From: Clostridiaceae bacterium
Lineage (GTDB): Bacteria; Bacillota; Clostridia; Acetivibrionales; DTU013
NCBI GenBank assembly: GCA_012730015.1
Contig: JAAYBT010000103.1
Location: 1 to 35,309 of the forward strand
DNA: 35,309 nucleotides
Direction of reading: 5' to 3'
Numbering within the stretch: the first letter of the stretch is position 1; each line of letters opens with the position of its first letter. Shown here one piece after another: positions 1-35,309 of this stretch. The translations under genes were made by a program, and so were the position numbers. Below the pieces are notes generated by a model, which ran no database searches, was not told where the DNA came from, and worked only from the letters and a program-made list of their open reading frames with translations.

Positions 1-921
1 GAAAAAACCTGTTGTGTACTCCCTGTGGCTAGCCTTAGACATTTCATCCATCCATGTAATGTCGAATTCATAATTCTTCGGATCGGCATAATAGGCGTCC
101 AAAGCTTCCCTATAGGCCTTGACCACAGTCGCCACATAATAGGAGCTCTTCATCCGGCCTTCAATTTTTAGGCTTGTAATACCACTGTCTATTATTTGCG
201 GCAGGTGCTCAATAAGGCATAGATCCTTCGAATTGAAAATATAGGTGCCACGTTCGTCTTCAAAAATCGGCATGTATTCCCCCGGACGCTTTTCCTCCAC
301 CAAATGATACTTCCACCTGCATGGATGGGCGCAGGCCCCACGGTTGGAGTCACGATCAGCCATGTAATTGCTCAAAAGGCACCTGCCCGAATAGGAGATG
401 CACATCGCACCGTGGACGAACATTTCCAGTTCAAGCTCCTCAGGAACCCTCTCTCGTATTTTCTTAATCTCATTGTAGGATAATTCTCTGGCAAGAATGA
501 CACGCTTAACACCCTGCCTGTGCCAGAAGGCGGCACTCCTCCAGTTGGTGTTATTGGCCTGGGTGCTGAGGTGAAGCTCCATCTCGGGAGCCTCCTGCTT
601 AATTAAATCGAGAACCCCCGGATCGGAAAAAATGATGGCATCTACCCCGGCATCACTTGCCTGTCGTATGTGGCCCGGCATATTTTCAAAGTCCTCATTG
701 TGAGGAATTATGTTCATTGTCATGTAGACTCTTTTGCCTCTGGCATGGGCGAATTCGATTCCCTCTCTCAGCTGCTCTGGGCTAAAATTGCCTGCGCCGG
801 CCCTGAGGCCGAATTCCTCTCCTCCCAGATAAACAGCATCCGCACCATATATGATGGCCATTTTCAGCTTTTCAAGATTGCCCGCCGGAGCAAGCAGTTC
901 AACTCTTCCGGCTTCCCTCAT
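1..921 (-). CDS. trhP: U32-family peptidase-like protein, TrhP-type tRNA hydroxylation protein (3' end cut by window)
   Basis: The first 307 codons are present; the C-terminus lies outside the window. The protein opens MREAGRVELLAPAGNLEKLK, the typical U32 start, followed by YGADAVYLGG. Four cysteines at residues 174, 181, 197 and 201 (in HGAMCISYSGRC and NRGACAHPC) match the cluster that binds an iron-sulfur centre in this family. Family knowledge: TrhP proteins make 5-hydroxyuridine at tRNA position 34 using prephenate, and TrmR then methylates it. The ATG at 921 overlaps the TGA of the upstream trmR as ATGA, so the two are translationally coupled. The mltG-trmR-trhP order resembles the B. 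subtilis yrrL-yrrM-yrrNO region, which supports the tRNA role over proteolysis. Other U32 subfamilies remain possible because the C-terminus is missing. Confidence 0.85.
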   Translation of the reverse strand, partial: MREAGRVELLAPAGNLEKLKMAIIYGADAVYLGGEEFGLRAGAGNFSPEQLREGIEFAHARGKRVYMTMNIIPHNEDFENMPGHIRQASDAGVDAIIFSDPGVLDLIKQEAPEMELHLSTQANNTNWRSAAFWHRQGVKRVILARELSYNEIKKIRERVPEELELEMFVHGAMCISYSGRCLLSNYMADRDSNRGACAHPCRWKYHLVEEKRPGEYMPIFEDERGTYIFNSKDLCLIEHLPQIIDSGITSLKIEGRMKSSYYVATVVKAYREALDAYYADPKNYEFDITWMDEMSKASHREYTTGFF

Positions 922-1535
922 TTTTGCATCTCCGTTTCGAAACGTTTATATGATAGTGCTACTCCATCTCCAACAGGCAGAATGCTTGTGTCCAGCGTGG
1001 GATCGTTGCTCAGCATGTCCAGATAAGTCCGCATCCTGTTGACGATTGTTCTCTTTCTTCTTACAACAGGCTCCTGGCCGGTTATCATTCCTTTATAAAG
1101 CACATTGTCAGATACCAGAAGACCGCCGCTTTTCAGTAATCTCAAGCATTCGGGCAGGAACTCCGGATATTGACCCTTGGCAGCATCCAAGAAAATCATG
1201 TCATATTGCTTGTCAAGGCATTCCAATACATCCTGCGCATCTGCGGCAATGATACTGACAGTTTGCTCCAAGCCTGCTCTTTTTATGTTCTCATGGGCCA
1301 TTCGCTGCATCTCATCATTGCGCTCGATTGTGTCTATCCTGCCTCCTTCTGGCAAGATGCCTGCAAGCAGGATGGTAGAATAGCCAATGGCCGTGCCTAC
1401 CTCCAGTATGCGCCCGGGCTTTACTATCCTTCCCAGTACAATCAGCAGCTGAGCGACCTGCGGCGTAACAATGGGTACATGATGCTCCTTGGCATATTGC
1501 TCCAGCTCGCTTAACAGTTGTGTGTTATGCTTCAG
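918..1535 (-). CDS. trmR: SAM-dependent O-methyltransferase, TrmR-like (tRNA 5-hydroxyuridine methyltransferase)
   Basis: A class I methyltransferase of the O-methyltransferase family 3 type. It shows the SAM-binding ILEVGTAIGYST, the acidic IDTIERND, AADAQD and the metal-site stretch YDMIFLDAAKGQYPEF, then LLVSDNVLYKG. Predicted role: methylate ho5U34 in tRNA to mo5U34, the step after TrhP, whose start overlaps this gene's TGA. The start is odd. The frame opens just after a TGA at 1544-1542 and holds no ATG, GTG or TTG before the conserved ELEQYAKEHHVPIVTPQVA region. The only candidate is CTG at 1535, ten bases after the purine-rich GAGAGGG (1552-1546). As I recall them, homologues such as B. 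subtilis YrrM carry about 15 to 20 more N-terminal residues. The protein would be 205 aa from this CTG. A TTG at 1355 would lose the SAM motif and is not credible. Confidence 0.8.
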   Translation of the reverse strand: MKHNTQLLSELEQYAKEHHVPIVTPQVAQLLIVLGRIVKPGRILEVGTAIGYSTILLAGILPEGGRIDTIERNDEMQRMAHENIKRAGLEQTVSIIAADAQDVLECLDKQYDMIFLDAAKGQYPEFLPECLRLLKSGGLLVSDNVLYKGMITGQEPVVRRKRTIVNRMRTYLDMLSNDPTLDTSILPVGDGVALSYKRFETEMQK

Positions 1536-1554
1536 CGTGTCTCAGCCCTCTCCC

Positions 1555-2688
1555 CTATTTCGTTGAGTATTTCTTTATATTTGCCTGATGCTCTTTGAAT
1601 GTTTTGGCAAATGCATGGCTGCCTGTCCCATCTCCCTTGGCTACGTAATAATAGTAAGGAGTCTCATCGGGATTCAAAGCCGCCTTTATCGAGGCCTCAC
1701 CCGGGCAACAAATGGGGCCGGGCGGCAGACCCTCATTCAAATATGTGTTGTAGGGATCTTCAATCTCAAGATCCGCATATAGAACTCTATCCTTATATGA
1801 GCCGGTATTTCTCATCATAATATACTGTATTGTAGCGTCCACCTGAAGCTTTCTAAGCGATGCGTCCTTGCCTGAAAGCCTGTTATACAGTACCCCTGAT
1901 ATCAAATAACGATCATCGGGGTCTCTGGCTTCCCTCTCAATAATGGATGCCATCGTGACAACCTTATCGAGCGTCATCTCACCCGGAAGATTTGCAATCA
2001 TTTCTCTGTATTCCTGTCTGAACTTCTTGTTGAAGTTGCTCAGCATCTTATTAAGAATGTCCCGGTCACTGGCATTGTAGTCGTACTCATAGGTATCAGG
2101 GAAAAGATAACCCTCCAGCCTGTCATCTCGCTTTGGTATGCCTATGAGGAAATCATAATCGAATACCTCTGCGTTGGCAGATCTTATGAATTTGGCTTTG
2201 TCCTTAATGATTTTTTTGTCATAGAGGATATCAACAATCTGCTTGAAGGTCTTACCCTCAGGTATTGTAACGGTTCTTGTTGCCGGGTCTGAAGAAAGCA
2301 CTCTCATCATTTCATCATAGGTCAATGAACTGTTGACAATATGGGTACCGGACAAATATGTACCATCGTAGCCGTTGATCTTAGAAAGCAGCTTAAAAAT
2401 GTTCTCATTCTTAATAAGCTCCTGCTCCTTCAGCTGAGCGGCAATTTCAGAAACACCAGCACCCCTTTTGATAATAAATTCTACGCCGTCCTTTTCGTCA
2501 ACTACCACCACATCATTCCTGCTGGTATCGTTATATTTGTCTATCACATACTTGTATGATAAAGAACTGCTAATATACACTATTGCAACAATGCCTAAAA
2601 TGAATATCAACCAGAATGCAAGCCTCTTCTTCCATTTGTTGCTGCTTTTCTTCTTAGCCTTTGGGGCCTGCGATGTTTGCTTTACCAT
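1555..2688 (-). CDS. mltG: Endolytic murein transglycosylase MltG (YceG-like)
   Basis: A 377-residue protein, normal for the family. A basic cytoplasmic N-terminus (residues 1-22) is followed by one membrane helix (about 23-45, FWLIFILGIVAIVYISSSL) and an extracellular LysM-like and YceG domain. Family signatures are LEGYLFPDTY (191-200) and TMASIIEREA, with E251 as the expected catalytic glutamate. The end carries PPGPICCPGEASIKAALNP. MltG cuts nascent glycan strands in the membrane and so sets their length. The ATG is preceded by GGAGGT with a six-base spacer. It lies 27 bases downstream of typA and 19 bases upstream of the trmR CTG, so it is probably cotranscribed with both. Confidence 0.95.
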   Translation of the reverse strand: MVKQTSQAPKAKKKSSNKWKKRLAFWLIFILGIVAIVYISSSLSYKYVIDKYNDTSRNDVVVVDEKDGVEFIIKRGAGVSEIAAQLKEQELIKNENIFKLLSKINGYDGTYLSGTHIVNSSLTYDEMMRVLSSDPATRTVTIPEGKTFKQIVDILYDKKIIKDKAKFIRSANAEVFDYDFLIGIPKRDDRLEGYLFPDTYEYDYNASDRDILNKMLSNFNKKFRQEYREMIANLPGEMTLDKVVTMASIIEREARDPDDRYLISGVLYNRLSGKDASLRKLQVDATIQYIMMRNTGSYKDRVLYADLEIEDPYNTYLNEGLPPGPICCPGEASIKAALNPDETPYYYYVAKGDGTGSHAFAKTFKEHQANIKKYSTK

Positions 2689-2715
2689 TCAGTTACCTCC
2701 AGGTCTGGAGCTCCA

Positions 2716-4542
2716 TTAGGCATTTGTTTTGCTTCTCGCCTTGGCTCTAAGCTCCGTATTCAGTATCCTCTTTCTCAGTCTCATATTCTTTGGTGTTATC
2801 TCCACCAACTCATCATCAGAAATAAATTCAAGGGCTTGCTCCAAACTCAAGGTGATTGGTGGCGTTAGCCTAAGTGCTTCATCAGAACCTGCGGCTCTCA
2901 TATTGGTAACATGCTTCTTTTTGCAGACATTTACTACAATGTCTTCATTTTTAGCATTCTCACCAACTATCATGCCCTCATAGACTGTGACTCCTGCTGT
3001 TATAAAAAGGTTCCCTCTTTCCTGAGCATTATACAATCCATAGACGACGGACTCCCCTGCTTCCCATGCTACAAGTGATCCTCTCTGCCTGCTTGATATG
3101 TCACCCTTATAAGGCTCATGGCCGTTAAACACATGGTTCATTATACCATTGCCCTTTGTGTCGGTCAAAAATTCGGACCGATATCCAATCAGGCCTCTTG
3201 CTGGAATTTTGAACTCCAGGCGCATATAGCCCTCCGTCGCAGAATGCATATTCAGCATTTCAGCCTTGCGAGTGCCTAGCTTCTCCATTACAACGCCCAT
3301 GAATTCCTCAGGCACATCTATCATCAAAAGCTCAATGGGTTCAAGTATAGTGCCGTCAACCTCTTTCATGATAACCTTCGGCTTTGATACCTGAAGCTCA
3401 TAACCCTGCCTCCTCATGGTCTCAATTAGTATCGACAATGACAGCTCTCCTCTTCCTGACACCTTAAAGGAATCCGGCGATTCAGTCTCCTCAACCCTGA
3501 GACTGACATTCGTCTCAAGCTCCTTAAACAGGCGATCACGAATATGCCTTGAAGTTACATATGTTCCTTCCTTGCCGGCCAGAGGACTGTTGTTGACGCT
3601 AAAGGTCATGCTGATAGTCGGCTCGTCAATATTTACAAAGGGCAGGGGCTCCGGTGACTCCATGTCGCATATGGTTTCGCCTATGTTGATATCTCCGATT
3701 CCCGAAACCGCAACAATATCACCAAGCGACGCTTCTTTGGCATCCACCCTTCTTAACCCCTGAAACGTGTATAGACGGCTGATTTTTGCATGGGCTATGG
3801 TCCCGTCTTTTTTGCAGACCGCTGATTGCTGCCCCAGGCTGACCTTACCCCTATCAATCCTGCCTATGGCAATTCTGCCCACATATTCATCATAATCAAT
3901 ATTTGAGACTAAAAGCTGAAGAGGACTATCCAGTTCTCCCACAGGGGCAGGAACACTTTTAACTATCGTATCCAGCAGTGGCTCAAGATTCTTTCTCTCA
4001 TCCCCCAGGTCACATATGGCAAATCGATCCCTTGAGGAAGCATAGACAACCGGAAACTCAATCTGATCGTCATCTGCACCAAGCTCAATAAAAAGGTCCA
4101 ATACCTCATCTATAACTTCATCAGGCCTTGCCTCCGCCTTGTCGATCTTGTTGATTACCACGATTGGTTTGAGGCTAAGCTGCAACGCCTTGCGCAGCAC
4201 AAACTTGGTCTGAGGCATGGGGCCTTCGAATGCATCCACCAGCAGCAGCACACCATCCACCATCTTTAGCACTCGCTCTACTTCGCCTCCAAAATCGGCA
4301 TGTCCGGGGGTGTCTACAATGTTAATCTTAACTCCCTTATAAACTACGGAGGTGTTTTTCGCCATTATCGTAATGCCGCGTTCTCTTTCCAGGTCACCCG
4401 AGTCCATGACCCTTTCTTGCACCTGTTCATTCTCTCTGAAAATCCCGCTCTGTCTGAGCATACCGTCCACCAGTGTTGTCTTGCCATGATCTACGTGAGC
4501 TATAATCGCTATATTTCTAATGTCTTCTCTCTTCGTTGCCAC
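2716..4542 (-). CDS. typA: Translational GTPase TypA/BipA
   Basis: A ribosome-associated GTPase of 608 aa from the GTG at 4542, the usual length. G motifs are AHVDHGKT (residues 15-22), [16 protein letters not shown] and NKIDK. The elongation-factor-like domains II to V follow, with the BipA-typical [19 protein letters not shown] and a lysine-rich C-terminus. BipA helps 50S assembly and growth under stress or cold. The GTG is chosen because GGAAGGG lies seven bases upstream. An in-frame ATG at 4572 has no ribosome binding site and would add ten residues absent from the family. A strong promoter lies 81 bases upstream of the GTG. The downstream mltG follows after 27 bases. Confidence 0.95.
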
Positions 4543-4622
4543 AATTCTTCCCTTCCAGTCTATATAAACCATAAGCAGATATTATATTTGACTATGTTTA
4601 ACAGATTTATATTGCAAGCTAA

Positions 4623-4651
4623 ATTTTAAATTATTAACTAAACAATGTCAA
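4623..4651 (-). promoter_or_regulatory. Sigma-A promoter of typA
   Basis: On the minus strand, TTGACA (4651-4646), a 17-base spacer and TAAAAT (4628-4623). It gives a leader of about 75 bases before the typA GTG. The -35 is a perfect consensus and the -10 matches five of six. Confidence 0.75.
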
Positions 4652-4723
4652 CCTATCAGAATTTCATGATAGAGTCAATTTCTTGCCGGGAGCATAAGAT
4701 AGTTATCCATATTTCTCCAGATA

Positions 4724-4751
4724 ATGATACCTGCCACGGGGCAGGTATCAT
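4724..4751 (-). terminator. 12-bp perfect hairpin behind the NRPS-kinase-regulator unit
   Basis: ATGATACCTGCC and GGCAGGTATCAT form a perfect 12-bp stem around a four-base loop, 45 bases past the stop of the HD-GYP regulator. It probably ends that operon, or separates it from typA. The minus strand has no long T-run behind the stem (TATCTGG), so it is not a textbook intrinsic terminator. Read on the plus strand it is followed by ACAACTTTTCTTT, but no plus-strand gene lies here. Confidence 0.45.
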
Positions 4752-4796
4752 ATACAACTTTTCTTTGTGGGCACTACTCTTCACGCGACAGCCTGT

Positions 4797-6305
4797 TCAT
4801 TCATAAGTGGCGGCAGTCTCTCTCATCATCTCGTTAAAACCAAATCCATCAATTAGCTCAACAAACATGGATACGACATCACTGTCAAACTGTGTTCCTG
4901 CACCCATAATCAACTGCTGTCTGGCATCCTTAAGGTTGAGCTTGGTCCTGTATAGGCGGTCAGACATCATTGCATCAAAGGCATCCGATACGGATATTAT
5001 CCTAGCAAGCAGAGGGATCTCATCGCCACGCAGTCCCTCCGGATAACCTGTCCCGTCAACTCTTTCATGGTGGCATTTGACAACTGGAACTACGTCCTTA
5101 AACATTGATACCGCAGACAAGATGCGTGCTCCCTTAAGAGGATGCTTCTGAATCTCAATCAGCTCCCTCGTCGTTAGTTTCTCTGTTTTTAACAGGATGT
5201 CATCTGCTGTGCCTATCTTTCCTATATCATGAAAAATACCGCTTATGCGTAGTGTCTCCATATCCTGACTGGACAAACCGGCCGCCTCGCCTATCTTGAC
5301 TGCATAGTATGCAACGCGGTCCGAATGGCCCCTTGTATATATGTCCTTTGCATCAACTGCCAGACGTAGCACCTCAATTGTGTCCATATACCTAAGCTTA
5401 AGCTGATCGTATGTTTTGTTGAGCTCGTCATTTTTCATGTTGACCAAGGAATGAAGAAAAGCATTGTTGATGGATGAAGCCGCCTGACTTGTGTAAATCT
5501 CCAGAAGCTTGATACCATCTTCTATATTCTTGCTCTCAACATAAATAACTCCAATCGTCTGTTTAAACTCATTATTCAAGGGAAAAATAACGCCTTCCTC
5601 CAGGTGTACAATCTGTTGGGATATCCTTGCGTAGCCTATATGCTCCATCAGCGTGGGGCTTAGCATCTCCATAAAGTGCGTTATCTCAGCTTTGTACTTC
5701 CCTATTCCTTTAAAAATACTTTTATTCTCATCGATTATGTCTGTGGTATCATCAACCAGAATAAAGGCATTCTTACTATCAACAAGGGGCATTATTTCAG
5801 TCAAGATTTCTTCCATTATTGAGTCGATAGGTTGCAAGGAATATATCTTAGGAACGGCCTGCAATATCTTGTTGAGGCCATCTCTAAATTTCTTGATCGT
5901 CCTCATTTGAGAAATAGATTTGATTCCTGACTCCACAAGCAATAGCAGTTGATCAAACCTATCGCTTTTCTCGCAGTAGCTTTGTATGTCCAGCGCCTTT
6001 ATTGTCTCCAGTGGCGGTGCCAAATCCTTATGTCCGGTAAGTAATAGAATATACAGCTCACTGTTAAATTCCCTGATTGTCTCAACAACCTTGTCACCAT
6101 GAATCGGATACATCAAATAGTCCAGTACCATCAGGTCAAAGTGCTCGCTTCTAATCTTTTCTACAGCCTCCAAAGGGTCGGTAACCCCCACGACATCATA
6201 GCCGCTGCGCTTAAGCACAACAGTTAATGAGTCAATGATTCCGACCTCATCATCAACAACCAGTATTTTGTAATTCAATGAGGTGTTACGTATTTTTCTT
6301 CGCAT
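4797..6305 (-). CDS. Response regulator with REC and HD-GYP domains (predicted c-di-GMP phosphodiesterase)
   Basis: A 502-aa regulator. The REC domain (about 12-130) has the acidic pair D18/D19, phospho-acceptor D62 in LMVLDYLMYP, T90 in LLLTGH and K113 in CEKSD. The middle region (about 140-290) looks like a GAF-type sensory fold but I do not see a firm motif. The HD-GYP domain (about 305-495) has GIFHDIGKIG with H359/D360 and HHERVDGTGYP (412-422), so the metal site and GYP signature are intact. Predicted job: hydrolyse cyclic-di-GMP when phosphorylated. Its ATG follows the kinase stop with no gap, and AGGAGG lies eight bases upstream inside the kinase gene. It is therefore almost certainly the partner of that kinase and the last gene of the NRPS unit. 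Confidence 0.92.
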   Translation of the reverse strand: MRRKIRNTSLNYKILVVDDEVGIIDSLTVVLKRSGYDVVGVTDPLEAVEKIRSEHFDLMVLDYLMYPIHGDKVVETIREFNSELYILLLTGHKDLAPPLETIKALDIQSYCEKSDRFDQLLLLVESGIKSISQMRTIKKFRDGLNKILQAVPKIYSLQPIDSIMEEILTEIMPLVDSKNAFILVDDTTDIIDENKSIFKGIGKYKAEITHFMEMLSPTLMEHIGYARISQQIVHLEEGVIFPLNNEFKQTIGVIYVESKNIEDGIKLLEIYTSQAASSINNAFLHSLVNMKNDELNKTYDQLKLRYMDTIEVLRLAVDAKDIYTRGHSDRVAYYAVKIGEAAGLSSQDMETLRISGIFHDIGKIGTADDILLKTEKLTTRELIEIQKHPLKGARILSAVSMFKDVVPVVKCHHERVDGTGYPEGLRGDEIPLLARIISVSDAFDAMMSDRLYRTKLNLKDARQQLIMGAGTQFDSDVVSMFVELIDGFGFNEMMRETAATYE

Positions 6306-8165
6306 CTATTCTGCCTCCTGAGTGCTGTATGTAATGCATGGTATTGAAATAAAAAATGTTGTACCGCAATCTTCTTTAGTAGTAAAAGATATGTTTCCGC
6401 TAAAGCGTCCCTTTATTGTTGCGTATGACATATAAAGGCCCAAGCCGGTACCTTTTTTGCCTTTAGTCGTAACCATCTCCTTAAAAAGTCTGTCTGCAAC
6501 CTTTTTGGGTATGCCCTTTCCAAAATCCTTGAAGGTGAACTCCACATTGTCGCCGCTACGAACAATAAGCAATTCAATGACGCCATTCTTCCCTTCATAG
6601 GAATGCATAGCATTAATTATTATGTTATCAAACACCTGAACAAGATTGTTAACCTCCCCCTTGATTTCAGTGCTTTTGTCAATGCAAAGATCAATTTTCA
6701 AAACACAGTGGTGCCTCTTTAATTCGTGCTTGAGCAGTAGATCAACTCTTTTGACAACCTCATCCACTGTAAATTTATCGGTGCCAGAGGCGCTCATTTG
6801 AACAGCCTGTCCCTTGACTGCTGAGATAACATCCGACATATATGCACAATAAGGCCTCATCTTCTCCAGCCAGCCAAGCATATCCTTAGCGATCTCCTTG
6901 TGATCCTGTTCGGTCACGCTCCTGTCATCGATAGAATCCCGATATTCATATGTCAGGTCCTTAAGGGCTTCGATGGCACCGGATATTGACATTATCGGGG
7001 TCTTAAGGTTGTGAGCAATCCCTCCGATCAGCTGCCCCAGTGACGCAAGCCGCTCCTGCTCCAGCAGAATAGCCTGCTGTTCCTTTATTGCTTCAATATT
7101 CTTCTTGTGCTCGGTAATATCCTTCAAGAGGATGAGTGTACCAAGGTAATGATCCTGGGAATTGATCTGTGTGATTTCCACTGTGAAAAAACTTTCAAAA
7201 CCTTCGGATATTATGTATTTCTCAAAGGTCTGTCTTTTCTCCTTCCGTGAAGCCACAACCACTTCAGCCAGCTCTGCTATGTCAATGTTTAGACCATCTA
7301 TAGATTGAGCTAAATCATACAAATTCTCATGCCTATTTGCGTCCAGCTTATTATTGCATAAGTGATTAAACATCCTGTTATACTCTATTATATTTGCGCT
7401 TTCATCAATAACTACAAACGCATCGGAAATATTGTCCACAACATTTTTGAGGGCAATTGGAATAACATTTAAAAACTTATATTTAAAAATGGCTACAGCA
7501 AAGCATAGTACTGCAAAAGAAAAAGATATGTTTTCCAGGAAAACCGGCATTTCTACTATACCCTGTGTACTAAGTAAGACAACAACCAGTGGTAGCAATA
7601 CGCCTATGAATATTAGTATCGACTGCTTTGAGAAGAAGCCGGAGTTTCTTATTGAAAAATATAGTAAGTAGTATAGCCCTATTAAAATACACGCATATGA
7701 ATAGATCTCGTGTACAATATAGTATTTGCCGTATACAAAACCAGTACTAATATAGCTATACTCTATAATGAATAGGTTATGGTACACATTTGTAAAAACC
7801 ATAACAAGAGAAATCGTAGGCACTATAAGTAGAAGCAGGTGTTTTGCGGAAATGCTAATTTTTGTCCTGGCATATATAATGCCAGTGAATAAAAGTGAAA
7901 TAGGAATAAATATAACACCGATGTAGGAAATATGTTCCAAGCTAATTACTAGGCTCTCATTCTTATCTGGAATTATTATCTGAAGAAGCCTGCAAATACT
8001 CCATATAAACATAAATGCTACATTCAATAGGAAGACATAATGAATCTGCTGTTTCTTGCGTATTCTGCTTATATATATTCCAATAAAGGCAATAAGCAGC
8101 ACCGATACGAATAAAAGAAAAAAAAGTATGTCATTGTGGTAGATAATCGGAATCACCTCTATCAA
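6306..8165 (-). CDS. Membrane sensor histidine kinase (7TM N-terminus, PAS, HisKA-like, HATPase)
   Basis: A 619-aa kinase. Residues 1-230 hold about seven hydrophobic helices in the pattern of the 7TM histidine-kinase N-terminus (HISYIGVIFIPISLLFTGIIY is typical). A PAS domain follows (about 240-355, NISDAFVVIDESANIIEYN). The phospho-acceptor box GGIAHNLKTP has H385. The ATPase has an N box (DNIIINAMHSYEG, about 513-525), DFGKGIP (547-553) and KGTGLGLYMS (571-580), all intact. A TTG at 8165 is used as start, with TTAGG upstream; a GTG at 8156 is an alternative. It begins eight bases after the NRPS stop and ends directly against the HD-GYP regulator. The signal sensed is unknown; a small hydrophobic or membrane-borne ligand is an inference. 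Confidence 0.9.
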   Translation of the reverse strand: MIEVIPIIYHNDILFFLLFVSVLLIAFIGIYISRIRKKQQIHYVFLLNVAFMFIWSICRLLQIIIPDKNESLVISLEHISYIGVIFIPISLLFTGIIYARTKISISAKHLLLLIVPTISLVMVFTNVYHNLFIIEYSYISTGFVYGKYYIVHEIYSYACILIGLYYLLYFSIRNSGFFSKQSILIFIGVLLPLVVVLLSTQGIVEMPVFLENISFSFAVLCFAVAIFKYKFLNVIPIALKNVVDNISDAFVVIDESANIIEYNRMFNHLCNNKLDANRHENLYDLAQSIDGLNIDIAELAEVVVASRKEKRQTFEKYIISEGFESFFTVEITQINSQDHYLGTLILLKDITEHKKNIEAIKEQQAILLEQERLASLGQLIGGIAHNLKTPIMSISGAIEALKDLTYEYRDSIDDRSVTEQDHKEIAKDMLGWLEKMRPYCAYMSDVISAVKGQAVQMSASGTDKFTVDEVVKRVDLLLKHELKRHHCVLKIDLCIDKSTEIKGEVNNLVQVFDNIIINAMHSYEGKNGVIELLIVRSGDNVEFTFKDFGKGIPKKVADRLFKEMVTTKGKKGTGLGLYMSYATIKGRFSGNISFTTKEDCGTTFFISIPCITYSTQEAE

Positions 8166-8173
8166 GTGTCTGC

Positions 8174-11100
8174 CTAATTAAAGCTATCCCTAATAAAGCC
8201 TGTTACCTGCATATGTTCAATAAGCTTCTTTATGTAATCCAATGTTATCATTGGCCATTCAAACCCTACCCTGGCAAGGTTGTTTTTAGTCATGTTGGAA
8301 TTAATGCTAATTGGCGAGCCATATTCCAGGGCATTATCCTTGCTCATATCTGCAATTATTCCAGCTAGTATGTCATGTTTCGTTCTGTCCTCTGAAATCC
8401 TTTCAACCAGCTTGCTGAAATCATCTGTCTTCAAAACCTTGATCCGCAGCGACAGCCTGGAAAACATGTTAATTAACTCCCCGATCGTGACCTCATTATT
8501 ATTTGTAATATGATATACTAATTCGTTCCGTCCGGGCTCCTGCATAAGTAATAATATGGCTTTGGCTGCTAAGTCCACAGGAGAGAATTCCACATCAACA
8601 TCAAGTTGATTTTCGGGTATAGCCTTTAATAGAATGATGGATCTGATGATACTGTAAAAGGCATTTTCATGTATGTTTTTCTGAAAATATCCATCGGAAA
8701 AACGTCCCGTCAAATTGCCCATCCTGAATATAGTCGCATCCATTCCCTGCTTGACCTCGTTAAATATGACCTTCTCAGCCTCAAATTTACTTCTCACATA
8801 TACGTTCTCTTTGTAGTTTTGTCCAACAAAGAAATCGTCCTCATTGAAGTCACGGGCTTCACCTTCAAAAGCAGTCAAATAGCTTCCGGCTATTGCGAGA
8901 GTAGAAATATAGTACAGCTTCTTTTCATACTCTCGAACAAATTGTGCAATTCTTTGCGTGCCCGCTACGTTGGTGTTAGCAAATTCAGCGTAATCTCCAT
9001 AGTATTTTACAATGGCCGCTGAATGAATAACCGTATCAATTGTCTCGGATAATTTCAAATAATCCTTATCCTCTAGAGAAAACTTATCTTGTCCGATATC
9101 ACCCTCTATTACAAAAATTCGCTTATTAATAAATCTTGCATAATCAAAGGCAAAATAATCCTCAAGAGTTCCCTTTAGCTTGTTGACAGCATTGCTCTGA
9201 TCCTTTCCCCTAATAAGACAATATACAGTTGCATTCGAGTTGTCAATAAGCTCCCTCAAAATATGTATGCCAAGGAACCCCGTTACTCCGGTTAGCAAGA
9301 CATTATTCAGTTTACCAGCCTTCTTATTCTTGTTTTCCAAGCCTAATTCCTTCAAATCAAATATATCTTTATTACTGCTTGCAGCCACTTCCTCAAAAGC
9401 ATCTGCGAGTATCTTATCCGACATTAGCTTCACCGTCTGGCAATTATAGAAATCAGCTGCTGTAATACCCCAATTATGCTTGTGTGCCCTGATCAGCATA
9501 TCTATGATCGCTAAGGAATCAGCTCCCAGATCAAAGAGGTTGTCATTTACGCCGAAGTCACTCCTTTTAAGGCATTCTTGGCATATCTCCAGGAGTACTC
9601 TTTCTACTTCATTTGACGGTGCTTCGTATGAAGTCGTTGCCTTCTGACTCATATCAGGCTCAGGTAATGCTTTTCTGTTTATCTTTCCATTTGATAACAA
9701 GGGCAGACTGTTAAGCTGAACAAAAAAGGATGGAACCATGTAATCCGGCAACCTACTTAAAAGGAATGCCTTCAAAGCTTCATAGGATATCTGTTTTTGT
9801 GAGACATAGTATGCGCACAAGTAATTTTCTCCACTTGCCCTGGCTTTACCAACGACAACCACTTCATTGACATCCTTGTGCTCAAGCAGTCTTTTTTCTA
9901 TTTCTCCCAGTTCGATTCTGAATCCTCTTATTTTTATCTGTGAATCTATTCTTCCAAGATACTCGATATCACCCTTGGGATACCATCTGGCTAAATCACC
10001 TGTGCGATAAATAATTCCGCCGGGATTAAAAGGATTGTCTACAAACTTTTCCCTTGTCAGCTCTTCATTATTTATGTACCCTCGTGCTACACCAACTCCT
10101 CCGATATAAAGCTCTCCAGCTATACCGATTGGAAGCAGATTCATGTTTTTATCCAGTATGAAAATTTTCGTATTGTCTATGGGTTTTCCTATAGGCACTG
10201 TCTTCAGCGGCTTCTTCTCAGGACGACAATCATAGTATGTCACGTCTATCGAAGCCTCAGTAGGCCCATATAAATTTGATAATAAAGTACCATTATTTTT
10301 GTTCAACAATCGGTTGAATTTCTCAACCTGCTGAACAGTTAAAGCTTCACCGCTGGCAAAGACCTGCTTCAAAGAAGAAAGCCTGTGCGTATCTTTCGTT
10401 TCATCAATGTAATCTAAAAACATATTAAGCATGGAGGGCACAAAATGGAGTGTTGTGACCACGTTCTTTTCAATTGCCTTAATAATTTCTTCAGGATCCT
10501 TCTCGCCATCTGGAATAAGAAAGCATGTCTCTGCTCCCACTATAAATCCCCAGATTAATTCCCAAACAGATACATCAAAGGTATAAGTTGTTTTTTGCAG
10601 TATAACATCCTTATCATCCAGAGGGTATTTCTTCTGCATCCAGTTCAATCTGTTAATTAAGCTGTGATGCTCTATCATTACCCCCTTGGGATTTCCTGTA
10701 GAGCCCGATGTATAAATAATGTAGGCCAGGTCGGTAGGTTTGTTGATGTTTTCAAGATTAGTATCTCCATATTTGGATTGCAGACAATCATCCAAATTTA
10801 TTACTGTTCCGCCGAATTTCATTTCTTTCGCATGCTCAGACAGGGTCAGCAAAAGCTTCGATTTACTGTTTTGCAGGATATATTCCTTTCTCTCCAGAGG
10901 GTATTTGGGGTCAATAGGCAGGTATGCACCTCCAGCCTTTAGGATACCCATTATTCCAATAATCATCTCAAGCGAGCGCTGAACCATTATCGATACTGCT
11001 TCGTCAGCGGTAAGGCCTTTGTCCCGCAGCATCCTTGCTACTTGGTTGGCTTTCCTGTTTAGCTCATCATATGTAATGCTTTTTCCCTCAAATACCGCCG

Positions 11101-12526
11101 CTCTTTTATTCGGCGTCCTTTTGACCTGTTCTTCAAACAACTGCTGTATCGTCTTGTCCCGCGGATAGTCGCAGGCAGTGTCATTAAAGTCCTTAAGTAA
11201 TTTGTGTTTTTCTAGTTCCGATATCATCTCCAATTTTGATATTGGCTTATAAGGATTATCTAAGCCATGCCACAATATGCTTAATATGTGATGATGTATG
11301 AAGTCAATTTCAGTTGGATTAAACATGCTTAAAAGATAGTCGTAATCGATGATAAATTTATCATCATTATCTCTGTCGTTAACATTTATAATAAGAGATT
11401 CTATCTGATGTCCGCTGAAATGCCACCTTGTTGTAAAGGGCTCATAACTATCATTCATAAACTTGGAGTTTTGATATGTCAAAACAATATCGAAAATATT
11501 ATCCGCATTGCTTTGTTCCCTGATTTGTTTTAGTAATAGATTGTATGGGTATTTCTGATGCCTGAGAACTGATAATATCTCCCTTGAGATTGATTCTGCA
11601 AAGGTTTTCAAGTTCCAATCATCATGAATATCTACCCGAACGGGAACCGCTGTGCTTACAAACATGCCAAAGGTAGCTTTTTCTTTGGCATTTGTTCGAT
11701 TTAATAAGGTCGTACCGATTGTTAGGTCCTCTTTCCCGGATACCCTGTTGATATACATTGATAGGGCGGCAAAGAACAATGCATATTCAGAAACCTTATT
11801 TTCACTGCAATATTTGCGTAATTTATCAGTTAATTTTTTAGGCAATACATGTGTTTTACGTCTGGCTTTGGAGTCAAGGCTCAATGATGTACGGGGCTTT
11901 AGCGTAGTTACCTCCTTGAAAGCAGACAGCCTCTTGGTCCAAAAATCATTATCTGATTTGAACCTCCCGGATTCAAAATAATCATTTTCTCTCAGAATGA
12001 AGTCTAAATAGGATGGCTTCTTTGATGGGTCAATCAGTTCGCCATTTTTTAGTTTGGAATAATACTCGACAATGTTGTTGCCAACTATACTCATAGACCA
12101 TGCATCAGAAATCAAATGATGCATTTTTACAAAGAAACCACCGACATTGTCGCTTATTTTTATCAAATCAAAATGAAATAAGTCGCTATCTATTAGGTCG
12201 AAAGGCTCTTCTGACCTAGCCTTGTCCCAGGCAAATAGTTCTTCGCTGGATGACTGGCTAAAATCGAAAAATTGGAGCTTTTTGTATTTGTAATTCGACA
12301 CATATTGATATGGCTCATTATCCTTTTGTGTAAACCTTAATCGAATAGCATCATTCTTCTCAACGAGAAGATTTACAGCCTTCTCCAATAGTAGATAATC
12401 AATATCTCCCTGTAATTTTAACGTTGCAGCAATAGTACCAATGCTTGTCCCCGGATATAGCTTCTCAGTATACCATATCCCCTTCTGAGGCTGCGTGAGA
12501 GGATAATAGTCGATATTGCATCGCAT
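8174..12526 (-). CDS. Single-module nonribosomal peptide synthetase: condensation - adenylation (Ser-like) - carrier - terminal reductase
   Basis: A complete 1450-aa C-A-T-R module. The C domain (about 1-440) has HHLISDAWS (136-144), with Ala replacing the usual Gly after the Asp. The A domain (about 455-960) has YTSGSTGNPKG (605-615), YGPTE and NGKINRKAL. Lining up with GrsA by eye gives the pocket code D651 V652 W655 H694 F723 S725 L752 I760 D761 K948. DVWHFSLIDK is close to known serine codes (EntF DVWHFSLVDK). The carrier has GADSL with S1004. The reductase (about 1070-1450) has GVTGFLG (1080-1086) and Y1243/K1247. Expected product: an N-acylated or N-aminoacyl serinal, or the alcohol. 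The donor and the phosphopantetheinyl transferase are not encoded in this window. The ATG at 12526 follows GGGGTG by six bases; a GTG at 12535 would add three residues. Confidence 0.93.
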   Translation of the reverse strand: MRCNIDYYPLTQPQKGIWYTEKLYPGTSIGTIAATLKLQGDIDYLLLEKAVNLLVEKNDAIRLRFTQKDNEPYQYVSNYKYKKLQFFDFSQSSSEELFAWDKARSEEPFDLIDSDLFHFDLIKISDNVGGFFVKMHHLISDAWSMSIVGNNIVEYYSKLKNGELIDPSKKPSYLDFILRENDYFESGRFKSDNDFWTKRLSAFKEVTTLKPRTSLSLDSKARRKTHVLPKKLTDKLRKYCSENKVSEYALFFAALSMYINRVSGKEDLTIGTTLLNRTNAKEKATFGMFVSTAVPVRVDIHDDWNLKTFAESISREILSVLRHQKYPYNLLLKQIREQSNADNIFDIVLTYQNSKFMNDSYEPFTTRWHFSGHQIESLIINVNDRDNDDKFIIDYDYLLSMFNPTEIDFIHHHILSILWHGLDNPYKPISKLEMISELEKHKLLKDFNDTACDYPRDKTIQQLFEEQVKRTPNKRAAVFEGKSITYDELNRKANQVARMLRDKGLTADEAVSIMVQRSLEMIIGIMGILKAGGAYLPIDPKYPLERKEYILQNSKSKLLLTLSEHAKEMKFGGTVINLDDCLQSKYGDTNLENINKPTDLAYIIYTSGSTGNPKGVMIEHHSLINRLNWMQKKYPLDDKDVILQKTTYTFDVSVWELIWGFIVGAETCFLIPDGEKDPEEIIKAIEKNVVTTLHFVPSMLNMFLDYIDETKDTHRLSSLKQVFASGEALTVQQVEKFNRLLNKNNGTLLSNLYGPTEASIDVTYYDCRPEKKPLKTVPIGKPIDNTKIFILDKNMNLLPIGIAGELYIGGVGVARGYINNEELTREKFVDNPFNPGGIIYRTGDLARWYPKGDIEYLGRIDSQIKIRGFRIELGEIEKRLLEHKDVNEVVVVGKARASGENYLCAYYVSQKQISYEALKAFLLSRLPDYMVPSFFVQLNSLPLLSNGKINRKALPEPDMSQKATTSYEAPSNEVERVLLEICQECLKRSDFGVNDNLFDLGADSLAIIDMLIRAHKHNWGITAADFYNCQTVKLMSDKILADAFEEVAASSNKDIFDLKELGLENKNKKAGKLNNVLLTGVTGFLGIHILRELIDNSNATVYCLIRGKDQSNAVNKLKGTLEDYFAFDYARFINKRIFVIEGDIGQDKFSLEDKDYLKLSETIDTVIHSAAIVKYYGDYAEFANTNVAGTQRIAQFVREYEKKLYYISTLAIAGSYLTAFEGEARDFNEDDFFVGQNYKENVYVRSKFEAEKVIFNEVKQGMDATIFRMGNLTGRFSDGYFQKNIHENAFYSIIRSIILLKAIPENQLDVDVEFSPVDLAAKAILLLMQEPGRNELVYHITNNNEVTIGELINMFSRLSLRIKVLKTDDFSKLVERISEDRTKHDILAGIIADMSKDNALEYGSPISINSNMTKNNLARVGFEWPMITLDYIKKLIEHMQVTGFIRDSFN

Positions 12527-12589
12527 GATAGACACCCCGTTATCATTAGTAAATAGCCAAGTAAACTACATAAAAACCCTTCAGTGAAC

Positions 12590-12618
12590 ATTATATTGTT
12601 TTTTTCTATCGAACACAA
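12590..12618 (-). promoter_or_regulatory. Promoter of the NRPS-kinase-regulator unit
   Basis: On the minus strand, TTGTGT (12618-12613), a 17-base spacer and a perfect TATAAT (12595-12590), about 64 bases before the NRPS ATG. The -35 is weak, so an activator may be needed. It separates the unit from mutS2, which ends 50 bases upstream. Confidence 0.65.
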
Positions 12619-12668
12619 GAGAAATTTGAGAATTTATGGTTTAATTTATAAATTTAGTGCTATAATAC

Positions 12669-15053
12669 TTATTTTATAGTCACTATTGTTACTCCTGATT
12701 CTCCCTCGCCATATTTCCCAAGTCTGTACCCCTTCACATGCTTGCTGCTTTTTAAGAACTGGTGAACACCATTGCGTAACATACCGGTACCCTTCCCATG
12801 GACAATGGTCACCTCAACAAGCCCTGCTATTACGGCATCATCCAAATATTTCCCAAGAATCTGCACGGCTTCATCCACATTAGTTCCCCTTATATCAATC
12901 CGTGGAGAAATACTCATCGACTTTGAAATGCCTATCCTGCCGGCACCTGCCTTTTGTATTTCCTGCGCCTGATCGTCAACGAGCTTCAGATTTGTAATGT
13001 GTACATTTATCTTCATTATCCCGGCTTGTACCAGCACCTCTCCGTCACTATCCGGAGCTGTCAGGACGGTTCCCTTTTGGTTCAGATTCGTAATCAGTAC
13101 ACTGTCCCCGGGCTTCAAGCTCTCAGGGGGCTTAATATAGCTCTGTTTGGGAAAAAGGCTCTCGGCAAGGGAACCCTCTAAATCGCCTATATTGCTTCTC
13201 AGTCTGGCCCTTGCCTCCTCAATAGCTCTGTTCCTGTCTGCCTCATCCTGCTCCCTGGCCGCACGCTTAATATCATCAAGTATACCCTCAGCATCCTTTT
13301 TTGCGGTAAGTAGGATCCCTCTAGCTTCCTCTCTGGCTTCACGCATCAGCTTGTCCTTCTGTGAAATCAGCTTTTCCTTCTGTCCCTCCAGCTCTTTTTT
13401 TAACTCCTCGATTTCCAGCCTGTATTTTTCGGCCTGCAGCTTTTCCTTCTCCGTATCGCTGCGGTTTTTTTCGATAGTCATGAGAACATCTTCGAACTCA
13501 ATTTCCTCGCCGGATAAAAACTCCCTGGCTTTATCCAAAATCTCCTCCTGTAGGCCAAGCCTTCTTGATATGGCAAATGCATTGCTCTTTCCGGGAACGC
13601 CAATAAGCAGGTTGTAGGTAGGCCTTAGTGTTTCCACATCAAATTCACAGCAGGCATTCTCAACGCCCTCGGTAGTTAAAGCGTAAACCTTAAGCTCGCT
13701 GTAGTGGGTCGTAGCAACTGTAATCGCGCCTTTTCCATGAAGCCTCTCCAATATCGCCATAGCAAGCGCTGCGCCCTCTGTGGGGTCTGTACCCGCTCCA
13801 AGCTCATCAAAAAGCACCAGGGAATTCTCATCAGCTTCACGAAGAATTCTGACAATGTTGGTCATATGTGATGAAAATGTACTCAGACTCTGCTCAATGC
13901 TTTGCTCATCACCGATATCGGCGTACACTTTGTCGAAAACGCCTAACTCAGTACCCTCCACAGCCGGTACATGAAGTCCGGCCTGAGCCATTAGTGTAAA
14001 AAGCCCCAAGGTCTTTAGCGTAACAGTCTTTCCACCTGTATTAGGCCCGGTTACCACAAGAGTATTAAAGCTGCCGCCCACCCACAAATTAATCGGAACG
14101 ACAGTGTTGCCGTCCAATAGAGGGTGTCTTCCCTTTTTTATATTAACTCTTTTTTCATGATTAAGTTTAGGGCAAACACACTTTAGCTCAAGGCTCAGCT
14201 TCGCCTTGGCAAATGCAAAATCCAGATCGGCGAAAATTGCTATGTTAGTTTTCAAGGCCTCTAAAATCTCCGCGACATCAGCTGTCAATTCATGCAATAT
14301 CCGCTCTATCTCAAGCTGTTCCTTTGATCTTAGCTGCTTTATGCTATTATTGGCTTCCACCACAGCCATAGGCTCCACGTATAGGGTTGCCCCGCTAGCC
14401 GATGAGTCGTGAACAAGTCCCGGCACTTCATTCTTAAATTCGGCCTTAACAGGTATGACATAGCGATCGCCCCTAAGGGTAACAATGGACTCCTGCATAA
14501 GCTTTTGATACTTTGAGGAGCGAATCATGCTATCAAGCTTTTCCTTAATAGATCTCTGCTGGTCCTTTATCTGCCTTCTGATACGTGCTAAGGTATTGCT
14601 TGCGCTGTCAGCGATTTCTTCCTCGCTCACAATCGACATATTTATTTTGTCTTCTACACGCTTATTGGATACAATCGACGAAATAAGTCCGCTGATGCGG
14701 TTGGACTCAGCAAGCCCCTTCTGGTCGGCTGATGCCGAGTAGTTCTTAATGTTTCGTGCTGTGCGCAGGGTGTCGGCAATATGCAGCAGCTCTGCGGGGT
14801 TTAGCATTGAGCCTATCTCCACTCTTTTCAAGCTGCCTCGTATATCATGCAATCCGCCAAGGGGTGGGTTGCCCCGTCGCAATATAAAATCTGTTGCATC
14901 AGTCGTTTCCCTTAGCCTTTCGGTTACGACTGCCATGTTGCTCTCCGGCATAAGCTCACCGACAATTTCTCTGCCTAGCTCTGACGCACAAAGGCTGGAA
15001 AGCTTTTTCACTATCTTATCAAATTCCAATATTTTTATTGCCCTGTTATCCAT
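12669..15053 (-). CDS. mutS2: MutS2 family ATPase/endonuclease
   Basis: A 794-aa MutS2. It lacks the mismatch-recognition domain of MutS and starts with a coiled-coil core and clamp (about 1-320). The ATPase has GPNTGGKT (336-343) and SLVLFDELGAGTDPTEGAAL. A long charged coiled coil follows (about 515-620, rich in Glu/Lys). The C-terminal Smr domain (about 715-794) has RIDIRGTNVDEA and VHGKGTGMLR. Family knowledge: it suppresses homologous recombination and, in Firmicutes, acts on collided ribosomes. The ATG has only a weak ribosome binding site, so coupling to the gene ending 13 bases upstream is likely. Confidence 0.96.
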   Translation of the reverse strand: MDNRAIKILEFDKIVKKLSSLCASELGREIVGELMPESNMAVVTERLRETTDATDFILRRGNPPLGGLHDIRGSLKRVEIGSMLNPAELLHIADTLRTARNIKNYSASADQKGLAESNRISGLISSIVSNKRVEDKINMSIVSEEEIADSASNTLARIRRQIKDQQRSIKEKLDSMIRSSKYQKLMQESIVTLRGDRYVIPVKAEFKNEVPGLVHDSSASGATLYVEPMAVVEANNSIKQLRSKEQLEIERILHELTADVAEILEALKTNIAIFADLDFAFAKAKLSLELKCVCPKLNHEKRVNIKKGRHPLLDGNTVVPINLWVGGSFNTLVVTGPNTGGKTVTLKTLGLFTLMAQAGLHVPAVEGTELGVFDKVYADIGDEQSIEQSLSTFSSHMTNIVRILREADENSLVLFDELGAGTDPTEGAALAMAILERLHGKGAITVATTHYSELKVYALTTEGVENACCEFDVETLRPTYNLLIGVPGKSNAFAISRRLGLQEEILDKAREFLSGEEIEFEDVLMTIEKNRSDTEKEKLQAEKYRLEIEELKKELEGQKEKLISQKDKLMREAREEARGILLTAKKDAEGILDDIKRAAREQDEADRNRAIEEARARLRSNIGDLEGSLAESLFPKQSYIKPPESLKPGDSVLITNLNQKGTVLTAPDSDGEVLVQAGIMKINVHITNLKLVDDQAQEIQKAGAGRIGISKSMSISPRIDIRGTNVDEAVQILGKYLDDAVIAGLVEVTIVHGKGTGMLRNGVHQFLKSSKHVKGYRLGKYGEGESGVTIVTIK

Positions 15054-15066
15054 AATAATAATTTCT

Positions 15067-15594
15067 TCACTTTCTCCAGTTCAGCTTGGGTTTGATTCTC
15101 CGCCTGTAATAGTTGATAAATAAGCTGTAGACAAAATCGTATACCATGAAAACCAGCTCCAGTATAACGATTACCAACCACCAAGGAAGCTTCACCGGCA
15201 GACTGTAGCCGAAAAGCTCTCTGATCGTAAGTGCTGCTATCCCAAGGCAGATATTAAAGTATACTAGCTTGATTATATACTCTATCATGATTTTGTCTAA
15301 TTTTTCAATGTAATATTTTGCGATTCCATATGCGCCGAAGAAGAGGGCGTAGGGTACAATTCCCAGCTTGTTGGGCATTATTATCAGTCCGAGAATGCTT
15401 GTGCCCACATAAAAAATCCAGCTGGCCCTGACGCCGCTTTCAATGATTGTAACGGCAACAAAAAAGGAGCTTAATGCGTATAATGAAATCCTGTTGGTCG
15501 GAAGAACCGTTGCCAGAACAAGACACATAACACAAAGAGCTCCAAGAATACCGTTAAGAGCGATTTTTTTTGTTTTTAGGCTACCTGCTTCCAT
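15067..15594 (-). CDS. Small multi-pass membrane protein, resembles an ECF-type substrate-binding subunit
   Basis: A 175-aa protein with about five or six hydrophobic helices, including GILGALCVMCLVLATVLP, IFYVGTSILGLIIMP and WWLVIVILELVFMVYDFVYS, and a basic end (YYRRRIKPKLNWRK). The helix pattern, and an N-terminus where KIALNGILGALC precedes the first helix, resemble S subunits of energy-coupling-factor vitamin transporters. No A or T subunit is nearby, so the substrate cannot be guessed. The ATG at 15594 has GGAGG six bases upstream; the TTG one codon earlier is less likely. It lies between the DnaJ gene and mutS2 with short gaps (30 and 13 bases). Function is not established by the sequence. 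Confidence 0.75.
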   Translation of the reverse strand: MEAGSLKTKKIALNGILGALCVMCLVLATVLPTNRISLYALSSFFVAVTIIESGVRASWIFYVGTSILGLIIMPNKLGIVPYALFFGAYGIAKYYIEKLDKIMIEYIIKLVYFNICLGIAALTIRELFGYSLPVKLPWWLVIVILELVFMVYDFVYSLFINYYRRRIKPKLNWRK

Positions 15595-15624
15595 CAATAT
15601 CCTCCACTATCCCCCGATACTATA

Positions 15625-16257
15625 TCAGCAGCAGCCGATTAAATCTCCGCCTCCACACTCGCAGCAGCAATCCGCACACCACAGGAACTGGCACACCTGG
15701 CAAAAAGCATCCTGTTGACTATTGTAGCCTCTGTGATAGGAATTTGTCCTGTAAGCACTGTTAGAATTGTGCATACTGTTAAGCGCACTTCTGTACTCGT
15801 AGTTTGTCGGGTCCATATTAACGGCTCTCTGGATATGATTGTAGGCCTCGTCATACCAACCTTTACGCATAAATATAAGGCCCTTCAGATAAAACCAGGG
15901 TGCGGAATGCTCACGGTTTCTGTCCAGCATATCTTCAGCAACATTAACATTTCCTGTGTTGATATGTGATTTGACCTGATTGTAAAAATCATTACCGCCC
16001 TGACCACTCCAGCCTCTAGTATTGTTCGCACCTGCACTGCTTCCCCTAGACGCTCCTGCCTGCCATGAGCCATTATTCTTCATTAGATAGTCATAGGCCT
16101 CATTGACCTCTCTGAGCTTTTCCTCAGCCAGCTTTGACAGCGGATTGTTCTGATATTGATCAGGATGGTATTTTTTTACCATCTCTCTGTATGCCCTCTT
16201 TATTTCTTCCTCACTTGCGCCTTCCTTTATTCCTAGAACTTCATAAGGATTACTCAA
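15625..16257 (-). CDS. DnaJ-domain protein with TPR-like region and cysteine-rich C-terminal tail
   Basis: A 210-aa protein. The N-terminal J domain (about 1-60) has [21 protein letters not shown] with HPD at 31-33 and [13 protein letters not shown] Gly/Ser/Asn-rich linker follows, then a helical TPR-like region (about 95-160, [32 protein letters not shown]). The last 25 residues hold nine cysteines ([16 protein letters not shown], then GCC). The start is taken as TTG at 16257 because GGGGAG lies eleven bases upstream; it overlaps the end of the DUF5685 gene by eight bases. A TTG at 16281 has no binding site. The tail suggests metal binding or membrane association; neither is shown. A co-chaperone role for Hsp70 is inferred from the J domain only. 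Confidence 0.88.
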
Positions 16258-17128
16258 TTTGTTTACAACTCCCCACTCCAAGAATTTTTTCTGTTTTCGC
16301 TAACATACCCATATATATTATGTTTTCGAGTATTGCCTTATTTACTTTCGAATCTAGTAGCTCATATGCTCCGGCAATCTGATTGAGCGAATATGTCAGG
16401 TTAAACTCCACCTTGTCACGTATTTCACTTTTAAAGTCATCTAGGTCCTGACCATCATATTCGTACTGATAAAGCAAGGGATTGTAGCTCTTTGCTTTAA
16501 TGTCCTTTTCAAGATCATCATAGGCATCCAATAAATATATCCACTTCCCAATATTGTAGCCAAGCCATCTGAGAATCTGCTCCGTCTTCTCCTCACCACA
16601 AAGAGGTTCGTATGTCATAACCTCTTCCATCAGCTTTGCAAAAGGCTCGGCAGCAATGTCCATAGATGCGCACTTCTCTTTTTCCAGGGCTTCCAAATCC
16701 TTTAAGCGCTCCTCCATAATATGGCACTTATCTGCGTACCTGCTTCTCAGCTTTTTAACTGATCTGTTCAATGCTGTCATCGCTGCAACCGGCGCTAGCT
16801 TGCCGTCATCACGTTTCTTATCCTCCAGATTATAATACGCCAGCAAAATATTTATGTCTGAGGCATAATCAACAATCGCACTCTCATCTACCATGTGTCT
16901 TTTTTCAAGAGGATGAGCAGGGCAGCGTTTACCGATTAATCTGCAGCGATCGTTCGCCACAGCCGATAATAAAACCGCCAGGAAGGCAGAGTCATAATTT
17001 AGTGTCAAGCGCTTCAAATGCCCATGCCTTTTCCCAATGGATCTGCATACTCCGCAGTAATAGGCTCTGAAAAGCTCATAGTCTTTTATTTTCAGCTCCG
17101 GTTTATTCGGAACAATGTATCCAAACAT
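16250..17128 (-). CDS. DUF5685 family protein
   Basis: A 292-aa soluble, mostly helical protein. It starts [20 protein letters not shown] and has [17 protein letters not shown], with a CxxC at 25-28, and a further Cys at GKRCPAHP. Later come [24 protein letters not shown] and SYNPLLY. I recognise these as the DUF5685 family, which often sits beside a DnaJ gene in Clostridia; its function is unknown. The aspartate-rich [12 protein letters not shown] patch recalls helical enzymes of the prenyl-synthase or PAP2 sort, but I see no firm link. It lies three bases downstream of pgsA and overlaps the start of the DnaJ gene, so it belongs to one transcript. Confidence 0.8.
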
Positions 17129-17131
17129 ATT

Positions 17132-17686
17132 TTAACTTTTCTCGGTATTTTGGTGCCTTATTTTTGCATATGTTCTCGCATACATAAAGAATGCAAACAA
17201 TGACATCGCTACCGCAAACACAAAAAATAGACTGTTAAACGCTACTCCCAGAATGCTCCACCGACCAAAGGGCTCCTCAAACAACATCAAAACAATGGCC
17301 AAATAGAAAATCACCGTTGCCAGCTTACCATACCAGCTGGCAGATACAACATGATCATTCTTTTTATACAAAAGAAGTGTTCCAATACCCATCAATGCCT
17401 CCTTGGCAATGACAATAAGGAGCAGTCCGACAGGTACTAATCCCAAAACAAAGGTCAATATAAATAGTGCTGTTAGCTGCATAAGCTTATCAGCCATCGG
17501 GTCGGCAATCTTACCCCAGGAGGTCACCAGATTGCATTTTCTGGCGATATAGCCATCTAGCACATCTGTGAATCCCCCTACGAGAAATAGTATCACAGCA
17601 ATAACAAACTGACGCGTGCATAAATAATAAGCAAATACCGGTATGATAGCAAAACGCACTAAAGTCAGAAAATTAGGAACGTTCAT
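17132..17686 (-). CDS. pgsA: CDP-diacylglycerol-glycerol-3-phosphate 3-phosphatidyltransferase
   Basis: A 184-aa membrane enzyme with the complete CDP-alcohol phosphotransferase motif: in TDVLDGYIARKCNLVTSWGK and the following IADPMADK, the pattern D-x2-DG-x2-AR-x8-G-x3-D-x3-D is intact. It opens MNVPNFLTLVR, the usual PgsA start, and has four to five further hydrophobic helices. It makes phosphatidylglycerol phosphate from CDP-diacylglycerol and glycerol-3-phosphate. AGGTGG lies six bases before the ATG. It is probably the first gene of the pgsA-DUF5685-dnaJ-mutS2 run. Cardiolipin synthase of the same superfamily is the main alternative. Confidence 0.9.
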   Translation of the reverse strand: MNVPNFLTLVRFAIIPVFAYYLCTRQFVIAVILFLVGGFTDVLDGYIARKCNLVTSWGKIADPMADKLMQLTALFILTFVLGLVPVGLLLIVIAKEALMGIGTLLLYKKNDHVVSASWYGKLATVIFYLAIVLMLFEEPFGRWSILGVAFNSLFFVFAVAMSLFAFFMYARTYAKIRHQNTEKS

Positions 17687-17715
17687 GATTCACCACCTAC
17701 GTTTTATTACTAAAC

Positions 17716-17745
17716 AGTTTACCATATACAAACAATATTGTGCAA
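17716..17745 (-). promoter_or_regulatory. Possible promoter of the pgsA-mutS2 run
   Basis: Minus-strand TTGCAC (17745-17740), an 18-base spacer and TAAACT (17721-17716), about 30 bases before the pgsA ATG. Both boxes match four of six consensus positions, so the call is tentative. Confidence 0.4.
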
Positions 17746-17767
17746 TGTACGCAAGAAAAAATGCAAA

Positions 17768-18193
17768 TTAGTGTCGGCTTTGATAAGCTTTCTCAATCAA
17801 ATCAAAAATCTCAGGTCTGAACTTCTTTATGTTGACAGGCTTCAAGCTGCTGTCCGTCCAACAATGTACTGTCTCGCCTTCTGTGATAGGCTTGTCGGAA
17901 CCTGCTTTGCACACTTCATAATGAAACATAAGCCTGGTTCCCGTATAGTCCTTAATGCTCGTTTTAACAATAATCTCGTCCTCATATCTGGCAAAGCCCT
18001 TAAAGCTACATTTTAATTCCAGTAGAGGCAGCATAGCCCCATCTTCCTCAATCTTCGAATAAGGCAATCCCATCTTTCTGATAAAATCCGTTCTGCCCGC
18101 CTCAAACCATACAGGGTAGTTGGAGTGATGAACTACTCCCATCTGATCTGTTTCGGCATACCTTACAACAAATGGTGTTTGGGTTATAAACAT
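17768..18193 (-). CDS. Acyl-CoA thioesterase, YbgC/FadM (hotdog) family
   Basis: A 141-aa hotdog-fold protein. The family motif RYAETDQMGVVHHSNYPVWF (residues 11-30) includes the catalytic aspartate D16 and is followed by EAGRTDF. The ARYEDEIIVKTSI and TRLMFHYEV strands are typical. It probably hydrolyses short or medium acyl-CoA or acyl-ACP; the substrate cannot be told from sequence. GGAGGG lies six bases before the ATG. A hairpin terminator upstream separates it from the small DUF2007-like gene, so it seems to have its own promoter. Confidence 0.88.
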   Translation of the reverse strand: MFITQTPFVVRYAETDQMGVVHHSNYPVWFEAGRTDFIRKMGLPYSKIEEDGAMLPLLELKCSFKGFARYEDEIIVKTSIKDYTGTRLMFHYEVCKAGSDKPITEGETVHCWTDSSLKPVNIKKFRPEIFDLIEKAYQSRH

Positions 18194-18241
18194 TTCTTTC
18201 CCTCCGTCTTATCTTCAGAAATAAAATGTCCTAAAAATAAC

Positions 18242-18270
18242 AAGCCCGTGCTTTGAAGCTGCACGGGTTT
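18242..18270 (-). terminator. Intrinsic terminator (usable on both strands)
   Basis: CCCGTGC (18245-18251) pairs with GCACGGG (18261-18267), extended by a G-T and two A-T pairs. On the minus strand it is followed by a T-rich stretch (TTGTTATTTTT), which would end the transcript of the small gene at 18332-18529. On the plus strand TTTTT also follows. Confidence 0.7.
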
Positions 18271-18331
18271 TTCCTTCTGTATAATACTATAGTTTCGGCA
18301 TGATTCTACTTTTTCCTTCTTCATCGAATCC

Positions 18332-18529
18332 TTAATAACCCTTTTCGATAATAACACTATGCGCTTCTTCTACTTCCGCTTCAGGTACAAGTACTTCGTA
18401 ATAGTTGTCGTTGCTATCATGACTTTTGCTTATAGGCCTAAGCTTAACAAGAATCCCCTCTTTTGTAAGGATCTGCTCCAACGCTGTTGCAATATCCTTA
18501 CTTTGAGCCATATATACGACTGTCCACAT
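18332..18529 (-). CDS. Small DUF2007-like protein
   Basis: A 65-aa soluble protein: MWTVVYMAQSKDIATALEQI, then LVKLRPI, YYEVLVPEAEVEEAHSVIIE. The beta-alpha-beta layout, with a transmitter-like VYMAQSKDIA start and a final EVEEAHSVI helix, resembles the DUF2007 'putative signal transducing protein' family. As I recall, Clostridia often keep such a gene next to dnaE, as here (101 bases downstream of it). GGGG lies nine bases before the ATG. No biochemical function can be assigned. Confidence 0.7.
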   Translation of the reverse strand: MWTVVYMAQSKDIATALEQILTKEGILVKLRPISKSHDSNDNYYEVLVPEAEVEEAHSVIIEKGY

Positions 18530-18630
18530 CTTAACACGCCCCTTTTTGGACTAATCACCCGAGATAACTATATATTATTTCACCTTAAAAATCAATACAA
18601 TTTGTCTGTATAACCGCTAAAAGCCTTTAT

Positions 18631-21600
18631 TTATCGATGCTTTGAAACAATCTTCACGTTTTCTTCACCAAACCGCTCAACAAGCTCTCTATGCAGTGTT
18701 TCTCCTAATTCTACCCGATATTCGCGAATCTCCATCTTGGCAATATTTCCCGTTCCATCTGCTCCACAAAAACATACCGGCGTGTCTCCCTTGAAATACT
18801 GCAACAAGGATAATGTAGATTTCAAAAGCTTACTGTCCTCGGAGGCTTGTGTCTTAATAAAAAGCTTGTCATAGCCTTGCTGCTTGTTCTTATAGCGCTG
18901 CTCACCTGAACGCCTCTGTCCCCTACTATATCCGCCTGTGTCCAAGGATGCATATTCAGCCGTGCTTTCCTGAACAAGCTCTCCAATCTGTCGCTTCCTT
19001 ATTGGCCTAACAGAATCGCAAATAATCTTAGGCTGCTCATCCTCCTTTATGCTAATGCGTCCATCAATGAAAACAGCATTCTCGTCTATCAGGTAATCAG
19101 CATATCTCGACAGAACCGTTGGAAATACTATTATCTCCATGCTGCCGAAGAGGTCTTCCAATGTAACGAAAGCCATAAGATTGTTGCTCTTTGTCGTCTT
19201 TGACTTCTTCTGTGCAACTATCCCTCCTACCGTTACCAGCATGCCGTCGATCAGATTCTTCCCCGCTGCAGCCATGCCACCCATATCCGCTTCGGTCCCT
19301 TCCGCTCCGGCCTCGCCAAAGTCAGAGCTATTGATTGTCGTCTGCTCCAAAATTTCATCTTCATATTCCTGGAGCGGGTGTCCGGATACATAGAGCCCAA
19401 GCATCTCCTTTTCCATTGATAGCAGCCTTTTGGGCTCGAATTCCTTCAGCTCTGGATAGTCTACCTCAAGCTTCATGGCCTTTGCCTCGCCCGGTATTTC
19501 GAAAAGAGAGAGCTGTCCTTCCACCTTGCTCTTCCTGCTTTGCTGCGCCCCATCCAAGAGCTTTTCATATACTGCCATCATTCTTGAGCGATACACTCCA
19601 AGAGAGTCGAATGCGCCGCATTTTATTAAGCTTTCAACACATCTTTTATTAAAATCCTTACTGCCGATTCTTTCACAAAAGTCACCGAAGCTTTTGAAGG
19701 GGCCCTTTTCTTCCCGCTCCTTTATCAACTCTCTAACAGCGCCCTCTCCAACATTCTTTACAGCAGCCATGCCAAACCTTATTTTTTTGTTTACTACCGT
19801 AAACCTAACATCACTTTCATTTACATCGGGAGGCAATACATCAATGCCCGTTTGCTTGCATTCATGAACATAGCGGGATACCTTTTCGGCAGAGCCCAGG
19901 AAGCTGTTCAATGTGGCCGCCATAAACTCAATGGGATAATAATACTTAAGCCAGGCAGTTTGATATGCTACTACAGCATACGCTGCTGCATGGGATTTGT
20001 TGAATGCATAGCTGGCAAAGTCCATCATTTCATCAAAGATGTGGTTAGCCGTCTTTTCATCAACGCCGTTTCTGACCGCTCCCATTAGTGTAACATTTCC
20101 ATCCTCGTCAACAATGCCGTGTATAAAGTTTTCTCTCTCTTTTTGCATGACATCATGCTTTTTCTTGGACATGGCGCGCCTTACAAGGTCTGAACGTCCG
20201 TATGAATAGCCACCAAGATCTCTGACTATCTGCATGACCTGTTCCTGATACACGATGCATCCATACGTAACATTCAGAATATTCTCAAGCAAGGGGTGTT
20301 CATATGTAACCTGTGTAGGGTTGTTCTTGTTCCTTATGTACTTTGGTATAGAATCCATCGGTCCGGGCCTGTATAGAGAAATTCCGGCGATAATGTCCTC
20401 AAGGGTTGTGGGCTGCAGATCCTTCATAAACTGAGTCATCCCGGCGCTTTCAAGCTGGAAGACCCCCGCCGTTTTTCCCTCTCCTATCATCTTGTAGACA
20501 TTCCCGTCGTCCATGTTAAGCTTATCAATATTTACTCTTGTACCATAGTTCTTAAATACCAGCTCGACGGCATCTCTTATAACGGTCAGCGTACGCAGCC
20601 CCAAAAAGTCCATCTTAAGTAAGCCCATTTCCTCGAGAAGCCCCATGGGGAACTGGGTTGTGACACTCTCATCATTCTTTTGCAGGGGCACATATTCTGT
20701 AATCGGTTCCTTGGAAATAACCACACCGGCGGCATGGGTGCTGGCATGTCTTGGCATACCCTCCATTAACCGCGCCATGTCAATTAGCTCCTTTATCCTC
20801 TCATCATCATCATAGCGCATCCTCAGCTCCGAATTTATATCAAGCGCCTTATCTATACTCATGCCTATTTGGAAGGGAATCATTTTAGCTACCCGGTCAA
20901 CATCTCCGTAAGGAATATCCAAGGCCCTTCCTACATCCCTTATTGCACCTCTTGCCGCCATTGTTCCGAAGGTAATTATCTGTGCAACCCTATCCTTGCC
21001 ATATTTTTGTACAACATAATCAATAACCTCCTGCCTTCTTTCATAACAGAAGTCAATGTCGATATCAGGCATCGAAATCCTTTCCGGGTTGAGAAATCTT
21101 TCAAAAAGCAAATTATACTTCAGTGGATCAACGCTGGTAATATTGAGGCAGTAGGAGGTCAGGCTCCCTGCAGCCGAGCCTCTGCCCGGCCCTACCATTA
21201 TTCCATTCTCTCTGGCATATCTGATAAAGTCCCAAACTATCAAAAAATAGTCCACATATCCCATCTGTTTGATAATGCGCAGCTCATATTCAAGCCTCTT
21301 AGTATAAATGGGATTTGCCGCATCCTCGCCATACAAGCGCTCAAGCCCCTTATGGCAAAGGGATGAAAGGTACTCAAAGGGCTCACGTCCTTCCGGTACA
21401 TCAAATTCAGGCAAATGCAGCTTATTGAACTCAATTTCAACATTGCAGCTATCTGCTATTTTTACTGTGTTCTCCAGCGCCTCAGGTATGTTTCTAAATG
21501 CCCTGGCCATTTCCTCGGGCGTCTTGATATAAAAGTCATCGGATTTGAACTGCATTCGATCTTCATCGGTGATTTTTTTTCCTGTCTGAATGCATAGCAA

Positions 21601-22281
21601 TACCTCATGGGCCTTTGCATCCTCTCTGTTTAGATAGTGGGCGTCATTTGTGGCAACTAGCGGGATTCCCGTTTCCTTCGAAAGCTTTATCAGGTTTTGG
21701 TTAACCAGATTCTGTTCTTCAATGCCATTACTCTGAAGCTCCAGATAGAAATTGCCCTGCCCGAATATTTCATTAAAGGTCAGCGCCCTTTGCCTGGCCT
21801 TTTTGTAGTCACTGTTCAAAATCGCAGACGGCACATCGCCTGACAGGCATGCGCTAAGCGCCGTAATCCCTTTGGAATATTGCCTGAGCACATCAAGATC
21901 GATTCTTGGTTTATAATAGAAGCCCTCTAGGAAACCGACAGATACGATTTTCATGAGGTTTTTGTAGCCCTCATTATCTCTTGCAAGCAGCACCAGATGG
22001 CCCTGATCGGCATCGACTCCCTGCTGCTTGTCAAATCGTGTACGTTTTGCCGTGTAAACCTCGCAGCCCAAAATAGGCTTTATGCCATGCTTTAAAGCTG
22101 CCTTGTAAAAATCTATGACACCATACATGACCCCGTGGTCCGTAATGGCAATGCTCTTCATCCCCAGCTGAGCCACACGCTCAATCAAAGGCTGTATTCT
22201 GTTTGCACCGTCAAGCAGGCTATACTCGGTATGAATATGTAGATGAACAAAGTCCGGTGCTGACGAAGACAACCCATCCAT
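18631..22281 (-). CDS. dnaE: DNA polymerase III subunit alpha DnaE
   Basis: A 1216-aa replicative polymerase. The PHP domain starts with FVHLHIHTEYSLLDG and HGVMYGVIDFYKAA. The catalytic palm carries GPGRGSAAGSLTSY and MPDIDIDFCYERR. The fingers hold YRPGPMDSIPKYIRNK, then GCIVYQEQVMQI. An OB fold near the C-terminus (MLVTVGGIVAQKKSKTTKSN) is followed by a tail resembling the tau-binding region. The ATG at 22281 is chosen because GGAGGG lies seven bases upstream; a TTG at 22296 has none. In Firmicutes, DnaE extends primers before PolC takes over. I see no convincing promoter directly upstream. Confidence 0.97.
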   Translation of the reverse strand: MDGLSSSAPDFVHLHIHTEYSLLDGANRIQPLIERVAQLGMKSIAITDHGVMYGVIDFYKAALKHGIKPILGCEVYTAKRTRFDKQQGVDADQGHLVLLARDNEGYKNLMKIVSVGFLEGFYYKPRIDLDVLRQYSKGITALSACLSGDVPSAILNSDYKKARQRALTFNEIFGQGNFYLELQSNGIEEQNLVNQNLIKLSKETGIPLVATNDAHYLNREDAKAHEVLLCIQTGKKITDEDRMQFKSDDFYIKTPEEMARAFRNIPEALENTVKIADSCNVEIEFNKLHLPEFDVPEGREPFEYLSSLCHKGLERLYGEDAANPIYTKRLEYELRIIKQMGYVDYFLIVWDFIRYARENGIMVGPGRGSAAGSLTSYCLNITSVDPLKYNLLFERFLNPERISMPDIDIDFCYERRQEVIDYVVQKYGKDRVAQIITFGTMAARGAIRDVGRALDIPYGDVDRVAKMIPFQIGMSIDKALDINSELRMRYDDDERIKELIDMARLMEGMPRHASTHAAGVVISKEPITEYVPLQKNDESVTTQFPMGLLEEMGLLKMDFLGLRTLTVIRDAVELVFKNYGTRVNIDKLNMDDGNVYKMIGEGKTAGVFQLESAGMTQFMKDLQPTTLEDIIAGISLYRPGPMDSIPKYIRNKNNPTQVTYEHPLLENILNVTYGCIVYQEQVMQIVRDLGGYSYGRSDLVRRAMSKKKHDVMQKERENFIHGIVDEDGNVTLMGAVRNGVDEKTANHIFDEMMDFASYAFNKSHAAAYAVVAYQTAWLKYYYPIEFMAATLNSFLGSAEKVSRYVHECKQTGIDVLPPDVNESDVRFTVVNKKIRFGMAAVKNVGEGAVRELIKEREEKGPFKSFGDFCERIGSKDFNKRCVESLIKCGAFDSLGVYRSRMMAVYEKLLDGAQQSRKSKVEGQLSLFEIPGEAKAMKLEVDYPELKEFEPKRLLSMEKEMLGLYVSGHPLQEYEDEILEQTTINSSDFGEAGAEGTEADMGGMAAAGKNLIDGMLVTVGGIVAQKKSKTTKSNNLMAFVTLEDLFGSMEIIVFPTVLSRYADYLIDENAVFIDGRISIKEDEQPKIICDSVRPIRKRQIGELVQESTAEYASLDTGGYSRGQRRSGEQRYKNKQQGYDKLFIKTQASEDSKLLKSTLSLLQYFKGDTPVCFCGADGTGNIAKMEIREYRVELGETLHRELVERFGEENVKIVSKHR

Positions 22282-22400
22282 AAGCCAACCCTCCAATCGC
22301 TAGGCTAAACTGTTCAGACCAACAGCCTTGTTTATTCCAGTTTCGTATCAAAGCACCTTACTGCAGTGCCCCCTCCAAACATAATAGAGTTACTTTTTTA

Positions 22401-22441
22401 GGGACAGTTCTAAGGCAGTGCACTTTGACAGAATCGGCCCC
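22401..22441. repeat. Decayed copy of a palindromic GGGACAGTTCT repeat
   Basis: It starts with GGGACAGTTCT and shares 33 identical bases (22401-22433) with the intact copy at 22454-22486, a 53-base offset. Its right arm has changed to AGAATCGGCCCC, so the terminal palindrome is imperfect. It lies between dnaE and the HD-GYP gene. Confidence 0.8.
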
Positions 22442-22452
22442 TTACTCTAATT

Positions 22453-22494
22453 GGGGACAGTTCTAAGGCAGTGCACTTTGACAGAACTGTCCCC
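22453..22494. repeat. Intact palindromic repeat, REP/MITE-like
   Basis: Perfect 12-base inverted arms GGGGACAGTTCT (22453-22464) and AGAACTGTCCCC (22483-22494) flank an 18-base centre that holds the palindrome AGTGCACT. Similar GGGGACNGTTCT palindromes are scattered through clostridial genomes and are often linked to IS200-like REP-associated transposases; none is encoded here. It ends five bases from the stop codon of the HD-GYP gene and could serve that transcript as a 3' stem-loop. Confidence 0.8.
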
Positions 22495-22499
22495 CTACA

Positions 22500-23564
22500 T
22501 TATACCTCACAACCATCAACAATGAAAACATTGGTGAACATAGAAAGGTCAATTTCCTTATAGATTGATTGCTTTTGCATTTTGCTATTGTAGACAATCC
22601 GGACAACAGGTCTGGTGGGCGCACTTCTGTTATCACGCACCACGATGCCCCTTTCCTTGGTATTCAGCATGACACCCGTTCCAACCGGATAGACGGAGAC
22701 ATATTTTACAAAGCTCTCAATAACGGTTCGGTCGAAATGATTTACTCCAAGGGTCGTAATATATTCATAGACCTCATTCGGTCTAAGCTTTTTCCTGTAA
22801 ACTCGATCTGAAGTCAGCGCATCATAAACATCTGCAATCGCAACAATCCTGGCACATATTTGAATATTGTCCCCCTTTAGCTGGAGGGGATATCCGCTGC
22901 CATCATACCTTTCATGATGTCCGAAGGCAATATAAGCCGAAATCATGCTTATCCCTTTACTTTTCTTTAATAGTTCATAGCCAAGAACAGTATGCTTCTT
23001 TATTTCCTCGAATTCCTCGACCGTGAGCTGTGATGGCTTTTTAAGAATCTCCATGGGGATACACAGTTTGCCTATATCATGCATCATAGCTCCGACTCCA
23101 AGCTCCCTAAGCCTGTGGATGTCAAAGCCAAGGCCTATTCCGGTAATAAGCGACAAAATACACACATTAACCGAATGCTCGAAGGTGTAGTCGTCTACGG
23201 ATTTTATCTCTGAAAGGTTATAAAGGATATCATCGTTGGTTAACAGCTCGTCCAGAATTTTATTCACCATAAGCTTCACTTCTTTTACATCCAGTGTAGG
23301 TGAAAACTGGTAATTGCTCATCATCCTTTTTACAAGAGTTTTTGCTTCCCTATGTGTTTTTCCCTTTATAATATCCTTAAGCTCTATGTCTGCAGAAATA
23401 TCATCCTCAAGATATACTTCAGAAATACCAAGCTGCTTCAACTTCGTTACATAACAATCTCTTAATTCCATACCCTTTGATAGCAATACTCCTCCTTCGG
23501 AATTGAAGATCGTACGGGCAAGCTTTGCGCCAATCTGTAATGATTCCAGTTTCACTTTTCGCAT
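22500..23564 (-). CDS. HD-GYP domain protein (predicted c-di-GMP phosphodiesterase)
   Basis: A 354-aa protein. The N-terminal region (about 1-60, VKLESLQIGAKLARTIFNSEG, then GVLLSKGMELRD) resembles the DUF3391-like cap found before HD-GYP domains. The HD-GYP core (about 125-300) has MMHDIGKLCIP with H162/D163 and HHERYDGSGYP (216-226), both intact. A C-terminal extension (about 295-354) with GTGVMLNTKERGIVV is a common PilZ-like-sized tail. It has no REC domain, so its input is not a paired kinase. The ATG at 23564 has GGGAGG upstream. An upstream in-frame start at 23648 would translate the 15-bp repeats and seems less likely. It lies 218 bases upstream of dnaE. Confidence 0.9.
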   Translation of the reverse strand: MRKVKLESLQIGAKLARTIFNSEGGVLLSKGMELRDCYVTKLKQLGISEVYLEDDISADIELKDIIKGKTHREAKTLVKRMMSNYQFSPTLDVKEVKLMVNKILDELLTNDDILYNLSEIKSVDDYTFEHSVNVCILSLITGIGLGFDIHRLRELGVGAMMHDIGKLCIPMEILKKPSQLTVEEFEEIKKHTVLGYELLKKSKGISMISAYIAFGHHERYDGSGYPLQLKGDNIQICARIVAIADVYDALTSDRVYRKKLRPNEVYEYITTLGVNHFDRTVIESFVKYVSVYPVGTGVMLNTKERGIVVRDNRSAPTRPVVRIVYNSKMQKQSIYKEIDLSMFTNVFIVDGCEV

Positions 23565-23588
23565 TTCAGCCTCCCAGAGGTTTTCTTT

Positions 23589-23633
23589 TGTATAAAGCAC
23601 TGTTGTATAAAGCGCTATCGAGTAAAGTACTAT
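23589..23633 (-). repeat. Three 15-bp tandem repeats upstream of the HD-GYP gene
   Basis: Plus-strand units TGTATAAAGCACTGT, TGTATAAAGCGCTAT and CGAGTAAAGTACTAT lie head to tail. The first two differ at two positions; the third matches the second at ten of fifteen. The units lie in the leader or promoter of the HD-GYP gene. If the longer in-frame ORF were translated they would give the five-residue repeat IVLYS-IALYT-TVLYT. Confidence 0.65.
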
Positions 23634-23815
23634 TAACCTATTCGACAAAATAAATGAAATTCCTTCTCATATTTTTACATGAATAAATAAAAACAAATTT
23701 ACTTTTCCGATATAAACCCCACCCTCAAATGGGTAATTATGGGTAATATGTGTATTTTTGAATCAGTAATGGTATTATATGTTTATCGCTTTGCTAAAGG
23801 AGTCCAGGTGATCAT

Positions 23816-24436
23816 ATGCCAACATGGAATCTTCTTCAATACATTATGCCCGGAAGGATACATCAATCAATTAGGACACTTAGGAGCACACTGACCAAAT
23901 TCAACCCCGCAAGTGTACTTTCCGATGATTGGCGTTACAAACGATATTTTGTTAAGGAATATCAACCGCAGCTATATCAACAGCATACCAAGAAACATTT
24001 TGCAAACTGTATCTTCTGTGCCAATCTTGCAAAATCCAGCTGCCACAAATACTGTTTCAAGTGCGCTGTCGGCACCTATATAAGGTGTAGCCCCGTACTT
24101 CCGGGTGCCATATACAAAGAGCCCCTATATCCACTAGAATCGGAAAGTCTGGTAACTCCCTGGTATTACAGAAAACCGTGCTACCACTTTAGAAGGCTGG
24201 CCCCGGATAAGTACTGTAAAAACATCTACTCACTGTTCAGCTCGATAGGCATATATAACATGGAAATCCTTGAGGGACTTGAAAAAGGCCTTTGTTCAGG
24301 ACAAAAGCCATGCCACATATGCTCATCCGTAAACTATGAGCTCTATAGAGAATGCCTAAATCAGAGAGGCTTTAATACATCTACCGCCTGCCATATAATT
24401 AAAGACAAGCTGAAAATGGCTTATGAATCATCATAG
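23816..24436 (+). CDS. Cysteine-rich hypothetical protein
   Basis: A 206-aa protein I do not recognise. It has 13 cysteines, at 65, 68, 76, 80, 83, 91, 122, 134, 160, 166, 169, 180 and 192, including CIFC, CFKC and CHIC pairs. The composition suggests two zinc or iron-sulfur binding clusters. There is no signal peptide or membrane helix; the front (1-60) is basic and aromatic-rich. AGGTGA lies four bases before the ATG, and AAGGAG further up. No minus-strand gene competes here. It is divergent from the HD-GYP gene and convergent with the phosphohexomutase. The length, ordered CxxC spacing and ribosome site argue for a real gene, but homology is unverified. Confidence 0.65.
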   Translation: MPTWNLLQYIMPGRIHQSIRTLRSTLTKFNPASVLSDDWRYKRYFVKEYQPQLYQQHTKKHFANCIFCANLAKSSCHKYCFKCAVGTYIRCSPVLPGAIYKEPLYPLESESLVTPWYYRKPCYHFRRLAPDKYCKNIYSLFSSIGIYNMEILEGLEKGLCSGQKPCHICSSVNYELYRECLNQRGFNTSTACHIIKDKLKMAYESS

Positions 24437-24462
24437 CAGGCACAGTATATTCTACACTCCGG

Positions 24463-26205
24463 CTATATTTCAAGCAGCTTCCTTATCTCACCTACTGCGC
24501 TTTGTTCTACCTTAGCCAGCTTTCCTTGAGCCGCCTCCAAGGATACCTCTGATACACCATAGTATATCTTAATCTTAGGCTCCGTACCGGATGGCCGCAC
24601 ACAGAACCAGGACCCATCTGTCAATTCGTAATATAGAACATTGGACTCAGGAAGCTCTAATGCTTCTATTGTTCTTTGCGGGAAACGAATTGTCTGCCTA
24701 TTTCCATAATCTCTAAGGGCTGCTACTGCGCATGCTCCGAAAACCTCTGACTTATTGGACCTGAGCGTTTCCATGGCACTGCTTATCTTCTCTAGACCCT
24801 CTTTCCCATGAAGGGTAAACGAAGTAATACCTTCTATAAAATACCCATACTTTTGGAAAATCTCCTGTAGTCCTTCAAATAAAGACATACCTCGACTCCT
24901 GTAATATGCAGCCATCTCTCCTATGAGCATGCTTGCCACCACAGCATCCTTATCACGGGCAAAGGTTCCTGCAAGATAGCCATAGCTTTCTTCAAAGCCC
25001 AGCAGGAATTTTTTCGTGCCCTCCTCATCCAATTCCTTTATCTTTTCACCAATGAACTTAAACCCGGTGAGCACCTCTATCAGCTCAATATCATAGTATT
25101 CGGCTATTTTCCGTGCCAACTCGCTAGTTACTATAGTTTTGACAGCAAAACCATTTGCAGGCAGCGTCCCGGCAGCTTTCTTCTGAGAAAGCATATACTC
25201 CAGCAATAGACAGCCAATCTGATTTCCCGTAAGAACAACATAGTCTCCCGTGGAGCTCTTGACAACCACGCCGACTCTGTCACTATCAGGATCTGTACCT
25301 ATTATCAAGTCTACCTGTTCGCGCTTTGCAAGCTCAATAGCCAGCTTAAAGGCATCCTTCTCCTCCGGATTTGGAGATTTGACCGTGCTGAACTCCGAAT
25401 CAGGCAGCTCCTGCTCGGGTACAACTAACACATTCTTAAATCCAATTTCCTTCAGAATTCTTCTGACAGGCTTATTACCCGAGCCATGCAAGGGAGTGTA
25501 GACAATCTTCATTGTGTCTGCTACGCCGGCAACCACATCCTCATTCACAACCAGTGTTTTCAGGCTGCTTATATAGGCATCATCAATTCCCCTGCCTATT
25601 TTCTTAATCAAGCCTTTTTCCATAGCAAGGCTTTGCTCCATAGGCTCTATTTGAGTAATATCACTTATCTGGTTAATCTCCTCTATAACAGCCTCGGAGG
25701 CTTCCAATGGAAGCTGGCCCCCATCCTCGCCATATACCTTATATCCGTTATACTCCTTCGGATTGTGGCTTGCGGTGATAACAACCCCAGCAGCTGCCTT
25801 CAGATAGCGAACGGCATATGAAAGCACAGGCGTCGGACGAAGCTCGTCAAACAGGTATGCGACAATTCCATTGGCTGCAAAAACCTTAGCCGCCTCCAGA
25901 GCAAATTCGGGTGACATGCGCCTGCAATCGTATGCGATTGCTATACCACGCCCTCTTGCATCCTTTATGCTCTTAATCAGGTAATTAGCCAAGCCCTGGG
26001 AAGACTTCCTGATGGTATATATGTTAATTCTGTTGGTTCCAGCACCAATAATGCCTCTAAGTCCACCTGTACCAAATTCCAGGTCCTTGTAAAACCTCTC
26101 CTCTATCTCCTGAGGATTGTCTCCTATCTTGTCTAACTCACTTTTCGTAGCATCATCAAAGTAGTCGCTTTGCATCCAAAAATCATATATTTTTCTACTT
26201 TCCAT
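24463..26205 (-). CDS. pgcA: Alpha-phosphohexomutase (phosphoglucomutase/phosphomannomutase)
   Basis: A 580-aa enzyme of the long PGM/PMM type, as in B. subtilis PgcA. The active-site serine is S146 in VITASHNPKEYNGYK, the metal loop is IGTDPDSDRVGV, the sugar-binding loop is GFEESYGYLAG and the phosphate loop is RPSGTEPKIKIY. It interconverts glucose-1-P and glucose-6-P, feeding UDP-glucose and cell-envelope sugars. GGAGG lies five bases before the ATG at 26205; an in-frame TTG at 26217 overlaps that site and is rejected. A SorC regulator lies 115 bases upstream, but a terminator-like hairpin stands between, so shared transcription is uncertain. Confidence 0.93.
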   Translation of the reverse strand: MESRKIYDFWMQSDYFDDATKSELDKIGDNPQEIEERFYKDLEFGTGGLRGIIGAGTNRINIYTIRKSSQGLANYLIKSIKDARGRGIAIAYDCRRMSPEFALEAAKVFAANGIVAYLFDELRPTPVLSYAVRYLKAAAGVVITASHNPKEYNGYKVYGEDGGQLPLEASEAVIEEINQISDITQIEPMEQSLAMEKGLIKKIGRGIDDAYISSLKTLVVNEDVVAGVADTMKIVYTPLHGSGNKPVRRILKEIGFKNVLVVPEQELPDSEFSTVKSPNPEEKDAFKLAIELAKREQVDLIIGTDPDSDRVGVVVKSSTGDYVVLTGNQIGCLLLEYMLSQKKAAGTLPANGFAVKTIVTSELARKIAEYYDIELIEVLTGFKFIGEKIKELDEEGTKKFLLGFEESYGYLAGTFARDKDAVVASMLIGEMAAYYRSRGMSLFEGLQEIFQKYGYFIEGITSFTLHGKEGLEKISSAMETLRSNKSEVFGACAVAALRDYGNRQTIRFPQRTIEALELPESNVLYYELTDGSWFCVRPSGTEPKIKIYYGVSEVSLEAAQGKLAKVEQSAVGEIRKLLEI

Positions 26206-26270
26206 AGCATCCTCCAAATAGTGTTCTTCATAGGTTCAAAATATCACATTTTATTCTACCATAGAAAGTA

Positions 26271-26299
26271 AAATAAAAAACTCCTCATCAGCTGATAAG
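26271..26299 (-). terminator. Probable terminator of the SorC-type regulator gene
   Basis: On the minus strand CTTATC-AGCT-GATGAG (26299-26284) forms a six-pair stem with one G-T pair, followed after three bases by TTTTTTATTTT. It lies 21 bases past the regulator stop. Confidence 0.5.
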
Positions 26300-26320
26300 C
26301 AACATAACTAATAAGGATTA

Positions 26321-27268
26321 CTAAATTAATTTAAGCACACTTAGCATTGTCTCTTCATCGGTAATCAACGCATTGACATATCTCTTTCTCAGGACCCCCA
26401 AAAGCGTTTTCACCTTATTAGGCCCCATTGCAATGCAGACCTTTTGCTTAATCCTTGCAAAGTCATTCAAGTCAATCGATATCGTTCTGTCGTCAAGCTC
26501 TTTATCACACACCTCGCCATGCTGGTCAATAAAATGAGCACATAAGTCCCCAGCAGCATTCTTCTTTATCAGCCTCCTAATCGATTCGCTGTCAATGTAG
26601 CCACCGCGGTAAAGAATATTCTCCTCACCAAAGCTGCCTACTGTAAATAGTGCCACATCGGCTGCCTTGCATACATTAAGCGTACTGGACATATTTTTAT
26701 CGCTATATATCGCCCTTTTGATGTCTGCGTTTTGAACAAGTACAGGCAAAGGAATATATAAGGGAGTACCGTTGTATGCTGCTGCAATATTTGTAGAGAT
26801 CTCAGATGTGTAAATCCTTTTCTCCAGATTGGTCGTTCCGCCGCATAGCTGTATAGACGTCACATTCCTTATGTCAGTGCGCTTTCGCATTTTAGTTGAA
26901 ATTTCATATATGGTCGAGCCCCAGGTGTAGGCTACAATCATATTGCTCTTGATAATGGTTTCGATATAGCTGTTGGCCTCTTTAATGACCTCCGCTGTCA
27001 GGAAGGATTTGTTCTTCAAGTGCTTAATCTCAACGATTTTAGCCATCTCCAGTCCAAACAGTTCCTTAACATGCCTTTCAAGATCAGTATCCGAATCATA
27101 CAGGTCATTCACCTTTATCTCGACTATTCCTTCTTTACGCGCCAGATCCATCAGCTGGCAAACATAACCTCGAGAAATACCAAGTTCAGCGGCAATTTCC
27201 TTCTGACTCATCCCATGATTGTAGTACATTTTGGATACATCAACCATCAATTGCTTTTTGCTATTCAA
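26321..27268 (-). CDS. SorC-family sugar-binding transcriptional regulator
   Basis: A 315-aa regulator. The N-terminal HTH (about 7-55) has YYNHGMSQKEIAAELGISRG and YVCQLMDLARKEGIV. The effector domain (about 60-315) has AYTWGSTIYEIS, VTSIQLCGGT, DVALFTVGSFGEEN and CIAMGPNKVKTLLGVL, the phosphosugar-isomerase-like fold of SorC. The start is TTG at 27268, with AAAGGG nine bases upstream; an internal ATG lies seven codons later. Family members bind phosphosugars and often act on sugar-uptake operons. No transporter is adjacent; the nearest gene downstream is the phosphohexomutase, which may be a target. The effector is unknown. Confidence 0.9.
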   Translation of the reverse strand: MNSKKQLMVDVSKMYYNHGMSQKEIAAELGISRGYVCQLMDLARKEGIVEIKVNDLYDSDTDLERHVKELFGLEMAKIVEIKHLKNKSFLTAEVIKEANSYIETIIKSNMIVAYTWGSTIYEISTKMRKRTDIRNVTSIQLCGGTTNLEKRIYTSEISTNIAAAYNGTPLYIPLPVLVQNADIKRAIYSDKNMSSTLNVCKAADVALFTVGSFGEENILYRGGYIDSESIRRLIKKNAAGDLCAHFIDQHGEVCDKELDDRTISIDLNDFARIKQKVCIAMGPNKVKTLLGVLRKRYVNALITDEETMLSVLKLI

Positions 27269-27310
27269 TGCATCTATCCCTTTTATTGAATATTTTGTAA
27301 ATACACTAAA

Positions 27311-27339
27311 ATATTACACTCCAATGTATTCAGTGTCAA
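27311..27339 (-). promoter_or_regulatory. Promoter P1 of the SorC-type gene with overlapping candidate operator
   Basis: Minus-strand TTGACA (27339-27334), a 17-base spacer and TAATAT (27316-27311), 43 bases before the TTG start. The spacer holds an interrupted palindrome, ACACT and AGTGT separated by eleven bases (27316-27336). AGTGTA occurs again just past the -10. This layout suits autoregulation. Confidence 0.65.
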
Positions 27340-27431
27340 TGGCCTCTATATGCTCTTACCCTATAAAGCGAACAGATTACCACTCTTTACAGTTTGTCCA
27401 TCTTTGTAAATCCCTGTTTTTATTCGATGTT

Positions 27432-27460
27432 TTTATACTACCATTAATATATCATTTCAA
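27432..27460 (-). promoter_or_regulatory. Promoter P2, distal, of the SorC-type gene
   Basis: Minus-strand TTGAAA (27460-27455), a 17-base spacer and TATAAA (27437-27432), each five of six to consensus. It would give a leader of about 160 bases. I see no small ORF or riboswitch in that leader. The rest of the 323-base gene-free stretch 27269-27591 holds only P1 and the spoIVA terminator. Confidence 0.5.
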
Positions 27461-27514
27461 TGTATATAAGTCATCATCTTATATAATCATTATTAGTAGG
27501 CTGATGTGTCTATC

Positions 27515-27570
27515 GCAAACAAAAATCCACCTGTCTGAGGCAACTTACCTATGCTCAGAGCAGGCGGATT
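27515..27570 (-). terminator. Intrinsic terminator of spoIVA
   Basis: Arms 27570-27554 and 27539-27524 form a long stem (AATCCGCCTG...CTGAG with CTCAGACAGGTGGATT) with a bulged C and one G-T pair, followed on the minus strand by TTTGTTT. It lies about 20 bases past the spoIVA stop. Confidence 0.8.
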
Positions 27571-27591
27571 ATAGCTGGAAGTAGTTTTATC

Positions 27592-29070
27592 TTATAAAAT
27601 AATGCAGATTAGCCCTCCACTACCCTCATTAATTATCCTTTGCAAGGTTTCCTGCAGCTTTATCTGGGCATCCTCCGGCATCCTGTTCAGCTTGTTGTGC
27701 AGCCCTTCACTAACCAACTCGTGAAGTGATTTACCAAATATATTGGATTCCCATATTTTACCCGGCTCACTTTCAAACTCCTGCAACAAATAATTGACGA
27801 GTTCCTCGGACTGTTTCTCAGTGCCCACAAGCGGCGCAATCTCAGTCTCAATATCCGCCCTTATCATATGTACTGAAGGGGCACTGGCTCGCAGCTTCAC
27901 ACCAAAGCGATTCCCCTGCTTTATGATCTCTGGTTCATCCAGTGTCATCTCCTCCATATGCGGTGTCACAACACCATAGCCCTTCACCTTCACCTCGTGC
28001 AGTGCGAATTCAACTCTTTCGTACTCCTTCTTTATCCCGGCAAGACTCTTCATAAGGCTTATCAGCATGTGCTCTCCTTCAATCCGAAGTCCTGTTGTGT
28101 CGCTTAGGATGTCGTAGAAAAGCCCATCAGGCGTTTTTATGTTCAGGAGCATGTTTCCTCTTCCCGGATTAATTTCAGAAAGATCAGTTTCCATTATAAA
28201 CTCATAGTCATAGAACTTGTCAATGGACTGCTTCGCCTCGCGAATTTTCTGAACACCTGCAAATGTATCCCTTATGGACTGCAGCATTTCGACCCGAAGC
28301 CAGTGATCCTGTTCCAGAGCCTCAACCCACTTTGGAATGTTGATGCCAATCTCACTGACAGGGAATTCATAGAGGATTCTCTCCATAATACCCGCCATGT
28401 CATCATTTCTCATCTGCGCACAGTTGACACTGATTACAGGAACCTCATACTTTTCCTCAAGCTCCTGCCTCAGATTTTCCGTCTCCCGTTCGCCCGGTAT
28501 CACAGAATTCAAGACTACAACAAAGGGCTTGTTGATGGCCTTGAGTTCGTCTATGACACGTTTTTCCGCCTCCAGATAGTCTTCCCTTGGTATGTCTGTG
28601 ATTGTGCCATCTGTTGTCACAACAAGCCCTATCGTGGAATGATCGTTTATAACCTTTCTGGTCCCCAGCTCAGCTGCCTGTTCAAAGGGTATCTGATAAT
28701 CATACCAGGGTGTTGACACCATTCTGGGCGAATTGTTTTCCAGGTATCCCAGTGCCCCCTTGACCAAATAACCGACACAATCGACCATCCTGACCTTAAG
28801 CTTAAGAGCTTCGTCAAGAATGATTTCAACAGCCTCATTTGGCACAAATTTGGGCTCAGTTGTCATTATCGTTCGCCCTGTGGCACTTTGCGGAAGCTCA
28901 TCCCTTGCCCTTTCCCGGCTATAAACATTCTCTATGTTCGGAAGCACCAATAAATCCATAAACCTTTTAATCAAGGTCGACTTCCCCGTTCTGACAGGCC
29001 CCACAACACCTATATAAATGTCTCCCTGCGTCCTCTCAGCTATCTGCTGATATATATTGTATTTTTCCAT
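27592..29070 (-). CDS. spoIVA: Stage IV sporulation protein A (spore coat morphogenetic ATPase)
   Basis: A 492-aa protein, the standard SpoIVA length. It starts MEKYNIYQQIAERTQGDIYI, with Walker A GPVRTGKST (24-32), then LPQSATGRTIMTTEPKFVP and MVDCVGYLVKGALGY. The C-terminus, ending EGSGGLICIIL, fits the membrane-docking end. SpoIVA assembles by ATP hydrolysis on the forespore outer membrane and forms the base for coat and cortex. Its presence marks the host as an endospore former. GGAGGGG lies seven bases before the ATG, and a sigma-E-type promoter lies about 60 bases upstream, so mother-cell expression is expected. Confidence 0.97.
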   Translation of the reverse strand: MEKYNIYQQIAERTQGDIYIGVVGPVRTGKSTLIKRFMDLLVLPNIENVYSRERARDELPQSATGRTIMTTEPKFVPNEAVEIILDEALKLKVRMVDCVGYLVKGALGYLENNSPRMVSTPWYDYQIPFEQAAELGTRKVINDHSTIGLVVTTDGTITDIPREDYLEAEKRVIDELKAINKPFVVVLNSVIPGERETENLRQELEEKYEVPVISVNCAQMRNDDMAGIMERILYEFPVSEIGINIPKWVEALEQDHWLRVEMLQSIRDTFAGVQKIREAKQSIDKFYDYEFIMETDLSEINPGRGNMLLNIKTPDGLFYDILSDTTGLRIEGEHMLISLMKSLAGIKKEYERVEFALHEVKVKGYGVVTPHMEEMTLDEPEIIKQGNRFGVKLRASAPSVHMIRADIETEIAPLVGTEKQSEELVNYLLQEFESEPGKIWESNIFGKSLHELVSEGLHNKLNRMPEDAQIKLQETLQRIINEGSGGLICIIL

Positions 29071-29130
29071 CCAATAACCCCTCCTAATCTATAAGCAAGC
29101 ATGACTTGAAAAGATGGAATTCACAATATA

Positions 29131-29158
29131 AATATATGTCCGTATTATTTGAATATTA
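29131..29158 (-). promoter_or_regulatory. Sigma-E-type promoter of spoIVA
   Basis: Minus-strand -35 TAATATT (29158-29152) fits KMATATT fully; after 13 bases the -10 CATATATT (29138-29131) matches six of eight positions of CATACAAT. It is placed 60 bases before the spoIVA ATG. SpoIVA is a known sigma-E regulon member in Bacillus and Clostridia, which supports the call. Confidence 0.7.
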
Positions 29159-29187
29159 CAAAAAAAGAAGCAGGTTATAGATGAAAG

Positions 29188-30072
29188 CTATTTTACGAAT
29201 ACTTTCAGGACCTGATGGAAGAATTCGATTGTAATGGGCAGACTCTCCCATTCCTCGCCATCAACACTTAAGTTAAAGCTCTGATCGCCTTCTATAGTGC
29301 ATTTTGAGGTTCTAATCCATTTTACGTTTTTGTCATTTAAGAAATCAACATTGTTTAATACCTTGAAAAGCAATCCAGGTATCTCCACATGAAGGCAGTT
29401 CTTTACAAGTACAATATCCATAAAGCCGTCGGAAATATCTGCTGCCCCAACAATATTTGACAAACCGGCGGCATGCTTACCATTCAGGATAAGGAAGAGC
29501 AGAAAATCACCTTCTACAGTCTCCTTATCTGTTGTGAGCTTCAATTTAATAGGCTTGAGATTTGAAACCTCGCCAAGGGCTTTAACATAATAGGCCAGAG
29601 GCCCGAAGTTCTTTTTGAACTCAGGGTTGGTGCTATATGAGACATCAACAAAATTACCCCCTGCGCAGGTGTTGAGGCAGTACTTATGATTATTAATTAA
29701 CCCTGCATCAATCTTTGCTATATTGCCCTCAAGAATAATGTCAAGGCATCCTCTCAAATCGGACGGAAGATTAAGACTCCTTGCAAAGTCATTGCAGGTG
29801 CCTGCAGGAATAATTCCAATAGGTATGTCCAGACCAGCTTTGAGCAGTATGCTTGCCAGCATGTTTACTGTTCCATCTCCACCTGAGACTACCACATAGG
29901 CATATTCATCCTCAGATAAAACCTGCTCCAGCAATGCACCATTATCCTTTTCCATCCTAAATGGGATAATAAGCATATCCTTCTCTAAAAAGCGGCTCAC
30001 TATATAGTCCAGCTTCTTAGGTACATTCCTATTGCCAGAAATCGGGTTGTATACCAGTAGTGCCTTTCTCAT
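29188..30072 (-). CDS. Diacylglycerol kinase family lipid kinase (YegS/BmrU/DagK-like)
   Basis: A 294-aa lipid kinase. It starts MRKALLVYNPISGN, has the catalytic-domain signature VVVSGGDGTVN (GGDGTVN 64-70) and PAGTCNDFAR (89-98), then a beta-rich C-terminal half ending in EFFHQVLKVF. It should phosphorylate diacylglycerol or a related lipid, returning it to phospholipid synthesis. The ATG at 30072 has GGAGG seven bases upstream; the ORF could extend to 30090 but without a binding site. It is probably transcribed separately from spoIVA, whose sigma-E promoter lies between them. Confidence 0.9.
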   Translation of the reverse strand: MRKALLVYNPISGNRNVPKKLDYIVSRFLEKDMLIIPFRMEKDNGALLEQVLSEDEYAYVVVSGGDGTVNMLASILLKAGLDIPIGIIPAGTCNDFARSLNLPSDLRGCLDIILEGNIAKIDAGLINNHKYCLNTCAGGNFVDVSYSTNPEFKKNFGPLAYYVKALGEVSNLKPIKLKLTTDKETVEGDFLLFLILNGKHAAGLSNIVGAADISDGFMDIVLVKNCLHVEIPGLLFKVLNNVDFLNDKNVKWIRTSKCTIEGDQSFNLSVDGEEWESLPITIEFFHQVLKVFVK

Positions 30073-30156
30073 ATGTTTTCCTCCGGTCAATGTTCACTTC
30101 TGCCTCGATAGTGCTTTGGGCTGTTTTCTCATAAGCTTCTTTACACTACCCATAGT

Positions 30157-30175
30157 TACATCGCAAAAGTCCTAG
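30157..30175 (+). repeat. Direct repeat bracketing the recombinase, left copy (candidate att site)
   Basis: TACATCGCAAAAGTCCTAG lies between the lipid kinase and the recombinase stop. It matches the right copy at 32005-32023 in 17 of 19 positions. Confidence 0.6.
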
Positions 30176-30217
30176 TTAAAAACTGCTATTTTTGATAAAA
30201 AACACGTCACTAGACTA

Positions 30218-31771
30218 TTATACCCCTATTTGAAAGCGGTAATCAATTACAACTTTGCCTTGGTAATCGCAATTGCCCACTGGTTTCCCGCCCTTATCAA
30301 TACCGATGTCATCCTTTCGCATTATATCCTGCTCGTCAAAAACTGTAATACTCTTCACTATAAGCCTTGCTAGCTCGTTTGACAGCTTTCCCTCTTCAAA
30401 ATTATCTACTGCCTGCTCGACAATCTCCTGTACATCAAGAGCCTTTTCAGCTTCAGAATTTATTCTGTCCAGCTGTGCCTCAAGAGCCTTCAGCCTCGTT
30501 TCATACTGCCTGTTCATCTTGTCAAAGAGCTGCTCGGATATTCTCCCATCCAGCCTGTCTCTATAGACCATCTCGTGCTGGCGACGGCTAGCTTCCAACT
30601 GCCCCATCAATCTTTGAGCAACTATCCTTCTGTCTTCCCTTATTTCTAAATAATCATGCATATCCTCCAGCTGTGCCCAAATTCGCCTGTCACAGAGCAA
30701 TTTTATCAATTCGCTGCAAATACTTTCTAGGATTGGAGCTTCGTAGGTAAAGTGGCTGGAGCACGCTGAGCTGCCTTTCCTAAAGTAATTTCCACAAACA
30801 TATGCGCTACCGTGGGTTCTTTTCCTTGCATACATAGAACTTCCACATCGACCGCAAAATATAATGCCACTGAGCACATGGCAAACCTTTGTGTGCGGTC
30901 CCTTCCCCGCAAGTTTGCCCTCCCTGAGCATCTGTATCTCCAGGAACTCCTCTCTGGTAACAATTCCCTCGTGAGTTCCCTGAGTTATGACCCATTCCTC
31001 CTCCGGGAGGCGCCGGGTCTTCTTGCTTTTAAAGCTGATCTTCTCGCTAATCCCCTGTACGGTGTCACCTACATATACGCGAGAAAGAAGAATGCGTCTG
31101 ACACACATCCTGTTCCACTCTTTCCCACCCGGAGACAGGATCCCTCTCTCATCCAATATGCGAGCAATTGATGTATAGCCAAGGCCTGACCGATAAAGAC
31201 TATATATGAGCCTGACTGTTTCAGCCTCTTGCTCACACCTGACGAGCTTGTTTCTTTCAGAATCAGACTTTCTATAGCCAAAGGGGGCATTCCCCAAGTA
31301 TTCACCGCGTTCTATTTTAAAGCGGAGACAGGAGCGTATTTTCCTTGAAATATCTCTAATGTACCGCTCGTTGGCCCAGGTCTCGATCCCTAAAGTCTCA
31401 TTGTCCAGCAGGCTGTCGTAGCGTCCGTCTGCAGTTAGAATTCGTATGCCGTATTCCTCCATAAAATCAATCCATTGCAGTGTCTTTGCGTTGTTGCGGC
31501 CTAGTCTTGAAAGATCCTTTAGAAGAAGCAGATTGATACTCCCACTGAGCACATCCTCTTTGAGCCTTGACAGTCCTTCTCTTTCAAAGGCCGAGCCGGA
31601 GACATTATCATCTGTATAGATGGAATAGACATGTCCCAATTGCTTTTTATCAATAAAGTCCAAAAGCAGCTGTCTTTGATTCGCAATGGTTTCAAGATTC
31701 TCGCCGTAATCATCTCTGCTTATTCTTACATATATGCCGATACTACATTTTCCCCTGTCCTGCGCAATCAT
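30218..31771 (-). CDS. Large serine recombinase
   Basis: A 517-aa site-specific recombinase. The N-terminal resolvase domain (about 10-150) has GIYVRISRDD with nucleophile S18, then ETIANQRQ, DDNVSGSAFERE and KDLSRLGRN. The recombinase domain (about 160-270) has NAPFGYRK and GKEWNRMCVRRIL. A zinc-ribbon region has CGRCGSSMYARKRTHG, then YVCGNYFRKGSSAC. A coiled coil follows (about 370-450). All parts needed for activity look present. Family knowledge: such enzymes integrate or excise phages, Tn4451/Tn5397-like elements or developmental elements. The ATG at 31771 has GAGAGGGG nine bases upstream; the ATG at 31798 has none. A 19-bp direct repeat brackets this gene and the small overlapping ORF. 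Confidence 0.93.
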   Translation of the reverse strand: MIAQDRGKCSIGIYVRISRDDYGENLETIANQRQLLLDFIDKKQLGHVYSIYTDDNVSGSAFEREGLSRLKEDVLSGSINLLLLKDLSRLGRNNAKTLQWIDFMEEYGIRILTADGRYDSLLDNETLGIETWANERYIRDISRKIRSCLRFKIERGEYLGNAPFGYRKSDSERNKLVRCEQEAETVRLIYSLYRSGLGYTSIARILDERGILSPGGKEWNRMCVRRILLSRVYVGDTVQGISEKISFKSKKTRRLPEEEWVITQGTHEGIVTREEFLEIQMLREGKLAGKGPHTKVCHVLSGIIFCGRCGSSMYARKRTHGSAYVCGNYFRKGSSACSSHFTYEAPILESICSELIKLLCDRRIWAQLEDMHDYLEIREDRRIVAQRLMGQLEASRRQHEMVYRDRLDGRISEQLFDKMNRQYETRLKALEAQLDRINSEAEKALDVQEIVEQAVDNFEEGKLSNELARLIVKSITVFDEQDIMRKDDIGIDKGGKPVGNCDYQGKVVIDYRFQIGV

Positions 31772-31898
31772 CGGAGCAAGCCCCTCTCTCTCTTTCATCT
31801 ATTAAGAGCTTTATGACCTTCAAGCAGATTTGTGCTCTGGTAAATTCATCCGAATAGTGTACTATGATTTTTCTTTGCTTCATTCTCCTCCCTGGCAT
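31743..31898 (-). CDS. Small ORF overlapping the recombinase start
   Basis: A 51-aa ORF, in a different frame from the recombinase, that reads MPGRRMKQRKIIVHYSDEFT, then RAQICLKVIKLLIDERE. GGAGGTGG lies eight bases before its ATG at 31898, a stronger site than that of the recombinase. Its last 29 bases overlap the recombinase start, so coupling is likely. The product is basic and could bind DNA, for example as a directionality factor, or the ORF could simply deliver ribosomes. No homology is claimed. Confidence 0.55.
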   Translation of the reverse strand: MPGRRMKQRKIIVHYSDEFTRAQICLKVIKLLIDERERGACSDDCAGQGKM

Positions 31899-31932
31899 GT
31901 GACAAGCCACCTCCACTGGGCTGCAAGTTTGT

Positions 31933-31962
31933 ATTATAAGTATATTTAATTGAATTTGTCCT
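31933..31962 (-). promoter_or_regulatory. Promoter of the small ORF and recombinase
   Basis: Minus-strand AGGACA (31962-31957), an 18-base spacer and a perfect TATAAT (31938-31933), about 35 bases before the ATG at 31898. Confidence 0.6.
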
Positions 31963-32004
31963 TTATAACAGGAGGCTTACTGTGTAGCTGGTATATATTA
32001 AGGC

Positions 32005-32023
32005 TACATCGCAAAAGCCCTGG
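32005..32023 (+). repeat. Direct repeat bracketing the recombinase, right copy (candidate att site)
   Basis: TACATCGCAAAAGCCCTGG matches the left copy at 30157-30175 in 17 of 19 positions and lies in the same orientation, 1848 bases away. It sits upstream of the promoter of the plus-strand gene at 32109. Confidence 0.6.
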
Positions 32024-32056
32024 AAGAAAAAATGTTTCATTCCCTGCTGTTCGATG

Positions 32057-32062
32057 TATAAT
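32057..32062 (+). promoter_or_regulatory. Candidate -10 box of the small plus-strand gene
   Basis: A perfect TATAAT lies 46 bases before the ATG at 32109. No good -35 box is seen at 16 to 18 bases, so the promoter is only partly supported. Confidence 0.4.
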
Positions 32063-32108
32063 ACATTTATACTACTGTGCGAAATGCTTAGTTAGGAGGG
32101 TAACAATT

Positions 32109-32420
32109 ATGTCGAGAGAAATTCCTCAAAAGCTTATGTCATTTTTGAAAACCGCCGTAGATGATGTAGACGACGGTTATGAGTATGCGTCGGAATTGAG
32201 GCGCATATTGAATAGTGATGATTGTCAGACAGTGCTTTCCCCAAAGGAAATAGAGGCGTTGCGGGAATATGCCGACGAGGTTAAAACAGTGGGTGAGATT
32301 AACTATTATACCTCAGAGCGCATACGGGAAATAGAAAAGGAGCATTTCGGCACCAGGGGAATTACCGGATACCTCAAAGCAGATCACGGCGAGCCCGAAA
32401 AGCCTGTATGGCCATTTTGA
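32109..32420 (+). CDS. Small acidic hypothetical protein
   Basis: A 103-aa protein, MSREIPQKLMSFLKTAVDDV, then DDGYEYASELRRILNSDDC and KEIEALREYADEVKTVGEIN. It is acidic and helical with no membrane segment; the end (EPEKPVWPF) is proline-rich. I do not recognise the family. AGGAGGG lies eight bases before the ATG, a strong site, which rules out the longer upstream reading from 31950. It lies just outside the repeat-bracketed recombinase unit and is convergent with the CPBP protease gene. Confidence 0.7.
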   Translation: MSREIPQKLMSFLKTAVDDVDDGYEYASELRRILNSDDCQTVLSPKEIEALREYADEVKTVGEINYYTSERIREIEKEHFGTRGITGYLKADHGEPEKPVWPF

Positions 32421-32453
32421 TGAGGATGCTTATATGCCCATTAGATTAAGCTC

Positions 32454-32473
32454 GCCTCCGGCTAGCCTCAGGC
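32454..32473. terminator. Weak hairpin between convergent genes
   Basis: GCCT and AGGC enclose a GGC-TA-GCC core in the 58-base gap between the two convergent stops. Only a short T stretch follows on the plus strand, so a terminator role is uncertain. Confidence 0.3.
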
Positions 32474-32478
32474 TTTAC

Positions 32479-33414
32479 TTACATACCGAATACTTTCGTT
32501 ATTAAGATTGAGAATATATAAAGCATTGCCATCAAAAAATAAAGCACAATAATCACAATAATCGGCCAGTGGGACAAGACTGCTTTAATATCCTGCCCAA
32601 CCCGTGCGATGGGAGTTATCGCTACAGCCCGTTTTTCTGTTACAATTTTGAAAGCATACATCAGGCCTAATGTAATGACCAGAGATATTATGCCGAAGAT
32701 TACAGTTGATACAAGCTCTACCTGTGTCAAAGCCAGAGTCTCTTTCTCTGGCTCCTTTGACAGGAACTGTACGAGCACAGAAATACAATTGTTCAGAAAA
32801 TGAGCGTATATTCCAGCATAAATGGAGTTTGTCCTTATGACATAATAGCCGATGATTAGTCCAAGAAAAATCGGCCCCAATAGATTTGTGACATCAAAGT
32901 GAAAAAGTCCGAAAAAGACTGAAACGATGACCACTGCTTTGTAGGAGCCTCGTCTTTCATAGGCTCTAAGGAGCAAACCCCTGTGCATCAGTTCTTCGCA
33001 TACACCCGGCAGCACTGCCACAATCAGTATTCCAAGTAAAAGCTCCTGCACGTTTTGCGGCACGGGAATTGTTGACGCAGGCACATCTCCTAAAAATTGC
33101 AGTAAATAAATAACCAGACTGTTTAGCATGCTGGCTACGAAAATTGCCGGCAGGGAAATAACCGTAATCATCAGCATTGGTATGAGTCCCGGGTTATTGA
33201 AACGGAAGGCTTCCTTTATGTTAATTCTCTTAATCAGGCAATATCCCAACACAAAGGCCAGAATGCCGAGCTCATTAATTATGATAATTAAGTAGATATT
33301 ATCATGAATCGCCGTTCCCATAATAAAACTAAGAATCATCTGGTATGCTAGAAAGACCAGAGTAAAAACAAGAAAAAAGATATTTGCGCCAGTAAAAGTA
33401 AGCTTTTTGTTCAT
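32479..33414 (-). CDS. CPBP family intramembrane glutamic endopeptidase
   Basis: A 311-aa membrane protein with about eight hydrophobic helices. The CPBP/Abi motifs are present: VLPGVCEELMHRG, with E140/E141 and R145 (EExxxR), FFGLFHFDV with H172, and the later YAGIYAHFLNN. Relatives process prenylated or other membrane peptides, and bacterial members often sit near bacteriocin or stress genes; no such partner is obvious here. The ATG at 33414 has AAAGGA eight bases upstream; the ATG at 33423 overlaps that site. The substrate is unknown. Confidence 0.9.
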   Translation of the reverse strand: MNKKLTFTGANIFFLVFTLVFLAYQMILSFIMGTAIHDNIYLIIIINELGILAFVLGYCLIKRINIKEAFRFNNPGLIPMLMITVISLPAIFVASMLNSLVIYLLQFLGDVPASTIPVPQNVQELLLGILIVAVLPGVCEELMHRGLLLRAYERRGSYKAVVIVSVFFGLFHFDVTNLLGPIFLGLIIGYYVIRTNSIYAGIYAHFLNNCISVLVQFLSKEPEKETLALTQVELVSTVIFGIISLVITLGLMYAFKIVTEKRAVAITPIARVGQDIKAVLSHWPIIVIIVLYFLMAMLYIFSILITKVFGM

Positions 33415-33470
33415 CAGGTACATCCTTTCAAAAAATTCTTTGCTGCAGCCATATCAGGCCGTAGATGCTA

Positions 33471-34067
33471 CTATTTGCGATTTCTATACGTTTGTCTACA
33501 TGACTTCTCTGTTATCACCATGTCCATAGTTATATCATGCTTTTCAGCCATTAATTGCTCCATCATCTGCATATCATATGCAATTCCAACCTTTAGACAC
33601 TCAGGTCTCAGTTTGGCAAGTAATCTGTCATAAAGGCCTGCTCCGTAGCCAATCCTGTGCCCGCCATAGTCAAAGGAAAGCCCGGGTATTACCGCAAAAT
33701 CGATATCCTGTGGGTCCACCTTCTTTAATACCGCTGAATTTGGCTCGGGGATACCCTTAAACCCCGGCAACACATCATTCCTCAAATCCCTTATTTCATA
33801 AAGCTCCAGGGTTAATGCCGGCACTGTCACTACCTTTGGTATCGCGACCCGTTTCCCCTGACACAAGCACCTTTCTATAAAGGCCTCTGTGGAGACCTCG
33901 TTACGATAGGACATATATACCGTCAGTGTCTGTGCATCCGAATACTGCCTGAGGGAGCAAAGCTTCTCGGTAATAGCAGCACTCTTCTCGGCTATCTGCC
34001 TGAGGTTCATTCCATTTCGCCCTTCAATCATTCTTTTGCGTATCACATTTTTATCTTCTACAATCAT
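33471..34067 (-). CDS. 5-formyltetrahydrofolate cyclo-ligase
   Basis: A 198-aa enzyme converting 5-formyl-THF to 5,10-methenyl-THF with ATP. Family features are KNVIRKRMIEGRNGM, TVYMSYRNEVST, KRVAIPKVV, DFAVIPGLSFD and the loop GGHRIGYGAGLYDRLLAK near the end. The start at 34067 has GGGG nine bases upstream; an ATG at 34082 adds five residues without a binding site, so the start is uncertain. It lies 29 bases downstream of the DUF2085 gene and 56 upstream of the CPBP gene. Confidence 0.93.
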   Translation of the reverse strand: MIVEDKNVIRKRMIEGRNGMNLRQIAEKSAAITEKLCSLRQYSDAQTLTVYMSYRNEVSTEAFIERCLCQGKRVAIPKVVTVPALTLELYEIRDLRNDVLPGFKGIPEPNSAVLKKVDPQDIDFAVIPGLSFDYGGHRIGYGAGLYDRLLAKLRPECLKVGIAYDMQMMEQLMAEKHDITMDMVITEKSCRQTYRNRK

Positions 34068-34096
34068 CAGTCCATACCCCATAAATCATAGGCTAT

Positions 34097-34768
34097 TCAG
34101 CCATTAAGCAGCATCCGTTTCAAGGGCTGCAGTATAAATTGCGACAGCAAATATAGAAATATGATAATACATACAGTGCCAGCCGTTGCAAGCATATATA
34201 GTTTGCCTTGTTTATACCGTTGCATCCGGGTAAATATGGTATATGAAATCCTCGACAGTAAAAACAAGAGTCCCAAAGCAAAAATCGAGCCTGAGAGGAA
34301 ATAGGGCACATAGCCCCAAAACAAGACCATACAAAGTATTATACCACTACAGTACACCGGGATTAGTTCGCCTGCATGTTTCAAAACCTTACTTTCATTG
34401 GCTCCGTTAATACTGAAATGCGCAGCCGGAACAAGGAGAAAGGGTATTGGCAGCCCGAAAAACAGGCCTGTAAACAATCTGGCGGCATTGCTTGTCTCTA
34501 TAATCCCGCAATAGGATAGCATACCATCAAGAATCATAGGCAGCATTAGCAAACACATGGTTATTACCATTGCAATGCTAGGTGGCTTTTGTGCCTTTAG
34601 CCTACCGGACATCGTTATAAAAAGTGCCGCAACAAAAATGCCTGTATAAATACCCATGTCTCTGGCACAAACCGGTAAGAGCAAGGCTCCGGCTCTTAAT
34701 GTTCTTTCGGGCATCTGGTGACATATAAAGGACCCGAGTAGATTGAAAAAAGCTTCAATGTATTGCAT
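34097..34768 (-). CDS. DUF2085 family membrane protein
   Basis: A 223-aa membrane protein with about five to six helices. The N-terminal SFICHQMPERTL and LPVCARDMGIYTG are the DUF2085 signature (CHQxPxRx and a CxRxxGIYxG-like stretch); the usual second cysteine of CxRC is replaced here by Asp. Function is unknown. GGTG lies close before the ATG, and the upstream gene ends three bases away, so the two are coupled. Confidence 0.8.
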   Translation of the reverse strand: MQYIEAFFNLLGSFICHQMPERTLRAGALLLPVCARDMGIYTGIFVAALFITMSGRLKAQKPPSIAMVITMCLLMLPMILDGMLSYCGIIETSNAARLFTGLFFGLPIPFLLVPAAHFSINGANESKVLKHAGELIPVYCSGIILCMVLFWGYVPYFLSGSIFALGLLFLLSRISYTIFTRMQRYKQGKLYMLATAGTVCIIIFLYLLSQFILQPLKRMLLNG

Positions 34769-34771
34769 ACA

Positions 34772-35309
34772 TCACCAAATCTGATCCGCGGACTGTGAGA
34801 CTAACCCTATAACGAAGCAGCCGATACAAACAAGCACAAACAAAACGAGGCAGGCAACCAGAAGCGCCACTCCAAATGATTTTCTATCCTTATCCGCCGC
34901 ATTCATAAAAACTATCGCTGTTATGATTCCCGCCAGCTGTCCAATACCCGGCAGGACTGTAAAGAGAATTGTCAGGAAAACCTTCAAGCCATTACTCAGA
35001 GGTTCCCTGCCGCTTCCAAAGTCATCTGTGAAGCTGCCTTTATAGTATGGTCTTTGAGCATTGTATTGGGTGCCGCCGGCATTGTACTCTGTGCCCCGGT
35101 TATTATATTGTGGCTGATTATAATTCTGCGCACTCGGCCTGTAATCCTGCAAGGGTGGGGCCTTTTGATTCCCATCTTCACTCCCCGGGCTTTGAGGCTC
35201 TGCAGAACCCTGAGACCCTGCCCGGTAATTTTGCTCCCCCGCATCCTGCTGCTCAACCACAGGCTGCTGTTCTCCCGTATTCTGCGATTGTGACAGGTCT
35301 TGCTCAACC
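34772..35309 (-). CDS. Membrane protein with low-complexity Gln/Asn/Tyr-rich N-terminus (5' end cut by window)
   Basis: The frame is open to the window edge, so the start lies outside; at least 178 residues are present. The first part is hydrophilic and repetitive (VEQDLSQSQNTGEQ, later VVEQQDAGEQNYRAG and YNQPQYNNRGTEYN, then TQYNAQRPYY). Two C-terminal helices follow (VFLTILFTVLPGIGQLAGIIT and ALLVACLVLFVLVCIGCFVIGLV) separated by a KDRK loop. This layout is common in small clostridial membrane proteins that carry a zinc ribbon at the front; whether one exists here cannot be seen. It abuts the DUF2085 gene. Confidence 0.7.
   Translation of the reverse strand, partial: VEQDLSQSQNTGEQQPVVEQQDAGEQNYRAGSQGSAEPQSPGSEDGNQKAPPLQDYRPSAQNYNQPQYNNRGTEYNAGGTQYNAQRPYYKGSFTDDFGSGREPLSNGLKVFLTILFTVLPGIGQLAGIITAIVFMNAADKDRKSFGVALLVACLVLFVLVCIGCFVIGLVSQSADQIW

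Follow-up and report, generated by a model that had tools for sequence, protein, structure and literature searches.

A widespread operon joining a nonribosomal peptide synthetase, a 7TM histidine kinase and an HD-GYP regulator is a candidate signalling circuit in Clostridia

Introduction

A 35,309-nucleotide contig of a Clostridiaceae bacterium (JAAYBT010000103.1; this whole stretch is referred to as the window) carries a gene for a nonribosomal peptide synthetase (NRPS) beside those of a sensor histidine kinase (HK) and a response regulator (RR) ending in an HD-GYP domain. The question that this locus raises is whether the three genes form a circuit in which the cell makes, perceives and answers a signal of its own, or merely lie next to each other. 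Few small-molecule signals are known in Clostridia and Erysipelotrichia, and with this operon cell-cell signalling in these bacteria gains a candidate that is both concrete and widespread.

Results

On the minus strand the operon reads NRPS, an 8-base gap, the 7TM HK and, with no gap, the REC-DUF3369-HD-GYP RR (Table 1). Open reading frames, Pfam and NCBIfam agree on this order and on its placement between mutS2 and typA, as an earlier note on this DNA had described. The promoter proposed in that note was also found in the sequence; its −35 element is weak (3/6 consensus matches) and it was absent from the list of a consensus promoter scan of the window, but a counterpart (TTG, 17 bases, TATAAT) occupies the same position after mutS2 in genomes G001, G002 and G006. 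The perfect hairpin claimed to follow the regulator was located as well (−19.6 kcal/mol), with no T-run downstream, and its sequence was not seen in loci L014 and L015.

Table 1. Features of the operon and its flanks in the window
Feature	Position	Strand	Description	Basis
mutS2	12669-15053		flank on NRPS side	NCBIfam equivalog
Promoter	12590..12618	-	TTGTGT (12618-12613), 17-base spacer, TATAAT (12595-12590)	sequence; element kept in relatives
NRPS	8174..12535	-	one module, C-A-T-R; 1453 aa from GTG 12535 (1450 aa if ATG 12526)	ORFs, Pfam, NCBIfam, motifs
Adenylation (A) domain	9683..11137	-	code DVWHFSLID	Pfam, code extraction
Thioester-reductase (R) domain	8192..9304	-		PF07993, TIGR01746
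Sensor histidine kinase	6306..8165	-	619 aa: HisKA_7TM, PAS-like region, HisKA (His385, motif HNLKTP), HATPase_c	ORFs, Pfam, alignment
7TM sensor region	7458..8117	-	residues 17-236	PF16927, 128.2 bits
Response regulator	4797..6305	-	502 aa: REC (Asp62), DUF3369, HD-GYP	Pfam (Response_reg, DUF3369, HD_5), alignment
Hairpin	4724..4751	-	perfect 12 bp, arms 4751-4740 and 4735-4724, loop CCGT	3' of RR
typA	2716-4572		flank on RR side	NCBIfam equivalog

The window NRPS, which is the only Condensation-domain match in its incomplete genome, combines Condensation, AMP-binding, PP-binding and NAD_binding_4 domains (Pfam) with the motifs HHLISD, GADSL, TGVTGFLG and YVRSK. Its ATG start, six bases after GGGGTG, appears by eye more likely than the upstream GTG. 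The R domain scored far above the PF07993 cut-off (165.1 vs. 20.1 bits) and below that of TIGR01746 (203.6 vs. 213.35 bits), and the adenylation code is one that we take, by the Stachelhaus table, to specify serine.

Of the earlier wording of the partner as a 7TM-PAS kinase, the HisKA_7TM part held, whereas PAS gave no Pfam match at E 0.001 and is retained only as a PAS-like region. The TTG start of the HK at 8165 is uncertain, and some NCBIfam kinase models align to the protein from residue 239. Inspection of alignment columns revealed His385 to be invariant in 37/37 HKs. In the RR, alignment to 4mcw and 5z7c identified the HD-GYP metal-binding His/Asp set (His327, His359, Asp360, His388, His412, His413 and Asp441) and the GYP motif (420-422), all of them invariant in the 35 complete RRs, 2/37 rows having been dropped as incomplete. 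With these residues intact, the output is probably a drop in c-di-GMP, as anticipated in the earlier note; since 5z7c, the best match among solved structures, is a phosphodiesterase of 3'3'-cGAMP, either c-di-GMP or 3'3'-cGAMP is allowed as the predicted substrate. Transcriptional control by the RR itself was rejected, as Pfam gives it no DNA-binding domain.

The linkage of NRPS, kinase and regulator is common to many families, in many Clostridia and relatives. Scanning one genome per species with a query biased towards NRPS loci yielded 79 loci, in which an NRPS lies directly upstream of 38 of the 44 informative HK-RR pairs. This argues that the three-gene link is not incidental; the earlier note had named a pair found mostly without the NRPS in relatives as the outcome that would make it so, and the opposite was observed. 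NRPS-HK gaps in the 38 linked loci range from −34 to 127 bases (≤50 in 35/38). In 58 genomes of the order, each of the 11 R-domain rows scoring at least 267 bits has a kinase next to it, as has the split G016 locus; no kinase hit is near any of the other 19 R-domain rows. Similarly, in an even sample of 341 genomes across the class, a kinase gene is next to each of the best 15 of 31 R-domain rows. That adjacency exceeds chance rests on these locus counts and on label shuffles on an HK tree; that tree leaves many forks open and served for label clustering only.

Partial arrangements also occur. HK-RR pairs stand without an NRPS in L059, L074, L077 and L089 of the 79-locus set (L035 and L082 were not classifiable) and, further, in L206, L208, L117, L123 and L138, while NRPS-HK pairs lack a recognised RR nearby in L196-L198, L203 and L205; regulators devoid of a kinase (e.g., Acetivibrio L039 and L045) have no NRPS there. 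In G006, the mutS2-HK and HK-RR-typA pieces leave no space for an NRPS. This absence, together with the age of the site, deduced from mutS2 adjoining the locus in G000, G001, G002, G021, G031, G041 and G006, would fit genes kept together simply by inheritance next to mutS2. We regard such an explanation as highly improbable, given that mutS2 is missing from many linked loci within the stretch examined, that the NRPS-kinase junction overlaps as called in 13/38 cases, and that both genome samples show such R-domain NRPSs next to a kinase. Incidental linkage was thus rejected on the counts of the 79-locus, 58-genome and 341-genome sets.

The sensor half of the kinase is more diverged than the kinase half (mean identity 0.33 vs. 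0.53). With near-copies removed, 7TM identity between loci sharing the first A code was 0.042 above expectation (p=0.0007), with no effect for PAS, HKc or REC; for a shared last A code the 7TM excess was 0.033 (p=0.0007) and that of HKc 0.014 (p=0.02), again with no effect for PAS and REC. Keeping near-copies weakened the contrast for the last code (PAS p=0.015, HKc p=0.002), and all these permutations ignore tree structure. In partial Mantel tests the sensor followed A (0.45-0.50) and R (0.50, n=19) and gave a null result with the C domain (r=0.04); these values are hard to read because Mantel tests also gave a correlation with the C domain for the kinase core and for HD-GYP. In G049 and G051, kinase core and regulators differ, yet the NRPS keeps the same kind of sensor, of HAMP type, as its neighbour. 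The covariation of sensor and A code suggests specific recognition.

Not all linked NRPSs end in a reductase: those of L018, L019, L048 and L050 terminate in a thioesterase. An aldehyde, the product that the earlier note had inferred to be sensed, directly or through the state it reports, is therefore not a necessary feature and was discarded as such. The same four enzymes, along with the covariation, weigh against a self-protection or envelope-stress loop, in which the 7TM kinase reports membrane disturbance by an amphipathic or aldehyde product and the cell adapts through c-di-GMP signalling, with no cell-cell signal. Such a loop would agree with a sensor residing in the membrane and with the reactive aldehyde that a reductase-ended NRPS could release, but we consider it improbable.

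An unexpected observation, absent from the earlier note, was that some relatives of the window NRPS carry an N-terminal YcgR/PilZ plus tandem-GNAT module. This module of ~545 residues folds as YcgR-N, PilZ and tandem GNAT, the highest GNAT structure match being a histidine acetyltransferase (9emd: Z 14.9, rmsd 4.6, 261 aligned), also matched in its form with N-myristoyl-histidine (9emp: Z 14.6, rmsd 4.5, 264 aligned). PF07238 scored above cut-off in L017, L018, L023, L075, L083, L191 and L194 and below it in L025, L059 and L193, with no match in L195 and the L020 N-terminus; L089 matched only PilZNR, below cut-off. Motif RxxxR is present in 9/9 aligned modules and DxSxxG (receptor motif (D/N)xSxxG) in 5/9. 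Above-cut-off Pfam matches plus motifs, the marks of a PilZ c-di-GMP receptor, are thus found in the module of relatives and not in the window, whose genome (87% complete) yielded no PilZ-GNAT module, its NRPS included. Compared with the PilZ proteins YcgR, MrkH and MotI and with tandem-GNAT acyltransferases, the relatives' module holds both folds, joined to each other and to an NRPS, an arrangement that is not known from other proteins. Because YcgR/PilZ is fused to some NRPSs, c-di-GMP may control the synthase in these cases, and such putative control would place a peptide synthetase directly under a second messenger. The module was seen in only 4/38 linked NRPSs, and G034 encodes a PilZ-GNAT-NRPS with neither kinase nor regulator in 18 kb.

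These fusions bear on the main rival explanation, a c-di-GMP-controlled natural-product operon in which the kinase responds to a cue from outside or from the envelope, HD-GYP lowers the local c-di-GMP pool and the NRPS is switched (directly where PilZ is fused), the product, e.g., a protease-inhibiting peptide aldehyde, being output rather than input. In several loci the synthase itself bears PilZ, HK-RR pairs accompany PilZ-GNAT with no NRPS in L077, L089, L206 and L208, and excerpts of PMC10039858 and PMC12327764 present aldehydes from gut NRPSs as inhibitors of proteases. Nevertheless, we hold this explanation to be somewhat less likely than not: the fusion is as scarce as stated and absent from the window NRPS, a search of 20 sources (window included) gave no c-di-GMP riboswitch at gathering scores at the NRPS, Pfam and NCBIfam revealed no exporter among nine proteins scanned around the window operon, and sensor identity tracks the A-domain code.

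Discussion

We propose that the operon forms a circuit in which the kinase senses an N-acyl-aminoacyl signal made by the cell itself and c-di-GMP falls in response, and judge the chances of this proposal to be about even. The NRPS would release a small aminoacyl compound bearing an N-acyl group (in the window probably N-acyl-serinal or a derivative of it), to be perceived by the 7TM kinase at the membrane; phosphate would then pass from His385 of the kinase to Asp62 of the regulator, whose HD-GYP domain would hydrolyse c-di-GMP. The notion of a self-made signal was already put forward in the earlier note; sensor/A-code covariation and likeness to the Rpf/DSF system favour it as a candidate explanation. 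In relatives with a YcgR/PilZ-GNAT-NRPS, c-di-GMP could in turn gate the synthase, closing a feedback loop. That such a closed autoinduction loop, new to Bacillota, exists, with a c-di-GMP-gated PilZ-GNAT-NRPS, an N-acyl-aminoacyl pheromone built on a lineage-specific amino acid, a co-evolving 7TM kinase and an HD-GYP domain destroying c-di-GMP, is a more tentative idea. If true, bacteria of the gut and other anaerobic habitats would possess quorum sensing analogous to that by DSF but built on an NRPS, with the A domain determining private dialects. The system is testable now, since all three genes are in the records of Clostridium lacusfryxellense (L075), Sporobacter termitidis (L052) and Holdemania species (L084-L086); Acetivibrio alkalicellulosi (L083) also carries them in a record flagged unverified. 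A search of titles and abstract starts, with most subscription journals outside its scope, retrieved no report of an NRPS with an HD-GYP or PilZ partner.

In Xanthomonas RpfF/RpfC/RpfG, signal (DSF) perception lowers c-di-GMP, according to excerpts of PMC5391125 and PMC13220807. The window operon likewise combines a putative signal synthase, a membrane sensor kinase and an HD-GYP response regulator. Its RR has the Response_reg and HD_5 domains of a REC-HD-GYP protein, but with DUF3369 in between, while the gut relative L096 has the short form without DUF3369. Unlike the Rpf system, the synthase is an NRPS and the operon has no RpfF-type enoyl-CoA hydratase gene; the kinase shows HisKA_7TM, HisKA and HATPase_c with no REC or Hpt by Pfam, and is hence not an RpfC-like hybrid; and the host belongs to Bacillota, not Proteobacteria.

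ComQXP and agr are peptide pheromone systems whose output is a transcription factor. As in these, the sensor half of the kinase diverges faster than the kinase half and appears to track the signal maker, which here, in contrast, would be an NRPS, with an HD-GYP enzyme as output.

Dipeptide aldehydes from gut NRPSs were reportedly described by Guo et al. in 2017. Small gut NRPS pathways yield such compounds, ruminopeptin among this kind, and no kinase or HD-GYP partner appears in the published descriptions compared, in both cases as far as excerpts of PMC12327764 go. L096, L101 and L103 resemble these clusters in having two-module, R-ended NRPSs, here with kinase and regulator, whereas the window NRPS has a single module. 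The operon hints at what may be the native function of reductase-ended NRPSs of the sort that has hitherto been known for making protease inhibitors.

AusA, the aureusimine synthase, is another reductase-ended NRPS. The window enzyme shares this ending, but scores 1002 bits against the cut-off of 2500 of the AusA NCBIfam equivalog. In L048 the NRPS has a PPTase gene as its neighbour, recalling the AusA/AusB pair; the best model for this gene, at 103.5 of the 225 bits of the cut-off, is AusB.

Layout of the putative operon

ORF and domain calls bore out the layout described in the earlier note, namely an NRPS, 8 bases, a histidine kinase and, with 0 bases between, a response regulator, the three genes being flanked by mutS2 and typA. 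The window corresponds to contig C31 (35309 bases) of source genome G000 (2.85 Mb, 278 contigs, 87% complete), throughout which Condensation-domain matches were restricted to the window NRPS. The 12-bp hairpin reported in the same note exists (-19.6 kcal/mol), though it lacks a T-run. As for the promoter proposed there, its -35 element is weak, yet the arrangement TTG... / 17 bases / TATAAT also occurs after mutS2 in three relatives (G001, G002 and G006).

Features of the operon in the window
Feature	Position	Strand	Pfam domains
NRPS	12535-8174	minus	C-A-T-R
Histidine kinase	8165-6306	minus	HisKA_7TM/HisKA/HATPase_c
Phospho-acceptor His385 of the kinase	7013-7011		
Response regulator	6305-4797	minus	REC/DUF3369/HD

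Conservation of the NRPS-kinase linkage

The gene linkage is real, widespread and not incidental. A search starting from the reductase (R) domain returned 32 rows in 58 genomes of the order. The 11 rows of at least 267 bits and G016, split over two contigs, all adjoin a kinase, ten by the kinase core and two (G049 and G051) by a HAMP-type sensor joined to a different core; judged by coordinates, the remaining 19 rows are all away from kinase hits. A second sample, 341 genomes taken evenly across the class, yielded 31 R rows at 1e-50. A kinase adjoins each of the top 15, in 12 cases according to the kinase hits (for G294, G360, G217 and G172 from coordinates only) and in three, with more diverged kinases, on reading the DNA (G094, G148 and G377). 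Row 17 (G069) likewise adjoins one; for row 16 (G039) and the 14 lowest-scoring rows the hits showed no kinase nearby. Both samples thus indicate that this kinase accompanies a single subfamily of reductase-ended NRPS and not NRPSs at large.

The converse search used an alignment (A1) of 11 regulators from NRPS loci, and the resulting sample is therefore biased towards NRPS-linked loci. Scanning of genome contigs gave at least 586 stretches with a pattern match, 443 of them confirmed, and the best 80 of these represent 79 distinct loci, at least 8 of which duplicate contigs of the genomes compared. A script called 49 kinase-regulator pairs in this best-80 sample: the NRPS lies directly upstream of the kinase in 38, another gene does in six (L035, L059, L074, L077, L082 and L089), and five are cut at or near a contig edge. 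The earlier note had proposed such a genome search and would have taken pairs mostly devoid of the NRPS in relatives as a sign of chance association; the opposite was observed, with the NRPS upstream in 38/44 informative pairs for this NRPS-biased query. NRPS-kinase gaps in the 38 range from -34 to 127 bases, with 50 or fewer in 35 and overlap as called in 13. NRPS domains also occur in eight of the 30 loci in which no pair was called (L041, L046, L057, L098, L104 and, as NRPS-linked loci missed by the ORF caller and recovered by tblastn, L037, L055 and L080). Record titles of the 79 loci include Peptococcaceae, Clostridiaceae, Oscillospiraceae, Christensenellaceae, Family XIII, Erysipelotrichaceae and Holdemania.

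On the kinase tree, built from 138 rows without G006, the NRPS label needs 14 changes versus 39.9 in shuffles. Nested among the NRPS-linked kinases are the NRPS-free two-kinase loci of family f13; their genomes (L112-L114, L125-L130) carry two tandem kinases of the same group, with neither NRPS nor HD-GYP regulator. In G006, read on two contigs, the kinase begins 164 or 165 bases after mutS2 and the regulator precedes typA, a spacing from which the NRPS appears to have been lost. G006 (L109, L110) retains the promoter, the kinase, the regulator and the mutS2/typA synteny, and, if the signal idea is true, it would be a natural listening-only strain. Kinase and regulator also occur without NRPS at L117, L123, L138, L206 and L208, NRPS and kinase with no recognised regulator nearby at L196-L198, L203 and L205, and a PilZ-GNAT-NRPS-TE protein with neither kinase nor regulator in 18 kb in G034. 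At L074 (2-1138), the gene before the kinase-regulator pair encodes a protein with a weak match to the PigE N-terminal part (46.6 bits against a cut-off of 850), and this protein may be a further enzyme that forms an aldehyde.

Catalytic residues, substrate code and sensor

In all 35 regulators compared, the HD-GYP domain keeps His327, His359, Asp360, His388, His412, His413, Asp441 and the GYP motif unchanged, and REC keeps Asp62, Thr90 and Lys113. Tyr323 aligns opposite a Glu of PmGH (4mcw) that presumably binds a third metal. The kinase motif is H-N-x-x-T-P, with Asn after the phospho-acceptor His in 36/37 aligned rows; the usual residue at this position is Glu or Asp.

Motif-anchored positions gave DVWHFSLID for the window A domain, which we take to be a serine code, relatives presumably reading as Thr, Gly, Pro or Val. 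In alignments with two-module relatives, the window C domain reaches 29-49% identity against their first C and 19-25% against their second; it thus looks like a first-module domain, perhaps of starter type, and we infer N-acylation of the product.

Pairwise identity averages 0.33 (7TM), 0.32 (PAS), 0.53 (kinase core) and 0.64 (REC). Once three near-copies were removed, 34 loci gave 549 pairs whose core identity is below 0.7. Among these, pairs with the same first A code exceeded expectation in 7TM identity by 0.042 (p=0.0007, in a permutation that ignores the tree); PAS, kinase core and REC showed no excess (p=0.16, 0.59 and 0.20, respectively). The same last A code gave, under this permutation, a 7TM excess of 0.033 (p=0.0007) and a small one of 0.014 in the kinase core (p=0.02); if the near-copies are left in, PAS comes out at p=0.015. 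Partial Mantel tests showed the sensor to correlate with A and R, not with C. Because the permutation ignores the tree, covariation of the 7TM sensor with the A code is suggestive only.

A PilZ-GNAT module and a possible c-di-GMP connection

In some relatives the first C domain is preceded by an N-terminal extension of about 545 residues (G023, G026, G029, G041, G044 and G034; also L032 and L075), a YcgR/PilZ plus tandem-GNAT module seen in 4/38 linked NRPSs of the best-80 sample (L032, L075, L078 and L083). Pfam PilZ scored above cut-off in L017, L018, L023, L075, L083 and L191, and RxxxR is present in 9/9 aligned sequences, DxSxxG in five. As a stand-alone protein, the module precedes kinase and regulator at L089 (again as L209), L206 and L208, and in a contig-cut copy at L077; at L059 a single ThiF/E1-like gene (L059:1831-2649) separates it from the kinase that follows. 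At L194 (5301-8708), 6 bases separate the gene for a stand-alone PilZ-GNAT protein from the next gene, in which a 7TM sensor runs straight into an HD-GYP domain; on its domain order this would be a one-protein version of the circuit. At L192, L193 and L195 the module is without such partners in the stretch read. G049 and G051, close relatives and therefore one event at most, match the profile at both ends of the module, not in its PilZ-holding part; neither Pfam PilZ nor a nearby gene matching the HD-GYP domain was found in them. Their NRPS (L020, L021) has a neighbouring kinase that shares the sensor type and differs in its core.

AlphaFold2, given the L059 protein together with six relatives, produced a model (pLDDT 77.8, pTM 0.70) that resembles YcgR-like PilZ proteins, with MrkH as the top Foldseek hit (8.1e-12), and, at residues 245-565, tandem GNATs. 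In VIA-align 2, histidine acetyltransferase 9emd gave the highest GNAT row (Z 14.9, rmsd 4.6, 261 aligned, 8% identity), the same enzyme solved with N-myristoyl-histidine (9emp) scored Z 14.6, and N-myristoyltransferases rank next (Z ~10, rmsd ~7). This modelled likeness would reflect a shared fold and does not show function.

The PilZ-GNAT module was not found in the window genome (87% complete), which holds 16 GGDEF matches, 15 over cut-off, and 4 PilZ matches, making c-di-GMP signalling likely there. We favour, at roughly even chances, a circuit in which a self-made N-acyl-aminoacyl product would be sensed by the kinase and lower c-di-GMP via the regulator; that c-di-GMP instead controls a natural-product operon is a tentative alternative, to which we give about one chance in three. 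The favoured circuit resembles that of Xanthomonas, where RpfF-made DSF activates RpfC-RpfG and the HD-GYP domain of RpfG degrades c-di-GMP (PMC5391125): the NRPS, kinase and regulator correspond in role to RpfF, RpfC and RpfG, the synthase being unrelated and the kinase of another type. The accessible text of a 2026 quorum-sensing review (PMC13220807) covers RpfC/RpfG, the term HD-GYP being absent from its main text, and does not name an NRPS-kinase-HD-GYP system. A literature search, mostly without subscription papers (e.g. Guo et al. 2017), returned no report that pairs an NRPS with HD-GYP or PilZ proteins; an earlier description is possible.

Two further gene contexts were observed. A c-di-GMP-I riboswitch (L027:12455-12539) lies just before, and on the strand of, a 238-aa HD-GYP-like gene facing the regulator. 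A phosphopantetheinyl transferase-like gene (L048:139-852; AusB best model, below cut-off) stands just before the NRPS, with a similar reading, by eye only, at L052, L053 and L066.

Follow-up and report, generated by a model that had tools for sequence, protein, structure and literature searches.

In CqsA-CqsS and LqsA-LqsS, the synthase gene adjoins that of the polytopic sensor kinase which perceives the synthase's small amphiphilic product. To our knowledge, hardly any non-peptide autoinducers have been described from Clostridia, and we know of no role in a two-component cassette for the nonribosomal peptide synthetases (NRPSs) MxcG (myxochelin) and AusA (aureusimine). RpfF/RpfC/RpfG, which serves DSF quorum sensing in Xanthomonas, is a precedent for a complete circuit (PMC5391125), and the valdiazen / fragin (ham) system of Burkholderia is one for an NRPS-linked quorum signal (PMC5878181). 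In an anaerobe, the NRPS mru_0068 of M. ruminantium starts with a condensation (C) domain and has signalling genes around it (PMC2812497). The DNA analyzed here, a stretch of 35,309 nucleotides (the window), contains a C-A-T-R NRPS followed by genes for a histidine kinase (HK) and an HD-GYP response regulator (RR). We propose, with a probability of roughly 60%, that the NRPS makes an autoinducer which the adjacent kinase detects and to which the cell responds by breaking down c-di-GMP, the three genes thus forming a self-contained cell-cell signalling cassette.

The NRPS reads from a GTG start at 12535 to 8174 on the minus strand; read on the plus strand, 8174-12526 is full of stops. Profile searches gave Pfam matches far above the cut-offs for its domains (Table 1). 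The adenylation (A) domain was split into an AMP-binding (467-820) and a C-terminal part (878-951), and NAD_binding_4 covered residues 1081-1327 of the reductase (R) domain; TIGR01746 matched residues 1078-1448 with 203.6 bits, slightly below its own cut-off of 213.4. The C, A, T and R domains appeared in the order of reductase-ended NRPS modules, with all active-site motifs intact (MHHLISDAW, YTSGSTGNPKG, DLGADSLAI, GVTGFLG, and ST...YVRSK). A previous sequence-only reading had taken the pocket code for that of serine and the reductase for intact; alignment returned the same pocket residues, with no mismatch, and the reductase motifs were present as described. Its statement that the window holds no gene for an acyl ligase, phosphopantetheinyl transferase or exporter also held (ORFs were read by eye and part of them run against Pfam). 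It had overlooked, however, two genes directly 3' of the NRPS when it found no partner nearby, namely those of the HisKA_7TM kinase and the HD-GYP regulator. The order NRPS-HK-RR, all on the minus strand and with gaps of 8 and then 0 nt, corresponds to an apparent single operon. The HD-GYP motifs of the regulator were intact (HDIGK and HHERVDGTGYP), and the protein is presumed from them to be a c-di-GMP phosphodiesterase; Pfam revealed no DNA-binding domain in it, and local activation of the NRPS gene by this protein itself is therefore excluded.

Table 1. Positions, strand and supporting evidence for the features of the NRPS-HK-RR locus.
Feature	Positions	Strand	Evidence
C-A-T-R nonribosomal peptide synthetase, 1453 aa	8174..12535	-	ORF + Pfam domains
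Starter-type condensation domain, residues 9-447	11195..12511	-	PF00668 1.2e-90; tree with RzmA-Cs + EntF
Adenylation domain, residues 467-951, serine code DVWHFSLIDK	9683..11137	-	PF00501 + PF13193; code by alignment
Thiolation (carrier) domain, residues 980-1040, DLGADSLAI	9416..9598	-	PF00550 (PP-binding); motif
Thioester reductase domain, residues 1078-1448, GVTGFLG + Y1246/K1250	8192..9304	-	PF07993 2.2e-48; TIGR01746; motifs
Sensor histidine kinase, 619 aa: HisKA_7TM input, HisKA (HNLKTP), HATPase	6306..8165	-	PF16927 5.7e-37, PF00512, PF02518; motifs
7TM sensor domain of kinase, residues 17-236, proposed ligand site	7458..8117	-	PF16927; co-divergence with A domain
Response regulator REC-DUF3369-HD-GYP, 502 aa, presumed c-di-GMP phosphodiesterase	4797..6305	-	PF00072, PF11849, PF13487; motifs

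In a phylogeny with RzmA-Cs and EntF as references for the starter side and TycC6 for the LCL side, the C domain clustered with the starters and apart from LCL domains, with SH-like supports of 0.998 for the clade of cassette C domains and 1.0 for these plus the starters. It was also the sole C domain of its own genome, which is 87% complete. A C domain of the LCL subtype that would work with a second NRPS encoded elsewhere was ruled out by these two observations; since the domain is of the starter type, such a second NRPS is not needed. The expectation that a module beginning with a C domain draws on an outside donor was thereby supported, an acyl donor being expected for a starter-type domain. 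The position of RzmA R148 was occupied by Met, the same as in CdaPS1, which is a weak hint of a short or medium acyl donor. Because the pocket code and the C subtype matched the serine and starter readings, N-acyl serinal or serinol, already favoured before, remains the best guess for the predicted product. A pyrazine, in contrast, would require a free amine, and a starter C domain would be expected to acylate that amine. An EntF-type siderophore synthetase was considered as a separate candidate and rejected (545 of 2400 bits on the EntF equivalog, R instead of TE, and HK and RR as neighbours).

An NRPS was found directly upstream in 32 of the 40 kinase-regulator pairs of this family whose next gene was visible, so that synthase and sensor were genetically coupled over many genomes, and the NRPS-HK-RR order recurred in many families across Clostridia and other Firmicutes. 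Reciprocally, when 398 genomes of the phylum were sampled, the other full-length C domains sharing 40% identity or more all lay in the cassette (12/12), and in eleven genomes the cassette carried the only NRPS. The cassette NRPSs had one to three modules, and their A codes varied among relatives whose kinase core and regulator were kept. Genomic contexts varied as well (L004 vs. the mutS2-typA slot). Several genomes presented the cassette at the same mutS2-linked site, and part of the conservation is therefore due to shared descent; in one genome (G001) typA directly adjoined mutS2 and the cassette was absent. Natural variants of the same slot included Ser or Thr codes, a 7TM or another sensor, receiver-only forms and deletions. 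Kinase-regulator pairs without an NRPS also occurred, as expected of listeners.

Co-divergence of sensor and synthase was computed over 22 cassettes, leaving out the masked X residues of L049, and the partial correlations of the sensor were controlled for kinase core, REC and HD-GYP. Sensor divergence tracked the NRPS A domain (partial r 0.57, P 0.001) and the A-code identity (0.39, P 0.001). Co-divergence with the A domain fell along the kinase with distance from the NRPS (0.57 for the sensor, 0.34 for PAS, and -0.14 for the core), and divergence of the kinase core did not track the A domain in these 22 cassettes. A strict match between sensor type (7TM or HAMP-type) and A code was sought among the cassettes and none was found. 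Exchange of a linked NRPS-plus-sensor block could be an alternative source of the co-divergence.

For the proposed circuit we infer a sequence of steps in which the starter C domain would take a short or medium acyl chain, probably from acyl-CoA or acyl-ACP, and couple this chain to the amino acid that the A domain has loaded (serine in the window NRPS), whereupon the R domain would free the product as N-acyl-serinal, possibly further reduced to serinol. After its exit from the cell, this small amphiphilic product would be detected by the neighbouring kinase through its 7TM domain, and the kinase would phosphorylate the HD-GYP regulator, leading to c-di-GMP hydrolysis and a change in lifestyle. 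We regard as evenly balanced the chances that the cassette represents a large class of communication systems in Firmicutes that has so far escaped description. In it, an NRPS of one to three modules, often with Ser, Thr, Gly or Pro codes and with a release domain of R, TE or a third kind, would supply a lipo-amino signal to a neighbouring sensor kinase that acts through c-di-GMP; diversification would involve synthase and sensor jointly, some synthases would be PilZ-gated by c-di-GMP, and some genomes would only listen.

Control might also run in the reverse direction, with the kinase reading an environmental cue and the HD-GYP regulator lowering c-di-GMP and thereby controlling the NRPS, whose product would be an output metabolite and not a signal; this is the main rival reading, which we consider unlikely. 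A PilZ (c-di-GMP receptor) domain was fused to the NRPS in L056, L061, L092, and L123, with conserved binding motifs; c-di-GMP may therefore act on the NRPS, which fits this direction too. The window NRPS and most other cassette NRPSs, in contrast, lacked PilZ, and a search of the genome itself gave no PilZ-X gene. No c-di-GMP riboswitch was detected at gathering threshold upstream of the NRPS in 16 loci, and the divergence of the sensor follows the amino-acid code, which one would not expect if it read an environmental cue. The X domain of PilZ-X gave neither a Pfam match nor a credible PDB match. A single c-di-GMP-I match, in L055, sits beside a different HD-type gene.

It seems improbable that the NRPS makes a siderophore, antibiotic or protease inhibitor for which the kinase-regulator pair serves as a self-sensing or immunity module. 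The serine code is EntF-like, other reductase-ended NRPSs give bioactive aldehydes, and antibiotic clusters commonly hold self-sensing regulators; the cassette, however, has no exporter, uptake or resistance gene (the lack of an exporter counts against a signal circuit as well), its NRPSs are small, its output is a presumed c-di-GMP phosphodiesterase instead of a local transcription factor, and A codes differ among relatives that keep the kinase core and regulator. The analogy drawn earlier with peptide aldehydes of gut clostridia likewise found no support, the genomic evidence favouring a signalling circuit. We give hardly any credence to common descent plus chance order of a functionally uncoupled NRPS and two-component system, which the shared mutS2-linked site partly fits, but against which stand an order preserved with different flanks over many families, the cassette-free junction in G001, and the co-divergence of sensor and A code.

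Among the open-access papers searched, no relevant report was found on NRPS + HD-GYP + HK operons or on PilZ with NRPS, nor any description of a communication circuit of the proposed kind. If the autoinducer reading is true, orphan small NRPSs of natural-product-poor anaerobes acquire a role, candidate ligands for a family of receptor kinases become predictable from the adjacent A-domain code, and nonribosomal chemistry becomes directly linked to c-di-GMP control. The natural cassette variants make receptor specificity directly testable.

With respect to known systems, MxcG and AusA are reductase-ended like the window NRPS, which aligned with MxcG over nearly its full length (10-1441 on 4-1432 of 1442) whereas its scores were far below the curated cut-offs of both (618 of 2300 bits for MxcG and 1002 of 2500 for AusA). 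The CqsA and LqsA systems differ from the cassette in their PLP-dependent synthase, alpha-hydroxyketone signal and regulators. Unlike the cassette NRPS of the window, mru_0068 has two modules; the genes around it encode serine phosphatases, an anti-sigma factor antagonist and a MatE exporter, and an HK/HD-GYP pair is not described there (PMC2812497). The valdiazen/fragin system, like the cassette as proposed, uses a small molecule made by an NRPS-linked pathway as its quorum signal, and differs in its diazeniumdiolate chemistry, its greater number of genes and the lack of an adjacent HK/HD-GYP pair. By analogy, the cassette is best explained as a functional counterpart of the DSF circuit RpfF-RpfC-RpfG, the two having in common a signal synthase, a polytopic sensor kinase, a REC-HD-GYP regulator, whose motif is intact here, and an output by c-di-GMP breakdown, which is proposed in the cassette. 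RpfC is a hybrid kinase, unlike that of the cassette, whose regulator carries an additional DUF3369, unlike RpfG, and whose hosts are Firmicutes. RpfF is a fatty-acid-type DSF synthase, whereas the synthase of the cassette is an NRPS and not of the RpfF type; therefore, the cassette may work like Rpf, not as a member of Rpf/DSF but with nonribosomal synthesis in the place of RpfF.

The NRPS of the window carried, in Pfam order, Condensation, AMP-binding, PP-binding and NAD_binding_4 domains (condensation, adenylation, thiolation and reductase; C-A-T-R), all four with intact core motifs. This bears out the intact module read by eye at 8174-12526, and places it on the minus strand. Alignment anchored on the A-domain motifs returned the same pocket residues as the sequence-only reading, DVWHFSLIDK, one conservative step away from what we take to be the EntF serine code (DVWHFSLVDK). 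That reading had considered the module to lack partners nearby, which did not hold: genes for a histidine kinase and an HD-GYP response regulator lie directly downstream. According to the ORF translations, this three-gene cassette is flanked by mutS2 upstream and typA downstream. Another HD-GYP-type gene (window 22500-23648), in which a REC domain was not detected, is unrelated to the cassette.

Location of cassette genes in the window and of variant elements at related loci in other genomes (L-numbers)
Feature	Position	Strand	Basis or remark
C-A-T-R NRPS, 1453 aa	12535..8174	minus	ORF and Pfam
Sensor histidine kinase: HisKA_7TM input, HisKA, HATPase	8165..6306	minus	Pfam; begins 8 nt past NRPS stop
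Response regulator: REC, DUF3369, HD-GYP (HDIGK, HHERVDGTGYP)	6305..4797	minus	Pfam and motifs; 0-nt gap after kinase
Separate PilZ-X gene upstream of kinase	L083:3147-4778; L084:3854-5485; L085:4176-5807; L107:114-1838		
Third release domain, replacing R or thioesterase (TE) at NRPS C-termini	L082:5392-9714; L102:5805-10139; L103:4637-8977		PDB match

The identical gene order, between unrelated flanking genes, was found in Gracilibacter BRH_c7a (L004), among the first NRPS relatives, and the cassette was also present in family relatives. Regulators were searched without requiring an NRPS in genomes sampled from the order (58), the class (391) and the phylum (398), and their neighbourhoods were then read. 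Among these, regulators without an adjacent kinase had no NRPS next upstream. Where a kinase of the cassette family was adjacent and the next gene visible, an NRPS lay directly upstream of the pair in 32 of 40 cases. The remaining eight pairs were preceded by a PilZ-X gene in four cases (in L107 with an extra small gene in between) and by neither PilZ-X nor NRPS in four. The 32 include L049, whose masked bases put it below the score filter of the neighbourhood survey, L096, whose cassette is split by insertions resembling a mobile element, and four known only from NRPS C-terminal pieces (L078, L089, L090, and L093), the L093 piece being part of the complete L056 and that of L089 a third-type release domain only. 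In L096 (3859-10964), the NRPS and the kinase are broken up by two 480-aa ORFs that look identical and probably represent a mobile element. The reverse test, starting from C domains in a same-sized phylum sample, agreed with the regulator-based survey: all 12 further full-length C domains that shared at least 40% identity were in the cassette, and those at 34-38% were outside it, two of them adjoining other two-component genes. The cassette NRPS was the sole NRPS in eleven genomes, the source genome among them, and no such kinase or regulator occurred in the stretches read of the multi-gene NRPS clusters L005, L007, L008, L010, L016, and L017. A more distant C-A-T-R NRPS (L129:1052-10092) adjoins a polyprenyl-synthase-family gene, a HisKA_3 kinase and a LuxR-type regulator, a set resembling the comQ-P-A quorum-sensing locus. 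At L130 (2297-9589), kinase, C-A-T-R NRPS and LuxR-type regulator are consecutive, linking an NRPS to a two-component system with DNA-binding output, not HD-GYP.

Gain and loss were also apparent. Genome G001 lacked the cassette, mutS2 being followed directly by typA, and in G005 a piece of NRPS was joined to a piece of regulator. In G004, pieced together from two contigs, the slot held kinase and regulator with the NRPS absent; L054 ends at a contig end, and L128 showed it to be NRPS-free. Kinase-regulator pairs without NRPS also occurred at L119, L121, and L122, and these, along with the G004 pair, belong to the same family and are possible listeners.

The synthases varied, with one to three modules. 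A code presumably for Ser (DVWHFSLIDK in the window) was shared by the window, L004, L092, L098-L100, and L105; DFWNIGMVHK (taken as Thr) occurred in L049, L051, L057, L075, L077, and L101, and DVQFIAHV (taken as Pro) in the second modules of L055 and L088, along with codes that we regard as Gly-like and several without clear reading. Release domains were R, TE (L057, L075, L077, L092, L101, L105, L106, and L123), or a third type matching the PDB structures 9e4s/9e4x at E ~1e-75 (entry title "Amino acid adenylation domain protein"), which looks like a Rossmann-type fold and which we suspect to be an aldehyde-forming reductase.

Among 22 cassettes with 7TM kinases, the partial correlation of sensor distance was 0.57 (P 0.001) with A-domain distance and 0.39 (P 0.001) with a shared A code, once distances in the kinase core, REC and HD-GYP had been controlled for, whereas the kinase core displayed no such correlation (-0.14 and -0.07, respectively). 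The result was stable when near-duplicates were removed, ranks were used, or the three most divergent members were left out. The contrast between two relatives makes this plain. L049, of the same family and mutS2-typA slot as the window, matched it at 81-84% identity across the kinase core, REC and DUF3369, against 43% in the A domain, which has a Thr code; L004 was only 66-79% identical in the former but 63% in the A domain, and shares the Ser code with the window. The L004 sensor was slightly closer to that of the window (56% vs. 52% for L049). In G003, G006 and others, a HAMP-type input replaced the whole sensor half, the kinase core still being 74% identical. Block exchange of linked NRPS and sensor would also produce co-divergence; by holding synthase and sensor together, it meets the need of a matched pair.

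First C domains of all cassettes formed a single clade (SH-like support 0.998) that joined the starter C domain RzmA-Cs (structure 7C1H; PMC7804268) and EntF (support 1.0); internal C domains, from cassettes with two or three modules, fell outside, with the LCL domain of TycC. An acyl donor to the window C domain is therefore expected from this grouping. Met occupies the acyl-length-setting position (RzmA R148) in the window NRPS, as it does in CdaPS1, which loads C6; this weakly predicts a short or medium chain. Near-complete cassette genomes often had one PPTase only, AcpS-sized, and so did the source genome (87% complete), so AcpS probably primes the carrier domain.

Anatomy, conservation and co-divergence, as observed here, are the basis of a circuit whose biochemical steps we infer: acyl donor and serine would be joined on the NRPS and released reductively as N-acyl-serinal or serinol, which would be sensed by the 7TM kinase, with phosphotransfer to the HD-GYP regulator and c-di-GMP breakdown. 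The main rival has the flow reversed, the regulators controlling the NRPS via c-di-GMP. In L056, L061/L109, L092, and L123 the NRPS N-terminus consists of PilZ (above the Pfam cut-off in L056, L061, L092, and L123) and a domain X of ~330 aa. These PilZ domains keep both motifs for c-di-GMP binding, RxxxR and (D/N)x(S/T/N)xxG, except for the G of the second motif in L061, and PilZ-X forms a stand-alone gene at the NRPS position in another family. Domain X had no relative in Pfam or PDB and could be an acyltransferase-like partner. Part of the cassette family thus touches c-di-GMP at both synthesis and response, and a loop between the two is quite possible in PilZ-bearing cassettes. A c-di-GMP-I riboswitch (L055:893-977, 85.6 bits) precedes a small HD-domain gene adjoining the cassette of that genome.

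No report of an NRPS, histidine kinase and HD-GYP operon, nor likewise of PilZ with an NRPS, was found in the open-access literature, a scope that makes this weak evidence of their absence. Synthase-sensor-HD-GYP circuits are already known, and the cassette is a variant of these that we did not find described. Valdiazen offers a precedent for a quorum signal from NRPS-linked chemistry (PMC5878181). The proposed circuit parallels RpfF-RpfC-RpfG, in which DSF activates a kinase whose HD-GYP partner was the first for which c-di-GMP hydrolysis was demonstrated (PMC5391125).
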